This document shows positions 1 to 64,000 of a stretch of DNA of 64,000 nucleotides, in pieces. This stretch comes from Amycolatopsis tolypomycina. Its GTDB lineage: Bacteria > Actinomycetota > Actinomycetes > Mycobacteriales > Pseudonocardiaceae. Within the stretch, counting starts at the first letter, position 1; every line of letters begins with the position of its first letter. The position numbers and the translations under genes were made by a program. The notes below the pieces were generated by a model, which was given only the letters and a program-made list of their open reading frames with translations, was not told the DNA's origin and did no database searches. The DNA is taken from the NCBI RefSeq assembly GCF_900105945.1, contig NZ_FNSO01000004.1, forward strand, positions 5,642,001 through 5,706,000. Direction: 5' to 3'.

Positions 1-434
1 TCGTGGTCCGTGTCGGCTGCTGCCGCCGCCCTCGCTCGGTCGGTGTGTTCGGCGGGAGTGAGCCGCCCGTCGGCCAGTGCCTGGTCCAGTTCGGCACGCG
101 TGGCGTCGCGTTCGGCGGGACCGGCCCGCAGCTCCAGGTCGGCCGCGAGCGCGTCGAGCTCGCGCTGCCGCACGGCCTGGTCGATCCACGCCGCGGCGCC
201 GTCCCACGCCTGCGGATCCACCCGGCCGCTGGTGATCGCCGCCTCGACCTCGGTCAGCGCGGCCTGCCGGTCGGCCGTGGACAGCAGAACGTCGGCGGGT
301 GCCGTGCCGGGCGTGTCCGGCATCGTGATCGCCTCGCCCGGGTCGGGGACGCCTTCAAGGCGTGCGTGGTGCCACACACCATCTACGACCGGGTGGATCA
401 TGAGGGGATCGATGTAGATCACCGCGGCTGTCAT
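1..434 (-). CDS. Hypothetical protein, partial (3' end outside the window)
   Basis: The frame is open on the minus strand from an ATG at 434 to the window edge, giving 144 residues without a stop. The ATG overlaps the TGA of the upstream XRE gene by 4 bp (ATGA), which supports translational coupling and the start choice. It begins MTAAVIYIDPLMIHPVVDGV. The last visible residues (GPAERDATRAELDQALADGR and the following LTPAEHTDRA) resemble the short DUF1707-type alpha-helical segment, but this is a weak pattern match. No function can be given. In this family of loci the gene after a DUF5753 regulator is often a small effector or partner protein. Confidence 0.6.
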   Translation of the reverse strand, partial: MTAAVIYIDPLMIHPVVDGVWHHARLEGVPDPGEAITMPDTPGTAPADVLLSTADRQAALTEVEAAITSGRVDPQAWDGAAAWIDQAVRQRELDALAADLELRAGPAERDATRAELDQALADGRLTPAEHTDRARAAAAADTDH

Positions 435-1258
435 GACGCTCGGCCCCACGTGAAGTCGGCCAGCGTGTCGGCTGCGGCTGAGTTCCTTTGTGCCTGGCGC
501 TGAAGGGCTTTTGCGGTGCCGGAGTACTTGTTGAGGAGTGCCTTCTCGGTGAGGTATGTGGTGCAATGGACGTTTTTGAACGCTACCGCCATCGGAGTGC
601 GTCGGTCCTCGAAGAGAGTGAAAGCGTGCGCCGGGCTCGGATTGTTTGCTGTCGTCGGGACGATCCGGACGGTGACGTGGTGCAAACTCGCGACGCTTCG
701 AAGGCTTCGGATCTGTGCGTCTGCGTCAGGTTCGTCGCCCGCAGAACGTAAGGCGTCCTCGCCGATGAGGAAGAGGTAGCGGCGAGGGCCGTTCAACATC
801 CCTTCCCGGCGAACGGTTCGTTCAAATGGTTCGAGTTCGGGACAGGCAGGCTCTTCGTCGGTGCCGGGTTCGCGATCAAAGTGTTGCGGAAGCCGCAGGA
901 GATCCGGAAGGCAGAAAGGAGACCATTCCACAACCCGGTCGGACAGTTGCTCGTACGTCCACATCAGACTGAAGGACCGCATATCATCGGTTGCGACGAG
1001 GTTGTCGTCGTAGACGTGCTTGGCCGACTCCATGAACTTCTCGTATTCGACGCCGCTGATCCCGAGGAAGCCGAGGATGTGGGAGACGGCGGGAGGATGC
1101 GGGATGTGGGTGCCGAGCTCCAAGCCGGACAGGCGCGCCGGTGACATGCTGAGCTTGTCGGCGAGACGGCGCAAACCAATCTTTCGCCGCTCGCGTGCCT
1201 CGCGAAGGCCCGCACTGACGAGCAACACGGCAGGGCGACGGATGGTTGGCAATGACAT
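431..1258 (-). CDS. XRE-family regulator with Scr1/DUF5753-type C-terminus
   Basis: A 275-residue protein. The N-terminal helix-turn-helix covers roughly residues 15-70 (LREARERRKIGLRRLADKLS, then SPARLSGLELGTHIPHPPAV). The C-terminal part (about 100-270) carries the pattern of the Scr1/DUF5753 domain found in many actinomycete regulators. Members of the family are DNA-binding proteins usually paired with a small DUF397 protein; here the next gene is not recognisably DUF397. An AGAGAG Shine-Dalgarno-like sequence precedes the ATG. The gene overlaps the following gene by 4 bp. The role as a local transcription factor is inferred from the family. Confidence 0.85.
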   Translation of the reverse strand: MSLPTIRRPAVLLVSAGLREARERRKIGLRRLADKLSMSPARLSGLELGTHIPHPPAVSHILGFLGISGVEYEKFMESAKHVYDDNLVATDDMRSFSLMWTYEQLSDRVVEWSPFCLPDLLRLPQHFDREPGTDEEPACPELEPFERTVRREGMLNGPRRYLFLIGEDALRSAGDEPDADAQIRSLRSVASLHHVTVRIVPTTANNPSPAHAFTLFEDRRTPMAVAFKNVHCTTYLTEKALLNKYSGTAKALQRQAQRNSAAADTLADFTWGRAS

Positions 1259-1314
1259 GATCGATCTCTCTGGTGGTGGTCGTTCTGCGGGGTGCGTCCG
1301 GGAGCGAAGGCCCG

Positions 1315-1593
1315 TTACCGCCAGCGCTCCGGCAGCGGGCGCGGTGGGCCGAACTTCGGCCAGAAGACGTCCAGTACCAGCGTGGCCGCTTGATGGTCCG
1401 TTTCGGTCAGCTGCTCGCCGGGTTTGCGCGGTCGACCGAGCTGCTGGAAAGCGGCTTCCAAGGAACCTGCGTCATCCGGTTGGGACGCCGCGGGCAACCA
1501 ACTCCGACCCGAAGGGGCAACCTGGCGCTCGGGCGAAGCGCCTGAGCCGTCGGGCATCTTGTTGTAACGAAGTGCTACCGCTGTCGCTTGCAT
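1315..1593 (-). CDS. Small hypothetical protein (92 aa)
   Basis: A 92-residue frame starting MQATAVALRYNKMPDGSGAS and ending in a charged, tryptophan-containing tail (VLDVFWPKFGPPRPLPERWR). It lies 56 bp upstream of the XRE gene on the same strand, so the two may be cotranscribed. An in-frame ATG 30 codons upstream exists, but that extension is compositionally odd. No Shine-Dalgarno is obvious for the chosen ATG. No family is recognised. Confidence 0.45.
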   Translation of the reverse strand: MQATAVALRYNKMPDGSGASPERQVAPSGRSWLPAASQPDDAGSLEAAFQQLGRPRKPGEQLTETDHQAATLVLDVFWPKFGPPRPLPERWR

Positions 1594-1765
1594 GGGTGTC
1601 AGCGTGCAGTGGAAGGTTGCGGCCGCAAACGACGTCGGCGTATGAGTTTTAGCAGGTAGGAGTCGCGTGGTGCCGGATTCCATACATCAGGAGGATGGAA
1701 TCCGGCGCCATGTTGTGTGCGATCGAATACACTGCGTGTCAAGTGGTGGGAGGAGGGAGACCGAC

Positions 1766-3214
1766 GTGCAGACGCCGACGAGAAGGTGCGAGAAATGCGG
1801 TGCGCGCCTGGCTCGTGATCGCGTGAGCAACCACTGCGGACCATGCATCCGCCTGTTGATCGCGCACGAGGCGCCACCCCAGCCGGACACCTTCTGGGCC
1901 GCCGACAGCATCCGCGCTGCGCTGAAGGACCGCCATTTCGGCAGGCTCTTTGCCGCCTACCGTAAAGAATCCAACCCGCACGTGTCGCAGGCTGCGCTCG
2001 GCCGTTGGCTTGGCCTGACGCAGGCGCAAGTCAGCCGGCTGGAAGCGCCGGGCGCCCGCCCTCCGAGCAACCTGGTGAACCTCGAACGCTGGGCGAAGGC
2101 TCTGCAAGTCCCTCCAGCACTGCTGTGGTTCAGCGTTTCTCATACTGTCAACGAGTTGGCGGGCTCAGGCGACGACATTAGCCTCGGTCGCGTGCAAAGG
2201 CGACAGTTCTTCAGGACCGCAGGTGTCGGTGCCACGGCCATCGGCGCATCACTACTCGGCGCCGGACCGGCCGTCGCGGCAAGCCCGCCGAAGCCCCGCA
2301 GCACGGACGTCGAGATCGTACGCGACATGACAGCCACGTTCCGGCGTCTGGACAACCGCTTCGGGGGCGGACATAGCCGCGCCACGACGACGATCACAAA
2401 CTACCTGACATCGACCGTCGCGCCGATGCTGAAGGACACGACCAGAAAAGCCGCGGCACGAGAAGAACTGCTCGGCGCGGCCGCCGAGTTGCACCAAGTC
2501 GCCGGCTGGATCGCGTTCGATGTTGGCAACGCTGCGGAAGGGCAACGGCGCCTCCGCGATGCGTTGAAGCTGTCTCAGGACGCGGGCGATGATGCCCTCG
2601 AAGCCGAGATGTTGGCGGCCATGAGCCATCACGCCGCATTCAACGGTGCCCCCGAGGTTGCCGTCGACATGGCGCTCGCCGCACGGCGTACGGCGAAGAG
2701 GTCGGGTCTGGCAGCTCTGCAGGCGGAGGCCGCCGTGCTCGAAGCGCATGGCCATGCGCTGCAAGCGAACTCCTCGGCTTGCTTCGCGGCCCTGCACGAA
2801 GCCGAGCGTGCCTTCGAACGCTTCTCGCCCGGATCGGGACCGGCTTGGCTCAACTACTTCGACAGCGCGTACCTGTCGGCGAAGTTCGCTCACGTGTTCC
2901 GTGACCTCGGCTCCGCGCCAGAAGCCGAGCAGTTCGCTCGCCGGGCGCTCGGAATGGACGACGGATACGAGCGGGGGAGGCTGTTCAACACCGCGCTGCT
3001 CGCGTCGACGCTGGCCGACCAGGGGCGCGTCGACGAAGCGTGCGTGGAGGCCACCGCCGCGGTGCGCATGAGCGAGCAGGTCCGATCGATCCGAGGCGGT
3101 GCCTACCTCGCCGACGTCGGCCGTCGGCTCAGCCCTTACCGCGGCGATCGGCGGGTGCGTGCGCTCTACACGCAGATGGACGCCGCCGGCGTGCCCACCC
3201 CGATTCAGCGATAG
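1766..3214 (+). CDS. XRE-family regulator with zinc-ribbon-like N-terminus and TPR-like C-terminus
   Basis: The GTG at 1766 is preceded by GGGAGGAGGG about 9 bp upstream and gives 482 residues; an in-frame start 33 codons earlier lacks such a site. Visible parts are a Cys-rich N-terminus with two CxxC pairs (CEKCGARL, CGPC), a helix-turn-helix (about 70-120, QAALGRWLGLTQAQVSRLEA), a Tat-like segment RRQFFRTAGVGATAIGA around residue 150, and a long helical region (200-480) with TPR character (LGAAAELHQVAGWIAFD, ALEAEMLAAMSHHAAF). Such proteins regulate nearby genes and often sit next to NUDIX hydrolases, as here, where the convergent NUDIX gene overlaps by 10 bp. The Tat-like motif in the middle is a common family feature and probably not an export signal. 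Confidence 0.85.
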   Translation: MQTPTRRCEKCGARLARDRVSNHCGPCIRLLIAHEAPPQPDTFWAADSIRAALKDRHFGRLFAAYRKESNPHVSQAALGRWLGLTQAQVSRLEAPGARPPSNLVNLERWAKALQVPPALLWFSVSHTVNELAGSGDDISLGRVQRRQFFRTAGVGATAIGASLLGAGPAVAASPPKPRSTDVEIVRDMTATFRRLDNRFGGGHSRATTTITNYLTSTVAPMLKDTTRKAAAREELLGAAAELHQVAGWIAFDVGNAAEGQRRLRDALKLSQDAGDDALEAEMLAAMSHHAAFNGAPEVAVDMALAARRTAKRSGLAALQAEAAVLEAHGHALQANSSACFAALHEAERAFERFSPGSGPAWLNYFDSAYLSAKFAHVFRDLGSAPEAEQFARRALGMDDGYERGRLFNTALLASTLADQGRVDEACVEATAAVRMSEQVRSIRGGAYLADVGRRLSPYRGDRRVRALYTQMDAAGVPTPIQR

Positions 3215-3762
3215 AACGCGAGGACGTGGAGCAGCGCGACCTGCGAAGCCGCGCCGACGATCTCACCCTTGGTGATGCGCTCACGGACTGTGTCGAGCGG
3301 GATCCACGCGACCCGCTCGGCCTCGTTGATGTCTTCGGGCTCACCGACGTACTCCGCTCCGCGGGCGATGAAAAGCAGGTTCTCGGCGTCGGCGCTCCCG
3401 ACGGTGGGCTGCATCGATCCCAACGGTTCGACGTTCAACGGCCGCCAGCCGGTCTCCTCCTCGACCTCGCGGACAGCGGTCGCCGCGGCGTCCTCTCCGG
3501 GGTCGACGTAGCCGCCAGGAAGCTCCCAGACCCATCGGTCGATGATGAACCGGTGCCGCCACATCATGAGGACGCGGTCTTGGTCATCAAGGACCGCCAT
3601 TATCGCGGCCTTGGGCATGCGGAGCACGTACTGCTCGAACTTGACGCCGTCGGGTAACTCGACCGAGGCGATGCTCAACCGCAGGCGGCGGGTGTCGTCG
3701 ACGACTCGCTCGCCGTGGATCTTCCAGCGCGTCTGCTCTTGCCCGTTGGGTTCGATGGCCAC
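3205..3762 (-). CDS. NUDIX hydrolase
   Basis: A 185-residue protein with a complete Nudix box, GGYVDPGEDAAATAVREVEE followed by ETGW (GX5EX7REUXEEXGU), around residues 85-108. NUDIX enzymes cleave nucleoside diphosphates linked to another moiety and need Mg2+ bound by the Nudix-box glutamates. An ADP-ribose or ADP-sugar pyrophosphatase type is plausible from the size and the preceding RHRFIIDRWVWELPGGY strand, but the substrate cannot be read from sequence. It converges on the XRE/TPR gene with a 10-bp overlap of the stop regions. Confidence 0.93.
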   Translation of the reverse strand: MAIEPNGQEQTRWKIHGERVVDDTRRLRLSIASVELPDGVKFEQYVLRMPKAAIMAVLDDQDRVLMMWRHRFIIDRWVWELPGGYVDPGEDAAATAVREVEEETGWRPLNVEPLGSMQPTVGSADAENLLFIARGAEYVGEPEDINEAERVAWIPLDTVRERITKGEIVGAASQVALLHVLAFYR

Positions 3763-3878
3763 ATCACGAGATGCTACGACGTCGCCCGCGGGGTGCGCGC
3801 GCTATCGGACGAGGATCACTCTCAGTGCGCCGTCCCGTCGGGAGCATCGGTGCACAGTCCTTCGCCCGGTCGGCGGTG

Positions 3879-4985
3879 TCACTCGCGCAGGCCCTGCGAA
3901 AGTGCGAGGAGTTCCCTCAAGTCCGCCTCCATTCCAGGGTCCGCCGGTCGAGCAACGACGTGTACGCCAGCCCGGGGCTCGCCTCCGGTGCTTCGAAGAA
4001 GACCCTCTCGTAGTCGTTCCGCGGACAACGTCGATGAGCCGTCGGTGGCCTCGTCCGGCTCGAGGTAAGGGCTCAAGCAGACCAGGCCATCCCTGCATTC
4101 GATGGCTCGGCGGTAGAAGTGCAGCCGCATGTGGCGCACGCGGAAGGCCTCGCGGGCTTGCGATGTCGTCGGAAGCAATGTGATGTCCGGAAAGGCCTGG
4201 CGCAAGGAAGTCCACAACGGCCTCAGCCGGCGGTAGTGCTTGCGATCCATGAACCACAATCGAAGCTTCACGACTCCGGCGCGAACCCCAGGGTATGCGA
4301 CCCCGAAGAAGAAGATGGAGATGCCCAGAGCCAGAAAGGGAGTAGTCCATAAACCGCTCCCGGGAACCACGTCATGCCGAAGTCCCAGTCGGCCGGTAGT
4401 CGAAGCGATCCGAGGTAGATGCGTTCCCAAACAACAGATGACAAGGCCCGCACCCGCGACGCGCAAACTGAGCCGCACCCGCGACTGACCTTGGTCTCCG
4501 GCCCGCCAGGTCAGCACCGCGCCGCGCCCTGTGGCGTAGGCCATGTAGACATTGCCGATCAAGTAGAAGAGCAGTTGCATCGTCGCCGAACCCGCTGCCT
4601 CGTAGCTGAAGCTGCCGGAGCTCTTGTCGGCGAGTACGAAGGTGGCTGCCAGGCCGCAGCTGGCGACGAACGCGATCCCGATCTCGACCATCCCACGCGA
4701 CGCGACACCACGAGAATCCACTATGGACTCAAGTAGGATGATCAGCAGGGCGAAGAAGAACGTTAGCACGACGTTCTGCAACAGCTTCGGCAACTGGCTC
4801 GAGGCTCCCGGCAGGGCGGAGGCGGGATCTGCCGCGAGCTGCGCGGTCAACGCGAGGAAGACGAGAAAGGTGCATGCGGTGATCACCCGAAGGTCGCGGT
4901 CGACCGGAACGCGGATCAGCTGGGAGATCTTCCATCCGGAGGCCCCCGCGGCCGCACCCCACATCGCGAGGTTGGGCACGCTCAT
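3879..4985 (-). CDS. MAB_1171c-type multi-pass membrane protein
   Basis: 368 residues from an ATG at 4985 that overlaps the stop of the upstream metallopeptidase-like gene (TGATG), indicating coupled translation. The N-terminal 230 residues contain about seven hydrophobic helices (for example CTFLVFLALTAQLAA, VVLTFFFALLIILLES, PFLALGISIFFFGVAY). The C-terminal third is soluble and basic (RKHYRRLRPLWTSLRQAFPD, then RVRHMRLHFYRRAIECRDG). This matches the layout of the actinobacterial MAB_1171c family of putative transporters, which commonly sits beside ImmA/IrrE-like proteins. Its molecular role is unknown. Confidence 0.75.
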   Translation of the reverse strand: MSVPNLAMWGAAAGASGWKISQLIRVPVDRDLRVITACTFLVFLALTAQLAADPASALPGASSQLPKLLQNVVLTFFFALLIILLESIVDSRGVASRGMVEIGIAFVASCGLAATFVLADKSSGSFSYEAAGSATMQLLFYLIGNVYMAYATGRGAVLTWRAGDQGQSRVRLSLRVAGAGLVICCLGTHLPRIASTTGRLGLRHDVVPGSGLWTTPFLALGISIFFFGVAYPGVRAGVVKLRLWFMDRKHYRRLRPLWTSLRQAFPDITLLPTTSQAREAFRVRHMRLHFYRRAIECRDGLVCLSPYLEPDEATDGSSTLSAERLREGLLRSTGGEPRAGVHVVARPADPGMEADLRELLALSQGLRE

Positions 4986-5473
4986 CACAGCCAGCCCTGG
5001 TGGTCGTCGAAGGCCCCATGCAATCGTCGGCTGGCCTTGCTCCCCTGGACAGGAGAGAACTTCAGGGCTTCCAGTAAGGTCGCCCATTCCTTGATGACCG
5101 TGGCGACCATCTCGGCCTCGCGTTCCGCGACGAGGCTGTAGCCGTCGCGGCGCAGAGCGTCCCTGACGACCTCGGGTGGGATGTCAGGGAACAGCGCGGC
5201 GAGGCCGGTCGCGCCGCCTTCGGTGCTGTGACCGCTGATCATGTGCCCGACCTCGTGCAGGATGATGTGGTCCTGGTGCGCGGCGGTGGTGTGCTGCTGG
5301 AACAGGATCCGGTCGGCGTCGGCGAAGGCAATCCAGAGCCCGAAAGCCCCCGGCACCGGCAGCGGATACGGCACGAGCTCTATCGGCCGCCCGCGGTGCT
5401 CGGCTAGCTTCAAGCACAGGGCGCGGACGTCGAGTGGCGTGTCGACGTCCAGATCTCGGAGAAGCCTCTTCAC
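4985..5473 (-). CDS. ImmA/IrrE-like metallopeptidase-domain protein
   Basis: 162 residues from a GTG at 5473 preceded by CGAGGA. The residues upstream in this frame are low-quality and overlap a hydrolase remnant, so the long version is rejected. The motif HEVGHMISGH is an HExxH zinc-protease signature, followed by an acidic AEREAEMVATVI segment that may supply the third ligand. ImmA/IrrE-like proteins cleave or antagonise XRE-type repressors. Together with the downstream MAB_1171c-type gene this forms the common actinomycete pair annotated as a toxin-like component plus transporter. No cognate XRE gene is directly adjacent; the IS3 insertion upstream may have removed it. Confidence 0.75.
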   Translation of the reverse strand: MKRLLRDLDVDTPLDVRALCLKLAEHRGRPIELVPYPLPVPGAFGLWIAFADADRILFQQHTTAAHQDHIILHEVGHMISGHSTEGGATGLAALFPDIPPEVVRDALRRDGYSLVAEREAEMVATVIKEWATLLEALKFSPVQGSKASRRLHGAFDDHQGWL

Positions 5474-5519
5474 TCCTCGGCGCAGATGCAGGTCGTTGCG
5501 CCAAGTGCCTTCGCGAGGA

Positions 5520-5702
5520 CTACGACGTGAGCGCAACTCGGTCGAAGATTCTCGTGATCGCCGCCGCTGTCGCCTTCGGGTGGCTGACCAACCCGTTGTG
5601 GCCGCCGGGCAGCTCGGCGAACGGGACGCCCAAGTCGCCGGCGAGCTGCTCGGCGCAGCGGTACTCCCATTGACCTCGGGAAAGATCGCCGCCGGTGAGA
5701 AC
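5520..5702 (-). pseudogene. C-terminal remnant of an alpha/beta-hydrolase, truncated by the IS element
   Basis: On the minus strand the frame ending at the TAG at 5520 reads VLTGGDLSRGQWEYRCAEQL and continues with AGDLGVPFAELPGGHNGLVS and HPKATAAAITRIF. The order RGQ-x2-YRCAExLA...PGGHNG...HP is typical of the C-terminal end of alpha/beta-hydrolases, where the histidine of GGHNG is the catalytic triad histidine. The frame stops being recognisable exactly at the left IS end (5702/5703). Nothing on the other side of the IS clearly continues it. I regard it as a decayed fragment. Confidence 0.6.
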
Positions 5703-5741
5703 TGAGCTTCCCCCCGTTCGCCGGACACGGCGGGTGTGGGG

Positions 5742-6575
5742 TCAGGCCGGCGCGTCTGGTGGCCGGTTGAGGGCCTCAAACGTGGCGGGGCTGTGCATCC
5801 CGATCTTGGAGTGTCTCCGTTTCGGGTTGTACCAACACACTATCCATTCGAATATCGCGTTGGCAAGTTCGTCGCGGGTTTTCCAGGTTTTCGAGTCGAG
5901 AAGTTCGAGCTGGAGGGTTCCCCAAAACGATTCCATCATGGCGTTGTCGTAGCAGTCACCGACGGTGCCCATGGAGGCGAGCAGGCCTGCGGCGCGGAGG
6001 CGTTGCCCGAATGCCCACGAGGTGTATTGCGATCCGTGGTCGGAATGCAGGATGGTTTTTCTGCCGTCGGGTTGGCGGCGGAGAATGGCCATGCCGAGGG
6101 CGTCGGTAACCAGTTCGGTGCGCATATGGTCGGCGATGGACCAGCCGATGATGAGCCGGGAATAGGCGTCCATCACGGCGGCGCAGTAGACGCGGCCTTC
6201 CTCGGTGGGGTGTTCGGTGATGTCGGTGATCCACAACCGGTCTGGGGCGTCGGCGGTGAACCGGCGGTTGACCAGGTCGGCACGGGGTTGCCCGGCCGGG
6301 TCGCGGACCGTGGTGACATGCCGCCGGCGACGGTAGAGGCCCTGGATGCCGGCTTCGCGCATGAGCCGCTCGACCCGTTTGAGGTTGACCGGCATCCCCA
6401 GACCGAGCCGCAATTCGGCGTGCACCCGCGGCGAACCATAGGTGCCGCGGGAATCGGCGTGGATCTGTTCGATGTGTTTCAGTAACAGCGCGTTCTCCTC
6501 CTCTCGAGCCGAGGCCGGCCGGTCGCGCCATTCGTAATAGCCGGAGCGGGACACGTTCAATACCCGGCAGGCCAC
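5742..6575 (-). CDS. IS3-family transposase OrfB (rve integrase core)
   Basis: 277 residues from a conventional ATG. The same frame extends upstream (KVTFPLVHELAADGIDVAVA) to the CCCAAAG slippery site, so the functional product is probably an OrfA-OrfB fusion made by -1 frameshifting. The DDE catalytic core is complete: D in LWITDITEH, D in ILHSDHGSQYTS, E in MMESFWGTLQLE. The N-terminal HTH_21-like region contains SRSGYYEWRDRP and GTYGSPRVHAEL. There is no internal stop, so the copy looks capable of transposition. Confidence 0.93.
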   Translation of the reverse strand: MACRVLNVSRSGYYEWRDRPASAREEENALLLKHIEQIHADSRGTYGSPRVHAELRLGLGMPVNLKRVERLMREAGIQGLYRRRRHVTTVRDPAGQPRADLVNRRFTADAPDRLWITDITEHPTEEGRVYCAAVMDAYSRLIIGWSIADHMRTELVTDALGMAILRRQPDGRKTILHSDHGSQYTSWAFGQRLRAAGLLASMGTVGDCYDNAMMESFWGTLQLELLDSKTWKTRDELANAIFEWIVCWYNPKRRHSKIGMHSPATFEALNRPPDAPA

Positions 6576-6622
6576 CGCGACGTCGATACCGTCGGCGGCG
6601 AGCTCATGGACCAGCGGGAAGG

Positions 6623-6913
6623 TTACTTTGGGAGGATGTTCTCCCGCGCGAAGTACGCCGCCGCGCGTTTGAGGATCTCGTTCTCCATCTCCAGCTGCCG
6701 GTTCTTGCGGCGCAGCTCGGCGAGTTCCTTCTTTTCCGCGCTGGTCAACCGGGTGGCTGAGCCGTTGGTGTCGGCGTCGGCCTGGGCCATCCAGTTGCGC
6801 AGGCAGGACTCGCTGATGCCCAGTTCCTTGGCCAGCGCGGCGACCGGTTTGTCGCCCAGGCGGGCCAGCTCGACGGCACGCTGACGGAACTCAGGCGGGT
6901 GTGGTGCAGGCAT
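6623..6913 (-). CDS. IS3-family transposase OrfA
   Basis: A 96-residue DNA-binding subunit. It has an N-terminal helix-turn-helix (EFRQRAVELARLGDKPVAAL then AKELGISESCLRNWM) and a C-terminal leucine-rich coiled coil (ELAELRRKNRQLEMENEILK). This is the standard OrfA layout for the family. The frame ends ILPK-stop; just before the stop the heptamer C-CCA-AAG allows a -1 shift into OrfB. The fused OrfAB is the active transposase in IS3 elements, and OrfA alone usually acts as an inhibitor. Confidence 0.92.
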   Translation of the reverse strand: MPAPHPPEFRQRAVELARLGDKPVAALAKELGISESCLRNWMAQADADTNGSATRLTSAEKKELAELRRKNRQLEMENEILKRAAAYFARENILPK

Positions 6914-6980
6914 CGGAACATCCTCCCTGGTGACCGGCGGTCACCTCAGGTCAGGTGTCCGGACAACCGGGGGAAGCTCA

Positions 6981-8379
6981 ACTGGCGTACCGTGCTGGCC
7001 GCGGCGCGCTGACGTTTGTGTCCGGGCAATACGGAGAGCTGTCCGACTTCTACGACAGCAGCTTCAACGAGACGATCCCCGTCGGAGCCACTCCGCAGGA
7101 AGCGCCCCTCGGCGAGCAACTCCGCGGCGTTTCTCCCTCGGACTTCTCGTCCTTCGCGGAGCAGTTCGGCATCGACGCGACCCCGGACTTCCCCATCGTG
7201 GCCGACGTGGCCGCGACCACGCCAGCCGGTACGCCGGTGACGGTCCGCCCGGACACGAGCGACCCGGCCGGGCACCCGTTGACGTTGGTGGCGGATCAAC
7301 CACCGGCTCACGGCACCGTCGCCGTGGACGGCACGGCCGTCACCTACACGCCTGCGGCCGGGTTCTCGGGCACCGACACCTTCACCGTGAAATCGACCAA
7401 CGGCACCCTCAGCTCCGACCCGGCGACCATCACGATCACGGTCACCCCGGCCGTGGTGAACCACGCGCCGGTCGCCGGAGCACAGGCCGTCACCGCGGTG
7501 GCCGGTCAGCCGTTGCCGATCACGCTCACTGGCACCGACCCCGACGGGGACAACCTCGCCTACACCGTGCTGACCGCTCCGGTCCACGGCACGCTCAGCG
7601 GGACGGCCCCGAACCTGACGTACACGCCGGCACCCGGGTTCCAAGGTCCGGACTCGCTCACCTTCAAGGTCAACGACGGCAAGGTCGATTCCCCGGCCGT
7701 CACGGTGGCGATCACGGTCGTGCAGGCCGCCGGCTGCCAAGCGGCGCCGAAGCTCGACACGCAGGTGAGCGCGACCAGCGGCGGTGGCCGAAACAGAGTC
7801 ACCTCCCTGCCGGTCACCACACGGGGAAGCGGCGAACTCTTGCTGGCCTTCATCGGCGCCGACGGCCCTCAGGGCCGCCAGCAGCGCGTGATGACCGTCG
7901 TCGGCGGAGGCCTGAACTGGACGCTCGCCGCACGGGCGAATACCGGCGGGGGCACAACCGAGGTGTGGCAGGCGTACGCGAAGCGTCCACTGGACCGTAT
8001 GAGGGTCACGACGATCTTCGCTCGAGGCGGGTTCGACAGCACCATCACCGTGGCCGCCTACAGCGGTACCGCTCGCAAGCTCGGCGCCACCGGTTCGGCG
8101 GCCTCGCGATCGGGCAATCCCGCCGTGGCGGTCTCCACGACGAGTTGCAACGCGGTGGTGTGGGCTCTGGGCCATGACCTCTCCGACGCCAAGGCGCCCA
8201 CCGTGTCGCCGGGGCAGACGATCGTCCACCAATTCCTCGATGGCCGTGCGCGAACCTCTTACTGGGTCAAGCGGACCGACAATCCCGTCCCCGCACGCAC
8301 TCGGGTTGTCTTCACCGACTCGAAGATCACCAGGGACAAGTGGGCGTACGTCGCCGTGGAGGTGGTCCCGGCTCGATAA
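6981..8379 (+). pseudogene. Secreted Ig-like/VCBS-type repeat protein, 5' end removed at the IS junction
   Basis: The open frame enters from the right IS terminal repeat and runs to a TAA at 8379, about 466 residues outside the IS. It has no signal peptide and its apparent start codons lie inside the IS, so the original 5' part is missing. Two Big_9/cadherin-like repeats are visible: VTVRPDTSDPAGHPLTLVAD through SGTDTFTVKSTNG, and LPITLTGTDPDGDNLAYTVL through GPDSLTFKVNDGK. The C-terminal 220 residues form a beta-rich domain. Related proteins are cell-wall or secreted. The portion before the repeats (FVSGQYGELSDFYDSSFNET) may be the end of an N-terminal enzymatic or binding domain. Confidence 0.7.
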
Positions 8380-8394
8380 ACAACGGGAACCGTC

Positions 8395-8426
8395 GCCGGC
8401 CGGCAACCTCAGGATTGCCGGCCGGC
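8395..8426. terminator. Intrinsic terminator-like hairpin
   Basis: A perfect 12-bp inverted repeat GCCGGCCGGCAA / TTGCCGGCCGGC separated by 8 nt, 16 bp after the stop of the truncated repeat protein. There is no long U-tract. It overlaps the end of the frameshifted minus-strand gene, so it could serve both directions. Confidence 0.6.
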
Positions 8427-8707
8427 GGCCCATGTCAGCTGCCTGGCGTGGCGGTCCAGGAGGGCCTGCGCGAGGGCGTCCTGCGGTCCCCGGGTGGCGG
8501 CGGTCAGCGCGATGCTGTCGTCCCCGACCTTGTTGATGACCGACCCGCGTTTCTGCCGGCACGGGTGCCGGACTCGCCCGGGATTGCCGGCCAGTCGAGC
8601 CGGTCGAAGTCGAGCAGGTCCAGCTCTCCGCACAGGCGGTCACCTGCGTCAGCGATCTCGGCAGGATCGTCGCACCAGTCGCCGACGACCAGTTCGAGGT
8701 CCGCCAT
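8409..8707 (-). pseudogene. Small protein gene interrupted by a frameshift
   Basis: Reading from the ATG at 8707 gives MADLELVVGDWCDDPAEIAD and then AGDRLCGELDLLDFDRLDWP. Coding character then jumps to another frame near 8555-8565, continuing KRGSVINKVGDDSIALTAAT and ending LDRHARQLTWAAGRQS at 8409. Each half looks protein-like only in its own frame, which suggests a one- or two-base indel. Total length would be about 99 residues. No family is recognised. It lies directly beside the 133-bp repeat at 8708-8840. Confidence 0.45.
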
Positions 8708-8840
8708 ACGACACGGCCCGCCGAAATCCTGTTCGGCTGGATCCAGGCCCGGTCGCCTGCAGATTGCGCCGGACGTTCGATAGGGAGCGCGGCCAGTTCT
8801 CTCACCAATTTCACTGGGGCACAGCTGGGGCAAACCCCCT
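8708..8840. repeat. 133-bp diverged repeat, copy 1 (copy 2 at 55195-55327)
   Basis: Aligns without gaps to 55195-55327 at roughly 80% identity by eye. Both begin ACGACACGGCC and both contain an identical run ending CACAGCTGGGGCAAACCCCCT. About 60 bp further on, both loci also share CTGGCAGTGAGRGGGTCAG (8902-8920 and 55435-55453). I see no convincing coding frame. It probably marks the end of related integrative elements. Confidence 0.75.
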
Positions 8841-8912
8841 CCTCGGACCGCGCTAAGCCGCACGGAACTGCACCCAACTGCCCCAGACTGCCCCAGTCGA
8901 CCCTGGCAGTGA

Positions 8913-8944
8913 GGGGGTCAGGGGTTCGAGTCCCCTTAGCTCCA
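8913..8944 (+). other. tRNA 3'-end fragment, likely attachment-site scar
   Basis: The sequence forms a perfect T-arm (AGGGG-TTCGAGT-CCCCT, 8920-8936) followed by a 7-nt acceptor strand TAGCTCC and discriminator A (8944). There is no matching 5' half, D-arm or anticodon arm upstream. Tyrosine-integrase elements of actinomycetes integrate into tRNA 3' ends and leave this kind of fragment at one border. The element would lie to the left, ending with the repeat at 8708-8840. The parental tRNA would start GGAGCTA; I do not assign its isotype. Confidence 0.65.
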
Positions 8945-9432
8945 CTGGTCCGAAGCATCGGTAGCCCCTACACCGGCGTTGACCTGCAAATTATGCGGCT
9001 CAAGGGGGTTACCGATCGGCTTACGACCCTGTGACAAAACCCGAACTCTCGGGCTGATGCGAGCGTGATCCAATGACCGCTGTCCGTGCGCGGTCCATAC
9101 CGGACGATGTCGCCGTCGGACACCCTGGTCTTCGTACTGGCGCCCTCCGCGATGTGCGCCCTTGAGTGAGCAGGTCTGGCTAACGTCACTAGCGGCTGCT
9201 GCGATCCCATTGACTGATAACTTCAATAAGACCCATCCGGTTGAGAGGCCAATCAGGCTTCCGTCTTCTGGCCAGCAGGTTGTTCAGCCCTGATGATCGA
9301 CACCAGCGGTCGCGCGCGGGCGGCGCCAATACGCCGCTTTCGAGAAGACGAACGCCCCCGCTTGACAGTGAAGTGGACACGACGACAACGGCGTAGTCAG
9401 GAACCAACGCCGTTGTCGGAGCCGACGCACTC
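8945..9432. other. Gene-free stretch of about 490 bp
   Basis: I see no convincing gene here. A minus-strand frame (8968-9210) contains a protein-like peptide (SDGDIVRYGPRTDSGHWITL) but lacks a good start and decays at both ends, so it may be a remnant. The stretch separates the tRNA scar from the catabolic island. Confidence 0.5.
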
Positions 9433-10023
9433 TCAGGCAGCCGTGACCGGCAGGTCGATGAGCTTCATGAAGTGGCTCAACGCGGCGTTCTGCCGTTCGG
9501 GCGTCCACAGTTCGGGGTGCTCGATCGCCGAGAGCACCATTCCGCTGGTCCACAGGCGGATCAGGTCGACCGTGGGTTCGATTTCGCCGGGGCTGATGAA
9601 GTCGCCGATCGCGGTGGCGATCAGGTTACGCATGCCCGGTTCAAGGAGGGCGAGGTGACGCTCGATCGCCGGCTCGACGTTGCGGTGGCTGACCAGGGCG
9701 ACGCGGGCGCGTTCGATGGCCATGCCTTCGTCGTTGTCGGGCATGAAGTAGCGCACGATGGCCTCGAGCCGCTCGTGCGGGTCCTCGATCGCGATCAGCT
9801 CGTCCTGAACGGTACGTGCGTCCTCGAGTGTTTGCTGCAACATCGTGTCCAGCAACGCGTCGCGGCTCGGAAAGTAGTGCGTCACCATCGTCACCGACCC
9901 GCCGAGGCGGTTGCTCACCGCTCGAAGGGTGAACTTGGCGAACCCGAGATCTCCGAGCACCCGGATCGCCGCATCCACGATCTTCTCCCGCCACTCGTCG
10001 TGATCGACGAAGATCGGCACCAT
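9433..10023 (-). CDS. TetR-family transcriptional regulator of the amine/amide catabolic island
   Basis: 196 residues. An N-terminal TetR helix-turn-helix (about 14-60: KIVDAAIRVLGDLGFAKFTL then GSVTMVTHYFPSRDALLDTM) is followed by an all-helical ligand-binding domain. The recognition-helix region lacks the usual SxGxxYxHF but retains VTHYFPSRDAL. Its own promoter carries a bipartite motif (10040-10062) that recurs before the MaoC gene and in the amidase/oxidase divergent region, which makes it the likely local repressor. The effector is unknown, perhaps the amine substrate or an acyl-CoA product. Confidence 0.9.
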   Translation of the reverse strand: MVPIFVDHDEWREKIVDAAIRVLGDLGFAKFTLRAVSNRLGGSVTMVTHYFPSRDALLDTMLQQTLEDARTVQDELIAIEDPHERLEAIVRYFMPDNDEGMAIERARVALVSHRNVEPAIERHLALLEPGMRNLIATAIGDFISPGEIEPTVDLIRLWTSGMVLSAIEHPELWTPERQNAALSHFMKLIDLPVTAA

Positions 10024-10039
10024 GCCTCCCAGACAGCTT

Positions 10040-10062
10040 CGTTATACAACGACGGTTACATA
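10040..10062 (-). promoter_or_regulatory. Candidate operator 1 (TetR autoregulatory)
   Basis: On the minus strand the sequence is TATGTAACC-N5-TGTATAACG, 16 bp before the TetR start codon. It contains the near-palindrome CGTTATACAACG (10040-10051). The same 9-5-9 architecture occurs at 18960-18982 and 19056-19078 and more weakly at 12231-12253. Confidence 0.6.
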
Positions 10063-10096
10063 GTAGTGGGCGGCCAGGCTGCACACCACCAAACCC

Positions 10097-11677
10097 TCAG
10101 GATCTGGTGTCGATCACGCCCTCGTGCAGCGGGTGCGGCTCCTGTTTGAGCGCCGCTTTGTGCACCTTGCCACTGGGCGTATACGGAAGCTCCGCACGGA
10201 ATTCCACGTACCGTGGAACTTTGAACGGCGCCAGCCCACCGCGAGCCCAGGCGACGACCTGCTCGGCCGTGAGCTCCACACCCGCTTCCGGCACCACGAT
10301 CACCTTGACCTCTTCCTCACGATCGGGGTCCGGCACCGGCACCGCGGCGACGGCTTCGACGCCGGGCATGCCGTCGAGATGCAGTTCGACTTCGGCGGCG
10401 GAGATGTTCTCGCCACTGCGGCGGATCATGTCGCGAAGGCGGCCGCGGAAGTAGTGCTGGCCGTCGTGGTCTTTCACGACGAGGTCGCCGGTGCGGAACC
10501 AGCCGCCGGGCAAGAACAGTTCGGCGTTGGCCTCGGGACGGTTGTGGTACCCGAGCATCATGCCGGTGCCGCGGACGCACAGCTCGCCCACCGTACCGGC
10601 CGGGACTTCTCCAAGATCCTTGTCGATGACTTTGGTTTCCCGGTTGGGGTAGCAGAAACCCATCGAACCGGTGCCGGCGAGGTCGTCGCGGTCGAACGGG
10701 ACGGCCGTTCCCGAGCCGATCTCGGTGCTGGCGTAGCACTCACGGGCTTTGATCCCGAACCGCTCTTCGATCGGCGCGTACGCGACAACGGGCAGGCCGG
10801 CGACCGGAGCCTGCTTGAGGGCGAGTGACTTGTCGCGCGGATCCTCGGGAAACTCGAGCATGTCCTCGTCGATCCAGGCGAAGTCGATGCGGTAGTCGTG
10901 CAGCCAGCCCATGAACTTGCGCCGACTCAGCCCCGGGGTGATGTACAGCGCGGCGCCCCGGACGACGGCGAGCATGAAGTACGCCTGATTCTGCATGTAG
11001 TAAAAGGGGTGGTCGGCGAGGATCCGCCTGGCCTCCTGCTCCAGGGCCACACCGTAGAGCCCCAGTTCCATCCAGTACTCGTGGGTCAGCAAACATCCCT
11101 TCGGCAGCCCGGTCGTTCCCGAGGTGAACTGGATGTTGGTGACTTCCAGGGGGTCGATCGCCGTGCGGCGAGGGGTCGGGGTCGACGCGACGAGCTTCTC
11201 GTAGCTCAGCCCGGCACGATCGCTCGCACCGATCGCGACGACCCGGTCGAGTCCTACCGGGCCGACCCGTCCGTCGGTGGCGTGTTGCTCGATGAGATCT
11301 TCGGTGCCGATGAGCCACGTTGCTCCGGCGTCACCGAGCACGAACGCTAGTTCGCGATAGGTGTACTTCGGATTGAGGGGCACGATGGCCGCACCCGCCT
11401 CGACGATGGCGAGCCAGGCGATGGGAAATTCCACCTGGTTGCGGGTGATGACCCCGACCTTGTCACCGGGACGCAGTCCCGTCGCCTCGAGTCCCGAACG
11501 CACGCTGGTGACCGCGGTCCGCAGTTCGCTCCAGGTCAGCGAGCGTTGCTCACCCTCGATCTCGTGCAGGGCCGCGCTGTCCGGCCACGCCGCCGCGGCG
11601 GCGTCGAGGGCATCGGGCATGGTCTTGCCCAGCAGGGACTGCTGGTGCGGGGTCAAGTCGGCACGCAAGTGCGTCAT
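10097..11677 (-). CDS. Acyl-CoA synthetase / AMP-dependent ligase
   Basis: 526 residues of the ANL superfamily. Motif A3 is IQFTSGTTGLPKGCLLTH (about residue 175), A5 is ARECYASTEIGSGTAVPFD, A7-A8 is GGWFRTGDLVVKDHDGQHYF then RGRLRDMIRRSGENISAAEV, and A10 is TPSGKVHKAAL with the catalytic lysine. It activates a carboxylic acid to an acyl-AMP and then an acyl-CoA; the overall pattern is nearest to crotonobetaine/CaiC-like ligases. It overlaps the preceding MaoC-like gene by 4 bp (ATGA). It probably activates the acid made by the aldehyde dehydrogenase or released by the amidase. Confidence 0.92.
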   Translation of the reverse strand: MTHLRADLTPHQQSLLGKTMPDALDAAAAAWPDSAALHEIEGEQRSLTWSELRTAVTSVRSGLEATGLRPGDKVGVITRNQVEFPIAWLAIVEAGAAIVPLNPKYTYRELAFVLGDAGATWLIGTEDLIEQHATDGRVGPVGLDRVVAIGASDRAGLSYEKLVASTPTPRRTAIDPLEVTNIQFTSGTTGLPKGCLLTHEYWMELGLYGVALEQEARRILADHPFYYMQNQAYFMLAVVRGAALYITPGLSRRKFMGWLHDYRIDFAWIDEDMLEFPEDPRDKSLALKQAPVAGLPVVAYAPIEERFGIKARECYASTEIGSGTAVPFDRDDLAGTGSMGFCYPNRETKVIDKDLGEVPAGTVGELCVRGTGMMLGYHNRPEANAELFLPGGWFRTGDLVVKDHDGQHYFRGRLRDMIRRSGENISAAEVELHLDGMPGVEAVAAVPVPDPDREEEVKVIVVPEAGVELTAEQVVAWARGGLAPFKVPRYVEFRAELPYTPSGKVHKAALKQEPHPLHEGVIDTRS

Positions 11678-12216
11678 GAGTCACTCCTGGCGTCGGTGGA
11701 ACCGGACTCTGCGGCCGGGCCGGCCTCGTCGTCGGTGACCCACAACGCGCGCTGTGTCGCGACGAACGCGGGCTTGTCACGGCCGTCGACGCGGGCGGTG
11801 AGGTCGAGCACGACCAGGTGCCCCTGGGCGCCGCGGTCCACGACCTCGCGGACGGTACCGGTGATGCGGAACCGGTCGGTCACGCGGACCACCGACACGA
11901 ACCGCACGTGGTCGAGCCCGTAGTTCCACGGCACGCACCGGAACTCCGGCACGAGCACGTGGTTGAGCAGGTAGTCGATCATCCCGAGGAGGTGAAATCC
12001 TTCGACGAGCCCGGGACCGTAGCCGTCCCCGTCGCCCTCTTCGCAGGGGTGGGGGTAGCTGTCGAGGTACGTGGCGAACTCGAACTGCTCGGAGCGGTCG
12101 GGATCGACGGTGAACCACGGTGTCGTGAAGGAACGGCCGACGAGCCCGGGAATGGCCGCGGGCGAGTCGACGGTGATGATGACGACCTCGGAGGTGTCGG
12201 AGAGGTCAGCAGCCAA
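11674..12216 (-). CDS. MaoC-like hotdog-fold dehydratase/thioesterase-like protein
   Basis: 180 residues from a TTG at 12216, preceded by GAGGAG at a 9-nt spacing; there is no better start. Hotdog-fold features include PWFTVDPDRSEQFEFATYLD, GLVEGFHLLGMIDYLLNHVL (matching the family's VHGFxxLxLL helix) and GLDHVRFVSVVRVTDRFRIT. MaoC proteins hydrate enoyl-CoAs or act as related CoA-ester enzymes. The adjacent, overlapping ligase gene fits a CoA-ester substrate. The C-terminal tail (DDEAGPAAESGSTDARSDS) is disordered. Confidence 0.8.
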   Translation of the reverse strand: MAADLSDTSEVVIITVDSPAAIPGLVGRSFTTPWFTVDPDRSEQFEFATYLDSYPHPCEEGDGDGYGPGLVEGFHLLGMIDYLLNHVLVPEFRCVPWNYGLDHVRFVSVVRVTDRFRITGTVREVVDRGAQGHLVVLDLTARVDGRDKPAFVATQRALWVTDDEAGPAAESGSTDARSDS

Positions 12217-12230
12217 GATTCTATGCTCCT

Positions 12231-12253
12231 CGTTATATAAGATTCGTTCTATT
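12231..12253 (-). promoter_or_regulatory. Candidate operator 2 upstream of the MaoC-ligase pair
   Basis: Minus-strand AATAGAACG-N5-TATATAACG, about 15 bp before the TTG start. It keeps the spacing of the other sites and the conserved ACG ends of both halves, but it is the weakest match of the four. Confidence 0.45.
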
Positions 12254-12290
12254 TCCGAGTCAGGTGAATGCTCGGGCAGGCGAGCCAGCC

Positions 12291-13070
12291 TCAGCCGGAG
12301 CGACGGCGGGGCTGCCAGCCTGGCCGGGGTACCGCGTCGACCAGAGCCTGCGTGTAGGGCTGTTGCGGAGAGTCGAGGACGTCGATCGTGCGCCCCTGTT
12401 CGACAATCTGCCCCTTCCGCAGCACCACGCAGGTGTCGCTGACCTGTCGCACCACGCCCAGGTCGTGCGACACGAACAGATACGTGATGCGGGTTCGCTC
12501 GCGGATGTCTGCCAGCAGGTTGAGCACCTGGGCCTGCACGCTGACGTCGAGGGCGGAGACCGCCTCGTCGAGGATCAGCAGTGTCGGCTCGAGCGCGAGG
12601 GCACGGGCGATCGCGACGCGCTGGCACTGGCCGCCCGAGAGCGATCGTGGGTGGTGCGCGGTGTGCCGCTCGTCCAGGCCGACCGAGTCCAGCAGCTCCG
12701 CCACCCGGTCCGCGCGGTCGGCTTTGCGCCGCATCCCGTGGACTCGCAGCAGCTCGTGCAACCCGGCCCCGATCGCCTGACGGGGGTCCAGCGAGCCGTA
12801 GGGATCTTGGAAGACCATCTGCACGCCGCACCCGGATCCTGCGCTGGCCAGCTCCACCGAGCCCTCGGTGGCGGTTTCGAGCCCCGCCACGATCCGGGCC
12901 GCAGTGGTCTTGCCCGAGCCGGATTCGCCCACGACCGCAAGGCATGAGCCGCGTTCGACGGAGAAGCTGACGTCGCGCAGCGCTTCGTGCGCACCGCCGG
13001 CTCGGCTGTGAAACGTCTTGCCCAGTCCGGTGACGTCGAGGACGAGGTCCCGGTGAGTGACGGCCGTCAT
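12291..13070 (-). CDS. Oligopeptide/dipeptide-type ABC importer, ATP-binding protein (DppF-like)
   Basis: 259 residues. Walker A is GESGSGKTTAARIV, the signature is LSGGQCQRVAIARALA, and Walker B is TLLILDEAVSALD with the H-loop in YLFVSHDLGVV. The Q-loop lies in MVFQDPYGSLDPRQ, which is characteristic of the Opp/Dpp subgroup. The ATG at 13070 overlaps the stop of the partner ATPase (ATGA). It lacks the C-terminal Cys-containing oligopeptide extension that its partner has. It powers import together with the next four genes. Confidence 0.93.
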   Translation of the reverse strand: MTAVTHRDLVLDVTGLGKTFHSRAGGAHEALRDVSFSVERGSCLAVVGESGSGKTTAARIVAGLETATEGSVELASAGSGCGVQMVFQDPYGSLDPRQAIGAGLHELLRVHGMRRKADRADRVAELLDSVGLDERHTAHHPRSLSGGQCQRVAIARALALEPTLLILDEAVSALDVSVQAQVLNLLADIRERTRITYLFVSHDLGVVRQVSDTCVVLRKGQIVEQGRTIDVLDSPQQPYTQALVDAVPRPGWQPRRRSG

Positions 13071-14053
13071 GACGCACGCTCCGGCAAGCGGTCCACGATG
13101 TCCTCGGCGTGGTGGCACGCGACCGACCGTCCCTGGACCGTGCGCTGCTGAGGCCGTTGCGTCCGGCACTCGTCGGTGGCGAAGGAGCACCGCGGCGCGA
13201 AGGGACACCCCTCCCCCACCTCGTAGGCGGCGACCGGTCGCCCGGGGATCGCGGTCAACCGGCGGACTTCGGTGGTCGAGGGACGAGAGGCCAGCAGGCC
13301 CGCGGTGTAGGGGTGCAGCGGGCGCTCGCAGACCTCGGCGGAGGTCCCGGTCTCCACAATGGACCCCGCGTACATGACCGCGACCCGGTCGGTGACCGCG
13401 GCCGCGAGGTCCAGGTCGTGGGTCACGAACAGCATCGCCAGCTGCCGGTCGCGGATCTGCTCGAGCAGGATCGCCAGGACGTCGGACTGGACCGTCACGT
13501 CCAGGGCGGTCGTGGGCTCGTCGGCGAAGATCAGGCGTGGTGACGGGAGCAGCGCGGCGACGATCATCACCCGCTGCAGCAGTCCGCCGGAGAGCTGGTG
13601 CGGGAACTGCGCCATCCGCCGCGGGGCATCATCGATGCCGACGTCACGCATGAGGGTGCACGCCCGTTCGATCGCCTCGTCCTCGGACAGCTGCCCCGCG
13701 CACACGACGCCTTCGGTCACGAACTGGGCAATGGTGCGGGTGGGGTTGATGTGCGCACGAGGATCCTGGTGGATCAGGGCCACGTCGCGCGCCCGGTACC
13801 GCGCGAGGTCGCGACGGTTGAGTTCCAGGACGTTGCTCGCGTCGAATCGGATGTGTCCCTCGGCGGTCATGCCCGGCGGCAGGAGGCGCATCGCGGCTTT
13901 GATCGACATCGACTTGCCCGAGCCGGACTCACCGACCAAGGCGACGGACTCGGCGGTGTCGACGTCCAGCGAGACGTCGCGCACCAGTGTGCGCTCGGTT
14001 CCACGCGCGCGTACGCGCAGGTTCCGGAGCGTCAGGAGTGGAGCGGGGGTCAT
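13067..14053 (-). CDS. Oligopeptide/dipeptide-type ABC importer, ATP-binding protein (DppD-like)
   Basis: 328 residues. Walker A is VGESGSGKSMSIKAAM, the signature variant is LSGGLLQRVMIVAALL (Q-L-L in place of the usual Q-x-Q) and Walker B is RLIFADEPTTALD. The C-terminal oligo_HPY extension is visible (HPYTAGLLASRPS, then GCPFAPRCSFATDEC with the conserved cysteines). The ATG at 14053 overlaps the permease stop by 4 bp. It is part of the same five-gene importer operon. Confidence 0.93.
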   Translation of the reverse strand: MTPAPLLTLRNLRVRARGTERTLVRDVSLDVDTAESVALVGESGSGKSMSIKAAMRLLPPGMTAEGHIRFDASNVLELNRRDLARYRARDVALIHQDPRAHINPTRTIAQFVTEGVVCAGQLSEDEAIERACTLMRDVGIDDAPRRMAQFPHQLSGGLLQRVMIVAALLPSPRLIFADEPTTALDVTVQSDVLAILLEQIRDRQLAMLFVTHDLDLAAAVTDRVAVMYAGSIVETGTSAEVCERPLHPYTAGLLASRPSTTEVRRLTAIPGRPVAAYEVGEGCPFAPRCSFATDECRTQRPQQRTVQGRSVACHHAEDIVDRLPERAS

Positions 14054-14907
14054 GGCCGGCCTCCGGATCGGGACGAGAGCTGGGCGCCCAGGACGTTGAA
14101 GGCGACGACCGTGACGACGATCAACGAGCCGGCGACGAGACTTTGCTGAACGGCGCCATCGAGCAGTTCGGAGCGCCCGTCGGAGACCATGACGCCCCAT
14201 TCGGCCGCCGGGGGCTGGATGCCCAGGCCGATGAACGAGATGGCCGCGAAGTCGGCGAGCGCCGAGCCCAGTCCGTAGGTGCTCTGGGCCACGACCATCG
14301 GCAGCACGTTGGGCACGAGGTGCCGCAGCGAGATCCGCCACGAGGACAGGCCGGCCAGCTGCAGGCTCTCGACGTATCCCCGCCGGCGCTCCCGGACGGC
14401 GACGCTGCGCACGACCCGCGCCATGTAGGGCGTGTAGACGACTCCGAGCGCCAGCACCGGCGCCCAGAACCCGGCGCCGAACACCGCCGAGGCCAGAACG
14501 GCGACCAGGATGCCGGGAACCGAGAACAGGACGTTGAGGAACCGGTTGACCGTGCGGTCGACCCAGCCGCCGTGCCAAGCGGCGAAGAGGGCGAGAGTCG
14601 TGCCGAGGGTCGAGCTGATCAGCACGATGACCGCGGGCCCGGCGAAGCTGAGCCGGGCGCCGGCCAAGGCACGCGAGAGGATGTCGCGGCCCAGCGAATC
14701 GGTGCCCAGCAGATGCCCGCCACTCGAGCCCTGGCCGGCCGCCAGCACGTCGGTCGCGGCCGGGTCGTAGGGCGCGATCCACGGGCCGATGATCGCCAGC
14801 AGGGTCAGGACACCGGCGAGCACGGCCGAGACCACCAGGGCCGGCCGGCCCAGTGACGCGTATCGCCGCCGGACGGTGGTTCCGGCGAACCGCCAGGTGA
14901 TCGCCAT
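14050..14907 (-). CDS. ABC importer permease (DppC-like)
   Basis: 285 residues with about six membrane helices (VVSAVLAGVLTLLAIIGPWI, VIVLISSTLGTTLALFAAW and others). It has the DppC-type N-terminal segment before HLLGTDSLGRDILSRALAGA, and an EAA loop around YVESLQLAGLSSWRISLRHL followed by VPNVLP. The start at 14907 overlaps the stop of the DppB-like gene (TGATG). Confidence 0.93.
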   Translation of the reverse strand: MAITWRFAGTTVRRRYASLGRPALVVSAVLAGVLTLLAIIGPWIAPYDPAATDVLAAGQGSSGGHLLGTDSLGRDILSRALAGARLSFAGPAVIVLISSTLGTTLALFAAWHGGWVDRTVNRFLNVLFSVPGILVAVLASAVFGAGFWAPVLALGVVYTPYMARVVRSVAVRERRRGYVESLQLAGLSSWRISLRHLVPNVLPMVVAQSTYGLGSALADFAAISFIGLGIQPPAAEWGVMVSDGRSELLDGAVQQSLVAGSLIVVTVVAFNVLGAQLSSRSGGRP

Positions 14908-15860
14908 CAGGACTTGGCCCTCTCCCGCGGATCCAGGAGCACCTGGACCAGGTCGATGATCGTGGTGACCCCGACGAACACCGCCACGATGAGCAAGCTG
15001 ACCGCGGCGACGACCGGGTAGTCCTTGCTGGACACGCTGCGCACCAGCAAGGCGCCGATGCCGTCGATTCCGAATGTCTGCTCGACGACGACGGTGCCGG
15101 CCACCAGGCCGCCGACCGCGAGCCCCGACGCGGTCAGCACCGGCAGCGCGGCGTTGCGCAACGTGTGGCGGCGCAGGACGACACCGGCCGGCACGCCCCG
15201 CCCGTAGGCCGTCGTCACGTACTCCTTTTCGGCCTCCTCCGAGACGGCGGCGGAGGTCAGCTGGGCCACGTAGGCGCCATAGCCGATCGCCAGCGCGACG
15301 GCGGGCAGGGTCAGGTGCCACACCTGATCCGGGACGCCTGTGCCGCCGCCATAGGTCGGGAACCACCCGAGCTGGACGGCGAAGATGCCGATGAGCGCGT
15401 TGGCGGCCACGAAGCCGGGCACCGCGACGCCGAGGCCGACCAGCACCGACACGACCGGCCGCCCGCGGCGGCTGACCCCGCCGGCCACGCCGAGCCCGAT
15501 GCCGATCACGATCACCAACACCGCGGCCATGACCACGAGCAGGACCGTCGTGGACAGGCGCGGTCCGAGCAGGCCGGTGACGTCCTGGCGCGCGGTCAGC
15601 GACGTACCGAAGTCGCCGTGCAGGACTCCGGTGAGCCAGTGCCAGTACCGCTCGAGCAGCGGGTCGCCGAGCCCGAGGCGCGCCCGCAGGTCCGCGCGGG
15701 CCGCGTCCGTGGCCTTCGCACCCAGGATCTGCGCGACGGGGTCGCCGGGGGCCGCGGCCAGACCGGCGTAGATCACGAACGACGCGGCAAGGATCGTCAC
15801 GATGGCGCCGGCCACCATTCCGGCGATCCGCCGCGTCAGGTCATTGCGCAGCACCGACAT
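14907..15860 (-). CDS. ABC importer permease (DppB-like)
   Basis: 317 residues. The first helix is IAGMVAGAIVTILAASFVIY, followed by the family's PGDPVAQILG motif and a periplasmic WHWLTGVLHGDFGTSL segment. The EAA loop is YVTTAYGRGVPAGVVLRRHT with LRNAALPVLT. About six membrane helices are visible. The start lies 20 bp inside the 3' end of the binding-protein gene, consistent with a single operon. Confidence 0.93.
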   Translation of the reverse strand: MSVLRNDLTRRIAGMVAGAIVTILAASFVIYAGLAAAPGDPVAQILGAKATDAARADLRARLGLGDPLLERYWHWLTGVLHGDFGTSLTARQDVTGLLGPRLSTTVLLVVMAAVLVIVIGIGLGVAGGVSRRGRPVVSVLVGLGVAVPGFVAANALIGIFAVQLGWFPTYGGGTGVPDQVWHLTLPAVALAIGYGAYVAQLTSAAVSEEAEKEYVTTAYGRGVPAGVVLRRHTLRNAALPVLTASGLAVGGLVAGTVVVEQTFGIDGIGALLVRSVSSKDYPVVAAVSLLIVAVFVGVTTIIDLVQVLLDPRERAKS

Positions 15861-17484
15861 AAGCCATCTGCGGCATCGACCAGTACGCGAACGAGGTGAC
15901 CGCTCCGGTCAGCTTGTTGCTGAGGAACGTCGCCGTGTTCGTCGAGACGAGGGAGATCATGGCCGACTTCGGCTCGTAGAGCGCCTGGGCCTGGACGATC
16001 AGCTCGGCGCGCTGCTTGGGGTCGAACGACGCACGGGCGTCGCCGAGCAGTTTCGTCACCGCGGGATCGTCGAAATCGGTGTAGTTGTAGGGCTGGCCCG
16101 GCAGCAGGTCGAACCCGAGTGGCTCGAGCGGGTTCTGCTGCGAGTTGAAGTTCGAGGTGTAGAGGAGGTCGACGCCGGCACGTTTGGTCGCGTCGTAGCT
16201 GGCCTGGGCGAACACCAGGGGCTGCATGGTCTGAATCTTGATCTTGACCCCGATCGCGCTCGCCTGCTGCTGGAACAGCTGCGCGACGCGGGAGGACGCC
16301 TCGTCGCCGCCCTGGATCGCCAGCACCAGTTCACTGCCGTCGTAGGACGACTCCTTCACCAGCTGCTTCGCGGCGTTCACGTCGTAGGAGCGCGCCTTGA
16401 CCCACTGGTCGTACGCTGGCTGGTAGACGGCGCGCTCGGCGGTGGGCCACGTCATCGGGGTCAGCTCGGTGTAGTTGGCCTGTCCGGCACCGTTGAAGAC
16501 GACCTTGGCGATGCCGTCCCGGTCGACGGCTCGCTGCAGGGCATCACGCAGCTTCTGGTTCCGGAGCGGGCCGTCCGGACGGGCCACGAGCAGCTCCGTG
16601 CTCTGGGTCGAGGGACCGAACACCACCCGGCCGGTCTTGGCCGCCGTCAGTTTCGGCAACGTCGAGACGGGCAGCTCGTAGGCGCCGTCGATCTCGCCGG
16701 CCCCGAGGGCTTGGGCCAGTGCGGTGTCGTCGGAGACGAACGTGAAGTCGACTGTCTTCGCCTTTGGCTTCAGCTCGGTGTTCCAGTATTGATCGTTGCG
16801 CTCGATGGTGATTCCGCTGCCGGCCCGCCACGAGCCGAACTTGTACGGGCCTGTGCACATGAGGCCGCCGGTGGACGTCCCGACCTGGTCGCCGGTCTTC
16901 TCCGCCCACGCCTTTTCGAGGACGACCCCCGCCACGGTCGCCAGGTAGCCGATGAACGCCGAGTCAGGCTGCTTGAAGCTCACCGTGACTTCCTTGGCGC
17001 CGGTGACCGCGATGTCCCGGACGGAGGTGAAGCCGAAGCTGACGACCGAGTCCTGCGCCGCGGAGCGCTGCAGGCTGTAGGCGACGTCGCCGGCGGTGAG
17101 CGGCGTGCCGTCCCAGAACTTCACCCCATCGCGGATCGTGAGCTTCAGTTCCGTGGGCGAGACCTGCTGGTAGGTCGCCAAGTTCGGGCTGATGGCGAAC
17201 TTGGCGTCCATTTTGAGCAGACCCTCGCACATGTTGCGCACGATCTGGCCGGAGCCGTAGTTGACCGCGTTGCGCGGGTCCAGGGTGTCGGGTTCGCCGG
17301 TGACGTTCCAGGTGATCTTGTCGACGTCTGCCTTGGCGGACGGCAGGGAATCGACGAGTTGCGACGCGTTGATCGGCTGGGAGCCCGCGGCGCCTCCGCC
17401 GCTGCAGGCCACCAGTGTGCTGCTCGCGATGAGTGCCGCGGCAGCGGCGGTGACTCCGCGCGCTGTCCGGGGGGCGATTTTCAT
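15841..17484 (-). CDS. ABC importer substrate-binding lipoprotein (SBP family 5)
   Basis: 547 residues with a lipoprotein signal: positively charged start, hydrophobic stretch VTAAAAALIASSTL and lipobox LVACSGGG (Cys about residue 27). The mature part shows the family 5 pattern (EPDTLDPRNAVNYGSGQIVR then NMCEGLLKM, and DGVKFWDGTPLTAGDVAYSL). Family 5 proteins bind peptides, nickel, opines and other solutes at the outer face of the membrane. The ligand here is unknown; the neighbouring amidase and amine oxidases suggest an amide- or peptide-linked amine. Confidence 0.93.
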   Translation of the reverse strand: MKIAPRTARGVTAAAAALIASSTLVACSGGGAAGSQPINASQLVDSLPSAKADVDKITWNVTGEPDTLDPRNAVNYGSGQIVRNMCEGLLKMDAKFAISPNLATYQQVSPTELKLTIRDGVKFWDGTPLTAGDVAYSLQRSAAQDSVVSFGFTSVRDIAVTGAKEVTVSFKQPDSAFIGYLATVAGVVLEKAWAEKTGDQVGTSTGGLMCTGPYKFGSWRAGSGITIERNDQYWNTELKPKAKTVDFTFVSDDTALAQALGAGEIDGAYELPVSTLPKLTAAKTGRVVFGPSTQSTELLVARPDGPLRNQKLRDALQRAVDRDGIAKVVFNGAGQANYTELTPMTWPTAERAVYQPAYDQWVKARSYDVNAAKQLVKESSYDGSELVLAIQGGDEASSRVAQLFQQQASAIGVKIKIQTMQPLVFAQASYDATKRAGVDLLYTSNFNSQQNPLEPLGFDLLPGQPYNYTDFDDPAVTKLLGDARASFDPKQRAELIVQAQALYEPKSAMISLVSTNTATFLSNKLTGAVTSFAYWSMPQMAYVGAAQ

Positions 17485-17511
17485 GGGTTCTCCTTCAACC
17501 GGGGCGAGTAC

Positions 17512-18927
17512 TCAGAGTTCGGGGTGCCGGGTGTGCCAGCTGGTCGCGCGCTCGTACCGCGCGGCCACCGACACCACGTCGGCGTCGGCCCAGAGGCGTC
17601 CGATGAACTGCAGGCCGATCGGCAGGCCTTCGGAAGTGAACCCGCCGGGTACGGACAAGGCGGGCAGTCCGGCATGGCTGGGGGGCTCGGTCATCTGGTG
17701 GATCAGCACGCCAAGGGGCAGCGTCTCCTGCCCGTCGACCAAGCGCGTCGGTCCGCGATCACCGCCGTGCGGGAAGGCGGCGACTGGCGTCGTCGGGGTC
17801 ACCATGACATCGGCGTCGCCCATGGCGGCGAGGAAAGCGTGGTAGATATCGGTCTTGCCCCGGCGTAATGCCGTGTGGACCTGCTGCCCGGTCAGCGTCT
17901 CCGCCCGCTGGGCCAGTTCGAGGACCATGGGCCACACCTCCAGCCCCTTTTCTTGCATCTCCTGGGCGATTTCGAGGTACTCGTAGCCGTTGTAGTGGTC
18001 GAAGAACGTCATGGTGTCCGGCAACTCGATGCCGACCTCCTCGACGATCGCGCCCGCGGAACGCAGGTCCTCGATCGCCTCGGCGAAGAGTTTCCGGACG
18101 TCCGGATCCAGCACACGCTGCCCCAGGTCGGTGCAGGCGGCGACCCGCACACCGGTCAGGTCGCCGGGGGCGCGTGCCGTCTCGGCGTAACTGCGCGTGT
18201 CACGCGGAATCGAGAACCGGTCGGCAGGGTGGTGGCCGGCCGTCGCGTCGAGGACCAGGGCGGCGTCGAGCACAGTCCGCGCGATCGGACCGTCGGTCGT
18301 GTCACCGTCGGTGTTGCCGGCCGTCGGTACCCGGCCGATCGAGGGCTTGATCCCCACCGCGCCGCACAACGATGACGGCACCCGGATGGATCCGCCGCCG
18401 TCCGATCCCCAGGCGATCGGGCCGACACCCGCCACCACCGCCGCGGCGGCGCCCCCGCTCGAACCGCCCGCGTTGTACCCCGGTTTCCACGGTGTACTGG
18501 TCGAACCAGTCAATTTGCTCTCGGTGACACCGAGCAGGCCGAACTCGGGCGTCGTGGTCTTGCCGAGCAGGATCACGCCCTGCTCCTTGAGCCGGGCCCA
18601 CCCGATCGCGTCCGTGTCCGGCACGAACTCCGCGAAAGCCGTGCAGCCGTAGGTGGTTCGCACTCCCGCGGTCTCCGCGAGGTCCTTCACGGTCATCGGA
18701 ATCCCGTACAGCGGCGGCAACTGCTCGCCGGTCTGCAAGCGCCGCTCGGCTTCCTTCGCCGCCGCGCGGGCCTGATCGCCGGTGGGCGTGACCATGATGT
18801 TCAGCGTCGGGTCGACCCGCTCCATCCGGTCCAGGACCGCGTCCACCACCTCGACCGGCGACACCGCGCGGCTGCGATAGAGCTCGGCGAGCTCCGCGGC
18901 GGTCTTCCAGTGCAGCTCATCCGGCAT
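17512..18927 (-). CDS. Amidase (amidase signature family)
   Basis: 471 residues. The catalytic Ser-cisSer-Lys triad can be placed: Lys81 in PMTVKDLAE, cis-Ser156 in AGGSSGGAAAAV, and Ser180 in GSDGGGSIRVPSS. It hydrolyses a carboxamide to an acid plus ammonia or an amine. It lies immediately downstream of the importer's binding-protein start on the same strand as the importer genes; transcription of amidase then importer from the operator region at 18.96-19.08 kb is likely. It is divergent from the oxidase operon. The substrate cannot be predicted within this broad family. Confidence 0.93.
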   Translation of the reverse strand: MPDELHWKTAAELAELYRSRAVSPVEVVDAVLDRMERVDPTLNIMVTPTGDQARAAAKEAERRLQTGEQLPPLYGIPMTVKDLAETAGVRTTYGCTAFAEFVPDTDAIGWARLKEQGVILLGKTTTPEFGLLGVTESKLTGSTSTPWKPGYNAGGSSGGAAAAVVAGVGPIAWGSDGGGSIRVPSSLCGAVGIKPSIGRVPTAGNTDGDTTDGPIARTVLDAALVLDATAGHHPADRFSIPRDTRSYAETARAPGDLTGVRVAACTDLGQRVLDPDVRKLFAEAIEDLRSAGAIVEEVGIELPDTMTFFDHYNGYEYLEIAQEMQEKGLEVWPMVLELAQRAETLTGQQVHTALRRGKTDIYHAFLAAMGDADVMVTPTTPVAAFPHGGDRGPTRLVDGQETLPLGVLIHQMTEPPSHAGLPALSVPGGFTSEGLPIGLQFIGRLWADADVVSVAARYERATSWHTRHPEL

Positions 18928-18959
18928 GCCGGCTCCTCTGGTCGGGAACGCCAGCAGTA

Positions 18960-18982
18960 TGTGTCACGCTGGTTGTGTAACG
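18960..18982. promoter_or_regulatory. Candidate operator 3 (amidase side of the divergent region)
   Basis: TGTGTCACG-N5-TGTGTAACG, 33 bp upstream of the amidase start. It matches site 4 (19056-19078) in 17 of the 18 motif bases and in architecture. Confidence 0.65.
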
Positions 18983-19055
18983 CAAGACATACAAAAAATT
19001 TCCCGTGAAAACTTGGCCGACATCGACCGGGATTGACCTCTTCCCAAGGGGATTA

Positions 19056-19078
19056 TGTGTGACGTACGTTGTGTAACG
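19056..19078. promoter_or_regulatory. Candidate operator 4 (oxidase side of the divergent region)
   Basis: TGTGTGACG-N5-TGTGTAACG, 76 bp upstream of the DAO-type oxidase start. It contains the near-palindrome CGTTGTGTAACG (19067-19078), equivalent to CGTTATACAACG in the TetR promoter. Confidence 0.65.
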
Positions 19079-19153
19079 TCATCGATATCTCGGTGTTGAT
19101 GTCCGCCTCGCGGCCGGACGACCCCGGGCCGGCGAGAGCAGAGGAACCCCCGC

Positions 19154-20512
19154 ATGACGGCTTCACTGGCGGATTCGATCTTGCAGCCGTTGTGGCTGGA
19201 CACGCCCGACCGGCCCGCACCGCGGCCTGCGCTCGACGACGACATCGCCGCCGATCTCCTGGTGGTCGGTGGCGGCTTCACCGGTCTGTGGACTGCCCTG
19301 CGCGCGGCGGAACGGAACCCGGGTGTGCGTGTCGTGCTCGTCGAGCGTGATCGACTCGCCGAGCACGCCACCGGCCGCAACGGCGGGATCTGCGAGGCCA
19401 GCATCACCCACGGCGAACACAACGGCCGCGCTCGCTGGCCCGGGGAATACGACCACTTGCACCGCCTCGGCCTGGAAAACCTGGACGCCATCGAAGAAAC
19501 CATCGACCGGTACGGAATCGAGTGTGGCTTCCAGCGCGGCGGGAGCCTGACCGTCGCGACGCGTCCACACGAAGTGGCCGCGCTTCGCCCTGGTCGGGAA
19601 GGCTTTCTCGACGCGATGGCCGTTCGCGAGATCATCGACTCGCCGACCTATCTGGCCGGACGATATGCCCCGCGGGACTCTGCGGTGCTCGACCCCGCCC
19701 GGCTGGCCTGGGGACTGGCCGCGGCCGCCGAGGCACAGGGCGTGCGCATCTTCGAGCACACCGGCCTGACGTCGCTGACCAAAAAGGACGGTCACGTCCT
19801 CGCGTCGACGACCGGGGGCGCCGTGCGGGCGGACAGGGTCGCGCTCGCGACCAACGTCTTCCCCGGGCCGCTGCGTCGTACCCGCTGGCCGGTGGTGCCC
19901 GTCTACGACTACGTGCTCGCGACCGAACCCCTGACCGACGCGCACCTCGACACGATCAAGTGGGATCCGGCGATCAGTGCCACCGACTGCGGCAACCAGT
20001 TCCACTACTACCGCATCACGCCCGACCGGCGGATCCTGTGGGGCGGCTACGACGCGATCTACCACTTCGGACGGTCCATCCGCGACGAGTCGGAGGACCG
20101 CCGGGCGACCTTCGAGAAGCTCGCCCGGCACTTCGCCGAGACCTTCCCCCAGCTCGAAGGCATCCGTTTCACCCACCGCTGGGCCGGGGTCATCGACACC
20201 TCGACCCGCTTCGCCGCGTTCTTCGGCCGCGCCCACGGCGGCCGGACCGCCTACGCCGCCGGCTTTACGGGCCTCGGTGTGGGAGCCTCGCGGTTCGCCG
20301 CCGACGTCATGCTCGACCAGCTGGCCGGCCTCGACACCGAGCGCACGCGGCTGCGCATGGTGCGGGACAAGCCGCTGCCGTTCCCGCCGGAGCCGATCGC
20401 CTGGCTCGGCATCCAGTTCACCCGCTGGTCGCTGGACCGCGCGGACCGCACCGGCCGGCGCAACCTGTGGCTGCGGTTGCTCGACCGCCTCGGTCTGGGG
20501 TTCGACTCATGA
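19154..20512 (+). CDS. FAD-dependent oxidoreductase (DAO family, PuuB-like)
   Basis: 452 residues. The FAD-binding Rossmann motif is DLLVVGGGFTGLWTALRAAE (about 33-52) with the acidic end of strand 2 in VVLVERDRL. The segment ATGRNGGICEAS is typical of gamma-glutamylputrescine oxidase/glycine oxidase-like DAO proteins, as is the C-terminal GFTGLGVGASRFAADVMLDQ. Such enzymes oxidise an amine to an imine/aldehyde with O2. It is the first gene of a four-gene operon (oxidase, cupin, aldehyde dehydrogenase, amine oxidase). Confidence 0.9.
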   Translation: MTASLADSILQPLWLDTPDRPAPRPALDDDIAADLLVVGGGFTGLWTALRAAERNPGVRVVLVERDRLAEHATGRNGGICEASITHGEHNGRARWPGEYDHLHRLGLENLDAIEETIDRYGIECGFQRGGSLTVATRPHEVAALRPGREGFLDAMAVREIIDSPTYLAGRYAPRDSAVLDPARLAWGLAAAAEAQGVRIFEHTGLTSLTKKDGHVLASTTGGAVRADRVALATNVFPGPLRRTRWPVVPVYDYVLATEPLTDAHLDTIKWDPAISATDCGNQFHYYRITPDRRILWGGYDAIYHFGRSIRDESEDRRATFEKLARHFAETFPQLEGIRFTHRWAGVIDTSTRFAAFFGRAHGGRTAYAAGFTGLGVGASRFAADVMLDQLAGLDTERTRLRMVRDKPLPFPPEPIAWLGIQFTRWSLDRADRTGRRNLWLRLLDRLGLGFDS

Positions 20513-20841
20513 CCGGCGCGCTCGCGGCCGCCCGGCTGATCAGCGCCGACCTCCACACCGCCGGACTCGAACCGGACGGCGCGTCCGCCACACTGGCGAC
20601 CGCGTCGATCAGGCTCACGCACCTCGGGCGCACTGAGGTCGGGCTGTGGGAGGCCGGGCCGGGCACCGACGTCGACATCGAGGCCGACGAGGTATTCCTG
20701 GTCCTGGCCGGAGCGGGCACCGTCGAGTTCACGGACTCCAGCGTGCTCGACCTGCGGCCGGGGACGCTGGTCCGGCTCCATGCCGGTGACCGCACGACGT
20801 GGCGGGTCACTGATCGGCTTCGCAAGCTCTACTTGATCTGA
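20509..20841 (+). CDS. Cupin-domain protein
   Basis: 110 residues from an ATG that overlaps the oxidase stop by 4 bp. It is a single small cupin barrel: LGLWEAGPGTDVDIEADEVF-like strands (actual VGLWEAGPGTDVDIEADEVF), VLAGAGTVEF and LRPGTLVRLHAGDRTTWRV. The first motif keeps Glu but has few of the metal-binding histidines, so a sensing or non-metal role is possible. Similar small cupins often sit in amine or opine catabolic operons next to DAO-type enzymes. Confidence 0.8.
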   Translation: MTGALAAARLISADLHTAGLEPDGASATLATASIRLTHLGRTEVGLWEAGPGTDVDIEADEVFLVLAGAGTVEFTDSSVLDLRPGTLVRLHAGDRTTWRVTDRLRKLYLI

Positions 20842-20855
20842 CCGGAGGACGGAAC

Positions 20856-22289
20856 GTGCCCGACAAGGTTTTCTGCAACGTCATCGACGGCGAGGTCGTC
20901 GACGCCGCCGACGGCCGGACCTACGACGTCGTCGACCCCGCGACCGGCGACGTCTACGCCCAGGCCGCGCTGTCCGGTCAGGCCGACCTCGACCGGGCCT
21001 ACGCAGCCGCTGGCCGGGCGTTCGAGCAGTGGGCTCGGACCACACCGCAGGAGCGGTCACTGGCCCTGCTGCGGATCGCCGACGCCCTGGAGTCACGAGC
21101 GAAAGAGTTCGTGGACGCCGAATGCCTCGACACCGGCAAACCGCGACACGTCACGCTGTCGGAGGAGATGCCCCCCACCGTCGACCACCTCCGCTTCTTC
21201 GGCGGCGCCGCCCGCGTGCTCGAAGGAAAGTCCGCCGGGGAGTACCTGCCCGGCCACACCTCGTATGTGCGACGCGAACCGATCGGCGTCGTGGGTCAGG
21301 TGACGCCGTGGAACTACCCCCTGCCGATGATGGTGTGGAAGATCGCGCCCGCGCTCGCCGCCGGCAACACCGTCGTCCTCAAGCCCAGCGACACCACGCC
21401 GGCCACCTCCACCATGCTGGCCGAGCTGTGCCAGGAGTTCCTGCCACCGGGAGTCCTCAACGTCGTCTGCGGCGACCGCGACACCGGCCGCACGCTCGTT
21501 GCCCATCCGCGGCCGGAAATGGTGGCGATCACCGGCTCCGTGCGGGCCGGCATGGAGGTAGCCGGCTCGGCCGCCTCCGACGTCAAACGCGTGCACCTGG
21601 AGCTGGGCGGCAAAGCCCCGGTGCTGGTTTTCGACGACACCGACATCGAGAAGGCCGCCGCCGGGATCGCCGGGGCGGGATTCTTCAACGCAGGACAGGA
21701 CTGCACCGCGGCCACCCGAGTGCTGGTGAGCGAGCGGATCCACGACGAATTCCTGGCAGCGCTGGCCGGACAGGCGCGCGCGACCGTGCCCGGCGGGCCG
21801 GACAATGACAACGCCACCTACGGCGCGTTGAACAACGCGGCTCACCTCGCGCGCGTCGCGCGGATGGTCGACGAGCGACCCGGCCACGCCCGGCTCGTCA
21901 CCGGCGGACACACCGTCGGCGAGCGAGGTTACTTCTACGCGCCGACCGTGCTGGCCGACCTGCGCCAGAGCGACGTCCTGGTGCAGGACGAGGTGTTCGG
22001 TCCGGTCATCACCGTCCAGCGCTTCACCGACGAGTCCCACGCGCTGCACCTGGCCAACGACTGCCGCTACGGCCTCGCCTCCAGCGTGTGGACCCGCGAC
22101 CACAGCCGGGCGATGCGCGTGTCCAAGGCACTCGACTTCGGTGTGGTGTGGATCAACACCCACATCCCGTACCTGTCGGAGATGCCGCACGGCGGGTTCA
22201 AGCACTCCGGCTACGGCAAGGACCTGTCGGTGTACGGACTCGAGGACTACACCCGCGTCAAGCACGTGATGTCCTGGATCGGGGAGTGA
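20856..22289 (+). CDS. Aldehyde dehydrogenase (aminobutyraldehyde dehydrogenase-like)
   Basis: 477 residues from a GTG with GGAGGACGGA upstream. Family motifs are QVTPWNYPLPMMVWKIAPAL, VHLELGGKAPVLVFDDTD (catalytic Glu) and FNAGQDCTAATRVLVSERIH (catalytic Cys in GQDC). EMPHGGFKHSGYGKDLSVY near the C-terminus is typical of 4-aminobutyraldehyde and betaine-aldehyde dehydrogenases. It oxidises the aldehyde made by the flanking amine oxidases to the carboxylate using NAD(P)+. The spacing of 14 bp after the cupin supports one operon. Confidence 0.93.
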   Translation: MPDKVFCNVIDGEVVDAADGRTYDVVDPATGDVYAQAALSGQADLDRAYAAAGRAFEQWARTTPQERSLALLRIADALESRAKEFVDAECLDTGKPRHVTLSEEMPPTVDHLRFFGGAARVLEGKSAGEYLPGHTSYVRREPIGVVGQVTPWNYPLPMMVWKIAPALAAGNTVVLKPSDTTPATSTMLAELCQEFLPPGVLNVVCGDRDTGRTLVAHPRPEMVAITGSVRAGMEVAGSAASDVKRVHLELGGKAPVLVFDDTDIEKAAAGIAGAGFFNAGQDCTAATRVLVSERIHDEFLAALAGQARATVPGGPDNDNATYGALNNAAHLARVARMVDERPGHARLVTGGHTVGERGYFYAPTVLADLRQSDVLVQDEVFGPVITVQRFTDESHALHLANDCRYGLASSVWTRDHSRAMRVSKALDFGVVWINTHIPYLSEMPHGGFKHSGYGKDLSVYGLEDYTRVKHVMSWIGE

Positions 22290-22294
22290 CCGGC

Positions 22295-23635
22295 ATGCAC
22301 GACGTGATCATCGTTGGGGCTGGCGTGACCGGGCTGACGGCCGCGTGGCGCCTGGCCGAGGCCGGCCGCGACGTGGTGGTGCTGGAAGCCCGGGACCGGG
22401 TCGGCGGCCGGCTGCTGACCGAGCGGCACCGCCAGGGCGACGAGGCGGACTTCGAGATGGGCGGGCAGTGGGTCGCCCCCGACCAGACGGCCTTGCTGGC
22501 GCTGCTCGACGAACTCGGCCTGCCGACGTTTCCCCGCTACCGGGCAGGCCGGTCGCTCTACGTCGACCGGGCCGGGATGGCGCACCGCTTCGACCACGAG
22601 CTGCCCGTTCCGGCCGCGACGGCGGCCGCGATCGAGACGCTCACCACGAAACTCGACGCGCTCACCGCCGAGGTCGACCCTCAGCGTCCCTGGGAACACC
22701 CGGACGCCGAGCGGCTCGACCGGACCTCGTTCCGTGCCTGGCTCGAGCAGCAGAGCCACGACCAGGAAGCTCGCGACAACATCGCGCTCTACCTCGGACC
22801 CGCGATGCTGACCAAGCCGGCCCACGCGTTCTCGTTGCTGCAGGCTCTGCAGATGTCGGCGAGCGCGGGCTCGTTCAGCAACCTGGTCGATGCCGACTTC
22901 ATCCTCGACCGTCGCGTGACCGGCGGGCTACAGTCGGTCCCGCTGGCGCTGGCCGCGCGGCTCGGCACCCGGGTGCGGCTGGGAATCGACGTCACGAGCA
23001 TCGAGTGGGATGAGCACGGCGCCACCGTGCACAGTCCTGATACGGCGATCCGGGCCCGCCGTGCCGTGCTGGCCGTGCCGCCGCCGTTGATGCGCCGGAT
23101 CCGCTTCTCCCCCGCGTTGCCGGCCGAGCGCCGGATGGCCCAGGACCACCAGTCGTTCGGGTTGGTCATCAAGGTCCAGGCCGCCTACGAGACCCCGTTC
23201 TGGCGCGAGCAAGGTCTCAGCGGCACCGGATTCGGGCCCTACCAAACCGTGCACGAGGTCTACGACAACACTCCCGAGAACGATTCCCGCGGATTCCTGG
23301 TCGGCTTCGTCTCCGACGTCAACGCCGACGACGTCGGACGGCTCGACGTCGCCGCACGGCGTGAGCGGATCCTCGACTCGCTCGCGGCCTACTTCGGCGA
23401 CCCCGCGCGCGACCCGCTTCTCTACGTGGAATCCGACTGGCAGCACCAAGAGCTGACCGGCGGCGCCTACGGCAGCACCTTCGACCTGGGCGGACTGACC
23501 CGCTACGGCGCGGCGCTTCGGCGTCCAGCCGGGGTCCTCGAGTTCGGCAGCAGCGACGTGGCCGGACACGGATTCCTGCACGTCGATGGCGCCGTCCGAG
23601 TAGGCGAAGACATCGCCGCGCGCCTGCTGAAATGA
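22295..23635 (+). CDS. Flavin-containing monoamine/diamine oxidase
   Basis: 446 residues; the ATG is 5 bp after the aldehyde dehydrogenase stop. The FAD-binding motif is VIIVGAGVTGLTAAWRLAEA with the GG doublet VLEARDRVGGRLLTERH. The substrate-domain segment FEMGGQWVAPDQTALLALLD and the C-terminal GGAYGSTFDLGGLTRYG and VEFGSSDVAGHGFLHVDGAV-like stretch (actual LEFGSSDVAGHGFLHVDGAV) match bacterial putrescine/monoamine oxidases. It oxidises primary amines to aldehydes, H2O2 and NH3. Why the operon holds two flavin amine oxidases is unclear; they may act on successive nitrogen atoms of one substrate. Confidence 0.92.
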   Translation: MHDVIIVGAGVTGLTAAWRLAEAGRDVVVLEARDRVGGRLLTERHRQGDEADFEMGGQWVAPDQTALLALLDELGLPTFPRYRAGRSLYVDRAGMAHRFDHELPVPAATAAAIETLTTKLDALTAEVDPQRPWEHPDAERLDRTSFRAWLEQQSHDQEARDNIALYLGPAMLTKPAHAFSLLQALQMSASAGSFSNLVDADFILDRRVTGGLQSVPLALAARLGTRVRLGIDVTSIEWDEHGATVHSPDTAIRARRAVLAVPPPLMRRIRFSPALPAERRMAQDHQSFGLVIKVQAAYETPFWREQGLSGTGFGPYQTVHEVYDNTPENDSRGFLVGFVSDVNADDVGRLDVAARRERILDSLAAYFGDPARDPLLYVESDWQHQELTGGAYGSTFDLGGLTRYGAALRRPAGVLEFGSSDVAGHGFLHVDGAVRVGEDIAARLLK

Positions 23636-23638
23636 CCG

Positions 23639-23806
23639 ATGGGCAATCACCAATTCGAGCCGCTTCCCCCATCGCGAGGGCTGCCGCGCCTGGCCGGGCA
23701 CAACGACGAAGTCTCGATCCAGCCCAAGGTCTACCTTGAACGGCTGGAACCTGAGATCGATGTCGAAGCGGCGCACGAACAAATGCCGCCGATGAGCACG
23801 GTGTGA
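23639..23806 (+). CDS. Short frame after the amine oxidase (55 aa), possible remnant
   Basis: ATG at 23639 to TGA at 23806. It begins MGNHQFEPLPPSRGLPRLAG and contains HNDEVSIQ. The phrase PRLxxHNDEV resembles the C-terminal end of CaiB/BaiF-type CoA-transferases, so this could be a remnant truncated at the left border of the integrative module that starts at 23.84 kb. No clear Shine-Dalgarno. A real small protein cannot be excluded. Confidence 0.3.
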   Translation: MGNHQFEPLPPSRGLPRLAGHNDEVSIQPKVYLERLEPEIDVEAAHEQMPPMSTV

Positions 23807-23840
23807 ACCCCTGGCGGACGAAGACGCCAATCATCCGGCA

Positions 23841-24641
23841 TCACGCTCGCGCCTGCGTCGCCACCTCGGCCTGAGCCGATCGCCCTTGCGCGTCAGCTCG
23901 GATCATCGCCACAAGCAGCCTGGAGCGGGCGGCGCCGATACGGAGCTTCCGCCGAAGCGTGTCCGCGGAGATCGGCCGGTGACACGCATCCCAGTGACGC
24001 GCGTCCTCCTCCCTCGCCCGCCCAAGCAGATCGTCATCAACCAACCTGGAAGCTGGCCGATTGCCCGGCTTGCATACCGACGTACCATCGGGTGTCGCGT
24101 CGTCCCCAGATGATTCCGGCACCGTCTGACCGAACGCGGCTGGTTCGTCGGCGCGCGGAGCCTGCACCGGCCCCACGTCTTCCGGCGATGCTTCGGCCAC
24201 ACGACTCGCGGTACTCAGCGCCCTCAGCAGATCCGGGCCAACCTCAGCCCATCCGATCAGCAACAACGGACCCACGGCGTCAAACGCAGCCCGGCCATAC
24301 TCACCGGCTACGACCGGGTCGGCCACGTTGAAAGCCAGGGTCACCACGCTCGCGAACAACAGCAGTCGGCGAGCCGGCCGCAGTTGCGCTGCTGTCACCC
24401 CCGCCAGGGCCAAGTGCCGACTGCCGATCAGAAGCCCGAGGATCGAGAGATCGACTGCAGGTGCGACAAGTGGAGCAACCCAGACGGGCACGCCGAGGCG
24501 AACCGCGAGATTGAGAACGTTTCCGAAACCGAACAGGAAAGTCAGGCCGACAACGACACCCATGATCACTGTGACAGCTCGAACGACACGAGCCCCATCC
24601 GAACCTGATCGACCTGACAAATCAGCTGCGGGCTGGATCAT
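23841..24641 (-). CDS. DUF2637-domain membrane protein (SpdA/SpdB-like), full-length copy
   Basis: 266 residues. Four membrane helices fill the N-terminal half ([76 protein letters not shown]). The C-terminal 100 residues are soluble and end in a helix-rich segment ([20 protein letters not shown]). DUF2637 proteins occur in actinomycete integrative elements and plasmids. The start overlaps the stop of the double-HTH gene by 4 bp. A shorter paralogue lies at 52383-52853. Confidence 0.85.
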
Positions 24642-25096
24642 CGAGCATCACCTGCCTCGACGCGCGGACGCCCATGGGTGTCTCGGGTGGGGATGCCACG
24701 TTCGCGCAGCTTGTTCAGCACGGTGACGTGATCGACCCCCAGATGCCGACCGACTCGCGCCAGGGACCAGCCGAGCTCGTAGAGATGGATGGCATCGTCG
24801 ACCTGCTCGGGCGAGAGGCCACGGCGGCGCATCGGCACGCCGTACCGACGGAGGATGTTGCTGACCGTCCGTCGTTCGATTCGGAACCGGTCAGCCAGTT
24901 CATATACCGTCGCGCCAGATCGATACCCGGCGATCAACTGCTCGACTTGATCAGTGCCGAGCCGCCGGACACGCCGGGGTCGGTCCCGCTCGACCGACGT
25001 CAGCTCGGACGTATCGAGGCTGGGGAGCTTCTCGCGGAGCTCTTCCAAGGCCCTGACCTGGTCTTTTGTGTTCGAGTAAGGTCCCCTAACCTCCAC
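24638..25096 (-). CDS. Double helix-turn-helix protein of the integrative module, copy 1
   Basis: 152 residues from a GTG at 25096. Two resolvase-like HTH units are visible: [20 protein letters not shown] with [20 protein letters not shown], and [20 protein letters not shown] with [20 protein letters not shown]. It overlaps the integrase 3' end by 11 bp and the DUF2637 gene by 4 bp, so all three form one operon. It is probably an element-encoded regulator. A close paralogue is at 52850-53308. Confidence 0.85.
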
Positions 25097-26501
25097 ACCG
25101 TAAGGAACCCCTTCGTTTCAGCCTTCCGGGCTGGTCGGAGGGGTTTTCTGCGTTCCGGGTTCGATCATCGGTGATCGGCTTGCGGCGTGATCTTGTGCTC
25201 CTGGCGGGGCAGAACTGGAGCACTGCCCCAGCCCCGTTCCGGCGTCGGCGTGGCATTCCAGCTGCTCCCGGCCCCGGCCGGCGAGTGACCCCTACCGTGG
25301 CGAAGAGGGGGACAACCGCCGCCATCCGCCCGCTGTCGACCACACTCGGTGACGGCGTCGGCGGTAGCGGGGCCGCCGCGTGCCAGCGCCGTTCGAGGTC
25401 CTCCAGTAGCCGCTGCTCGACCTCCGGCGCAACGTGGGAGTAGGTCTCGATGACCCGGTTGTCCAAGTGGTGCCCGAGCCGGCGGGCCTGGGCGATCTCC
25501 GGCGCGCCGCCGGAGATCAGCCACGTCTTGTGGCTGTGCCGCAACCCGTGGAATGTCAACCCCGGCCGCACCGCCGCGCAGCCCGCCTTGGTCCCGGACG
25601 CCTCGCTGCCGTCGACCGCCGGGCGAAAGACGCGCCGCAGGAACGTCGAGCGCCACAACCACGTCCCGCTCGGCGTCTTGAACACAAACTCATACCGGTG
25701 CCGCGCAAGGTGCTCCCGCAGCAGCGCGACCAGGAACGGCGGCAGCGCGATCCTCCGCGCCGAAGCTCGGGTCTTCGGCGGCCCGAGCCACCGCATCGAC
25801 CCCGACTCGTGCAACGCCCCCACCAGCGGATCGATCACGATCACACCCCGCCGGAGATCGACATTGTCCCGGTGCAAGCCGGCCAGCTCACCCCACCGGC
25901 AACCGGTCCACGCCGCGGTGATCACCAGCAGCCACGCGATCGGCCCACCGAGCACACCGGCCTGCTCGGCGATCCGCACCACCTGCTCCGGCGTCGCCCA
26001 CACCCGCTCCGGCACCGCCCGTCGCGACCGCCGGCCGCGACGCCTCCGCCGGTGTACCGGGTTGAACGGGATCAGCCGCTCGTCGGCCGCATCAGTCAGA
26101 AGCATCGACAGCAGGTTCAGTTGCGAGCTCACCGTCGACGGGGCGAATCCTGCCCGCTCCAGCTCCCGAGCCCACTCGGCCACCCCCAGCGCCGTAATCG
26201 CACCCACCGGCATACCCCCGAACTTCGGGAGGATGTGACACCGCAACCGGCTGCGGTAGCTCTCGATCGTCCGCGGATCCAGATCCAGCGACCGGAACCA
26301 CCGCGCCACCCACTCCTCCACCGTGACCGCGCTGTCGGCCGGATCGATCCACACTCGCCGACGCCGATCCACCTCCAACCCAGCAGCGTAGGCCGCAGCG
26401 TCACGCCGCGAGCCGAAACCGGACACCGAGCGAACACCGCACCCCTGCCGCCGATACCTCACCCGCCACGACCTGCTGCCACACTGCTCCACCCACGCCA
26501 C
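25086..26501 (-). CDS. int: Tyrosine site-specific recombinase (integrase)
   Basis: About 471 residues from a GTG at 26501 preceded by GGGAGG; the frame is open further upstream without a better start. The N-terminal Arm/SAM-like binding region includes [20 protein letters not shown]. The catalytic core shows R in [18 protein letters not shown], HxxR in [14 protein letters not shown] in [17 protein letters not shown] and the nucleophilic Y in that same segment. The C-terminal extension of about 90 residues is proline- and arginine-rich. It catalyses excision and integration of the element. No att site or tRNA is found directly beside the gene. From 26502 to 26785 I see no gene. Confidence 0.9.
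25106..25145. promoter_or_regulatory. Conserved nested hairpin between integrase and HTH gene, copy 1
   Basis: Outer stem AACCCCT (25106-25112) pairs with AGGGGTT (25139-25145) and an inner stem CAGCC/GGCTG. A T-rich run (TTTTCTG) follows on the plus strand. The identical outer stem and the same 40-nt length occur at 53318-53357, while the loop bases differ. It lies inside the integrase reading frame, just ahead of the HTH start, so it may act as a plus-strand terminator or influence translation of the HTH gene. Confidence 0.5.
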
Positions 26502-26785
26502 AACGACCTCCCGCACCAAGCTGCGAACAACGAAGCGTCGTTCCGCAACAGGTGTAGTTCCCCAGCGCAGACAACTCCAACGGCCACTCCTCACGAGGAT
26601 GCAGGCGCCGACCGCCATCCAGGAAGCACCAGCCGGACCCGGTCCTGCTGCCCAGTTTTAGGCAGCTGATGACGGACGCTTCTGCGCATTCCGCTTAGGC
26701 ATCGCCGGACACGCTTGGGTAACACGGTGCCCACGAACGCCGACTGCCAGGTATCGGGCGAAGGCGGCTACCGGATCGGACCACC

Positions 26786-27920
26786 GTGACCAGCCGGTCC
26801 TTGCGAGCCAGGCTCACGCTCGTCTACACCGCCGGCATCTACCTGGCGGGGGTCGTCGTCCTCGCCGTCGTCACGCTGCCCTTCATCGGCATCCAGTCGA
26901 CCGCACCCGGCCCCGCCTCCACGCCCACGGCGCCGGCCGCGATCACCGGAACCGGCCAGGGAATCGGCCCCACACCAGCTCCTCACCGGATCCGCCGTCG
27001 CGCTCGCCGTACTCGCCCCCGTCGCCTTCGCCGGCGGCTGGTTCGTCGCCGGCCGGTTCCTCCGGCCACTGCGGGCCATCACCACCGCCGCCAGGGCCAT
27101 CTCCGCCGGCAACCTCGACCAGCGCCTCGACCTCGGCGAGCCCGTCGACGAGCTGACCGAACTGGGCCACATCCTCGACGACCTCTTCGCCCGGCTGGAA
27201 GCCTCCTTCACCGCCCAACGGCACTTCGTCGCCAACGCCTCCCACGAGCTGCGAACACCCCTAGCAGGCCTACGGACCCTGCTGGAAGTCGCGCTCGGCG
27301 ACCCCGATGCCGACACCGGCACCCTCCGTACGGCCTGTCAGGAAGCTCTGGCCCTCGGCGGGCTCCAGGAACGGCTTGTCACTTCGCTGCTCGCCTTGGC
27401 CACCAGCGAACGCGGGGTCACTCACCGGCAACCGGTCGACCTCGCTCACGTCGCCACCGGAATCCTGCGCTCCCGCCGCGACCAGGCCGCCGAGAAAGGC
27501 ATCGACATCGCCGAACACCTCACCCCCGCAGTGACAACCGGCGACCCGAGACTGATCGAAAGCCTCATCGCCAACCTCGTCGACAACGCCATCCGCCACA
27601 ACCACCCGGCGGGCCGGGTGGTTGTCACAACCGAAGTTTCGCGGCTGGGCGCGGCTATCACGGTCACCAACAGCGGCCCCGACATACGCGAAGACCAGCT
27701 CCATCGGCTGTTCCAGCCCTTCCAGCGGCTCTCAGCCGACCGCAACGACCACCACAGCGGCCACGGTCTCGGCCTCGCCATCGTCAACGCCGTGGCCGAA
27801 GCCCACCACGCCACCCTCACCACGATCGCACGCCCCCAGGGCGGCTTGACCGTCACCGTCCACTTCGTACCGTTACCTGAGCGTGCCTCGCCGCAGGATG
27901 CGCCCGGGGTCATGCGTTGA
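26786..27920 (+). pseudogene. Sensor histidine kinase, frameshifted
   Basis: The N-terminus starts at a GTG (26786): MTSRSLRARLTLVYTAGIYL followed by a membrane helix. After about residue 60 the coding frame changes near 26900-26972. The second frame carries HQLLTGSAVALAVLAPVAFA (second membrane helix), a HAMP-like segment, the H-box ANASHELRTPLAG, the N-box LIANLVDNAIRHN and the G-box GHGLGLAIVNAVAEA, and ends at 27920. All kinase motifs are intact downstream of the shift. No response regulator lies upstream, where the integrative module begins, so the pair was probably broken by that insertion. Confidence 0.8.
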
Positions 27921-27998
27921 CCGCACGTTGGTTCGGAAGGGAGGGTCCCAAGATCACCGGATAGACCCGCAAATCGCGGCGCGGGCCCTCCCCAAGGT

Positions 27999-29048
27999 CT
28001 AGCGGGCAGGTGCGCCCGCCACGCGGAGTGGTGCGCTCACCTCGTGCAAGTGCTGCAGGACGTAGTGGTAGGTCTTCAGCAGCCCGCACTGGGCGTAGTC
28101 GATTCCGTGCTCGGCGCAGAACGCGCGCACCAGAGGCTGCGCGCGGCGCAGGTTGGCCCGCGGCATGCTCGGGAACAGGTGGTGCTCGATCTGGTGGTTC
28201 AGCCCCCCGAGCGTGAAGTCCACCCATCGGCGGCCTTGGACGTTGCGGCTGCTCAGCACCTGCTTGCGCAGGAAGTCGAGCTCGGTCTTGTCCGTGTAGG
28301 TGGGCATGCCCTTGTGCCCCGGCGCGAACGAACAGCCCATGTACACGCCCCACAGTCCTTGGTGCACGGCGATGAACGCCAAGGCGACCGGCGGGGACAA
28401 CACCACGAACACCGCCCCCAGGTACACCACGACGTGCGCGGACAGCAGCACCGCTTCGAGCCACCGGGTCTTGACCTCCCCGCGCCACACCGCCTGGATG
28501 CCCGCCCAGTGCAGGCTCAGGCCTTCCAGCAGCAGCAACGGGAAGAACAACGCCGCCTGGTGCTTCGACGTCCAGCGCACGAACCCACTCTTGTGCTCCG
28601 TCTGCCCGCGGGTGAAGGCCAGCAAGGGGATGTCGATGTCGGGATCGTCGCCCTCGTGGTTGGGGTTGGCGTGGTGGCGGGTGTGCTTGCCCATCCACCA
28701 GCCGTAGCTCATGCCGACGATCCCGCCGAACGCGTAACCGGCGCGGTCGTTGGCCCGCCCGGTGCGGAAGACCTGGTTGTGCCCGGCGTCGTGACCGAGG
28801 AACGCGACCTGCGCGAACATCACCGCGAAGAACACCGCCGTGACCAGCTGCCACCACGAATCGCCCAGCAGCACGAACGCCGCACAGCCGCCGGCGAAGG
28901 CCAGCAGGGTCAGGCTGATCTTCACCGCGTAGTAGCCGTAGCGCCGGTCAAGCAGGCCTTCATGCCGCACGAGGCGGCCGAGAGCGCCGAAGTCGTTGCG
29001 TGACGCCGCCCGGAGGCCGGCGCCCTCGCTCACCGAAGATACGTCCAT
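27999..29048 (-). CDS. Membrane fatty acid desaturase (acyl-lipid/linoleoyl-CoA type)
   Basis: 349 residues from an ATG at 29048 with GGAAGG upstream. The three histidine clusters of the di-iron centre are HDAGH (86-90), HTRHH (122-126) and HQIEHH (about 295). The glutamine variant QIEHH in the third box is typical of front-end (delta-5/delta-6-like) desaturases, but no cytochrome b5 domain is present. Several membrane helices are visible (TLLAFAGGCAAFVLLG, VTAVFFAVMFAQVAFLG). It introduces double bonds into membrane acyl chains. A delta-9-type desaturase lies at 36.4 kb. Confidence 0.92.
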   Translation of the reverse strand: MDVSSVSEGAGLRAASRNDFGALGRLVRHEGLLDRRYGYYAVKISLTLLAFAGGCAAFVLLGDSWWQLVTAVFFAVMFAQVAFLGHDAGHNQVFRTGRANDRAGYAFGGIVGMSYGWWMGKHTRHHANPNHEGDDPDIDIPLLAFTRGQTEHKSGFVRWTSKHQAALFFPLLLLEGLSLHWAGIQAVWRGEVKTRWLEAVLLSAHVVVYLGAVFVVLSPPVALAFIAVHQGLWGVYMGCSFAPGHKGMPTYTDKTELDFLRKQVLSSRNVQGRRWVDFTLGGLNHQIEHHLFPSMPRANLRRAQPLVRAFCAEHGIDYAQCGLLKTYHYVLQHLHEVSAPLRVAGAPAR

Positions 29049-29154
29049 GGGAGTCCTTCCCCGAGTCCTGCGGGCGCCGGGGACTGGGGCGGCCACTCGA
29101 TACCCGATCCGGATTCCCGGCCGCGCCGCTGATCAAACCAGGCCGACCGGCGTC

Positions 29155-29655
29155 TCAAGCGCTCGGGACGGACTTCCGGCCCCACTCGGTGATGGTGGCC
29201 AGCCCGGCGTTGAGCAGGCGCACGACCTGGGACCGGGACCAGCCCGTCTCCGCGGCGACCTCGGCGATCGGCCGGTGCCGGACCGCCACCGACCAGACGG
29301 TGAAGCGCTGGCGAGGGGGCAGGAGCACCAGTTCGTCCCGCGCCACAGCGTCGGCCAGGGCGTCGTCGAACACCGCCGGGTCACACCGACGGCTGCGGGC
29401 CCGCACGGCGGTCGCCACGGCGACCCGGCCACGCCGCGCCGCGGCCAGGCGGTGACCGGGGGAATCCGGCGCGCCGGCGGACGAGACCACCAGTTCGGGG
29501 ACCAGGCGGGTGCACAGCCGAGCGGCGGCACCGGGCGACCGGCCGGTGCGGCGCGCGAGGAAGTACACCATCTCCAGGATGCGATCCACGTCGCCGACCT
29601 CGGCGCCGCGGACCCACGGAGGTTCGACGGGGTGGCGGTCCTCCGCCCCGGTCAC
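29155..29655 (-). CDS. Sigma-70 region 4-like helix-turn-helix protein
   Basis: 166 residues from a GTG at 29655 that overlaps the STAS gene stop (GTGA). The C-terminal half has region 4 character: LPPRQRFTVWSVAVRHRPIA followed by EVAAETGWSRSQVVRLLNAG. The N-terminal half (GDVDRILEMVYFLARRTGRS) is helical but does not match sigma region 2 clearly. It may be an ECF-like or orphan sigma-type regulator controlled by the upstream antagonist. Function inferred from context. Confidence 0.6.
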   Translation of the reverse strand: MTGAEDRHPVEPPWVRGAEVGDVDRILEMVYFLARRTGRSPGAAARLCTRLVPELVVSSAGAPDSPGHRLAAARRGRVAVATAVRARSRRCDPAVFDDALADAVARDELVLLPPRQRFTVWSVAVRHRPIAEVAAETGWSRSQVVRLLNAGLATITEWGRKSVPSA

Positions 29656-30362
29656 CGGCCCCGCCCGGCTGGGACGCAGCAGGCGATACCCGCGGCCTCC
29701 AGTGCCTTCCTCAGGTCCTCGTCGGCGTTCAGGACCCGGATACCACCCCGGTCCCGGCCGTCCCGGGTGAAGGCGGCCCGCACGCTGCCGACGACGTCCA
29801 CGGCCGGGAGCGTGCAGGCCGACACGTCGACCAGGACGACGCCGCGGCAGAGTTCGGACGCCTGCCGCAGTTTTTCGGTCAGCGCCTCGGCCGCACCGGC
29901 CCGCGCCCCGCCGGTGGCGGTGACCAGGATCGTCGCATCCGCGACGACCGTCCGCACGACCATCGGGGCGGCGTCGGCCACCGCGTCGTCCAGGCGGCGG
30001 TGCACGGTCAGGAGCCGGTCCACCCCGGTGAGGTGGATCGGCCGCCACGAGGCCCGTGAGCCGGCGACCACGGCGAAGCGAGTCCGATCACCCGTCAGCT
30101 GATGCGCCGCGAGGAGGACCGACAGGCCGGCGCAGGCGAGGAACGTGGTCGGAGTGAGGTCCACGACGAGCGTCGGTGGCCGCTGAGCGATGGCGCCGGC
30201 CAGCGATTCACTCAGGTCGGGGGTGGTGGACAGGTCGATTTCGCCGGCCGCGGTGAGCACGAGGACGTCTCCCCGGCGCATCGACGCGAGCCGCAGCAGC
30301 GGCCGGGAAACAGAGGTACTCGAGTGTGGTCTGAGGCCATGGCCAGATTCGGAGTGGTTCAC
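29652..30362 (-). CDS. Double STAS-domain protein (anti-sigma factor antagonist-like)
   Basis: 236 residues holding two STAS-like halves. The first has GDVLVLTAAGEIDLSTTPDL, PTLVVDLTPTTFLACAGLSV and LLAAHQL. The second has ATILVTATGGARAGAAEALT and GVVLVDVSACTLPAVDVVGS. In typical antagonists a Ser/Thr near DLxxVxFxDSxG is phosphorylated; here the first half has TTFLACAGLS, so a Thr/Ser is available. Coupled to the sigma-like gene downstream, which fits a partner-switching circuit. Confidence 0.8.
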   Translation of the reverse strand: MNHSESGHGLRPHSSTSVSRPLLRLASMRRGDVLVLTAAGEIDLSTTPDLSESLAGAIAQRPPTLVVDLTPTTFLACAGLSVLLAAHQLTGDRTRFAVVAGSRASWRPIHLTGVDRLLTVHRRLDDAVADAAPMVVRTVVADATILVTATGGARAGAAEALTEKLRQASELCRGVVLVDVSACTLPAVDVVGSVRAAFTRDGRDRGGIRVLNADEDLRKALEAAGIACCVPAGRGR

Positions 30363-30551
30363 GATCAGCTCCTACGCTGACCTCCGCGGCGCGGAACACG
30401 GCCAGCTGTCGATCGGCGATCGTCGCGAGCGCGTGGTCTCGGCCCTCCCGGCGCGGTACCCACAGGGTAAGCCCTCACCGGCGGCTCGGCAGGCCAGCCG
30501 GCGTCGGCGGCCCGGCGGTCACGCGCATGCCGTTCGCCTGGTACCCGGCGG

Positions 30552-30591
30552 AAGGGCCGAAAGCTGCCCGATCGGTGACCAGCGGCCCTTT
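30552..30591. promoter_or_regulatory. Tandem DosR/DevR-box-like sites before the carboxylate-amine ligase
   Basis: AAGGGCC-GAAA-GCTGCCC (30552-30569) and, on the minus strand, AAAGGGCCGCTGGTCACC (30574-30591). Both match the known DosR box core AGGGCC-N4-GTCCC in form, and tandem spacing is usual for DosR-regulated promoters. Similar single sites occur before other genes of this island and near the DevR/DevS genes. Confidence 0.45.
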
Positions 30592-30649
30592 CTCCGGCGG
30601 AGCCGGACCGGCGAGGCTCGGCAGTCCGACCGAAGGACGGAGCCGGGCC

Positions 30650-31876
30650 GTGGACGCGCGACTTTTGCTGCCGGAGGGTGACGCACTCACCTTCGGCGTA
30701 GAGGAGGAATTCGTCCTCGCGGACCCCGTGACCGGCGCGGTGGCGCTCGCGGCGCCCCGCATCCTGGAACTGCTCGACGGTGAATCCGCGGTGATGCCGG
30801 AGTTCCTGCGCTTCCAGATCGAAACCGCCACCGGCATCCACACCGGCCTCGACGAGCTCCGGACGGAGCTGCTCGGTTTGCGCGGCCTCGTGGCGGGCGC
30901 GGCCGCCGACGCCGGGTGCCTGCTGCTGGCGTCCGGCACACCGCCGTGCGGCGACCTACCGGGCCTGCCCGCTGTCACCGCCGAACCGCGGTACCGCGCG
31001 CTGGCCGGCCGATTCCCCGCGCTTCTCCCGGAAGCGGGCACGTGCGCCTGCCACGTGCACGTCGGTATCTCCTCCCCGGCGCTCGGCGTCCGGGTCCTGG
31101 CCGGGCTGCGTCCTTGGCTTGCCCCGCTCCTCGCGATCAGCGCGAACTCACCTTTCGCCCACGACGTGGACTCCGGGTGGGCCAGCGGGCGGTACCCGCT
31201 GTGGTCGCTCTGGCCGACCGCGAAGCCCCCGCGGGACTGGCCGGACGCGGCCGCCTACGCCGCGAGCGTCGACGACGTGGTTCGCCGTGGTGATGCGTTG
31301 GACGACCAAGGCGTCTACTTCTACGCCCGGCTCTCCCCGAACCACCCGACGGTCGAGGTCCGCATCGCGGACGTCGGGCTGACCGCCGAGGACGCCGTGC
31401 TGCAGGCGGGACTGGTCCGCGCCCTGGCCGTCACGATCCTCGCGGAGGCCCGGGCGGGCGTCGCACCGCGGCCCGTCCGGGCTCCGCTGGTGGCCGCGTC
31501 GCTCACCGCCGCGGCGCGTGCGGGTTACCCCGGCCTCGGCATCGACCCCTTCACCGGCGAATTCCTCTCGCAGGAGGTACTCACCGACCGGCTCCTGGAG
31601 TACGTCCGGCCGGCCCTGCGAGCCACCGGGGACCTTGCGGCAATCGACCGTCAGCTCGCCGTGGTGCGGGCGGGCCGAACCGGCGCAGCGCGCCAACGCG
31701 CGCTGTTCGCGGGAGCCGGCTCGCCGGCCGCGTTCGTGGCGGAGCTGGCAACGGTGACCCTCGCCGGGGCAGCCTGGCCCGGCTCGCCGCCGGTGCCCCG
31801 CCCCGCCGCCGTCCACGACGGCCGATCGGCGCCGGCGACCGGAGCGCGAACCGGAAACACCGCTTCTCCCGGGTGA
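30650..31876 (+). CDS. Carboxylate-amine ligase (YbdK-type glutamate-cysteine ligase family)
   Basis: 408 residues from a GTG at 30650 with GGAG upstream. The N-terminal LTFGVEEEFVLADPVTGAVA is the family signature (GVEEEF), followed by CACHVHVGISSPALGVRVLA and PTVEVRIADVGLTAEDAVLQ. Members form a gamma-glutamyl or other amide bond with ATP; YbdK itself has weak glutamate-cysteine ligase activity. In actinomycetes without glutathione the natural product is uncertain. The C-terminal 40 residues are disordered. Confidence 0.9.
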   Translation: MDARLLLPEGDALTFGVEEEFVLADPVTGAVALAAPRILELLDGESAVMPEFLRFQIETATGIHTGLDELRTELLGLRGLVAGAAADAGCLLLASGTPPCGDLPGLPAVTAEPRYRALAGRFPALLPEAGTCACHVHVGISSPALGVRVLAGLRPWLAPLLAISANSPFAHDVDSGWASGRYPLWSLWPTAKPPRDWPDAAAYAASVDDVVRRGDALDDQGVYFYARLSPNHPTVEVRIADVGLTAEDAVLQAGLVRALAVTILAEARAGVAPRPVRAPLVAASLTAAARAGYPGLGIDPFTGEFLSQEVLTDRLLEYVRPALRATGDLAAIDRQLAVVRAGRTGAARQRALFAGAGSPAAFVAELATVTLAGAAWPGSPPVPRPAAVHDGRSAPATGARTGNTASPG

Positions 31877-32003
31877 CCCATCCGGGGGATTCCCGGCCGG
31901 TGAACAGTGGACAACGCCTAGGCTGACCGGACCGCCCCGGACCCCGGCGTGCCCGCGGTTCCACGTAGCCCGTGGAACCACTCCCACGGCCGAGGAGCAG
32001 ACG

Positions 32004-32324
32004 ATGACCTCCGGGCAGCCGGACCCCAGCGCGACGGCGGGCCCCGGCTTGCCCTTCCCGCCTCGGCGGCAGATCGCGTTCAGCGTCGGCAACTGGCGCG
32101 TCACCTACGCCGGGACGGATCCACACTCGCCGCGGACCGGCACCCTGGTCGGGCCGCCCGAGTTGGGCCCAGGGGGAGGCCGTGTCCCGGTCATCGCCGA
32201 CGGCGGGGACACGGCCGCGGTGCGCTGGCTGGACGTCCAGGACGTCATCGCCGTGACCGCACCGCCGGCCGGGGAACCACCGGCTTCGCGATGCCCTCCG
32301 ACAGGTGAGAGCCGGCATCCGTGA
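32004..32324 (+). CDS. Small hypothetical protein (106 aa)
   Basis: ATG at 32004 with GAGGAG 9 bp upstream. It is Pro/Gly-rich, with a beta-like centre (RRQIAFSVGNWRVTYAGTDP and RVPVIADGGDTAAVRWLDVQ). No family recognised. It lies in the stress island between the ligase and a DUF5994 gene. Confidence 0.55.
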   Translation: MTSGQPDPSATAGPGLPFPPRRQIAFSVGNWRVTYAGTDPHSPRTGTLVGPPELGPGGGRVPVIADGGDTAAVRWLDVQDVIAVTAPPAGEPPASRCPPTGESRHP

Positions 32325-32358
32325 CACGGAACCGGCGCCCACCGCGGCCGGTTCCTCC

Positions 32359-32820
32359 TCAAGCCGGGCCGAGGATGCCGCTGGCGGTCAGGATCAGCAC
32401 GGCGGAGCCGCTCGCGTCCGGCGCGGTGGCCGCTGCCAGCGCTCGCTCCGCCGCGGGGGCAGCGGCGTCGGGTGGCACCACCAGCAGGGTCAGCCGGCGG
32501 ATGCGCGGTCCGATGACGACGATCGTATGCCGGTCCAGGCCGAAGAACCCCGCCAGCTCCACGAAACCGGATTCGAGCGCGAGCTTCCCGGGGGGCAGAT
32601 CCCACATCGCCGGGTTGAAGCCGATCCGGTCCACCGGGCCCGAATCCACGGCGAGCGCGGTGACCAGGGCGCTGAATTCCGCCACCGGTTCTCGGGAGCG
32701 CGGCCACCAGGCGCCGTCGAAGCAGCCCTTGACCGCACCCGGCGTTTTCAGCCGCAGCCGCCGGTCGAGGGCCGGTGAGCCGACCACGGGACCCGCGGCG
32801 TCGTCCGGCGCAAAAGTCAT
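32359..32820 (-). CDS. DUF5994-family protein, paralogue 1
   Basis: 153 residues. The family pattern is RLKTPGAVKGCFDGAWWPRS at the N-terminus, a central IGFNPAMWDLPPGKLALESG, and a C-terminal beta strand HTIVVIGPRIRRLTLLVVPP. Two further paralogues lie at 37440-37883 and 40519-41055. Function is unknown; the family is confined to actinobacteria and here sits with stress-response genes. A DosR-box-like sequence (CGGGCC-GGTT-CGTCC on the minus strand, 32849-32863) precedes it. Confidence 0.8.
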   Translation of the reverse strand: MTFAPDDAAGPVVGSPALDRRLRLKTPGAVKGCFDGAWWPRSREPVAEFSALVTALAVDSGPVDRIGFNPAMWDLPPGKLALESGFVELAGFFGLDRHTIVVIGPRIRRLTLLVVPPDAAAPAAERALAAATAPDASGSAVLILTASGILGPA

Positions 32821-32895
32821 GCCCGGCGCTCCTTCCGCGACGACGGCCGGACGAACCGGCCCGCGGGTTCCCCGAAGGCGTTCATGACGAGCCCT

Positions 32896-33111
32896 TCACT
32901 TCGCGACCCGCATCGCCGTGGTCACCGCGGCGTCCGATGCACCAGTGCACACGCATCCGCGGTGGAACCCGCCCGCCTGCGTCGCCGTGCAGAACCGGCG
33001 CGCGATCACATCGTGCGATTCCGGGGAATGGGGGCACACCGCGCAGGCGGCCGCGGCCGGATCGCCGATTTCCGCGGCGGCGGCGCCGGTTTCGAGATCG
33101 AGGGACGACAT
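32896..33111 (-). CDS. Small Cys/His-rich protein (71 aa)
   Basis: ATG at 33111 preceded by AGAAGGAG. It contains ACAVCPHSPESHDVIARRFC and HRGCVCTG: six cysteines and several histidines arranged CxxC...C...CxC, which suggests a metal-binding knuckle. Similar short proteins with a terminal RGCxC motif are common in actinomycetes, but no function is known. Confidence 0.6.
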   Translation of the reverse strand: MSSLDLETGAAAAEIGDPAAAACAVCPHSPESHDVIARRFCTATQAGGFHRGCVCTGASDAAVTTAMRVAK

Positions 33112-33391
33112 GCCGGATCTCCTTCTGCCGGTGCTGATCATCCGGGCGCGGGACCGATGAGCAACCGGGACTCGCTCGAACTTCCGGCTTCGGGCCGGCT
33201 CCAGGGGACACGCCGAGGTCCGGGGCGATACCGCCACCTTACGCCCGTGCCGGCCTGACCACCCGGCCGGAGAACCACTCGCCCGGGCGAACCACTCCCG
33301 GCGCTTTCCCGCCTAGGCTGGATGACCGCGCCCCGGACCCCGGCGATCGATGACGTGCACTCTGAATGCACCGTGAGCGAAGGCGGCGCCG

Positions 33392-33703
33392 GTGGACGAC
33401 GAACAGACCGATTGGCCACCGGCCGGGCCCGCGTACCGGGACTGGCCCACTCGCCACGGCGGTGGCTACCCACCCGGCTGGCTCGTCCGCTACCGCAGCC
33501 GCGTGCGCCGGATCGGGCCGCCGTGCGCGGCCCCGGTGTGGCGTGAGCATTTCGGGACCATCGCCGGGCACAGCCTGCGCGACGAACACACCAGCACGAC
33601 CTGGGTGCCCGTCCGCCCGCAGGGGGCCGCCGCCGATGCACCGGCCGGCCTGGTGCGAGCCACCGACATCCTCGACGCCCACCCACCGCGCTCCGGCGCT
33701 TGA
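33392..33703 (+). CDS. Small hypothetical protein (103 aa)
   Basis: Frame from a GTG at 33392 (preceded by AAGGCGGCG) to 33703. It is Trp/Tyr/Pro-rich (PAYRDWPTRHGGGYPPGWLV, then RYRSRVRRIGPP). It looks like a surface or nucleoid-type small basic protein, but no family is recognised. Start and reality are moderately supported by codon use. Confidence 0.5.
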   Translation: MDDEQTDWPPAGPAYRDWPTRHGGGYPPGWLVRYRSRVRRIGPPCAAPVWREHFGTIAGHSLRDEHTSTTWVPVRPQGAAADAPAGLVRATDILDAHPPRSGA

Positions 33704-33867
33704 GGCCGGAACCGGACCGTCGCCGGCGAGGAGCGAAGCCCCGTGGCGTGGCCGATCGAAGGAGACGGATGACGGCAACGGCAACGGTTTCCCGGGTTGC
33801 GCGGCCGGGCCGGTGACCCGGTTGCGAAGGTCCCCGGAGCGCGGCGCACCGAGCCCGCTGAGGACGG

Positions 33868-34221
33868 TCACGAGCCGGCGTGCCCGTCCTGGTGCCGGAT
33901 GGAGTCCCCGCCCTTGCGGTGATCCGTCCGGCCGTACATGCTCTCGAGCACGCTCTCGAGTTTGTGCACCGCACCCCGGCACGCCTCGCCGACCGAACCC
34001 GCGTGATGGCTGACGGCCACCGTCCGCCGCCCGGCCGGCCGGGCTTCGAGCACGCAGCACCGGTCCTGCCCGTCGTCGGCGGTTTCTTCGCTGAAGTGGG
34101 CGTCCAGCCGCGTGATGTGGTCGCTGAACCGCGACAGCCTGGTGGCGAGCTCCACCTCGAAGTGCCGGATCAGCGCCTCGTCGCCGTGCACGGCCTGGTC
34201 CGTGCCGATCTGGATCAGCAT
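33868..34221 (-). CDS. HPF/RaiA-like ribosome-associated protein
   Basis: 117 residues from an ATG at 34221 with AAGGGG upstream. The pattern MLIQIGTDQAVHGDEALIRH, HFEVELATRLSRFSDHITRL, DAHFSEETADD followed by a helix (HAGSVGEACRGAVHKLESVL) matches the beta-alpha-beta-beta-beta-alpha fold of the sigma-54 modulation/RaiA domain. It lacks the long C-terminal dimerisation domain of actinobacterial HPF. Such proteins bind the 30S subunit and silence or protect ribosomes in dormancy. A DosR-box-like GGGGCC-GAAG-GAACC (34334-34348) lies about 110 bp upstream. Confidence 0.75.
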   Translation of the reverse strand: MLIQIGTDQAVHGDEALIRHFEVELATRLSRFSDHITRLDAHFSEETADDGQDRCCVLEARPAGRRTVAVSHHAGSVGEACRGAVHKLESVLESMYGRTDHRKGGDSIRHQDGHAGS

Positions 34222-34419
34222 GCGTGGTTGTCCCCTTCGACGGCCGGCCCGGATGAGCGCGAAGTGGCGTTCCGGTAGCCACCACCTTGCTCGTCCGGGC
34301 CACGACTGCCCAGGGTCACACGTCATCTGCCGGGGGGCCGAAGGAACCTTTCGCCGCGCACGAGGTGTGGATGACCAAGGTTTCGCGGAGCCGGACGAGC
34401 CGCCGGCTCCTGACTGTCC

Positions 34420-35604
34420 TCAACAGACCTCAGGCGCGGCGTGCACGTCATCGGTCGCCGGGTCCGGGGCCCGGTCGTCCGGATCGGCAGGATGAGCGGT
34501 TCCCGCAGGCGAGTCGCTCTCCGGCCGGGTGGTCAGGCTGCGCACGCCCGAGCTGAAGACGGCGAGCAGCGGGACGGCCAGCAGGGCGCCGACGATCCCG
34601 GCGGTGACGAGCCCGACGGCGAGGGCGAGAACGACGGCCAAGGGGTGCAGCCGGACGGCCCGCCCGAGCAGCAGTGGTTGCAGGACATGGCTTTCCACCT
34701 GCATCACACCGACGACGACGGCGAGCACGATGACGGCCGTCCAGACGCCGTTGGCCACCAGGGCCACGAGGACGGCGATCCCGCCGGCGAGCACCGAGCC
34801 GATGACGGGGATGAACGCGCCGAGGAAGACGAGCGTGCTCAGCGGAGCCGCCAAGGGGACCCCGAGGATCACCAGGCCGAGGCCGATGCCGGCGGCGTCG
34901 ACGAACGCGACGGCGGCTGTCCCGCGGACGTAGTGGGCCAGGGTGGTGAACCCGCTGCGCCCGGCGATGTCGACGCGCTCGCGCAGCCGGGTGGGTACGC
35001 CCCGGATGAGGAACGCCCAGATCGGGTTTCCCTGGGCGAGGAAGAAAATCAGGCAGAACACCGTGAGCAGGGCTTCGGCGAGCAGTTCCCCGACGGTGAC
35101 CGCGGTGGTGAGGGCGCCCGAGGCGATCACGGACTTGTTCCGGCCGAGCATGGCGGTCAGATTGCCGAGCGCTTGGTCGAGCTGGCCCTGGCTGAGGTGC
35201 AGGGGGCCGGCGCGCAGCCAGGTGTGCAGGTCGGTCAGGCTCACGGTGACCTGGTCGATCAGCGCGGGCATGCCCACGGTGACGGTGATGACGACGAACG
35301 TCACGACCCCGCCGGCCAGCGCGATGCCCACGATCAGCACGATCGCGGTGGCCAGTGCGCGCGGGACCTTCCTGGCCGCGAGCCAGGTGACGGCGGGCGA
35401 GAACAGCCCGGCGAGCAGCAGCGCCACCGCGACCGGGACGACCACCGAGGCCAGCCGGGTGGCCACGAAGCCGAGGACGGTCAGGGCCGCCGCCACGACC
35501 AGCAGGCGCCACGAGACCGCGGCCGCGACGCGGAGCCCGTACGGCACCGGAGAGGCCCCGGGGCCGCTCTGCGGATCAGCGCGTGGTGCTGAGGGGGAAT
35601 TCAT
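34420..35604 (-). CDS. AI-2E family transporter (UPF0118 type permease)
   Basis: 394 residues with about eight membrane helices (for example WRLLVVAAALTVLGFVATRL, VALLLAGLFSPAVTWLAA, VLIVGIALAGGVVTFVVI). The conserved loop between helices 3 and 4 (amphipathic, about 130-230) precedes GLVILGVPLAAPLSTLVFLG, AFIPVIGSVLAGG and PLLLGRAVRLHPLAVVLALA. The VGxxxHPLxVLxxL-like segment is diagnostic. Family members export AI-2 or act as Na+/H+ antiporters; the substrate here is unknown. Confidence 0.9.
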   Translation of the reverse strand: MNSPSAPRADPQSGPGASPVPYGLRVAAAVSWRLLVVAAALTVLGFVATRLASVVVPVAVALLLAGLFSPAVTWLAARKVPRALATAIVLIVGIALAGGVVTFVVITVTVGMPALIDQVTVSLTDLHTWLRAGPLHLSQGQLDQALGNLTAMLGRNKSVIASGALTTAVTVGELLAEALLTVFCLIFFLAQGNPIWAFLIRGVPTRLRERVDIAGRSGFTTLAHYVRGTAAVAFVDAAGIGLGLVILGVPLAAPLSTLVFLGAFIPVIGSVLAGGIAVLVALVANGVWTAVIVLAVVVGVMQVESHVLQPLLLGRAVRLHPLAVVLALAVGLVTAGIVGALLAVPLLAVFSSGVRSLTTRPESDSPAGTAHPADPDDRAPDPATDDVHAAPEVC

Positions 35605-35739
35605 GAAGAACCTGCTCCTGGCGATGACCGGGCACGAGACCGGTCGGGGTGAGAGCGGGGTCTGGGCGCTGTTTCCCGAGCATACCGCCGGCTGGATGCC
35701 CCCGCGGGCCGGTGAAGAACCACGGGAGCCGGACCGCGG

Positions 35740-36165
35740 TCAGCCGTTCGGGGCGTCGCCGAGGTAGGGCCGCAGCCGCTCGGCCAGCACCCGGCGGGAC
35801 ACGTCGGCGGCCGGTCCGGCCGACGCCTGGCCGGGGGGACGGCCGGCGGCGGTGTCGGCGACGAACCGGGCCACCGCGTCCGGGGCGGGGACGAGGTCGT
35901 CGCCGTGGTGCGCGAGGACGACCGCGGCCGCGCCGGGGTCGGTCTCCACCGCGAGGGACCACCCCCGGCGTTCGTTCCAGACCAGCATGACGTCGTGGCC
36001 GGGCCGGCCGGGCCACCGCCGCGGCAGCCCGAGGTAGGCCGTGGCGGTGTCGCTGATCTCCACCGTGGTGCCTTCGGCCGGGACACCGACCGCGGCCGCC
36101 ACCGCCCGCACGTACTCGCCGAGGGCGCGCTCGAGCGTTCGGGCGTCGGGTTCGGGGTGTTCCAT
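35740..36165 (-). CDS. DUF6292-like hypothetical protein
   Basis: About 141 residues from the ATG at 36165. It starts MEHPEPDARTLERALGEYVR, has a beta-sheet core (AYLGLPRRWPGRPGHDVMLV, WNERRGWSLAVETDPGAAAV) and ends in helices. The layout fits the actinobacterial DUF6292 family of unknown function; the assignment is from memory of the pattern. It is divergent from the delta-9 desaturase gene. Confidence 0.65.
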   Translation of the reverse strand: MEHPEPDARTLERALGEYVRAVAAAVGVPAEGTTVEISDTATAYLGLPRRWPGRPGHDVMLVWNERRGWSLAVETDPGAAAVVLAHHGDDLVPAPDAVARFVADTAAGRPPGQASAGPAADVSRRVLAERLRPYLGDAPNG

Positions 36166-36227
36166 GACCGCCACGCTAGAGGGCCGCCGACCGGCGTGCC
36201 GGATGGGCCCGGGCCGGTCGGCATTCG

Positions 36228-36245
36228 AAGGGCCAACCGTACGGG
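36228..36245. promoter_or_regulatory. DosR/DevR-box-like site between DUF6292-like gene and desaturase
   Basis: AAGGGCC-AACC-GTACGGG. It agrees with AGGGCC-N4-GT at the core. A second partial half (GGGCCGGTCGGCATT, 36211-36225) lies next to it. Confidence 0.35.
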
Positions 36246-36429
36246 AACCATTCCGGCGGGTCGTTCGTTGTGACTATTGGTTGCTCTCGCTCACGTAGCG
36301 GGCCTCAGCGGTGAGGACGTCCCGGCAACCTCCACCATCTCCCGGTTTCAGGCCGCCGTCAGCGGGCTACCCGGAACTTGATCGCCCCAGACCCTGGCGA
36401 ACAGGTACGTCAAGGAAAGAGCGATCGAC

Positions 36430-37443
36430 ATGACACAAACGCTGCAACGGCCACCCAACACCGCGGAGCCGATGCTCGCGGGCGAAAAGTCCCGCACCGA
36501 AACCTTTCTGGTCAAGCTGTTCGCGGTCGTGCCGCTGCTGGCGCTGGCCGCCGCGGTGCCGTTCGCGTGGGGCTGGGGCCTCGGCTGGACCGACGTCGCC
36601 CTGGCCATCGGGTTTTACTTCCTGACCGGCCTGGGAGTCACCATCGGCTTCCACCGCTACTTCACCCACGGCGCCTTCAAGGCGAACCGCGGCCTGCGGA
36701 TCGCCCTCGCCGCCACCGGCAGCATGGCCATGCAGGGCCCGGTGATCGGCTGGGTCGCCGACCACCGCCGCCACCACGCCTTCGCCGACCGCGAGGGTGA
36801 TCCGCATTCCCCGTGGCGTTACGGCACTTCGGCCGCCGCGCTCGCGAAGGGTTTCTGGCACGCTCACATGGGCTGGCTGTTCGACCGGGAGAAGACCAAC
36901 GCGCAGCGGTTCGCCCCCGACCTGCTCGCCGACGGCGACATCGCCCGGATCGACCGCTGGTTCCCCGCGCTCACCGTCGTCACCCTGCTGGCCCCGGCCG
37001 TGATCGGCGGGCTGGTGACGATGTCCTGGTGGGGCGCGCTGACCGCGTTCTTCTGGGCGAGCCTCGTCCGGGTGGCCGTGCTGCACCACGTCACCTGGTC
37101 GGTGAACTCCCTGTGCCACCTGATCGGCGACCGGCCCTACGCCGCCCGCGACAAGTCCGCGAACTTCTGGCCGCTGGCCATCGCCTCCATGGGCGAGTCG
37201 TGGCACAACTCCCACCACGCCGACCCCACCGGCGCCCGCCACGGCGTCCGCCGCGGCCAGCTCGACATGTCCGCGCGCCTGATCTGGCTCTTCGAAAAGG
37301 TCGGCTGGGCCACCGACGTCCGCTGGCCCAAGCCGGAACGCCTGGCTCGCAAGCTCAACCCCGGCTACACCGCGGCGCCCCGCGGGTTCGGCAAGGCGGA
37401 ACGCGGCCTGCTCACCGAGACCCCGGACCGGAGCCGGTCGTGA
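36430..37443 (+). CDS. Acyl-CoA/stearoyl delta-9-type desaturase
   Basis: 337 residues with the three His boxes HRYFTH (75-80), HRRHH (112-116) and HNSHH (about 258-262), the arrangement of delta-9 acyl-CoA desaturases. Four or more membrane helices flank them (LFAVVPLLALAAAVPFAW, VALAIGFYFLTGLGVTIGFH). It inserts a cis double bond at C9 and adjusts membrane fluidity. Its stop overlaps the GTG of the following DUF5994 gene (GTGA), so they are cotranscribed. Confidence 0.93.
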   Translation: MTQTLQRPPNTAEPMLAGEKSRTETFLVKLFAVVPLLALAAAVPFAWGWGLGWTDVALAIGFYFLTGLGVTIGFHRYFTHGAFKANRGLRIALAATGSMAMQGPVIGWVADHRRHHAFADREGDPHSPWRYGTSAAALAKGFWHAHMGWLFDREKTNAQRFAPDLLADGDIARIDRWFPALTVVTLLAPAVIGGLVTMSWWGALTAFFWASLVRVAVLHHVTWSVNSLCHLIGDRPYAARDKSANFWPLAIASMGESWHNSHHADPTGARHGVRRGQLDMSARLIWLFEKVGWATDVRWPKPERLARKLNPGYTAAPRGFGKAERGLLTETPDRSRS

Positions 37444-37883
37444 CCACCGTTGGTGACGAGGTCCGCCTGCAGCTGAAACCGGCCGCCGGCGGCGGGTACG
37501 TCGACGGCGCGTGGTGGCCGCGGTCCCGCGACGCCCGCGTCGAGTTCCCCGACGTCCTCGCGGCGGTGCGCGACCAGGTGGGCGAGGTCGAGCGGATCAG
37601 CTACCCGCTGGGCGACGGCTGGGAGATCGCCCACCGCAAGCTCGTGGTGGACGGCCGTGTCGTCCGGCTGGAAGGGTTCCACTCGATGCAGGCGCACACC
37701 GTCGCGCTCATCGGCACGCAGCGGCGCCTGATCCTGCTGGTGGTGGCGCCGGATACCGCACGCGACGCCGCCACCGCCACCCTGCGGACGGCTGCTGACC
37801 CGGACACCACGGCCAGTGCGGAGGACATCCTCGCCGGGGCGGGGCATGCCGGCAGCGATCCCGCGCCGTCCTTGACCACGTGA
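37440..37883 (+). CDS. DUF5994-family protein, paralogue 2
   Basis: 147 residues from a GTG coupled to the desaturase stop. It carries the same landmarks as the other two paralogues: GGGYVDGAWWPRSRDARVEF near the N-terminus, ERISYPLGDGWEIAHRKLVV, GFHSMQAHTVALIGTQRRLI and LLVVAPDTARDAA. Coupling with a desaturase suggests a membrane-stress link, which is only contextual. Confidence 0.8.
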   Translation: MTTVGDEVRLQLKPAAGGGYVDGAWWPRSRDARVEFPDVLAAVRDQVGEVERISYPLGDGWEIAHRKLVVDGRVVRLEGFHSMQAHTVALIGTQRRLILLVVAPDTARDAATATLRTAADPDTTASAEDILAGAGHAGSDPAPSLTT

Positions 37884-37966
37884 AGCCATCAGGGCACCCG
37901 GCCGGGTACGCTCGGTGCACGCAGCCGCGGCAGCGGTGCTGATCCGGGCCCGGTGTCCGTGTTGGT

Positions 37967-38764
37967 GTGGCGATCACGAACACCGACCCGGAAGGAACCG
38001 GATGCCGGAACGCGGAGCTCGCCGGTGGTGGGTTCGCGGTGGCTGAGGTCGAGGACCTGCGCGCGAGCGTGCTGGCCGCCCTGGGTGAAGCTGGGCCCGG
38101 CAGCGGGGTCGACGTCGTCGGCCGGGTGTGCCGGGCGTGTGTGCGCCTGTTGCCGGTGGACGGTGCGGCGGTGTCGGTGGTGGCCGGCACCGGGCACCGC
38201 GAGATCGTCTACGCCAGTGACGCGGTGAGCACCGCGCTGGCGGAGCTGCAGTTTTCCCTCGGCGAAGGACCGTGTTTCGAGGCCCAGACCTCGGGCGGGC
38301 CGGTCCTGGTGCCCGATCTGGCCGCCGGACCGCCGCCGGCGTGGCCGATTTTCGCCGCGGAGGCCGCGGCGCAGCCGGTGGCCGCGTTGTTCACGTTCCC
38401 GGTGCAGATCGGGGCGGTCCGGGTGGCGACCCTCGACACCTACCGCTCGACACCGGGCTCGCTCGACGCCACCGAGCTGTCGACGGCGTTGCAGGTCGCC
38501 GACATCGCCGCACTCGCCTTGTCGGGGCTGCGGGACGGCGGCGAGCGCTGGCTCGACGGTGACGGGCGCTGGATGGAGGGCGCGGGGATGCGGTTCCGGG
38601 AGGTGCACCAGGCCACCGGGATGCTGATCGCGCACCTGGACCTGCCCGCCTCGGCCGCGCTGGCCCGGCTGCGGGCCTACGCGTTCGGCCACGGGCGTTC
38701 CCTGCGGGACGTCGCGGCCGACATCGTCGCCGGGCGGCTGCGATTGGACGAGGAGTTCCGGTGA
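37967..38764 (+). CDS. GAF-ANTAR regulator 1
   Basis: 265 residues from a GTG. The GAF domain (about 30-180) includes DGAAVSVVAGTGHREIVYAS and LGEGPCFEAQTSGGPVLVPD. The C-terminal ANTAR RNA-binding domain (about 200-262) has MRFREVHQATGMLIAHLDLP with ASAALARLRAYAFGHGRSL and VAADIVAGRL. ANTAR proteins bind paired hexaloop RNA hairpins and prevent transcription termination. A DosR-box-like GGGCC-CGGT-GTCC (37946-37958) lies just upstream of the start. Confidence 0.9.
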   Translation: MAITNTDPEGTGCRNAELAGGGFAVAEVEDLRASVLAALGEAGPGSGVDVVGRVCRACVRLLPVDGAAVSVVAGTGHREIVYASDAVSTALAELQFSLGEGPCFEAQTSGGPVLVPDLAAGPPPAWPIFAAEAAAQPVAALFTFPVQIGAVRVATLDTYRSTPGSLDATELSTALQVADIAALALSGLRDGGERWLDGDGRWMEGAGMRFREVHQATGMLIAHLDLPASAALARLRAYAFGHGRSLRDVAADIVAGRLRLDEEFR

Positions 38765-38797
38765 GGATCACCATGAAGGCAGCTGACGATTCAGGAG

Positions 38798-39553
38798 ATG
38801 GTGGGCATGCCCGACCGTGAACGACAGGTGACGCGCGCGTTCGTCGCACTCGCTGACACGCTGGTCGACGACTACGACGTCGCGGACCTGCTGCACACCC
38901 TGGTGGTGCAGTGCGTGGAGCTGCTCGACGTCGCGGCGGCCGGGCTGACCCTGGCCGACGAGCGGGGCGGGCTGCAGGTGCTGGCGTCGTCCACCGAACA
39001 GGCACGGCTGCTGGAGCTGTTCCAGCTCGACATCGACGAGGGCCCGTGCGTCGAGTGCTTCACCACCAGCACACCGGTCCTGGTGGCCGACATCGCCGCA
39101 CAGGCGGCACGGTGGCCGCGGTTCGCGGCCGAGGCGGCCAGGGACGGGTTCGCGTCGGTGCACGCCGTGCCGCTGCGGCTGCGCCGGCAGACGATCGGCG
39201 CGCTGAACCTCTTCGGGCACTCCCCGGGTGAGCTGTCGGCGGACGACGTGGCACTGGCCCAGGGGCTGGCCGACACCGCGACCATCGGCATCCTCCACGA
39301 ACGAGCCTTCCGCCAGGGCGAGCTCCTCTCCGAGCAGCTGCAGACCGCGTTGAACAGCCGGGTGATCATCGAGCAGGCCAAGGGCGTGCTCGCCGTCAGC
39401 GGGCAGCTGAGCATGGACGCGGCGTTCACGGCCTTGCGCGGCTATGCCCGGCGGAACAACCGCCGGCTCAGCGACGTGGCCCGTGCCCTGGCCGACCGCA
39501 CCCTCGCGCCCGCGGTCGTGCTGACGCCGTCGACGGTGCGCCACCCACGCTGA
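38798..39553 (+). CDS. GAF-ANTAR regulator 2
   Basis: 251 residues, 33 bp after the first GAF-ANTAR gene, so likely cotranscribed. The GAF segment is AAAGLTLADERGGLQVLASS with LDIDEGPCVECFTTSTPVLV. The ANTAR segment is LQTALNSRVIIEQAKGVLAV with MDAAFTALRGYARRNNRRLS. It is more typical than its neighbour in the ANTAR core (IEQAKGVL). Targets are unknown. Confidence 0.92.
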   Translation: MVGMPDRERQVTRAFVALADTLVDDYDVADLLHTLVVQCVELLDVAAAGLTLADERGGLQVLASSTEQARLLELFQLDIDEGPCVECFTTSTPVLVADIAAQAARWPRFAAEAARDGFASVHAVPLRLRRQTIGALNLFGHSPGELSADDVALAQGLADTATIGILHERAFRQGELLSEQLQTALNSRVIIEQAKGVLAVSGQLSMDAAFTALRGYARRNNRRLSDVARALADRTLAPAVVLTPSTVRHPR

Positions 39554-39601
39554 GAAGTCCTTTGTGGACTGTCGAGCAAAGGTGCCGAACGGTCCGCTGG
39601 T

Positions 39602-39619
39602 GGTGACCAACGGCCCTCC
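39602..39619. promoter_or_regulatory. DosR/DevR-box-like site before the phosphoribosyltransferase
   Basis: On the minus strand GAGGGCC-GTTG-GTCACC, nearly the same as the second site at 30574-30591. An inverted repeat AGTCC-N5-GGACT (39556-39570) lies 32 bp upstream. Confidence 0.45.
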
Positions 39620-39685
39620 CGCCCGCGGTCACGGTGCGGTCATGCTGGCAGACGGCCAACCGGCTTCCGATGGCAGGAGTGCCCC

Positions 39686-40342
39686 ATGCGGTTCCGTGAT
39701 CGCCGGGAGGCGGGCGAACGACTGGCCCTCCGCCTGCGCCCGCTGCGCGGCGACCGGGCAGTGGTCCTCGGCCTGTCCGAGGGCGGGCTCGTGGTCGCCG
39801 CCGAGATCGCCGACGTCCTCGGGGCGCCGCTGGACATCCTGCTCACCGCCCGGATCGAGGCCGCCGGGCCGCCACCGGTGCTGCTCGGTGCCGTCGGGGA
39901 GGGCGGCCTGGTCGTCTGGGACCACGGCGCCATCCGCCGGTTCGACATCTCGGCGGACGAGCTCACCCGGCTCGCCGATCAGGCGCGGGGCAGTCTGGCC
40001 AGGCAGGTCGCCGTCTACCGGCGCGACGTCGCGCCGGTGCCGATCGCGGGCCGGACGGTGGTACTCGCCGACGACGGCGCCGCCACCGGCACGACCGCGC
40101 ACACGGCGATCCGCGTCCTGCGCGCCCGCCAGGTGCGCCGGATCGTGCTGGCCGTCCCGGTCGCGCAGGCACCGGTTCTCGACCGGCTCGCCCGAGAGGT
40201 CGACCAGTTCGTCTGCCTGCACCCGCTGCCCTGGCTGCACGCGGTCCGCAACAGCTACCGGAAGTTCCCGGCGGTCGCCGACACCGACGCGCTCGAACTG
40301 CTGCACCGCGAACCCCGCCTGCCGACCGAGGTCCCGCGGTGA
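39686..40342 (+). CDS. Phosphoribosyltransferase-domain protein
   Basis: 218 residues, ATG with AGGAG 6 bp upstream. It starts MRFRDRREAGERLALRLRPL and has the PRPP-binding loop VVLADDGAATGTTAHTAIRV (the DDG-x-ATG-TT form). The N-terminal VVLGLSEGGLVVAAEIADVL and the LHPLPWLHAVRNSYRKFPAV tail match the actinobacterial PRTase-like proteins of DosR-type regulons. The acceptor base, if any, is unknown. Confidence 0.88.
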   Translation: MRFRDRREAGERLALRLRPLRGDRAVVLGLSEGGLVVAAEIADVLGAPLDILLTARIEAAGPPPVLLGAVGEGGLVVWDHGAIRRFDISADELTRLADQARGSLARQVAVYRRDVAPVPIAGRTVVLADDGAATGTTAHTAIRVLRARQVRRIVLAVPVAQAPVLDRLAREVDQFVCLHPLPWLHAVRNSYRKFPAVADTDALELLHREPRLPTEVPR

Positions 40343-40518
40343 CGTCCATAGTGGACTGACAGGTGGCCGGCGGCAGGCTCGGCGGGGTCGCCGCGACCGG
40401 GGCGGTGATCGCGCCGGGAACGACGGCGGGCCTGCACCCCGGACGGGATCCGGGTACACCTGCACGCCCGCCTCGACGCCCCGCCGCCCGGATCCGGCGG
40501 CGAAGCGACGGAGGACGG

Positions 40519-41055
40519 CTACGCGCCGGCAGGTCCCGCTTGGGCGGGGAGCCGGCCGCCTTCGACCTCCCAGCGCTGCACCGCTGTGCCCTCGTCAAGG
40601 GCGGCGAGCAGCGTGTCGACGGTGTCGTCATTGCCCCGGCGCGCCGCGGTCAGCAGCGCGTGGTGCGCGAGGTCCGGATCGGCGTCCGGCGGGATCACCA
40701 GCAGCGTCAGCCGGTGCCGCGGGCCGATCACGGTCAGGGTGGCGGCGTGCGGCGACCGGAAGCCTTCGAGCCGGACGTCGCCGTGCTCGTCGCCGGAACG
40801 CAGCCGGCGCGGGGTGGGTGGCCAGGCCGCGAGGTGGTAGGTGACCCGTTCGATCCGGCCCAGCCGGGCGGTCAGTGCCGGGAGCAGCGACGGCAGTTCG
40901 GCGGTCAGGTCCAGGGAGCGGGGCCACCAGGCGCCGTCGACCCAGCCGGTGGTGGGTGCTTCCGGCTTCAGCCGCAGCCGCGGCGCGTGCTGGCGGAGTT
41001 CTTCGGCCACTTGCGCGAAGCGCATGGCGTGGGTGGTGTGCGGGACCGACTTCAT
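40519..41055 (-). CDS. DUF5994-family protein, paralogue 3
   Basis: 178 residues from the ATG at 41055 with a GGGAG sequence upstream. It has TGWVDGAWWPRSLDLTAELP, RVTYHLAAWPPTPRRL, GFRSPHAATLTVIGPRHRLT and LLVIPPDADPDLA. It is the longest of the three paralogues because of N- and C-terminal extensions. Its 95-nt leader is conserved at a second locus (47831-47922), unlike those of the other two paralogues. Confidence 0.82.
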   Translation of the reverse strand: MKSVPHTTHAMRFAQVAEELRQHAPRLRLKPEAPTTGWVDGAWWPRSLDLTAELPSLLPALTARLGRIERVTYHLAAWPPTPRRLRSGDEHGDVRLEGFRSPHAATLTVIGPRHRLTLLVIPPDADPDLAHHALLTAARRGNDDTVDTLLAALDEGTAVQRWEVEGGRLPAQAGPAGA

Positions 41056-41150
41056 GCCGGTGCTCCCGTCCCCGGCCGGAGGACACCGGCCGGACTTGAG
41101 GCCGAGAACGACGCGGGCTCGATCGCCAGCGTACGAAATGCTCTCGGACA
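41056..41150 (-). repeat. Conserved leader sequence, copy 1 (upstream of DUF5994 paralogue 3)
   Basis: On the minus strand this leader begins CCGAGAGCATTTCG and ends GGGGACGGGAGCACCGGC before the ATG. The plus-strand leader at 47831-47922 begins CCGAGAGCATTTCG and ends GGGGACGGGAGCACCGAC, also directly before an ATG. The intervening bases are about 70% alike. Conservation outside a recognised gene suggests a promoter plus 5'-UTR control element. Confidence 0.6.
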
Positions 41151-41159
41151 ATGTCCATT

Positions 41160-41681
41160 CTACTCCGGGGAAGGGGCGTTTCGTTCCGCGGCAGCGGGCT
41201 GTTCGCGCTGCAGTCCCGGCCGGAACGGAATGCCCAGCGCCGCGAAAACGCCGAGCATTTTCGCGTTCTCCGCGCCGGTGTCGGCGACGAGCATCCGCAC
41301 GCCTTCGTGTTCGGCCGAGACGACGAGCTGTTCGAGCAGCAGGGCCGCCACGCCGAGGGCCGGGCCGTGGCCGTCGACCACCAGCGCGACCGCCGCTTCG
41401 GCCGGGTCGGCCAGGATGTCGTAGCGGGCGACACCGGCCAGCCGGGAGTGCACGAAGCAGCCCACAGCGGTGTGCCCGACGCCGGAGCTGTGGGACAGCT
41501 GCGTCGAGAGCTCGGCCAGCCCGGCCACGCCGAGACCGAAGAACCGCACGTGCCGATCGCGCCCGGAAAGCCGGGCCCGCAGCGCGAGGACCGCGGCGGC
41601 ATCCCCGGCTTCCAGCTTGCGCACCCAGGCGGCTTCGCCGTCCGGGAGCAGGACTCGTACCGGCGGGGTGGCGGTGGTCAT
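41160..41681 (-). CDS. GNAT-family acetyltransferase-like protein
   Basis: 173 residues. The N-terminal VRVLLPDGEAAWVRKLEAGD and LSGRDRHVRFFGLGVAGLAE resemble the GNAT modules found in actinobacterial USP/GNAT stress proteins. A central strand VGCFVHSRLAGVARYDIL and helix ALGVAALLLEQLVVSAEHEG match motif A, although the usual Q/RxxGxG/A acetyl-CoA loop is reduced to GHGPALGVA. It may acetylate a protein or a small molecule. Confidence 0.78.
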   Translation of the reverse strand: MTTATPPVRVLLPDGEAAWVRKLEAGDAAAVLALRARLSGRDRHVRFFGLGVAGLAELSTQLSHSSGVGHTAVGCFVHSRLAGVARYDILADPAEAAVALVVDGHGPALGVAALLLEQLVVSAEHEGVRMLVADTGAENAKMLGVFAALGIPFRPGLQREQPAAAERNAPSPE

Positions 41682-41774
41682 GATGTCTCCTCACGGATCC
41701 GGTGCGCGACCCGGGTCCACAGTGCTCTGTCCTTTTCGCACAGAACACTGCGGAGTCCCGGGGGCCGGCGGCGG

Positions 41775-42623
41775 TCAGCGCTCGTCGGCCCTGGTGCCGT
41801 TCACGGCCGCGGGCGGCGGCACGATCGCGGCGGTGGCGGCCGGTTTCGGCTGGGCCGCGGCGGCGCTCTCGCGGGCCAGGAACGAGCCGAGTTCGCCGAT
41901 GGTGCTCATCAGCGGGGCGGGGAACACGACGGTGGTGTTCTTGTCCACGCCGATCTCCACCAGGCTCTGCAGATTGCGCAGCTGCAGCGCGAGCGGGTGC
42001 GCCATCATCGTGTCCGACGCGTCGCCCAGCGCGGCGGCGGCGAGGGATTCGCCTTCGGCACTGATGATCTTGGCGCGCTTTTCGCGTTCCGCTTCGGCCT
42101 GCCGGGCCATCGCCCGTTTCATCGTGTCGGGCAGCTGGATGTCCTTCAGTTCCACCAAAGTCACTTCCACGCCCCAGTCGAGCGTGGTGACGTCCAGGAT
42201 CCGGCGGATGTCGACGTTGATGCTGTCGGTCTCCGACAGCGTCTCGTCCAGCGTGTGCTGCCCGACGACCTTCCGCAGCGTCGTCTGGGCGATCTGGTCG
42301 ATCGCGGCGTAGACGTTCTCGATCGCGACGACCGACTTCACCGCGTCCCGCACCCGGAAGTAGGCGACCGCGGACACGTCCACGCTCACGTTGTCACGGG
42401 TGATGATGCCCTGGGACTGGATCGGCATCGTGATGATCCGCAACGGCACCCGGCGCAGGACGTCGACGACCGGGATGATCAGCCGCAACCCCGGCTCGCG
42501 CACGCCCACCACCCGGCCGAGCCGGAACAGGACCCCCTGTTCGTACTGCTTGACGATCCGCACCGCGGACGCCAGGAGAAGCAGCAACGCGGCGGCGATG
42601 ACGATGATCACGAAAACGTTCAT
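41775..42623 (-). CDS. SPFH/Band-7 (stomatin-like) membrane protein
   Basis: 282 residues. One N-terminal membrane anchor ([20 protein letters not shown]) is followed by the SPFH core ([53 protein letters not shown]). A coiled helix with [20 protein letters not shown] closes the domain, and the tail is disordered ([13 protein letters not shown]). Such proteins oligomerise into membrane microdomain scaffolds. No NfeD partner is adjacent. Confidence 0.92.
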
Positions 42624-42661
42624 GGTGCTCCAGAGGTCGCGGCTCGTGCCGGGGCGGAGGC

Positions 42662-43336
42662 TCAGCCGGTGAGCTGCACCTGGTTGTCGACCGCGGTCAC
42701 GCCGGGGGCGAACCACGCGGTCTGCTCGGCCGACCGGCGTTCGGCCGGGGTGGGGACGGCGCCGGTCAGGGTGACCTGGCCGTCGTCGACGGCGACCTCG
42801 ACGTCTTGGGCGGACCCGGGCGCGTGCCGGGCCAGCGCCGCGAGGATCTGTGCTTTGGTCTCGGCCGCAGTGGCTCCCGGCGCGGGCCGCAGCGTGATCA
42901 GGTTCCGCACGCCGCTGACCCCGGGGAGCGCGGCCACGGCCCGGCGGGCGGCTTCGCGCTCGTGGTTCCAGTCCACTGACCCGCGCAGGGTGATCACCTG
43001 GTCGCGCACGTCGACCTGCACCGAATTCTTCGGCACGAGCACCGTGCGGCGGTCGAACACGGCCATGGCTTCGCGGGCGAGGTCCACGTCGGCCGGAATC
43101 GCGTGGCCGTGCCGGACGAGGATCCGGTCCACGGTCGTGGTCACGCCGTGCACCCGGGTCGCGGCGCGCAGGGCCGCTTCCTTCTCGGGATAGGTGCCGA
43201 CGTGCCCGGCCAGCGTCGCGGCACCGCCATCGACGCTCACGGCGATTGCTTCGGCGTTGACACTGGGAGTCCAGGCGAGTTCGTCGGTGACGGCCGTCTT
43301 GAGGTGGTGGTCGGGCCGGTGCTGGATCTGTGTCAT
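42662..43336 (-). CDS. Triple BON-domain protein
   Basis: 224 residues from the ATG at 43336, directly preceded by GGAGGA. Three BON repeats are visible: [20 protein letters not shown] then [40 protein letters not shown] then [20 protein letters not shown]; and [20 protein letters not shown] then [16 protein letters not shown] domains bind phospholipid surfaces. There is no signal peptide, so it is probably cytoplasmic or membrane-associated. Confidence 0.9.
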
Positions 43337-43424
43337 TCCTCCAGCGTGGTCCGCCCGCGCCGCGCGGCCTAGAGTCGCGGGGCCTCTGTTCGGGTGCCGT
43401 TCGGCGTGGCGGGCGTAGCCTGGG

Positions 43425-44108
43425 GTGGTGGATGACAGCTCGCAGCGCGCTCTGCCCGTCATCACGGTCTTCCTGGTCGACGACCACGAACTCGTGCGGC
43501 GCGGCGTCGCCGAACTCGTCGGCGACGAACCCGACCTGAGCGTCGTCGGGCAGGCTTCGTCGATGGCCGAAGCGCTGGCCAGGGTGCCCGCGCTGCGCCC
43601 GGACGTGGCGGTGCTGGACGTCCGGCTCCCCGACGGCAGCGGCGTGCAGCTGTGCCGCGACCTGCGCGCGGCGCTGCCCGGCCTGCGATGCGTGATGCTG
43701 ACGTCCTTCACCGACGCGGATTCGATGGTCGACGCGGTCCTGGCCGGTGCCGAAGGTTATGTGATCAAGGACGTGAAGGGGCTGCAGCTGGTCGACGCGA
43801 TCCGCCGGGTGGGGTCGGGTGAGACCCTGCTGGACGGCCGGGCGGTCGCCGCGCTGGTGGCCGAGCTGCGCGCGAAGACCGGGGAACCGGGTCCGCTGGC
43901 GGGGCTGAGCGAGCAGGAGCTGGTGCTGCTGGACCTGCTCGGGGAAAGCCTGACGAACCGGCAGATCGCCGAGCGGATGTTCCTGGCCGAGAAGACCGTC
44001 AAGAACTACGTGTCCCGCCTGCTGGCGAAACTCGGGCTGGAGCGCCGGTCCCAGGCGGCGGTCCTGGTCACCGGGATCCACGGCGCGCAACGGCGGCCGG
44101 GCGGTTAA
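43425..44108 (+). CDS. NarL/LuxR-type response regulator (DevR/DosR-like)
   Basis: 227 residues. The receiver domain has the acidic pair in [20 protein letters not shown], the phospho-acceptor Asp in [15 protein letters not shown], and Lys in GYVIKDVKG. The LuxR-type HTH is [20 protein letters not shown] with [30 protein letters not shown] matches the DosR recognition-helix region. It is the probable partner of the DevS-like kinase at 45.1 kb, from which it is separated by the nitroreductase-like gene, and the likely reader of the DosR-box-like sites in this island. Confidence 0.92.
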
Positions 44109-44971
44109 CGGCCGAACGGGTGCTCGTCGCTGATCACGACGTCTTCGAGCTGTGTCTGCGTGGGGGACGCAACGGCGGTGCCGTGGCCGAGCCGCAGCAT
44201 GACCTGCGGCCAGAGCCCGCCGCCGAGCAGCTGCCGCAGTTCACGCCGGGCCGCCGGTACGGCCATCACCTGCGAGGAGAGCGCCGCCGAAAGCCCTGCG
44301 GCGGCGGCCGTGAGCAGAACCCGCTGCAGGGCTTGACCGGCCTGGAGCCGGCCGAGAGCGGTGTCGTGCAGCGAGCCGATCACCACGACCAGCCGACCGG
44401 GCTCGATGTCGAGGTCGCTCCCACCACCGGGGCCGGGCGTGGCCGGCGGGAGTTCCGTGCGGTGCATGATGTCGCGCAGCTGGGGCACCTGGTCGTCGGT
44501 GATGGTGGCCAGCCAGGCGCGTTCCACCTCGGCCGCCCGCCGGAGCTGGCGCCGCACCGCGTCGGGGACGACGGCGGCGGTGAACGGGCGGCGGTTGCTC
44601 TGCCGTCCGGCGATGGCCGCCACGAGCTCCCGGTCCACCGGGGCGATCGTCTCGTAGCCGTTCGGCCGCACGACGGCGAGCAGGTCGGGCCGGTCCGCGG
44701 TGGGGAACAGGCGCGTATCGGCGTGGCTGCTCTGCGCCTTGATCGCCAGCCGGAGGTTCAGCAGAGCGGCCCCGCAGTCCAGCATGCGTTCCCGCTGGTC
44801 GCTGTCGGTACCGGTGGAGAGCGAATCCGCGTACAGCTCGACGGCGTCCGGCGTGCACTGGAACCGCCACGGCCGCCCGCGGCGCAGCGGCGGCGGAGCC
44901 GTGGCCGCGAGAAGCACGGATCGCATCTGGCTCTCGCTGAGGTGCCCGACGGGCATGACACCGGTCTTCAT
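44105..44971 (-). CDS. Acg-type nitroreductase-family protein
   Basis: 288 residues from an ATG at 44971. Features include [60 protein letters not shown] and [20 protein letters not shown], the order seen in Acg (Rv2032-like) proteins, which bind FMN in a degenerate nitroreductase fold and belong to DosR regulons. It converges on devR with overlapping TAA stops and is divergent from the kinase gene. Confidence 0.85.
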
Positions 44972-45035
44972 GGACGGCTCCGAACTCCTGGAATCATGGC
45001 TGTCCCTCACCGTCCGCCGGGCTCCGGCGCGGGCC

Positions 45036-45053
45036 AAGGGCCGAACGGCACCC
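45036..45053. promoter_or_regulatory. DosR/DevR-box-like site between Acg-like gene and the DevS-like kinase
   Basis: AAGGGCC-GAAC-GGCACCC, located 65 bp upstream of the Acg-like start and 88 bp upstream of the kinase start. The same GGGCCGAACGGCACC string partly recurs on the minus strand just before devR (43388-43407, CCGAACGGCACCCG). Confidence 0.4.
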
Positions 45054-45140
45054 GTGGCCGGGCGAAGGTCGCCGGTTGCGAACGTGGTTCGGTTCCCCCG
45101 GAACCCGCCACGGGCCGCACCGCCGTGCCACTGTGGTGGC

Positions 45141-46616
45141 ATGCCCGAGGAAACGACGTCGGGCCGGGACCGGATGGACGCGCTGCCCGCGGCCGTCCTC
45201 GCCTTCTCCGCCGGTCTGGAGCTCGAGACCACGCTGCACCGGATCGTCACCGCCGCCGCCGGCCTGATCGGCGCCCGCTGCGGCGCGCTGACCCTGCTCG
45301 ACGAGAACGGCCGGACCACCGGGTTCGCCGCCACGGGCGTCGACGACGCGACCTCGCGCCGCCTCCCGCCGATGCCGGCAGTCCTCGACGTCCCGCTCGT
45401 GGTCCGGGGCGCGGTCCTCGGCCGGCTGTGCCTCGGCGGCGAGCGGCCGTTCACCGCCGACGACGAACGGGCGATCGTCGCGCTGGCGGCGGCGGCCGGG
45501 ATCGCCGTGGACAACGCGCGGCTCTACGAGGAGAGCCGGAGCAGGCAGCGGTGGCTGGAAGCGACCGGGGAGATCTCCGCCGAACTCCTCGGCGGCACCG
45601 ACGTCCACACGGTGCTGCGCCTGGTCGCGAGCCGGGCCGCCGAACTCACCGGCGCCGTGGACGCGCTCATCGCCCTGCCCGTGCCGCCCGCTGAGGCACT
45701 GGTCGTCACGGTGTGCGCCGGCCCCGACGCCGAGGAGCTGACCGGTCGCCGGATCCCGCTCGACGGGTCGACCTCCGGCGCGGTCCTGCGCGACCACGTC
45801 CCGCGCAGCGTGCCGAACCTGGCCTACGGCCTGGGTGCGGACCTCGGGCCGGCGCTGGCGGTGCGGTTGCGCTCCGGCGAGTCCACCGCGGGCGTGCTCC
45901 TGGCGATCCGCGCTTCCGGCGCACCGGGTTTCGACGAGCACGAACTCCAGCTCGTATCCGCCTTCGCCGACCAGGCCGCGCTGGCGCTGCGGGACGCCGA
46001 AAGCCAGGCCACCCGCCGCGAGCTGGACGTGGCGGTGGACCGGGATCGGATCGCCCGCGACCTGCATGACCACGTCATCCAGCGGCTGTTCGCGGTCGGC
46101 ATGGGCATCGAGGGCACCCGCCGCCGGACGGACTCACCCGCGGTCACCGCCCGGCTCACCCGGCACATCGACCAGCTCCAGGACGTCATCGAAGAGATCC
46201 GCAGCGCGATCTTCGCCCTGCACAGCCGGCCGGGAGCGGGTCGTGGCCTGCGGGCGCGCCTGCAGAACGCGATCACCGACGGCTGCGCCGACTCCGCCAT
46301 CCACACGACGGTCCGGCTGTCGGGAGCGTTCGACCGGGTGCCCGCCGGGCTGGCCGAACACGCCGAGGCGGTGGTGCGCGAAGCGGTCAGCAACGTCCTG
46401 CGGCACGCGCGTGCGGCGGAGCTGGCGGTCACCGTATCCCTGGACGAAGACCTGGTCGTCGAGGTTTCCGACACCGGGATCGGGATGCCGGAAGCCGTGG
46501 CCCGCAGCGGGCTGCGCAACCTCGCGCAGCGTGCCGCGGAAGCGGGCGGGTCGTTGCGGCTCGAACGCCCCGCCGACGGTGGCACCTGTCTCAGGTGGAC
46601 GGTTCCGGTGCCTTGA
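45141..46616 (+). CDS. DevS/DosT-like GAF-domain histidine kinase with a shortened first GAF
   Basis: 491 residues. GAF 1 (about 20-125) runs from ELETTLHRIVTAAAGLIGAR directly through GVDDATSRRLPPMPAVLDVP to LVVRGAVLGRLCLGG; the 50-residue middle loop present in DevS/DosT, which holds the haem-ligand region, is missing. GAF 2 (about 140-290) is complete. The HisKA_3 H-box is DRIARDLHDHVIQRLFAVGM and the HATPase shows EAVVREAVSNVLRHARA and VSDTGIGMPEAV. It should phosphorylate the DevR-like regulator but probably does not sense gas by haem in GAF 1. Confidence 0.88.
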   Translation: MPEETTSGRDRMDALPAAVLAFSAGLELETTLHRIVTAAAGLIGARCGALTLLDENGRTTGFAATGVDDATSRRLPPMPAVLDVPLVVRGAVLGRLCLGGERPFTADDERAIVALAAAAGIAVDNARLYEESRSRQRWLEATGEISAELLGGTDVHTVLRLVASRAAELTGAVDALIALPVPPAEALVVTVCAGPDAEELTGRRIPLDGSTSGAVLRDHVPRSVPNLAYGLGADLGPALAVRLRSGESTAGVLLAIRASGAPGFDEHELQLVSAFADQAALALRDAESQATRRELDVAVDRDRIARDLHDHVIQRLFAVGMGIEGTRRRTDSPAVTARLTRHIDQLQDVIEEIRSAIFALHSRPGAGRGLRARLQNAITDGCADSAIHTTVRLSGAFDRVPAGLAEHAEAVVREAVSNVLRHARAAELAVTVSLDEDLVVEVSDTGIGMPEAVARSGLRNLAQRAAEAGGSLRLERPADGGTCLRWTVPVP

Positions 46617-47766
46617 GCCGCAGCGTGTGCGGGTATTCCGTGGCGCGCTTCTGGAAAGAGAGGATCGCGGGGTTGCGGATCGTACCGTCCCGGATCTCGA
46701 CGGCCCGTCCCACCGTTTCGGTCTCCTCCCAAGTGGACTGTCCGGAAAGGACTGTCCGCAGGTGCGGCAGCAGCGCTTCGCTGATCTCCCAGGTCGCCGA
46801 GTTCCACAGGTAGGAGGGACTGTGGTCGACGGCGTAGTAGGTGACGCCGTGGCCGACCGGGAAGGTCGGCCGGGTGAACGTGGTGGGCCGCGCCCAGCTG
46901 AAGCCCATGCCTTCGTCACAGGAGACGTCGACGATCAGGCTGCCCGGGGCGAACGCGGCGAGGTCGTCCTCGATGAGGAAGGTCAGCGGCGCGTCGGTGT
47001 CCTGGAGCACGCAGTTGACGACGATGTCGTGCTCGGCGAGGAAGCCGGCCAGCGGCACCCGGCCGCGGTCGGTGTGCGCGTGGCTGCGCCGGGGGTCGCC
47101 GGGGTGGTTCTTGTCGTGGTCGAAGTGGACCATCGTCGCGGAGTGGATCGGCGAGGCGACCGCGCTGAGGCCGCGGGCCGTGAGGACTTCGACGTCGTGG
47201 ATGCCGTGGGCGTTCAGCGCGGTCACCGCGCCGCGGGCGGTCGCGCCGAAGCCGATCACCACCGCCCGCAGCCGGCGGCCGTAGTCGCCGGTCGAGCCGA
47301 TCAGCTGCAGCGCGTGCAGGACCGAGCAGTAGCCGGCCAGTTCGTTGTTCTTGTGGAAGACGTGCAGCCCGAACGAGCCGTCGCGCCGCCAGTGGTTCAT
47401 GGCTTCGAACGCGATCACGGTCAGCCGCCGGTCGATGGCCAGCTGGGTCAGTTCGGCGTCCTGCACGCAGTGCGGCCAGCCCCACAGCACCTGGCCTTCC
47501 CGGAGTTCCGCGACGTCCTCCCGCAGCGGTTTGGCCAGCAGGACCACGTCGCACTCGGCGATGAGCTGCTCGCGTGTGCGCAGGCCCGCGACCGCGCGCG
47601 CCAGGTGTTCGTCAGGCACGCCGAAAGGTTCGCCGTACCCGTGTTCGAGGTAGATGCGTTCCCGCAGATCGGCGTCGATCCGGTCCAGGTGGTGTGGGTG
47701 GATCGGTAGCCGCCGTTCGTTCTCCTTACGGGAACGCGCGATGACGCCGAGACTGAGCTGGTCCAC
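46591..47766 (-). CDS. Alanine dehydrogenase/PNT-family enzyme (N5-carboxyethylornithine synthase-like)
   Basis: 391 residues from a GTG at 47766 with AAGGGG upstream. The N-terminal VIARSRKENERRLPIHPHHL is the family's substrate-binding start (RKENE...P.HP). Also seen are EAMNHWRRDGSFGLHVFHKN, a nucleotide-binding stretch LRAVVIGFGATARGAVTALN and PGSLIVDVSCDEGMGFSWAR. The family includes alanine dehydrogenase and N5-(carboxyethyl)ornithine synthase, both NAD(P)H-dependent. Alanine dehydrogenase is a hypoxia-linked enzyme in actinobacteria, which fits the DevR/DevS context. Its 3' end overlaps the kinase gene end by 26 bp. Confidence 0.85.
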   Translation of the reverse strand: MDQLSLGVIARSRKENERRLPIHPHHLDRIDADLRERIYLEHGYGEPFGVPDEHLARAVAGLRTREQLIAECDVVLLAKPLREDVAELREGQVLWGWPHCVQDAELTQLAIDRRLTVIAFEAMNHWRRDGSFGLHVFHKNNELAGYCSVLHALQLIGSTGDYGRRLRAVVIGFGATARGAVTALNAHGIHDVEVLTARGLSAVASPIHSATMVHFDHDKNHPGDPRRSHAHTDRGRVPLAGFLAEHDIVVNCVLQDTDAPLTFLIEDDLAAFAPGSLIVDVSCDEGMGFSWARPTTFTRPTFPVGHGVTYYAVDHSPSYLWNSATWEISEALLPHLRTVLSGQSTWEETETVGRAVEIRDGTIRNPAILSFQKRATEYPHTLRLKAPEPST

Positions 47767-47830
47767 GAGGGCCCCTTTGCTAGAACCCAGTCTTAACACA
47801 CCCGGCGCGGCCGTCGTGTACTCTGGGTGT

Positions 47831-47922
47831 TGACCGAGAGCATTTCGCGCGCAAGTGGTCGAACCTGCGCCGTCCTCGGCCCCAATCCGGCGCTGCCAGC
47901 GGCCGGGGACGGGAGCACCGAC
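47831..47922 (+). repeat. Conserved leader sequence, copy 2
   Basis: Homologous to the minus-strand leader at 41056-41150. It ends GGGAGCACCGAC before an ATG (47923) that opens only a 15-codon frame (MPSDPKATLAELRPR). Either the downstream gene is lost or the short frame is itself a leader peptide for the following 70-aa gene. Confidence 0.55.
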
Positions 47923-48082
47923 ATGCCGTCGGACCCGAAAGCCACCCTCGCCGAACTACGGCCGCGCTGAAGCCCGGGCACGTCGCTCGGTGAGCTGTTC
48001 CGCGGCCCGGCCCGCCGCTTGCACTTCCGACGCCGCCCTCCGGCGGCGTACCCGAAAGGATTTCCTGATCAGTACTCCCACC

Positions 48083-48295
48083 ATGGACAGCTCGTTGTTC
48101 AGCCATCCCATCGCGGAACAACCCCGTCCCGGAACGCTCACCACACCCCAGGACAGCCGGTACGGGAGCTTGTTCCGCCAGCCGGTGTACACGCCAGCCC
48201 CCGCTTCCGGAGACGAGACCGAACGCTTTCCGCAGCGCCGGTCCGCCGCGCCCGGCAAGCGAGCGTACGACCCGTCCGGCCGCGCCCGGCGGTGA
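48083..48295 (+). CDS. Small hypothetical protein (70 aa)
   Basis: MDSSLFSHPIAEQPRPGTLT followed by RYGSLFRQPVYTPAPASGDE and a basic tail. A degenerate copy of the GSLFRxPV segment occurs on the minus strand near 51850-51880 (HGSLFRGPV followed by a stop), which argues that this is a real, duplicated gene family. No function is known; the Shine-Dalgarno is weak. Confidence 0.5.
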   Translation: MDSSLFSHPIAEQPRPGTLTTPQDSRYGSLFRQPVYTPAPASGDETERFPQRRSAAPGKRAYDPSGRARR

Positions 48296-48385
48296 CATCG
48301 GTCCTTCGGGACGAAGTGCTTTTCCCGATCTGATCGAGCCGGACATCCCACCACCGGATGTCATCGAGAGAGAAGAAGGTCAGAC

Positions 48386-48532
48386 ATGGACTTCGTGTCC
48401 CGTTACGAGCAGCGGGTGAACCTCGTCGAGAACACGGTGAAGGAGAATTCGCCGCTGTCGGCCGAAGAAGCCCGCACGCTGGCGATCCGCTTGCTGCGGA
48501 CGCTCGAAGAGATCCCTGAGAAGATCCGGTGA
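48386..48532 (+). CDS. Very small protein (48 aa)
   Basis: ATG at 48386 with AGAAGAAGG 5 bp upstream. It starts MDFVSRYEQRVNLVENTVKE and ends RLLRTLEEIPEKIR. It is a compact, charged, wholly helical peptide with clean codon usage. No family recognised. It lies in a run of small stress-island genes on the plus strand. Confidence 0.65.
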   Translation: MDFVSRYEQRVNLVENTVKENSPLSAEEARTLAIRLLRTLEEIPEKIR

Positions 48533-48649
48533 ACGCACTCGTTCGTGGTGGTGACTGGTGACCGCCACGAATTCAGGGGTACCGGCGCCTCAGTGTCTGT
48601 TGCGCAACCGATGAGGCGCGTCGCGATACCACCCGAAGAGACCGGCGCC

Positions 48650-48799
48650 ATGGCGCTCACGCCCGAGCAGCGGTATCGCGGTGCCCGGCTGGTCGCCTCA
48701 GCCGCAAGCGACGCCGAAGATTGCGCTTCGTTGCTCGCCGCGCTCGGCCTGGAGGCCGCCGACGGCGTGTCGGGGAGACCGTCGGACCCGGGCCGATGA
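48650..48799 (+). CDS. Very small protein (49 aa)
   Basis: MALTPEQRYRGARLVASAAS followed by DAEDCASLLAALGL. The RGARLVAxxAxDAEDCxxLLAxLGL pattern recurs in many short actinomycete proteins of unknown function. Start chosen at 48650; an upstream in-frame ATG/GTG extension looks non-coding. Confidence 0.6.
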   Translation: MALTPEQRYRGARLVASAASDAEDCASLLAALGLEAADGVSGRPSDPGR

Positions 48800-48832
48800 C
48801 CGCCGGCGGCGTCGCGGGGGCGAGGCGAGTCC

Positions 48833-49633
48833 GTGACTGGTGAAACCGGGTTGCACCTGGTGCCGCATTACCGGGCGGAGTCGACCGTGGCGACTTTGAC
48901 CGGCGCCTTGACCGAGGCTGGCTATCGGGAGCTGCGTGACGGCGTGCTCAAGCTGGCCACGGACGCGCCGGAGAGCGTCATCGCCGACATCCACGGTCTC
49001 GACGTCGACGACGACAGCCTCTTGAGTGTGTTTACCGTCATCGCGCTGCGGATCGGCGACTGGCCCGGGCTTCCGTTCGCGGTGGTCACCGACCGCGCGG
49101 ATCACGTGGCCCAGCTGGCGGCGCGCGGAGCGAATCTGCCGGTCCACGCCGACGTCCTCGCGGCCGAACAGGCACGCGAGCGCCCGTCCCGCCTGCGGGC
49201 GGCGCAGCTGCTGGCCGCGTCGCCGCACGCCTCCGCGACCGCCCGGGCGTTCGTCGGCCGGACCTGCGCGCAGTGGAACGTGCGCGAGCACGTCGACGAC
49301 GCCCTTATGGTCGCGACCGAGCTGGTGGAGAACGCGATCCTGCACACGACATCGCACCCCCGGCTGCGGCTCGAACTGCGCCCGGACACTTTCACGATCT
49401 CGGTCGCCGACGACGACCCGCGACAGGCCGTCCTGCGCGAGCGCCCCAAAGAGAACGGTCTCGGACTCCGGCTGGTCGCCCAGACCGCACACCGCTGGGG
49501 ATGCAGCCCATCTTGGGTCGGCGGCAAGGTCGTCTGGGCCGTCCTGCTGCCGAACCGGCGGGGACATCCGATCGCCGAAGTGCCCGATCCCCGAGCGTCC
49601 GGGCCGGTACGGCGGCGCCACCGTGACAGGTGA
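48833..49633 (+). CDS. STAS-like/HATPase fusion regulator 1
   Basis: 266 residues. The N-terminal half (about 5-110) resembles a STAS fold (STVATLTGALTEAGYRELRD, SVIADIHGLDVDDDSLLSVF). The C-terminal half is an anti-sigma-type HATPase_c_2 (N-box DDALMVATELVENAILHTTS, G-box ENGLGLRLVAQTAHRWG). Antagonist and kinase-like modules are normally on separate proteins; the fusion suggests an internally controlled anti-sigma/antagonist unit. Its paralogue follows 9 bp downstream. Confidence 0.82.
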   Translation: MTGETGLHLVPHYRAESTVATLTGALTEAGYRELRDGVLKLATDAPESVIADIHGLDVDDDSLLSVFTVIALRIGDWPGLPFAVVTDRADHVAQLAARGANLPVHADVLAAEQARERPSRLRAAQLLAASPHASATARAFVGRTCAQWNVREHVDDALMVATELVENAILHTTSHPRLRLELRPDTFTISVADDDPRQAVLRERPKENGLGLRLVAQTAHRWGCSPSWVGGKVVWAVLLPNRRGHPIAEVPDPRASGPVRRRHRDR

Positions 49634-49642
49634 TCGGAAGCG

Positions 49643-50413
49643 GTGGGGGCGCGCCGCCGAACCGGTGCCGTGATCGCCGGCGGCATCACCCTGGCGCCTG
49701 CTCCCCGGCTCGCCAGCACCCTGGTCACCGTCACCGGGGAACTCGACCTCTCCGGTTACCGGTTTCTGCGTGACGGCCTGCTGAAGGTGGCCGCCGATGG
49801 CCCGCCCGGGCTGATCGCCGACGTCGACGGGCTGGTCATCGACGCACTGTCCCCCGCCACCGTCTTCCCCCTGGTCGCCCGCCGGATCGGGCACTGGCCC
49901 GGCATCCCGTTCACCCTGGTCACCCGTCAGCGGGTGCATCTGCACGCCTTACACGGCCACGGCACCGACCGCCTTGTCGCGGTCTGTGACGACGTCGAGA
50001 CCGCCGAAAACAGCCAGAAGATCCCCACCCGCCGATGGGCCCAGCGGAAGTTCCCCCGCACCGAGGACGCGCCGGAGCTCGCTCGCACGTTCCTCCGGGA
50101 CCGCATCACGGATTGGGGCGTGCCCGAGCTGGCCTACGACGGGCTCCTGGTAGTGGGCGAGCTCGTCGACAACACGCTCCAGCACACCAGGTCCGCACCT
50201 GACGTGCGCCTCGATCTGCGCCGGGGCCTGTTCACCATCGCAGTCGCCGACGAGCACGCCGGTCCGGCGATCCTTCTGGAGCGATCCGGCCTGCGCGACC
50301 CGGGCATCGGCCTGCAGATCGTCACCCAAACCGCGACGTCGTGGGGAAGCAGCCGGCGCTGGTCGGGCGGAAAGGTGGTGTGGGCGACGCTCGCCTCCGC
50401 AAGCGGCAGCTGA
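49643..50413 (+). CDS. STAS-like/HATPase fusion regulator 2
   Basis: 256 residues from a GTG at 49643; a second GTG at 49670 is an alternative start. Same architecture as its neighbour: STAS-like STLVTVTGELDLSGYRFLRD with GLIADVDGLVIDALSPATVF, and HATPase AYDGLLVVGELVDNTLQHTR with GIGLQIVTQTATSWGSSRRW. The two are a tandem duplication that has diverged. They lie upstream of a convergent sigma factor gene. Confidence 0.82.
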   Translation: MGARRRTGAVIAGGITLAPAPRLASTLVTVTGELDLSGYRFLRDGLLKVAADGPPGLIADVDGLVIDALSPATVFPLVARRIGHWPGIPFTLVTRQRVHLHALHGHGTDRLVAVCDDVETAENSQKIPTRRWAQRKFPRTEDAPELARTFLRDRITDWGVPELAYDGLLVVGELVDNTLQHTRSAPDVRLDLRRGLFTIAVADEHAGPAILLERSGLRDPGIGLQIVTQTATSWGSSRRWSGGKVVWATLASASGS

Positions 50414-50492
50414 CCCTCGCGCCGGGCGCCGAATCGCGTGCCCGTGACGGGCCTGCACGTCCTGCTCGATGCCCGGCGAACGCGTCACCGGA

Positions 50493-51050
50493 TCAGTGTG
50501 CGGCAAGGTGCCGGCGCAACGTGGTGAGGGCGCGGTGCTGGCTCACGCGGACCGCGCCCGAACTGGCGACGCCGAGCGCGGCAGCTGTTTCCCGGGCGGA
50601 CAGGCCGAGCATGACCCGCAGCACCACGACATCGCGCTGTTCCGGCCCCAACAGGGCCAGCAGGAAGCCGACCCGCTGACACAGCTCGAGCCGTTCGACT
50701 TGGCGCAACGGCCCCGGCCGGTCGGAAGTCAGCGGGGCGAACTGCGAAACCGGGCGGCTCGCATCGCTTTCCCGGCGGCGGTGAGCGTCGACGACCTTGT
50801 GCGACGCGACGCCGTAGACGAAGCTCATGAACTGGGCAGCACCGTAGCGATAACCCGGCAGCGCACCGAGCACGCCGAGCAGCACCTCCTGCGCGCAGTC
50901 GTCCGCGTCGCTGTCGCGGTAGCACCGGTTTCCCAGGCGCGCCTGGCAGTACCGCAGCACGCCCGGGCGCAACCAGCCCAGCAGCGCCTCGGTCGCGGCG
51001 CGATCCCCTGACATCGCCGAAGCGAGAAGCGCGCCGTCGACCATCGCCAT
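50493..51050 (-). CDS. ECF-type RNA polymerase sigma factor (ShbA-like)
   Basis: 185 residues. Region 2 is RYCQARLGNRCYRDSDADDC with AQEVLLGVLGALPGYRYGAA and FVYGVASHKVVDAHRR; region 4 is LLALLGPEQRDVVVLRVMLG with LSARETAAALGVASSGAVRV. DADDCAQEV and the FVYGIAxHKVxDAHR segment match ShbA, the sigma factor that drives the principal sigma gene hrdB in Streptomyces; an orthologous role is inferred. The following membrane protein gene is on the same strand. Confidence 0.82.
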   Translation of the reverse strand: MAMVDGALLASAMSGDRAATEALLGWLRPGVLRYCQARLGNRCYRDSDADDCAQEVLLGVLGALPGYRYGAAQFMSFVYGVASHKVVDAHRRRESDASRPVSQFAPLTSDRPGPLRQVERLELCQRVGFLLALLGPEQRDVVVLRVMLGLSARETAAALGVASSGAVRVSQHRALTTLRRHLAAH

Positions 51051-51068
51051 GATGAGCCTTTCGGTCGG

Positions 51069-51533
51069 TCAGGTCCGGGTGGTCAGGTACGGAGCGGGAT
51101 CACCGCCGGCCCGGGCGCCATCGGCCAGCCAGCGGAGGAACCCGCTGCGGTCCCGTCGTTCGATTTCGTCGAGGAAGTCCTGCCGGCGCTCGACGACGAG
51201 CCGACGCGCCTGCAGATCGGCGGCGAGGAGCAGGAGGAAGTAGCTGCGCCGCCACGCCAGGCACAGCTCCTCGGTCGCCATGCCGGCCACCGGGACGGGC
51301 GGTGGTACCGAAGACCCGGGCGGCTCGGCCGCGGCGGGTGCCGGGCCCACCGGTGGCTCGGGCCCGGCCGTCCCGGCGTCGCCGCGCGCCAGCAACGGGA
51401 CAAGGAAAGCCACGAGCAGCCCGGCGCTGCCGCCGAGCAGCAGCCAGCCGACCCGCGGCAGGGCCGGCGCACCGATCGTGGTCAAGACGCAAGCGGGACC
51501 GAGCAGACCGGCCAGCACCACGCGCCCCACCAT
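51069..51533 (-). CDS. Small membrane protein upstream of the ShbA-like gene
   Basis: 154 residues from the ATG at 51533. Two N-terminal membrane helices (VGRVVLAGLLGPACVLTTIG, VGWLLLGGSAGLLVAFLVPL) are followed by a Pro-rich linker and a cytoplasmic helical part (LCLAWRRSYFLLLLAADLQA, RRQDFLDEIERRDRSGFLRW). No anti-sigma zinc motif is present. It sits 18 bp upstream of the sigma gene and may regulate it, but that is only positional. Confidence 0.7.
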   Translation of the reverse strand: MVGRVVLAGLLGPACVLTTIGAPALPRVGWLLLGGSAGLLVAFLVPLLARGDAGTAGPEPPVGPAPAAAEPPGSSVPPPVPVAGMATEELCLAWRRSYFLLLLAADLQARRLVVERRQDFLDEIERRDRSGFLRWLADGARAGGDPAPYLTTRT

Positions 51534-51539
51534 CGTGTC

Positions 51540-51956
51540 CTCACGTCCGGTTCGGTTGCCGGCTGACGCGGCCGGCAACGGGAAACAGGATCGCCGGGGT
51601 CTGGGGCGTTACGGGCAGTCTAGTCCTCGGAAGAGGAAACGGGGTTGGTCTCTTCGGTTGCCGCCGGGCCGGGATTGCCGACGTCTTCCGCTCGCCCCCA
51701 GACCCAGCGTGAGCCCACCCGGTGGTCTGCTCACCGAGCTGACCGGTCGTGGCCGATGACGAGGACACAGTCACCAGTTGTCGCTGCGTGGGGCGGCTGG
51801 ACGGGGCAGATGGCCGCCGATCGGCCTCGTTGTCGGAAAGGGACGCCCGGGGCCTACACCGGTCCGCGGAACAAGCTCCCGTGTGGATGTCTGCAATGGA
51901 CCAAAGGACCGCAAGCCGCGCGCAAGAACCGTCGGCCTCGAGGGAAATGCACGCCG
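51540..51956. other. Gene-poor stretch with a degenerate copy of the 70-aa gene
   Basis: No intact gene. On the minus strand near 51840-51895 the sequence contains GGGAGCTTGTTCCGC and CCGGTGTA, matching the 48083-48295 gene around its GSLFRQPVYTP codons, but a stop follows GSLFRGPV. Probable pseudogene fragment; the rest shows no coding signal. Confidence 0.4.
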
Positions 51957-52379
51957 CTAGGGTGGCCCGCCGGTGCTGCCGGAGGATGCCGCCGGACAGG
52001 CGATGCCGGACTTCGCGCAGCCGAGCACGCCCCACACGACCTTGCCGTCGTCGTGGTGACTGACTCCCCAGGCCGAGCGGTCGAAGCCGGAGTCGCCGGG
52101 ATAGCTGCCGTCGTTGTTGGCCGGCAGCACGATCCCGTCGGCGTGCAGTGCGTCGAGCGCGTACTCGGCTTCGGCGAGCGCGCCGTCGACATCGGGTAGC
52201 GTGGGGTGCGGCGAAGGACCGAAGCGGCCGGGACGGTCGAGGACGACTTCGGCGGCGAACTCGTTGACGTCGCGGACCCAGCGACGGGCTTCGGCGACGT
52301 CGCCGAAGCAGACGCCGGGCGTGGAAAGCAACAGAATCCCGTTGCCACCCATGAACTTCAGTGTGGTGACGGCGCCCAC
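51957..52379 (-). pseudogene. Amidohydrolase (decarboxylase-type) fragment
   Basis: The frame carries an internal piece of an amidohydrolase_2-type protein: LLLSTPGVCFGDVAEARRWV, RDVNEFAAEVVLDRPGRFGP and LPDVDGALAEAEYALDALHA with DGIVLPANNDGSYPGD. Both ends are missing: the metal-binding N-terminal HxH and the C-terminal catalytic half are absent, and the last 35 residues are unrelated. Its left-hand neighbour in transcription, the DUF2637 copy, begins 4 bp beyond, so it was probably cut by the integrative module. Confidence 0.7.
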
Positions 52380-52382
52380 CCA

Positions 52383-52853
52383 TCAGGTGGCGGTCTCTCC
52401 GCTCACGGCAGCAGTACTGGTTGCGCCGATCGCTTGCAACAGGCCAGGGCCGACTTCCGACCATCGGACCAGGAGGAGCGGCCCTACCGCGTCGAACGCC
52501 GCCTTACCGAATTCGCTCGCTACGAGAGGCTCTGCCACGTTCAGCGCGAGCGTGATCACGCTGGCGAAGATCAGCAGCCGACGCGCCGACCTCAGCACCT
52601 CCTCCGGGGATGCACCGGTGAGAGCCAGATGCCGGGTGCCGAGCAGAAGCCCGAGGATCGAAAGGTCAACCGCGGGAGCCACGAGCGGAGCGACCCAAGT
52701 GGGCACGCCGAGCCGCAGCGCGAGGTTGAGGACGTTGCCGAAGCCGAAGAGTAAAGTAAGTCCGACGACGACGCCCATGATCACGGTGACGGCCTGCACG
52801 ACGGAGGCCCTGTCCGAAGCAGATCGCATCGACACAGCTGCACGCCTGGTCAT
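52383..52853 (-). CDS. DUF2637-domain membrane protein, short copy
   Basis: 156 residues. It keeps the four membrane helices of the 23.8-kb copy ([76 protein letters not shown]) but stops after VSGETAT and lacks the 110-residue soluble C-terminus. The start overlaps the stop of the HTH gene by 4 bp, as in the other copy. It may be functional as a minimal form or be truncated. Confidence 0.8.
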
Positions 52854-53308
52854 CGAGCAACACCTGCTTCGACGCGCGGACGCCCGTGGGTGTCACGCGT
52901 GGGGATGCCGCGTTCACGCAGTTTGTTCAGCACCGTGGTGTGGTTGACGCCCAGGTGGTCGCCGACTCGGGCCAGTGACCAGCCGAGGTTGTAGAGGTGG
53001 ATGGCGTCATCAACCTGCTCGGGCGAGAGGCCGCGGCGGCGCATCGGCACGCCGTGCCGGTGGAGGATGGTGCCGACCGTTCGCCGTTCGATGCCGAACC
53101 GGTCACCGAGCTCGTACACCGTCGCGCCGGACCGGTAGCCGGCGATCAGTTGCTCGACTTGCTCGGGGCCGAGTTTCCGGGCGCGGCCGGGACGATCCCA
53201 CTTGACTGGCGACGGCTCGGGGGTATCGAGCCTGGGGGGCTTCTCGCGAAGCTCTTCCAGAGCCCTGACCTGGTCTTTTATGTTCGAGTAAGCTCCCCTG
53301 ACCTCCAC
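52850..53308 (-). CDS. Double helix-turn-helix protein of the integrative module, copy 2
   Basis: 152 residues from a GTG, the same length as the copy at 24638-25096 and roughly 80% identical by eye (for example [60 protein letters not shown]). The two HTH units are intact. Without an intact integrase it may still regulate neighbouring promoters. Confidence 0.85.
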
Positions 53309-53420
53309 ATCGCAACGAACCCCTTTGCTTCAGTCGTTTTGGCTGGTCGGAGGGGTTTTCTGCATTGCGGGTTCGATCTTCGGTGATCGTCTTGCGGCAT
53401 GATCTTGTGCTCCTGGTGAG
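53309..53420 (-). pseudogene. 3' remnant of a tyrosine integrase gene plus conserved hairpin, copy 2
   Basis: DNA from 53309 to about 53418 parallels 25097-25206, the 3' end of the intact integrase gene, including the 40-nt hairpin (53318-53357, stems AACCCCT/AGGGGTT) and the stretch GATCTTGTGCTCCTGG. Similarity ends abruptly after CTCCTGG, and what follows is the TetR promoter. The rest of the integrase has been lost, so this module is immobile by itself. Confidence 0.65.
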
Positions 53421-53469
53421 TCACCTCGTAGCAGCCAGCCGTAGCTCGGATGTTCATCGAGGACATCTC

Positions 53470-53498
53470 TTGACTGCCTACCAACTAGAAGGTAGAAA
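53470..53498 (+). promoter_or_regulatory. Promoter with embedded operator for the TetR/SDR pair (leaderless)
   Basis: A -35 TTGACT (53470-53475) and -10 TAGAAA (53493-53498) with 17-bp spacing place the start of transcription at or next to the GTG at 53505, so the mRNA is probably leaderless. The spacer and -10 are covered by the 18-bp imperfect palindrome CTACCAACTAGAAGGTAG (53478-53495), a likely binding site for the TetR protein itself. Confidence 0.65.
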
Positions 53499-53504
53499 TA
53501 CGAC

Positions 53505-54077
53505 GTGACCACGACAGCGGATCGGATCCTGGACAGCGCTCAGACGCTGGTGCAGGTTCGGGGGTACAACGGCTTCTCCTACGCCGACATCAGTGCCGAG
53601 CTGTCCATCACGAAGCCGAGCATCCACCACCACTTCCCCACCAAAGCCGCACTGGCCGAGGCCCTGATCGCACGCTATCGGGAACGGTTCGCCGCAGCGC
53701 GAAAGGAAGTCGACGACGAGGCGGCGGGCGCACGGCAGCGCCTGGTGGGTTATGCCGGACTGTACGCCGAGACCTTTGCCCAAGGCGGCCGCATCTGCCT
53801 CTGCGGCGTCTTCGCCGTGGACGCGGAGAGCCTGCCCGTTCAGGTACGGCAGGCGACGGACGCGTTCTTCGCCGATCAGCGACAATGGGTGGCCGGCGTG
53901 CTGGCCCAGGCGGGCATGCCCGCCACCCGGACCGGTGCGGCAGCCGAGGCTTACCTGGCGTCCCTGGAGGGCGCACTGCTCCTGGCCCGCGCTCACGGGC
54001 AGCCGGACGGCGTCGCCGGACAAGATCGGGATGTGGTGCGGTCGGTGGCGGCGACCTTGGTCGACGCTCTGCTCTGA
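53505..54077 (+). CDS. TetR-family regulator (AcuR/NemR-like)
   Basis: 190 residues. The HTH is TADRILDSAQTLVQVRGYNG with FSYADISAELSITKPSIHHH and FPTKAALAEAL. The C-terminal domain holds LCGVFAVDAESLPVQVRQAT; the Cys pair in GRICLCGVFA recalls redox- or electrophile-sensing subgroup members. Operators flank its own gene and the following SDR gene, suggesting a simple repressor-target pair. No Shine-Dalgarno is present, matching the leaderless promoter. Confidence 0.9.
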   Translation: MTTTADRILDSAQTLVQVRGYNGFSYADISAELSITKPSIHHHFPTKAALAEALIARYRERFAAARKEVDDEAAGARQRLVGYAGLYAETFAQGGRICLCGVFAVDAESLPVQVRQATDAFFADQRQWVAGVLAQAGMPATRTGAAAEAYLASLEGALLLARAHGQPDGVAGQDRDVVRSVAATLVDALL

Positions 54078-54139
54078 AACGCACCACCCAAGGCCGTCAC
54101 ACGTGGCACCGCGGCGACCTTTTTGCATGACCAATCAAC

Positions 54140-54157
54140 CTTCCAACTAGTAGGTAG
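54140..54157 (+). promoter_or_regulatory. Second TetR operator, before the SDR gene
   Basis: CTTCCAACTAGTAGGTAG, identical in 16 of 18 positions to the site at 53478-53495 and 20 bp upstream of the SDR ATG. The centre ACTAGT is a perfect palindrome. Confidence 0.65.
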
Positions 54158-54176
54158 TCAGATGAGGAGAACCGCC

Positions 54177-54953
54177 ATGGGACAGGACTTCACCGGTCGC
54201 AAGCTCGTCGTCGTCGGCGGCAGCAGCGGCATGGGCCGTCAGATCGCCGAGGACGTCGTCAGCCGCGGCGGCAGCGCGGTCGTCGTCGGTTCCCGCCTCG
54301 AGCGGGTCGAGAAGACCGTGGCCGACCTGGCCACCCGCGGACAGGCGTGGGGCGTTACCGCCGACCTGCGCGACCCCGCCGAGGCGACCAGGGTGCGCGA
54401 GGAACTGGCCGACCAGCACGCTGACGCCACGTTGCTGGTCAACGCGGCCGGCGTGTTCAAGCCGCTGCCGTTCCTCGACCACACCCCCGCCGACTACGAC
54501 GCCTACCTGGACCTGAACAAGGCCACCTTCCTGATCACCCAGACCGTGGCGCAGAACATGGTCAACAGCGGCCACGGTGGCGCCATCGTCAACATCGGCA
54601 GCATGTGGGCAAAACAGGCCATCGCCGCGACCCCGTCATCGGCGTACTCGATGGCCAAAGCCGGTCTGCACGCCCTGACCCAGCACCTCGCCCTGGAACT
54701 GGCCGCTCACAAGATCCGGGTCAATGCCATCTCCCCGGCCGTGGTAGCCACGCCCATCTACGAGGGCTTCATCCCACCGGCCGAGGTCGACACCGTCCTG
54801 GCGGGATTCAACGACTTCCACCCGATCGGCCGGATCGGCACCACCGAGGACGTCTCCGCCGTGGCCACCTTCCTCCTCTCCGACCAGGCCGGCTGGGTCA
54901 CCGGCGCGATCTGGGACGTCGACGGCGGCGTCACAGCAGGCCGAAACCAGTAA
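54177..54953 (+). CDS. Short-chain dehydrogenase/reductase
   Basis: 258 residues from the ATG at 54177 with GAGGAGA upstream. The cofactor motif is [20 protein letters not shown], the structural NAG is [14 protein letters not shown], and the catalytic set is S ([11 protein letters not shown] region), Y and K in [20 protein letters not shown]. The C-terminal [20 protein letters not shown] is classical. It reduces or oxidises a small carbonyl/alcohol with NAD(P). It is regulated by the upstream TetR judging from the shared operators. Confidence 0.93.
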
Positions 54954-54970
54954 CCACCGAGGCGCAGCCA

Positions 54971-55009
54971 GGCCTGTACGGGTTTCACGGTTCGGAGCCC
55001 GTACAGGCC
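54971..55009 (+). terminator. Terminator hairpin after the SDR gene
   Basis: A perfect 12-bp stem, GGCCTGTACGGG (54971-54982) with CCCGTACAGGCC (54998-55009), and a 15-nt loop, starting 17 bp after the stop codon. No T-run follows, as is usual in GC-rich actinomycetes. Confidence 0.8.
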
Positions 55010-55194
55010 CTCACCCCCTTGCGCGCTCAGCAGTTCGCCCACCACAAAGCACAACTGCGGATACCACCGGTTCGAGACCAGCCGAACATCCGCTCATGTA
55101 GCCGCAGAGCGTGCGCCGCGGTGAGCCACTCTCGGCGGCACCACTACGCGGGAGGACCCTCAAGCAACGCCGCTCATGACAGTGGCCCGGCCAC

Positions 55195-55327
55195 ACGACA
55201 CGGCCCGGCCTGATGTTGCTCGGGTGGATCCAAGCCCGAGTCGCCTGCCGGCTGCGCCGGATGTTCGATACGAGCGCGGCCATTCCTCTCACTAATTTTA
55301 CTGGGGCACAGCTGGGGCAAACCCCCT
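55195..55327. repeat. 133-bp diverged repeat, copy 2 (copy 1 at 8708-8840)
   Basis: Gap-free partner of 8708-8840. The shared element CTGGCAGTGAGRGGGTCAG follows at 55435-55453, but here the tRNA T-arm and acceptor fragment that follow it at 8.9 kb are absent. It likely marks the right end of the second integrative-element relic. Confidence 0.75.
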
Positions 55328-55738
55328 GTCACAACTGCACTCACCAACACACAGTTGCCAACAACGGCGATCAAGCACACCATTCCACTAGGCGATTCCC
55401 TATCGCCACAGGTCAGGACCATGATCGGCCCACACTGGCAGTGAGAGGGTCAGCAGCGCTGTTCTTGCTGGTCAAGGACCCCGCCGCCCCAGACCAACCT
55501 TGCTGGAGCTTCGCGGCGGCGGTCAGAAACCCGGCGAGAAAGATCGAGCGCACCGCCCGCAGCGAGATCCACCGCGGAAACCGCGTGCACTTGAACGAGA
55601 TCGGTCGCAAGGTTTGGACCCGCGCAAGCCGCTTCACTTACCCATGGCCGCGAGCGTCTCGTTCATGTCTACCTCGCTCGCGCCAACACGACGGACCGTA
55701 GGTCACCTCCCACACACCACCGACGCCGTACGACACGG
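55328..55738. other. Gene-free stretch between element relic and defence locus
   Basis: About 410 bp without a credible gene; short frames lack starts and coding bias. It has lower GC and mixed composition compared with the flanks, consistent with decayed element DNA. Confidence 0.45.
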
Positions 55739-58700
55739 TCAGTCGACCGGCGGCAACAGGAGGTCATCGAGGTTGGGTGCCTCGGTCGTGACCACCTCGG
55801 CCCGCCGGGCCCATTCCCGCAGGCTCGCGACCGTCAGGGGATGACCGCCGACGCATTCGCGCAGATCCTCGTCGTCCGCCGCAAGAATCGCTTCGGGTGT
55901 GACACAGCCGCTGTCGGCCAGGTCGAGATACACCTGACGAGTCAGCCCGGCGCCGGCCACGCGTGCCAGCGGGACAGCGTCCGCCGGGATACCGAGTTCC
56001 AGCTGCGTCGGGATGAGCTCGCCGAGCCGGACGAGCACCGCGTCGACGTCGGGGTGGATCTCGCGGCCAATCGAGATCACCGTGTCGATCACATCGCGCA
56101 CCCGCGCCGCGACGGCGCGGACGGGACCGATCACATCCTTGCCCGGCATGTGCTTCATGAGGGCGGGTTCCAGCTGCGCGGCAGGTGTGCCTTGCATCCA
56201 GAGCAAGCAGGCCACGGCTTTCTTCGCCCGCCGCGCGGGCAGACTCGGCTCCGGCAGTCGCGTCACGCTGAGCTGCCGCACCGCGGCGGGTGCCGCCCCC
56301 TGCCGGTGCAGTGCAGGCCCGAACGTACCCAGCTCGGCGCGATGACCGCGGTGGTGGACCGGGAAAAGTACCTGGTCGACCTCGGCGGTCAGCTGGGCAA
56401 CCGTGATGAGGGTGGCGCGGTTGAGCTGGTCCTGGGTGAGCGACCGCAGTGCGCGCGTGACACTCAGTGCTGAGCGCACGGACAGCGCGCTTCGGGAGAC
56501 CAGCGTCCCGAGCGGAGTCAAGACCAACGCGCCCTGCTCCGTCTCGGCCACGAACGCCTGGTTGCGGAGCTCGTCGAGCACGCCCAAGACAGTCGAAGGG
56601 TCGAACAGCTCGTCCGCGCCCGCAAGCCGGCGTTGGTGGGACGCGAAGCTGTTGGCCAAGACCGAGACGACGTCATGGATCGTGATGCCGCTGCCGGTTC
56701 GACTGGAAGCGACCAGCACGACGCGCAGCACGAGAGTGTCGATGTCGAGGTCGGGGTGCAAGAGGCTCGAGGTGATGTCTTCCGGGGTGCCGGTGACATA
56801 GCGGTTCCACTTGTCATGCTCGTCGGCGGCACCGTAGGCGAGGACGATCGCCGTCCCCGCTTCGGTGAGTCCGAGCCGCCCGGCCCGGCCGGCGATGTTC
56901 TTGTATTCGGCAGTCGTGTACGGCACGGACCGGCGGAGCCCCAGGGGATGGTCGAGCTCGGCGATCACCACGGTCTCGACCGGCAAGTTCAGGCCTTGGG
57001 CCAGTGTGGTGGTGGAGGCGATGACGCGAATCGGGCTGTCCGGCCGACGGAAGACTTCCTCGATGACGCGCTTTTCGTCGCGTTGCAGGTCGGCGATGTG
57101 GAATGCGACGCCGCCTTGCAGGCACTGGCGCAGCTCCTGCGAGAGCACGGTCGGGTCTCCCGCGGGCAGCGCCTCGATCGCCTCGGGAGCTGCCGGCAAT
57201 CCGAGGGCTTCCGACAGGTAGCGAGCGCTGCCGCGCGCGGCACCTTTGCTGCTGCGGAAGACGATCACCTGCTGGCCGTCACCGACTAGCTTCCGCACCA
57301 GTGGCACGAGGAAGTCCCGAGCACGCCCGGCGTAGCGAAGCGGCAGGAACTGTTCGACGCGTTCTTCACCGTCTTCGAGGGCCCGGAACACGCCGTTCGG
57401 ACGGAGGATGCCTTCGACCAGGGCGACCGGCCGTTTCGTCCAACGGACCGGCTGAGCCTCGAGCCACGAGTCGAGGCCACCGAAGTCGCCAAGGACGGCG
57501 GACAAGCACACCAATTGCGGAGCGATGCCGTCGTCGCGGCGCGACTTGATTGCGGTCAGCAGCAGCTCGAGCAGCGGCCCGCGGCCGGTGTCGACGAGCG
57601 TCTGGACCTCGTCCACGACGATCACCGACAGCATCCGGAGGATGTGCGAGGAAGAGAGCGCTAGGCCGGTGAACTTCTCGTAAGTCAGGATCGCGATGTC
57701 GAACTGGCCGAGGACGAACTCCGGCAGCTGGTCGCTGATCTCCCCGGTGGCACGCACGACCCGGATGCCGAGGTCGCCGTACGTCTTCGTGAAGCGGTCG
57801 AACTGCTCGTTCACCAGAGCACGGGTCGGGAGGAGGAACACCGATCGGCCGCCGCGCCGGGACGCGCCCAACGCGGCCAGCTCACCGAGCATCGTCTTGC
57901 CCGACGAAGTCGGTGCGGACACCAGGACGTTCTTGCCGACGAGCAATCCCGCGTTGTTGATCACGCTCTGCTGTAGCTCGTTCAAGCCGGGGAAGGTCTC
58001 AGCCCACCGGTCAAGCACCTCGTCGGCGATGCCGTGGCCTTTCAGGCTGTCGATGGCTGCGGTCACCGGAGCCGTCGACCGCTCTGGGAACAGTTCCCGG
58101 AACCGCGGGCCGGGCGCGAAGACCGGCCAAGTGGGCGCGCCGTCCAGCTGGCCGCGCAGCGTCGGCTCCTGACGCGCGGCCATGGTGCCTGACGCGGCGG
58201 CGATGACCCTCGTGGTGACGTAGGCCAGGAGGGCGTGGATCGGGACCCGGCCCTTTTCGACCACGCTCTCCTGCCCAAGCAACGCTGTAACAGGTGGTAG
58301 GTCAACAGGCCGTGGCCGAGGACCGGGTCTTCGTAGGCCGGCTGGTCCGCTGTCGATGCGGTGAGGATCAGCCGGCCACGGCCCGCGAGCTGATCGAGCC
58401 GGGCCGCGGTGGACAGCAGAGCGCCCCCGGAGACCGACCCACGGGGCTGATACTGGGCGTGCAGCACCTTGGCACCGGCACCGCCGGAGAAGCAGCAGTC
58501 CAGGACGACGACCAGCTGGCGCGCCGGGATCGCGGAGACGCGTTCGGTCAGGTCGTCCAGCAGCAGGCAGGAACCGGCGAAATCCGCCGGGTCGGCGTCG
58601 TAGGTGACCAGCTCGTGGGTGTCGGTGCCGTGCCCGGAGAACGTGATCACGACGACGTCGTCCGGGCTCGCGGTCTCGGTCAGCACGTCCAGCTCGGTGA

Positions 58701-58914
58701 CCAGCCGGTCGCGGGTGGCGTCCTGATCCAGGAGCCGGACAGTGTTGCCGCCGAGGTTGTCCTCGAACAGCGCGTGTAGTGCTGCGGCGTCTCGTACCGC
58801 AGAGGCCAGGTTCGGGATCCGCGGTGATTCGTACCGGTCCACGCCGACGAACAGGCCGCGCAGACGCGGCACGATCTGCTCCGCTGTCGCGTCTGCCAGC
58901 TCGTCCGGGTGCAT
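55739..58914 (-). pseudogene. Caspase-like peptidase fused to Ski2-like SF2 helicase, split by a one-base frameshift
   Basis: Frame 1 from the ATG at 58914 encodes a C14 caspase-like domain: RLRGLFVGVDRYESPRIPNL, catalytic His95 in VVITFSGHGTDTHE and Cys141 in LVVVLDCCFSGGAG. It ends LLTYHLLQRCLG at about 58275. Frame 2 continues LLGQESVVEKGRVPIHALLA and carries a full helicase: motif I SAPTSSGKTMLGE, II IVVDEVQTLVD, III VCLSAVLGD, V IASTTTLAQGLNLP, VI YKNIAGRAGRLG, then a helix-hairpin-helix-like C-terminus (LDLADSGCVTPEAILAADDE). Adding one G between 58284 and 58285 gives LLQALLGQESVVEK and one 1058-residue protein. As written the gene is disrupted; a sequencing error is possible. Confidence 0.85.
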
Positions 58915-59543
58915 CGCGAGATTCTCTCACCCGGGTTGACGCGTACACGATCCGGTGAATTGTAGCCACGAGCGCGGCCCGACGCGGGTCTCCTCACCCG
59001 GGTAAATTCGACTTGCAGACGAAGAAGCGCTGGCCGAAGTCCAGGGGGCCGTTAGTGGCCAGCAACGTCGTCGCCTTGTCACCAGCCGGCCACGGTCGCT
59101 TAGCTGGTGCTGCAGCTCGCAGCCGAAGGCGAGGGGGCTCGCCGCGCGCAGATCGCGCGCCCTTTCATCGCGGTTGTCCGATCGGTCCCCGGTGACGTAC
59201 TCACAAACCTCGGCACCACCATCCGCGACTGCGGCTCCGATGCCGATCATTGAAATCACGCTCGCCGAAGGCGACTCCACGACTCAGCTGCGCGAGTCCG
59301 ACTGCTCGCATGGTCCTTTGAGGACAGTAGAGGCCTCGGTGCCAACTCGTACGGCCGATGTGCGACGGACAGAACAATTTCGCCGGCCGGCGCTCCCGCG
59401 CTCTTCGCCCCCGCGACGAGGACGAGGGCCAGTCGAATTCAACCTCGACCTCGGGAGTTCACGACTTCTGACGCTCGTACGTCTCAGCCCGCTTTCGGAA
59501 GATGTCGCGAGGTTTCGGCTCCTTGGGGAGTAACATCCGCTGG
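58915..59543. other. Divergent intergenic region of the caspase-helicase/HEPN locus
   Basis: About 630 bp without a credible gene. It must hold the promoters of both divergent genes. I do not see a clear operator palindrome; short frames on either strand have no start signals. Confidence 0.45.
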
Positions 59544-61391
59544 ATGTCCAGCACGACAGCGGAAGAGTCTGATTTCGATCTTTCCCGGGAGAGGATCACG
59601 GAACTCGCCGCACTCGCGGATGCCGCTGCCGCGGAAGCGAAGCGCGGCTGGTACGAGATCTCCTCCGCGCTCACGGACAAGCGCGGCGCAGCGGACGTCG
59701 ACGCCATCGCGATCGCCTTCGACTACCGCCTGCAGGAGCGCATCGACGGGAACAGCAACCCCGTGTTCCACGCCGCACAGCTGACGCCTCTTGCGGAGCT
59801 GCCGACGTCCGTTGCGGACCTATGGGCGAACGTCGTGGGCGCCACCGCGTCGGTGCCGGTTCGCGCGCGCCTGCACGATCTCCTCTTCACCCTCGGCAGG
59901 CAGCCCAAGCACAAGCACGCCGACCAAGCCTGCCGGGCCTACCTGGAAGTGGGCGCGGGGAACTGGGGTTCGCTGTACCGCGTACGCGCCCTGGCCCGCG
60001 CGCTCGACATCGCCCGGCAGATGAACCGCAACGACCTTGCGGACGACGCGATGAAGCAGATCATCGCTAACGCCCGGGAGTCCCTCGACGGCGTTGAATG
60101 GCAGCCCGGCGTATCCCTGCGTCTGATCGGCCGCCTCGCCGAGGAGAAGAACCCGCCGACCGGTGTCGACGATCTCCTGGTGGAGGCGCGAGCACGTTAC
60201 GCCGGAGACCCCTACATCGAGGTCGACGCGGCTATGTTGCAGCGCCGCCTCGCGAAGGGCGACAAGGACGCACTGGGGCGGATCGACCGGGAGGTCGTCG
60301 GGATCTGGACGAAGGCCGCAGAGGCGTCGACCGGGCTCCAGAGGCTGGGACATCTCACCAAGGCGGTCGACTATGCCAGAGACCACGGGCAGACCGGCCT
60401 ACTCGCCGCGGCCACCACCGCCCTGCAGGCGATCGGCATCGATGACCTGGGGATGCAGACGTTCCGTGTCCCCGTCGAGATTCCCGACGAGAAGATCAGC
60501 AAGTGGATCGGCTACTTCACCCAGGGCGATGACTGGCGCGTATGTATCGCGCGGTTCGAGAACGGCGAGCACGGGACGCCTCCAACCGGCCGAACCGCGG
60601 AGAACCGCTCCCAGATGGCCAAGGACACCTCGCTGTACTCGATGATTCCGCACTCGAAGATCGGTGGTGACGGGCTCCCGCGGTGGGAACCGCAGAACGA
60701 GGACGACCAGGAAGAGCAACGTCTGTCCGATGTAGAGATGTTCAGGATGCAGCTGTGCGCGCCGCTGCTCGCCAAGGCGTTGCACGAAATCGGGGTCGTC
60801 CACCACCCGATCCGCGAGGAAGTCGAGGAGTTCTTCGCTGAACGGATCTTCCTGCCGCCGGACATCCCCCGGGTCTTGGCCGACGCATTGACGAGGTACT
60901 GGCGCCGAGACTACGAAGCCTGCGCCTACCTGCTCGCGCCGAAGATCGAGACGATGCTTCGCGTCCTCGCCAGGGCGATTGACGAGCCGGTTTACCTGAC
61001 CCAGCGGAAGAACACTCCGGGGAAGTACGTCGGACTCGGGACTCTGATCTCGACGCTCGGTAAGCACGGCCTGGACGAGTCCTGGGGCAGGTACCTCTCC
61101 ACACTGCTCGCCGGCCCGACGGGGTGGAATCTGCGGAACGAGCTGGCACACGGGTTCGTCGACGAGGTTTCCGCGCCCATGGCCGCGCTGCTGATCCAGG
61201 CGACGCTCTACGTCGCCAACCTCGCCCCGCGCGGACGAGCCGCCGCCGACGCCAGAGGCCGAATAGGCGCACCGCTCGAGGCGTGCATGCAGACCGGCCG
61301 CGGCCTGCGCCCCTTCGAGAGCACCGGGCAGCTGGCCACGACTCGCCGCCGCGGAGGCTTGGGAGCCGGCCGGACACAGAGTCGACCGTAG
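59544..61391 (+). CDS. DUF4209-like protein with HEPN-type RNxxxHG motif
   Basis: About 615 residues from the ATG at 59544 with GGGGAG 15 bp upstream; a GTG at 59502 is an alternative. The N-terminal 350 residues are helical with repeat-like character (FHAAQLTPLAELPTSVADLW, YRVRALARALDIARQMNRND). The C-terminal part contains EIGVVHHPIREEVEEFFAER, APKIETMLRVLARAIDEPVY and NLRNELAHGFVDE. Arg531-His536 form the RNxxxHG motif of DUF4209, which also fits the Rx4-6H active site of HEPN ribonucleases. It is probably a nuclease effector or a regulatory partner in the locus shared with the caspase-helicase. The last 40 residues are low-complexity. Confidence 0.75.
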   Translation: MSSTTAEESDFDLSRERITELAALADAAAAEAKRGWYEISSALTDKRGAADVDAIAIAFDYRLQERIDGNSNPVFHAAQLTPLAELPTSVADLWANVVGATASVPVRARLHDLLFTLGRQPKHKHADQACRAYLEVGAGNWGSLYRVRALARALDIARQMNRNDLADDAMKQIIANARESLDGVEWQPGVSLRLIGRLAEEKNPPTGVDDLLVEARARYAGDPYIEVDAAMLQRRLAKGDKDALGRIDREVVGIWTKAAEASTGLQRLGHLTKAVDYARDHGQTGLLAAATTALQAIGIDDLGMQTFRVPVEIPDEKISKWIGYFTQGDDWRVCIARFENGEHGTPPTGRTAENRSQMAKDTSLYSMIPHSKIGGDGLPRWEPQNEDDQEEQRLSDVEMFRMQLCAPLLAKALHEIGVVHHPIREEVEEFFAERIFLPPDIPRVLADALTRYWRRDYEACAYLLAPKIETMLRVLARAIDEPVYLTQRKNTPGKYVGLGTLISTLGKHGLDESWGRYLSTLLAGPTGWNLRNELAHGFVDEVSAPMAALLIQATLYVANLAPRGRAAADARGRIGAPLEACMQTGRGLRPFESTGQLATTRRRGGLGAGRTQSRP

Positions 61392-61730
61392 CGAGCGGCG
61401 CCGAGTTCGCCCCGTCCTACGGGTTACGCTGCGCGTCGGCGAACCGCTCCTCCAAGAGTTCGTACTTGCCGAGGACGATGTCGTCCTGCTGCCGAAGTAG
61501 CGGACGAACCGGCCACCCCTCCGGCCGGGCACGGTAGCCTTTAAGCACCCCGTTCTGCGTACGACGCGTCGCAGAACGTCGTACGGACCCACCCTGCCTG
61601 GCCACGGTTCGGCATGCCGCGTCGCTGCGTGGCACGCCGTGGTCTGCTGGTGCACGAAGCCGGGCAGCGTTGCGCCTATCCTTGGACGATCGTCAAGATA
61701 GACACTAAATCGCCCCTACTCATGGGTAGC
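61392..61730. other. Gene-free stretch of about 340 bp
   Basis: No credible gene; a few short frames overlap without starts. It separates the accessory defence locus from the core tRNA-Asn/dnaG region and may be the accessory-region border. Confidence 0.45.
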
Positions 61731-61760
61731 AAAAAAGCCCAGGTCATCGACCTGGGCTTT
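61731..61760 (-). terminator. Intrinsic terminator of tRNA-Asn
   Basis: A 12-bp perfect stem (AAAGCCCAGGTC with GACCTGGGCTTT, 61734-61760) and a 3-nt loop, followed on the minus strand by a run of six T. It begins 1 bp after the tRNA 3' end. Confidence 0.9.
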
Positions 61761-61761
61761 G

Positions 61762-61834
61762 CTCCCCCGCTTGGACTCGAACCAAGAACCCTCCGGTTAA
61801 CAGCCGAATGCTCTGCCAGTTGAGCTACAGGGGA
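61762..61834 (-). tRNA. tRNA-Asn (GTT)
   Basis: 73 nt on the minus strand. Acceptor TCCCCTG pairs with CGGGGGA (one G-T wobble), discriminator G. The D-arm is GCTCAACTGGCAGAGC. The anticodon arm is TTCGG-CTGTTAA-CCGGA with anticodon GTT. The T-arm is TTGGTTCGAGTCCAA in form. CCA is not encoded. A strong terminator follows directly. Confidence 0.97.
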
Positions 61835-61996
61835 ATGTTGCTCACTTCCGGTGCCGGTCTCTCCGACCGACAAGAAGAACTTTAGACCATGCCCCGGAAG
61901 CGCCGCACACCACCCCCCACTTAGCGCAACCGCCCCCGCGGCGGCGGTTTTCCTGGACAATGGACAGTCGGACGACCTAACGACGGAAGGATGCGG

Positions 61997-62167
61997 ATGA
62001 AGAAGTTCCTGCTGGGGGCAGGCCTGGGGTACGTACTGGGCGCCAAGGCAGGCCGGGGGCGGTACGAGCAGCTCGTGCGCACCTACCGCCGGGTCGTCGA
62101 CCACCCGATGGTCCAGGGTGCCGCCGGTGTTGCGCGTGCCAAGATCGGGGAGAAGCTCAAGCGCTGA
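61997..62167 (+). CDS. YtxH-like small protein (56 aa)
   Basis: ATG at 61997 with GGAAGG 6 bp upstream; a second ATG at 61991 lies too close to that site. It starts MKKFLLGAGLGYVLGAKAGR, a short hydrophobic segment with the glycine pattern of YtxH-type proteins, then GRYEQLVRTYRRVVDHPMVQ. It is a probable small membrane-associated stress protein. Its 3' end overlaps the convergent methyltransferase gene by 11 bp. Confidence 0.8.
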   Translation: MKKFLLGAGLGYVLGAKAGRGRYEQLVRTYRRVVDHPMVQGAAGVARAKIGEKLKR

Positions 62168-62924
62168 CTCGGGCCACGAAGAACACCCGGCGGAACTCGA
62201 ACCACGTGACGCCGTCGGGTCGGGGCGGGTACGCGGAGTCCAACAGCGGTGCCAAAGCCGCGCGGAACTCCGCCCACTCATCGTCGGGCAGGGCCGCGCG
62301 GATCGGGCGCAACGCCGTCCCGGTGATCCACTCCAGCACCGGGGACGGGCCGCGCAACGGCTGCACGTACGTCGTCTCCCAGGCGTCGACCTCGCAGCCC
62401 GCGTCGGCCAGGAGGTTCGCGTACTCCAGGGGGCTCGACACCGCGTCGTCCTCGCGCAGCACCACCTCCGCCAGGCGGGATGCCCAGGTCGGGGACGCCG
62501 CCAGCTCGCGGGTCAGCACGTGCGAAGGTGCGGTGAAATTGCCCGGCACCTGCACCGCCAGCCAGGCGCCCGCAGGCAACCCCGAGGCCCAGCGGCGCAG
62601 CAACGCAGCGTGGTCCGGCACCCACTGCAGGACGGCGTTCGACACCACGACGTCCGTGTCGGGCGACGGTGTCCAATCGCGGACGTCGAGCAGGCTCACG
62701 TCGAGGCCGCGGGCGCGTGCTGCCGCCACCATTTCGGGTGAACTGTCGCTGCACTCCAGGGTCGCCGACGGCCAGCGGTCACGCAGGGACACCGTCAGGT
62801 TGCCCGGGCCGCAGCCGAGGTCCACCACGCGCCGCGGGGACGTGGCGCCGATGCGCGACACCAGGTCGTGGAACGGCCGGGCCCGCAGGTCGGCGTAGTC
62901 GAGGTACTTGCCCGGATCCCACAC
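62157..62924 (-). CDS. tam: Trans-aconitate 2-methyltransferase-like SAM methyltransferase
   Basis: 255 residues from a GTG at 62924 with GGGAGG upstream. It starts VWDPGKYLDYADLRARPFHD, the conserved Tam N-terminus. SAM motif I is RRVVDLGCGPGNLTVSLRDR, motif II ends LECSDSSPEMV and motif III is DVVVSNAVLQWVPDHAALLR. Tam methylates trans-aconitate, a toxic by-product of aconitase. The C-terminal WFEFRRVFFVARV is also typical. Confidence 0.92.
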   Translation of the reverse strand: MWDPGKYLDYADLRARPFHDLVSRIGATSPRRVVDLGCGPGNLTVSLRDRWPSATLECSDSSPEMVAAARARGLDVSLLDVRDWTPSPDTDVVVSNAVLQWVPDHAALLRRWASGLPAGAWLAVQVPGNFTAPSHVLTRELAASPTWASRLAEVVLREDDAVSSPLEYANLLADAGCEVDAWETTYVQPLRGPSPVLEWITGTALRPIRAALPDDEWAEFRAALAPLLDSAYPPRPDGVTWFEFRRVFFVARVSA

Positions 62925-62974
62925 GGCGGCCTCCCACAGAAAACAGTACGCCTGTACTGAGTACGAGCGTACTG

Positions 62975-63496
62975 CTACTCCGCCGGGTTGACCAGCTTCG
63001 CGGCGACCTGCTCGGCGATGGCCTCGACCAGCGCGACGTCGGTGCCCGGGTCCGGCCGGACCTGCAGCACGGTGCCGTCGCGGCCGGGCACCTTGCGCTG
63101 GACGAACCACGCTCCCCCGGCCCCGATCTCCTGCCGGTGCCGCGAGCGGATCGAACCCTCCACGCGCTGGTAGGCCTCGCGCGGCAGCTTGCCCGGCGAC
63201 GGCAGCCGGAACCGGACCGGCGGGAGGTCGGCCAGCACGACCGCCGAGCCCGCCTTCCCCGCCTCGGACGACTCCGTCAGCGTGAACACGCCGTCCGCCC
63301 AGGCCGCCTTGCCGATGAGGTGCCAGCCGACGCGGCGGGCCCCCTCCCCGGCCGGGATCCACAGGCCCAGCGCCGTCACGACCAGGTGGCCGCCGCCCTC
63401 GACCGGGGCGCTGACGACGACGTCCTCGCCGGGTTCCAGGGTGGCGGCGAACCCGTCGGGCGTGCGGTCGCCCAGCAGCCGGCGCAGGAAGCTCAT
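62975..63496 (-). CDS. Conserved hypothetical protein downstream of dnaG
   Basis: 173 residues. MSFLRRLLGDRTPDGFAATL, then a beta-rich body (HLVVTALGLWIPAGEGARRV, GWHLIGKAAWADGVFTLTES) and a C-terminal helix VALVEAIAEQVAAKLVNPAE. It follows dnaG with essentially no gap, an arrangement common in this lineage, and is probably cotranscribed. Function unknown. Confidence 0.85.
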   Translation of the reverse strand: MSFLRRLLGDRTPDGFAATLEPGEDVVVSAPVEGGGHLVVTALGLWIPAGEGARRVGWHLIGKAAWADGVFTLTESSEAGKAGSAVVLADLPPVRFRLPSPGKLPREAYQRVEGSIRSRHRQEIGAGGAWFVQRKVPGRDGTVLQVRPDPGTDVALVEAIAEQVAAKLVNPAE

Positions 63497-63497
63497 C

Positions 63498-64000
63498 TCA
63501 GCTCCACGCGCCGGCGGCCGCCTGCTCGCCGAGCGACTTCTTGTACTGCTCCAACGCGACGAGGTCGCCGAACAGCGCTCGGTAGTCGTCCGGGGCCTCG
63601 ACCGGCGACAGCCGCTGCAGCTTGCCCTTGATCTCCGCGATCTGCCGCCCGACCAGGCTCTCCTGCAGCCGCGCGAGGATCGACGAGATGTACCGGGAGT
63701 CGACCTCGTCCTTGGCCTGCAACGGTTCCACGGCCAGCTCCGACAGCACCCGCCGGACCGTCCCTTCCGGACAGTGCGGGGCGGCCGCGTCCAGCAGCGC
63801 CGGCCCGGTCAGGCCCGATCCCGCGCCGCCGGCCTTCAGCACGGCTTCGTGGACGGCCACGTACACCGGGTGCGTGAAGGCTTCCAGCGGCAGCGCGTCG
63901 TACTCCGGCCCGGCGATCGCGGGCTGCTGCAGCGCCGCCTTGAGCGCCTCGCGCTGCACGGCGAACCGCGGGTCCTTCGGGGCCGGGCGGGCGACGTCCT
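63498..64000 (-). CDS. dnaG: DNA primase, C-terminal part (gene continues beyond the window)
   Basis: The frame is open to the window edge; 167 codons are visible including the stop at 63498. The visible part is the C-terminal helicase-binding region: DPRFAVQREALKAALQQPAI, DALPLEAFTHPVYVAVHEAV, EGTVRRVLSELAVEPLQAKD and a final helix EIKGKLQRLSPVEAPDDYRA. In actinobacteria dnaG lies near tRNA-Asn, as here. DnaG makes RNA primers for replication. Confidence 0.9.
   Translation of the reverse strand, partial: DVARPAPKDPRFAVQREALKAALQQPAIAGPEYDALPLEAFTHPVYVAVHEAVLKAGGAGSGLTGPALLDAAAPHCPEGTVRRVLSELAVEPLQAKDEVDSRYISSILARLQESLVGRQIAEIKGKLQRLSPVEAPDDYRALFGDLVALEQYKKSLGEQAAAGAWS

Follow-up and report, generated by a model that had tools for sequence, protein, structure and literature searches.

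The caspase-helicase locus

The window, that is, the whole 64,000-nucleotide stretch of Amycolatopsis tolypomycina DNA analysed here, carries a minus-strand gene at 55739-58914. Its coding sequence, split over two frames, specifies a C14 caspase/metacaspase domain together with a full-length SF2 helicase of the Hel308/Pol-theta type. The gene belongs to an accessory region next to a tRNA-Asn gene. It is adjoined on one flank by a divergently transcribed gene for a DUF4209 protein and on the other by a short-chain dehydrogenase gene. The features located are as follows.

55739-58288, minus strand: SF2 helicase portion of the frame-broken gene, Hel308/Pol-theta type (840 aa analysed)
56876-56890, minus strand: helicase motif VI GRAGR (both Arg in 92 of 92 aligned homologues)
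57602-57613, minus strand: helicase motif II DEVQ (Asp in 91 and Glu in 92 of 92 aligned homologues)
57893-57916, minus strand: helicase Walker A motif APTSSGKT (Lys in 92 of 92 aligned homologues)
58264-58288, minus strand: interval of the caspase-to-helicase frame change (two overlapping family-profile matches in different frames)
58264-58914, minus strand: C14 caspase/metacaspase-like part (Pfam and family comparison)
58480-58500, minus strand: caspase Cys motif DCCFSGG (Cys in 92 of 92 aligned homologues)
58627-58641, minus strand: caspase His motif FSGHG (His in 91 of 92 aligned homologues)
59544-61391, plus strand: DUF4209/HEPN-family protein, 615 aa (PF13910, 29.7 bits against a cut-off of 22.3)
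61134-61154, plus strand: RNELAHG, an RNxxxHG motif (residues 531-537 of 615)
61761-61834, minus strand: tRNA-Asn(GTT), probable integration site (confirmed in the window)

The caspase piece (58063-58914, minus strand) matched Pfam PF00656 at 6e-13, with 49.5 bits against a cut-off of 21.4. By this gathering score it belongs to Peptidase C14, and a protease is predicted. The helicase piece (55739-58300, minus strand) matched DEAD at 9.8e-25 and Helicase_C at 1.1e-8. Together with the located motifs, these matches confirm the original prediction of a caspase with FSGHG and DCCFSGG and a complete SF2 helicase with GRAGR. Alignment of the homologues indicates that both putative active sites, the caspase His-Cys dyad and the helicase motifs, are conserved across the family, and since the motifs are conserved at this level, chance is excluded as their origin.

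We also compared the two pieces with an intact homologue, in which residues 15-212 are colinear with the caspase piece and residues 217-1055 with the helicase piece. The open frame of the caspase continues to 58063, where its residues are unlike those of the family, and by the family profile the switch of frame falls at about 58264-58288. A programmed frameshift was judged an unlikely cause of the break because 77 of 81 called cores reach at least 900 aa in a single frame. Single-frame, intact versions are common elsewhere, including one 93% identical to the window gene in another genome of the same genus. Consequently, the single polypeptide first proposed exists in relatives, while the window sequence itself is in two frames, and this copy may be dead.

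The helicase is nearer to Hel308 than to HamB

Bit scores of 278 for Hel308 and 116 for HamB placed the helicase nearer to Hel308. The similarity to Hel308/Pol-theta spans the whole helicase, both in sequence and in predicted fold, and the structure model contains a full-length Hel308-like fold including the C-terminal domains. 'Ski2-like', the term first applied to it, is correct if taken broadly; Hel308/Pol-theta is the closest group. The helicase scored 199.8 bits with NCBIfam NF040935 (equivalog cut-off 1200) and 259.5 bits with PRK02362 (cut-off 887); since these scores are below the cut-offs, it is Hel308-like and by that rule no orthologue. A VIA-align search with the fusion model returned only helicases and barely probed the caspase part. 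In the model the alignment to Hel308 starts at residue 284, directly after the caspase, which would leave little room for a HamB-type N-terminal helical domain; HamB models match the helicase region alone. A search for HamB in 60 relatives at E <= 1e-100 gave no match, an outcome that says nothing either way because the controls were silent too. Unlike Hel308, HELQ and Pol-theta helicases, the present family is widely distributed in bacteria and carries a fused caspase; known Hel308 and Pol-theta enzymes function in repair. The family places Hel308-like helicases in bacteria, from which Hel308 is said to be absent in a section of PMC12278908.

Distribution and mobility of the family

Both domains were present in 113 of the 120 protein matches listed. 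We fetched 80 caspase-helicase loci and placed 64 of them, with 15 phylum labels, in a tree. Like labels group together on the tree, with 19 changes compared with a shuffled mean of 38.3, so that spread across phyla is limited. The distribution is patchy: the helicase was found in 7 of 150 relatives (E <= 1e-60) and in 4 of 394 Actinomycetes, the genome of the window being included in both counts. In one Actinomycete the copy is interrupted by a TAA. Twelve copies come from the plasmid collection, and a near-identical 15-kb element bearing an integrase also carries the gene, although the identical stretch could partly be contamination of draft genomes. No caspase-helicase fusion was found in the phage records searched. 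Eleven of the 12 plasmid copies are annotated 'DEAD/DEAH box helicase' and the other 'superfamily II helicase'; because they bear helicase names alone, the caspase half is easily overlooked.

The genes around the fusion were also analysed. In a raw count, 10 of the 12 plasmid loci have TIR, caspase, ubiquitin-like, Piwi, restriction or SAVED genes in the vicinity. In PADLOC tallies made from 77 of 194 near proteins and 77 of 177 selected far proteins (from 258), near genes matched 63 families and genes 6-10 kb away matched 127. PD-T4-6, which we take to be a kinase family, was the majority of the far families among those listed (25 per tally). No model spanning the whole fusion was among the PADLOC-DB matches listed. 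A close same-strand neighbour is present at 31 of 65 loci, so a partner is perhaps needed at some of them; the other 34 have no such gene on either side. The analysis supports the fusion as a real, conserved, mobile and defence-associated family.

The DUF4209 gene is probably an independent neighbour

The protein encoded divergently from the fusion has the 615 residues and the DUF4209 assignment originally described. The R, N, H and G of its RNxxxHG motif are at least 90% conserved (R534, N535, H539 and G540 in alignment A3, 25 rows, comprising 25 of 27 homologues with two truncated ones omitted). The motif had been placed at the end of the protein, but in the window protein it occupies residues 531-537 of 615. 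The HEPN-type assignment agrees with PMC3710099, where DUF4209 is listed within the HEPN superfamily. In the predicted structure an N-terminal alpha-solenoid is joined to a C-terminal helical domain. A Foldseek search with this model gave no match at E <= 0.001, and among the structure matches listed, which were filled by the N-terminal solenoid, none was named HEPN. Colinearity with the closest homologue is lost over the final 52 residues; the nearest named homologues are from Amycolatopsis. PADLOC returned PDC-S39 alone (5e-26), presumably, going by its name, a single-gene candidate. The neighbour matches both PDC-S39 and Pfam DUF4209, and PDC-S39 is not known to be paired with a helicase. 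Among viral contigs, a single-sequence query gave no match and an alignment query gave one. The tRNA-Asn gene, also named in the original prediction, was confirmed nearby. The DUF4209 gene is often beside tRNA-Asn or a partial copy of it, with partial copies near the gene at loci L124 and L131.

In the original prediction the two genes formed one system, a caspase-helicase plus a DUF4209/HEPN RNase. Their adjacent, divergent arrangement in the window would fit such a system, as would a weak co-occurrence at the genome level (2 of 6 versus 10 of 143 without the window's own genome, p = 0.075; p = 0.015 with it). DUF4209 was detected in 13 of 150 relatives (E <= 1e-5) and both genes in 3, the own genome included in each count. 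In the two other carriers the genes are ~3.0 and 7.8 Mb apart and the DUF4209 genes are fragmentary remnants. Nine of 394 Actinomycetes have DUF4209, and the own genome is the sole carrier of both. A DUF4209 profile, used in a scan that took in 108 loci, had no match in the flanks (up to 10 kb a side) of the 80 caspase-helicase loci. Adjacency was therefore seen in 0 of 149 other relatives, 0 of 393 other Actinomycetes and 0 of 80 fetched loci. DNA similarity to relatives spans each gene separately. Because adjacency was confined to the own genome in the samples searched, homologues are rarely neighbours, an outcome named in advance as counting against the pair. The shared sampling of relatives and Actinomycetes and the profile scan of loci led us to reject the pair as a conserved system; the hypothesis is largely refuted, and we regard a joint system in the window as highly improbable. 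We judge that the DUF4209 gene travels separately and is an independent neighbour. The proposal of an immunity locus holds for the conserved, mobile, defence-associated fusion and fails for the pair, and the object of interest is the fusion alone.

A proposed one-chain mechanism and its alternatives

We give an about even chance to the fusion being a mobile, one-chain immune protein whose caspase is licensed by a Hel308-like motor when that motor detects abnormal DNA; such a protein would most likely be largely self-contained. The motor would scan for stalled or recombining forks, single-stranded tails, and broken or invading DNA. Its ATP-driven engagement of such DNA would relieve inhibition of the N-terminal metacaspase-like protease, which would then cleave cellular or co-encoded target proteins and so stop the infected cell, an antiphage role that we infer. 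More tentatively, and at somewhat short of even chances, we propose that this bacterial Hel308/Pol-theta-type branch, fused in one chain to a metacaspase-like domain, with 15 phylum labels and borne partly on plasmids and integrative elements, constitutes a so far unnamed family of immune proteins whose DNA-surveillance motor directly licenses a caspase.

The roles could be reversed, with the caspase as switch and the helicase as effector, such that a stimulus triggers autoproteolysis and the Hel308-like helicase, once released, unwinds or disrupts invading DNA. The sole NCBIfam match of the caspase piece was 'caspase_w_EACC1', low-confidence loops follow the catalytic Cys in the model (residues 143-148 and 153-163), and autoproteolytic deployment of effectors is proposed for EACC1 in a portion of Kaur et al. 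(PMC7159879). We consider this reversal unlikely: the match, at 92 bits, is below the EACC1-caspase cut-off of 140, the window has the divergent DUF4209 gene 5′ of the caspase rather than an EACC1-type gene, and a close same-strand gene is absent from 34 of 65 loci. The latter loci also argue against a helicase-gated initiator caspase that cleaves a separately encoded, lineage-specific pro-effector, as in Canu or HamMAB, and no same-strand upstream partner is present in the window. Such a partner would be consistent with the same-strand gene within 60 bp upstream at 21 of 65 loci, with the homologous gene that overlaps or abuts the fusion start at four loci (SEFIR by Pfam in both that were scanned), and with the protease-activated nucleases covered in a part of PMC12799240; overall we find this arrangement less likely still. 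The candidate partners vary and include a SEFIR protein, a DUF2158 protein, nucleases and others. The least likely of these three is a non-immune repair or recombination helicase that serves the upkeep of mobile elements, with the caspase for turnover. Known Hel308 and Pol-theta enzymes act in repair, and the gene is found on plasmids and on the integrase-bearing element. However, the fusion is patchy, often solitary and repeatedly close to defence-type genes, and a housekeeping repair helicase would not be expected to keep a caspase active site.

Relation to known systems

Helicase sensors and caspase effectors are each already known in bacterial immunity. A full Hel308-type motor and an intact caspase in a single chain would provide a compact test of how DNA surveillance leads to proteolysis and, if the proposed mechanism is true, a one-protein path from nucleic-acid sensing to caspase-type cell death. 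One of the nearest systems is Hachiman (HamA-HamB, with AbpAB and HamMAB variants), which in sections of PMC12278908 and PMC12799240 likewise couples an effector to a DNA helicase of the Ski2 superfamily, the probable sensor, and of which HamMAB is a protease-fused variant. In the present family the caspase is joined directly to a helicase nearer Hel308 than HamB, and in the window no HamA/DUF1837 gene is next to the helicase, whose neighbours are the DUF4209 and short-chain dehydrogenase genes. The fusion appears analogous to Hachiman in logic, yet it is not Hachiman.

The EACC1-caspase systems (Kaur et al. 2020) share with the fusion an N-terminal caspase followed by a variable C-terminal domain. 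A portion of PMC7159879 names SF2 helicases for other systems and not a caspase-helicase architecture. Unlike those systems, the window shows no EACC1 gene, and its NCBIfam score is under the cut-off. Canu, Thoeris-linked and gasdermin-linked caspases differ from the fusion in their sensors, which include TIR signalling, CARD/NLR and CanAB. These too are caspase-family proteases in phage defence, but none is described as a Hel308 fusion in the relevant section of PMC12799240. No paper on a caspase-helicase fusion was found in the open-licence literature, searched mostly without subscription papers and preprints. The excerpted 2012 survey by Asplund-Samuelsson (PMC3501461) gives no family, context or immune role for helicase-bearing metacaspases, but the architecture has already been glimpsed there, because helicase activity was counted in 12 of 671 bacterial metacaspase sequences.

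Intact relatives and the frame break in the window

On the minus strand of the window, the caspase and helicase domains lie in two pieces:

58063–58914, minus strand, caspase piece, open frame; C14 caspase-like domain (PF00656, 6e-13)
55739–58300, minus strand, helicase piece, frame; SF2 helicase (DEAD 9.8e-25, Helicase_C 1.1e-8)

The original prediction that both domains belong to one polypeptide after frame repair was borne out in part: it holds for relatives, not for the sequence of the window, in which the pieces are colinear with residues 15–212 (caspase) and 217–1055 (helicase) of an intact homologue, P0028. The two frames also match adjoining positions (model 203–1046 and 5–210) of a profile built from 26 intact relatives, which places the frame change at 58264–58288; an intact relative aligns with the first 215 codons of the caspase frame. 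As written, the caspase frame lacks the last part of its domain, the remainder of which continues in the helicase frame. Its product is therefore probably inactive, judging from the reading frames, and the fusion gene of the window may be inactive. In a genome of the same genus, G029, the counterpart is an open frame of 1062 codons, 93% identical to the window fusion at the amino-acid level. Between these two copies, dN/dS amounts to 0.128 (helicase) and 0.162 (caspase piece). Consequently, the frame break is either recent or an assembly error.

A protein search gave 1991 matches at E ≤ 1e-3 among 7992 candidates scored. Among the 120 matches listed, 113 contained both PF00656 and PF00270, and most were ~1050 aa long. 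In 92 aligned members the caspase His was kept in 91 and the Cys in all 92, as were the Walker A Lys and both motif VI Arg; in motif II, Asp was kept in 91 and Glu in 92. Among the PADLOC-DB matches listed, the helicase region or the caspase was covered separately, with none spanning the fusion, and literature searches in one open-licence library revealed no account of a caspase-helicase fusion. Of 671 bacterial metacaspases surveyed in 2012, 12 were counted as having helicase activity (PMC3501461).

Distribution and mobility of the fusion

The fusion is rare within lineages, with its helicase in 7 of 150 related genomes (E ≤ 1e-60) and the fusion in 4 of 394 Actinomycetes, the window's own genome included in both counts. 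Across lineages it is widespread: of the 340 stretches matched in the GTDB collection, 301 carry a gene for a relative. The best 80 of these 301 were fetched, and 64 of the 80 were placed on a tree after exclusion of near-duplicates and of short and odd rows. The 15 phylum labels on the tree cluster overall (19 changes versus a shuffled mean of 38.3). Bacteroidota nevertheless forces at least six label changes, which is suggestive, though not proof, of some transfer.

Ten loci (L041–L047, L053, L060 and L072) share a near-identical ~15-kb stretch carrying a tyrosine integrase, a DUF2158 gene and the caspase-helicase. L044 is 98.9–99.99% identical to eight of the others, and to a ninth over 7.0 kb. 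The hosts are Bradyrhizobium, Sphingomonas, Xanthobacter and MAGs, which suggests very recent spread across several alphaproteobacterial genera; contamination of some drafts may account in part for the near-identity. The fusion was found in 12 of 72,556 plasmid records and in none of 50,697 phage records. In IMG/VR, one contig encodes a full-length relative and one other gave a weak partial match.

Genes around the fusion

Neighbours, taken from simple ORF calls, were counted at 65 distinct loci, leaving out 11 loci of duplicate layout, 4 short loci and the viral locus. A same-strand gene lay within 60 bp upstream at 21 loci, downstream at 14, on both sides at 4 and on neither side at 34. Upstream genes vary, and include a SEFIR-type protein, DUF2158 proteins, an Mrr nuclease, a type III Res subunit and a YgjP protein behind an HsdR. 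The SEFIR-type genes of L071, L077, L084 and L102 are homologous, form one cluster (Pfam-confirmed in L077 and L084) and overlap or abut the caspase-helicase start, so that these loci are a possible two-gene subtype.

Annotations around all 12 plasmid copies (H1–H12) placed conflict-type genes, with names that we assign to defence, within 8 kb of the fusion in 10. No such gene was found within 8 kb of H3, and H11 has the layout of H12 with genes lacking names.

Conflict-type genes within 8 kb of plasmid copies of the fusion
H1, H2: TIR and caspase
H4, H5, H12: multiubiquitin-ThiF-DUF6527
H6: ABC-three-component
H7: PLD/Fic
H8: Piwi with DEAD helicase
H9: second caspase
H10: XamI restriction-modification with SAVED

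Multiubiquitin-ThiF-DUF6527 cassettes recur near the fusion on plasmids L162, L171 and L167, directly upstream in L167. Matches to PADLOC showed no proximal enrichment (63 families near the fusion versus 127 at 6–10 kb), and the link to defence is therefore an association rather than a measured enrichment.

The best-supported reading is that of a sensor-effector chain, in which the Hel308-like motor would act as a DNA-integrity sensor and the caspase as the effector. This reading draws on analogy with Hachiman, in which an effector is reported to be gated by a DNA helicase of the Ski2 family (PMC12278908, PMC12799240). Because 34 of the 65 loci have no close partner, we favour a self-contained caspase effector, while the remaining loci, with a close same-strand gene, allow for an initiator caspase.

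The DUF4209 gene as a probable separate candidate

59544–61391, plus strand, DUF4209 gene, 615 aa; DUF4209 29.7 bits, RNELAHG at residues 531–537

The fusion and this divergent neighbour had been proposed to form one immunity system, but in the genomes and loci searched they did not recur as neighbours. DUF4209 occurs in 13 of the 150 relatives (E ≤ 1e-5) and both genes in 3, adjacent solely in the window's own genome; the distance between them is ~3.0 Mb in G029 and ~7.8 Mb in G078, and in both DUF4209 is fragmentary. Fisher p for co-occurrence is 0.015 when the own genome is counted and 0.075 when it is left out. Among the 394 Actinomycetes no other genome has both, and a DUF4209 profile matched none of the 80 fusion loci with their flanks of up to 10 kb on each side. 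DNA alignment to G029 covers the fusion gene alone (55737–58984), and that to another related genome, G046, runs from DUF4209 into the tRNA (59506–61796). We regard the DUF4209 protein as best taken for a second HEPN-type candidate, independent of the fusion.

A tRNA-Asn lies close to the DUF4209 gene in the window (at 61761–61834, with 61391–61834 spanning from the end of the gene through the tRNA) and in L125 (8984–9057), and partial copies of 53–56 bp lie close to it in L124 (8655–8710) and L131 (9377–9429); no tRNA was found at the L126 DUF4209 locus. Given these tRNA-Asn sequences, the gene is apparently a recurrent end-cargo of elements integrating into tRNA-Asn, in four genomes. Each of the 15 same-genus genomes searched has a match to the right flank (tRNA-Asn, methyltransferase, primase side), whereas the left flank, among the matches listed, matches them only as scattered pieces. 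On the left, a ~970-bp stretch with an HTH gene (52447–53416) has a 79% identical copy at 24235–25204, and its relatives are scattered in other genomes, as expected of integrative-element debris. Over its last 52 residues (61233–61391) the DUF4209 protein lacks colinearity with its closest homologue, and this points to a late frame change; RNELAHG is unaffected. One IMG/VR contig, L165, encodes a DUF4209 relative of 34% identity (8001–9410).
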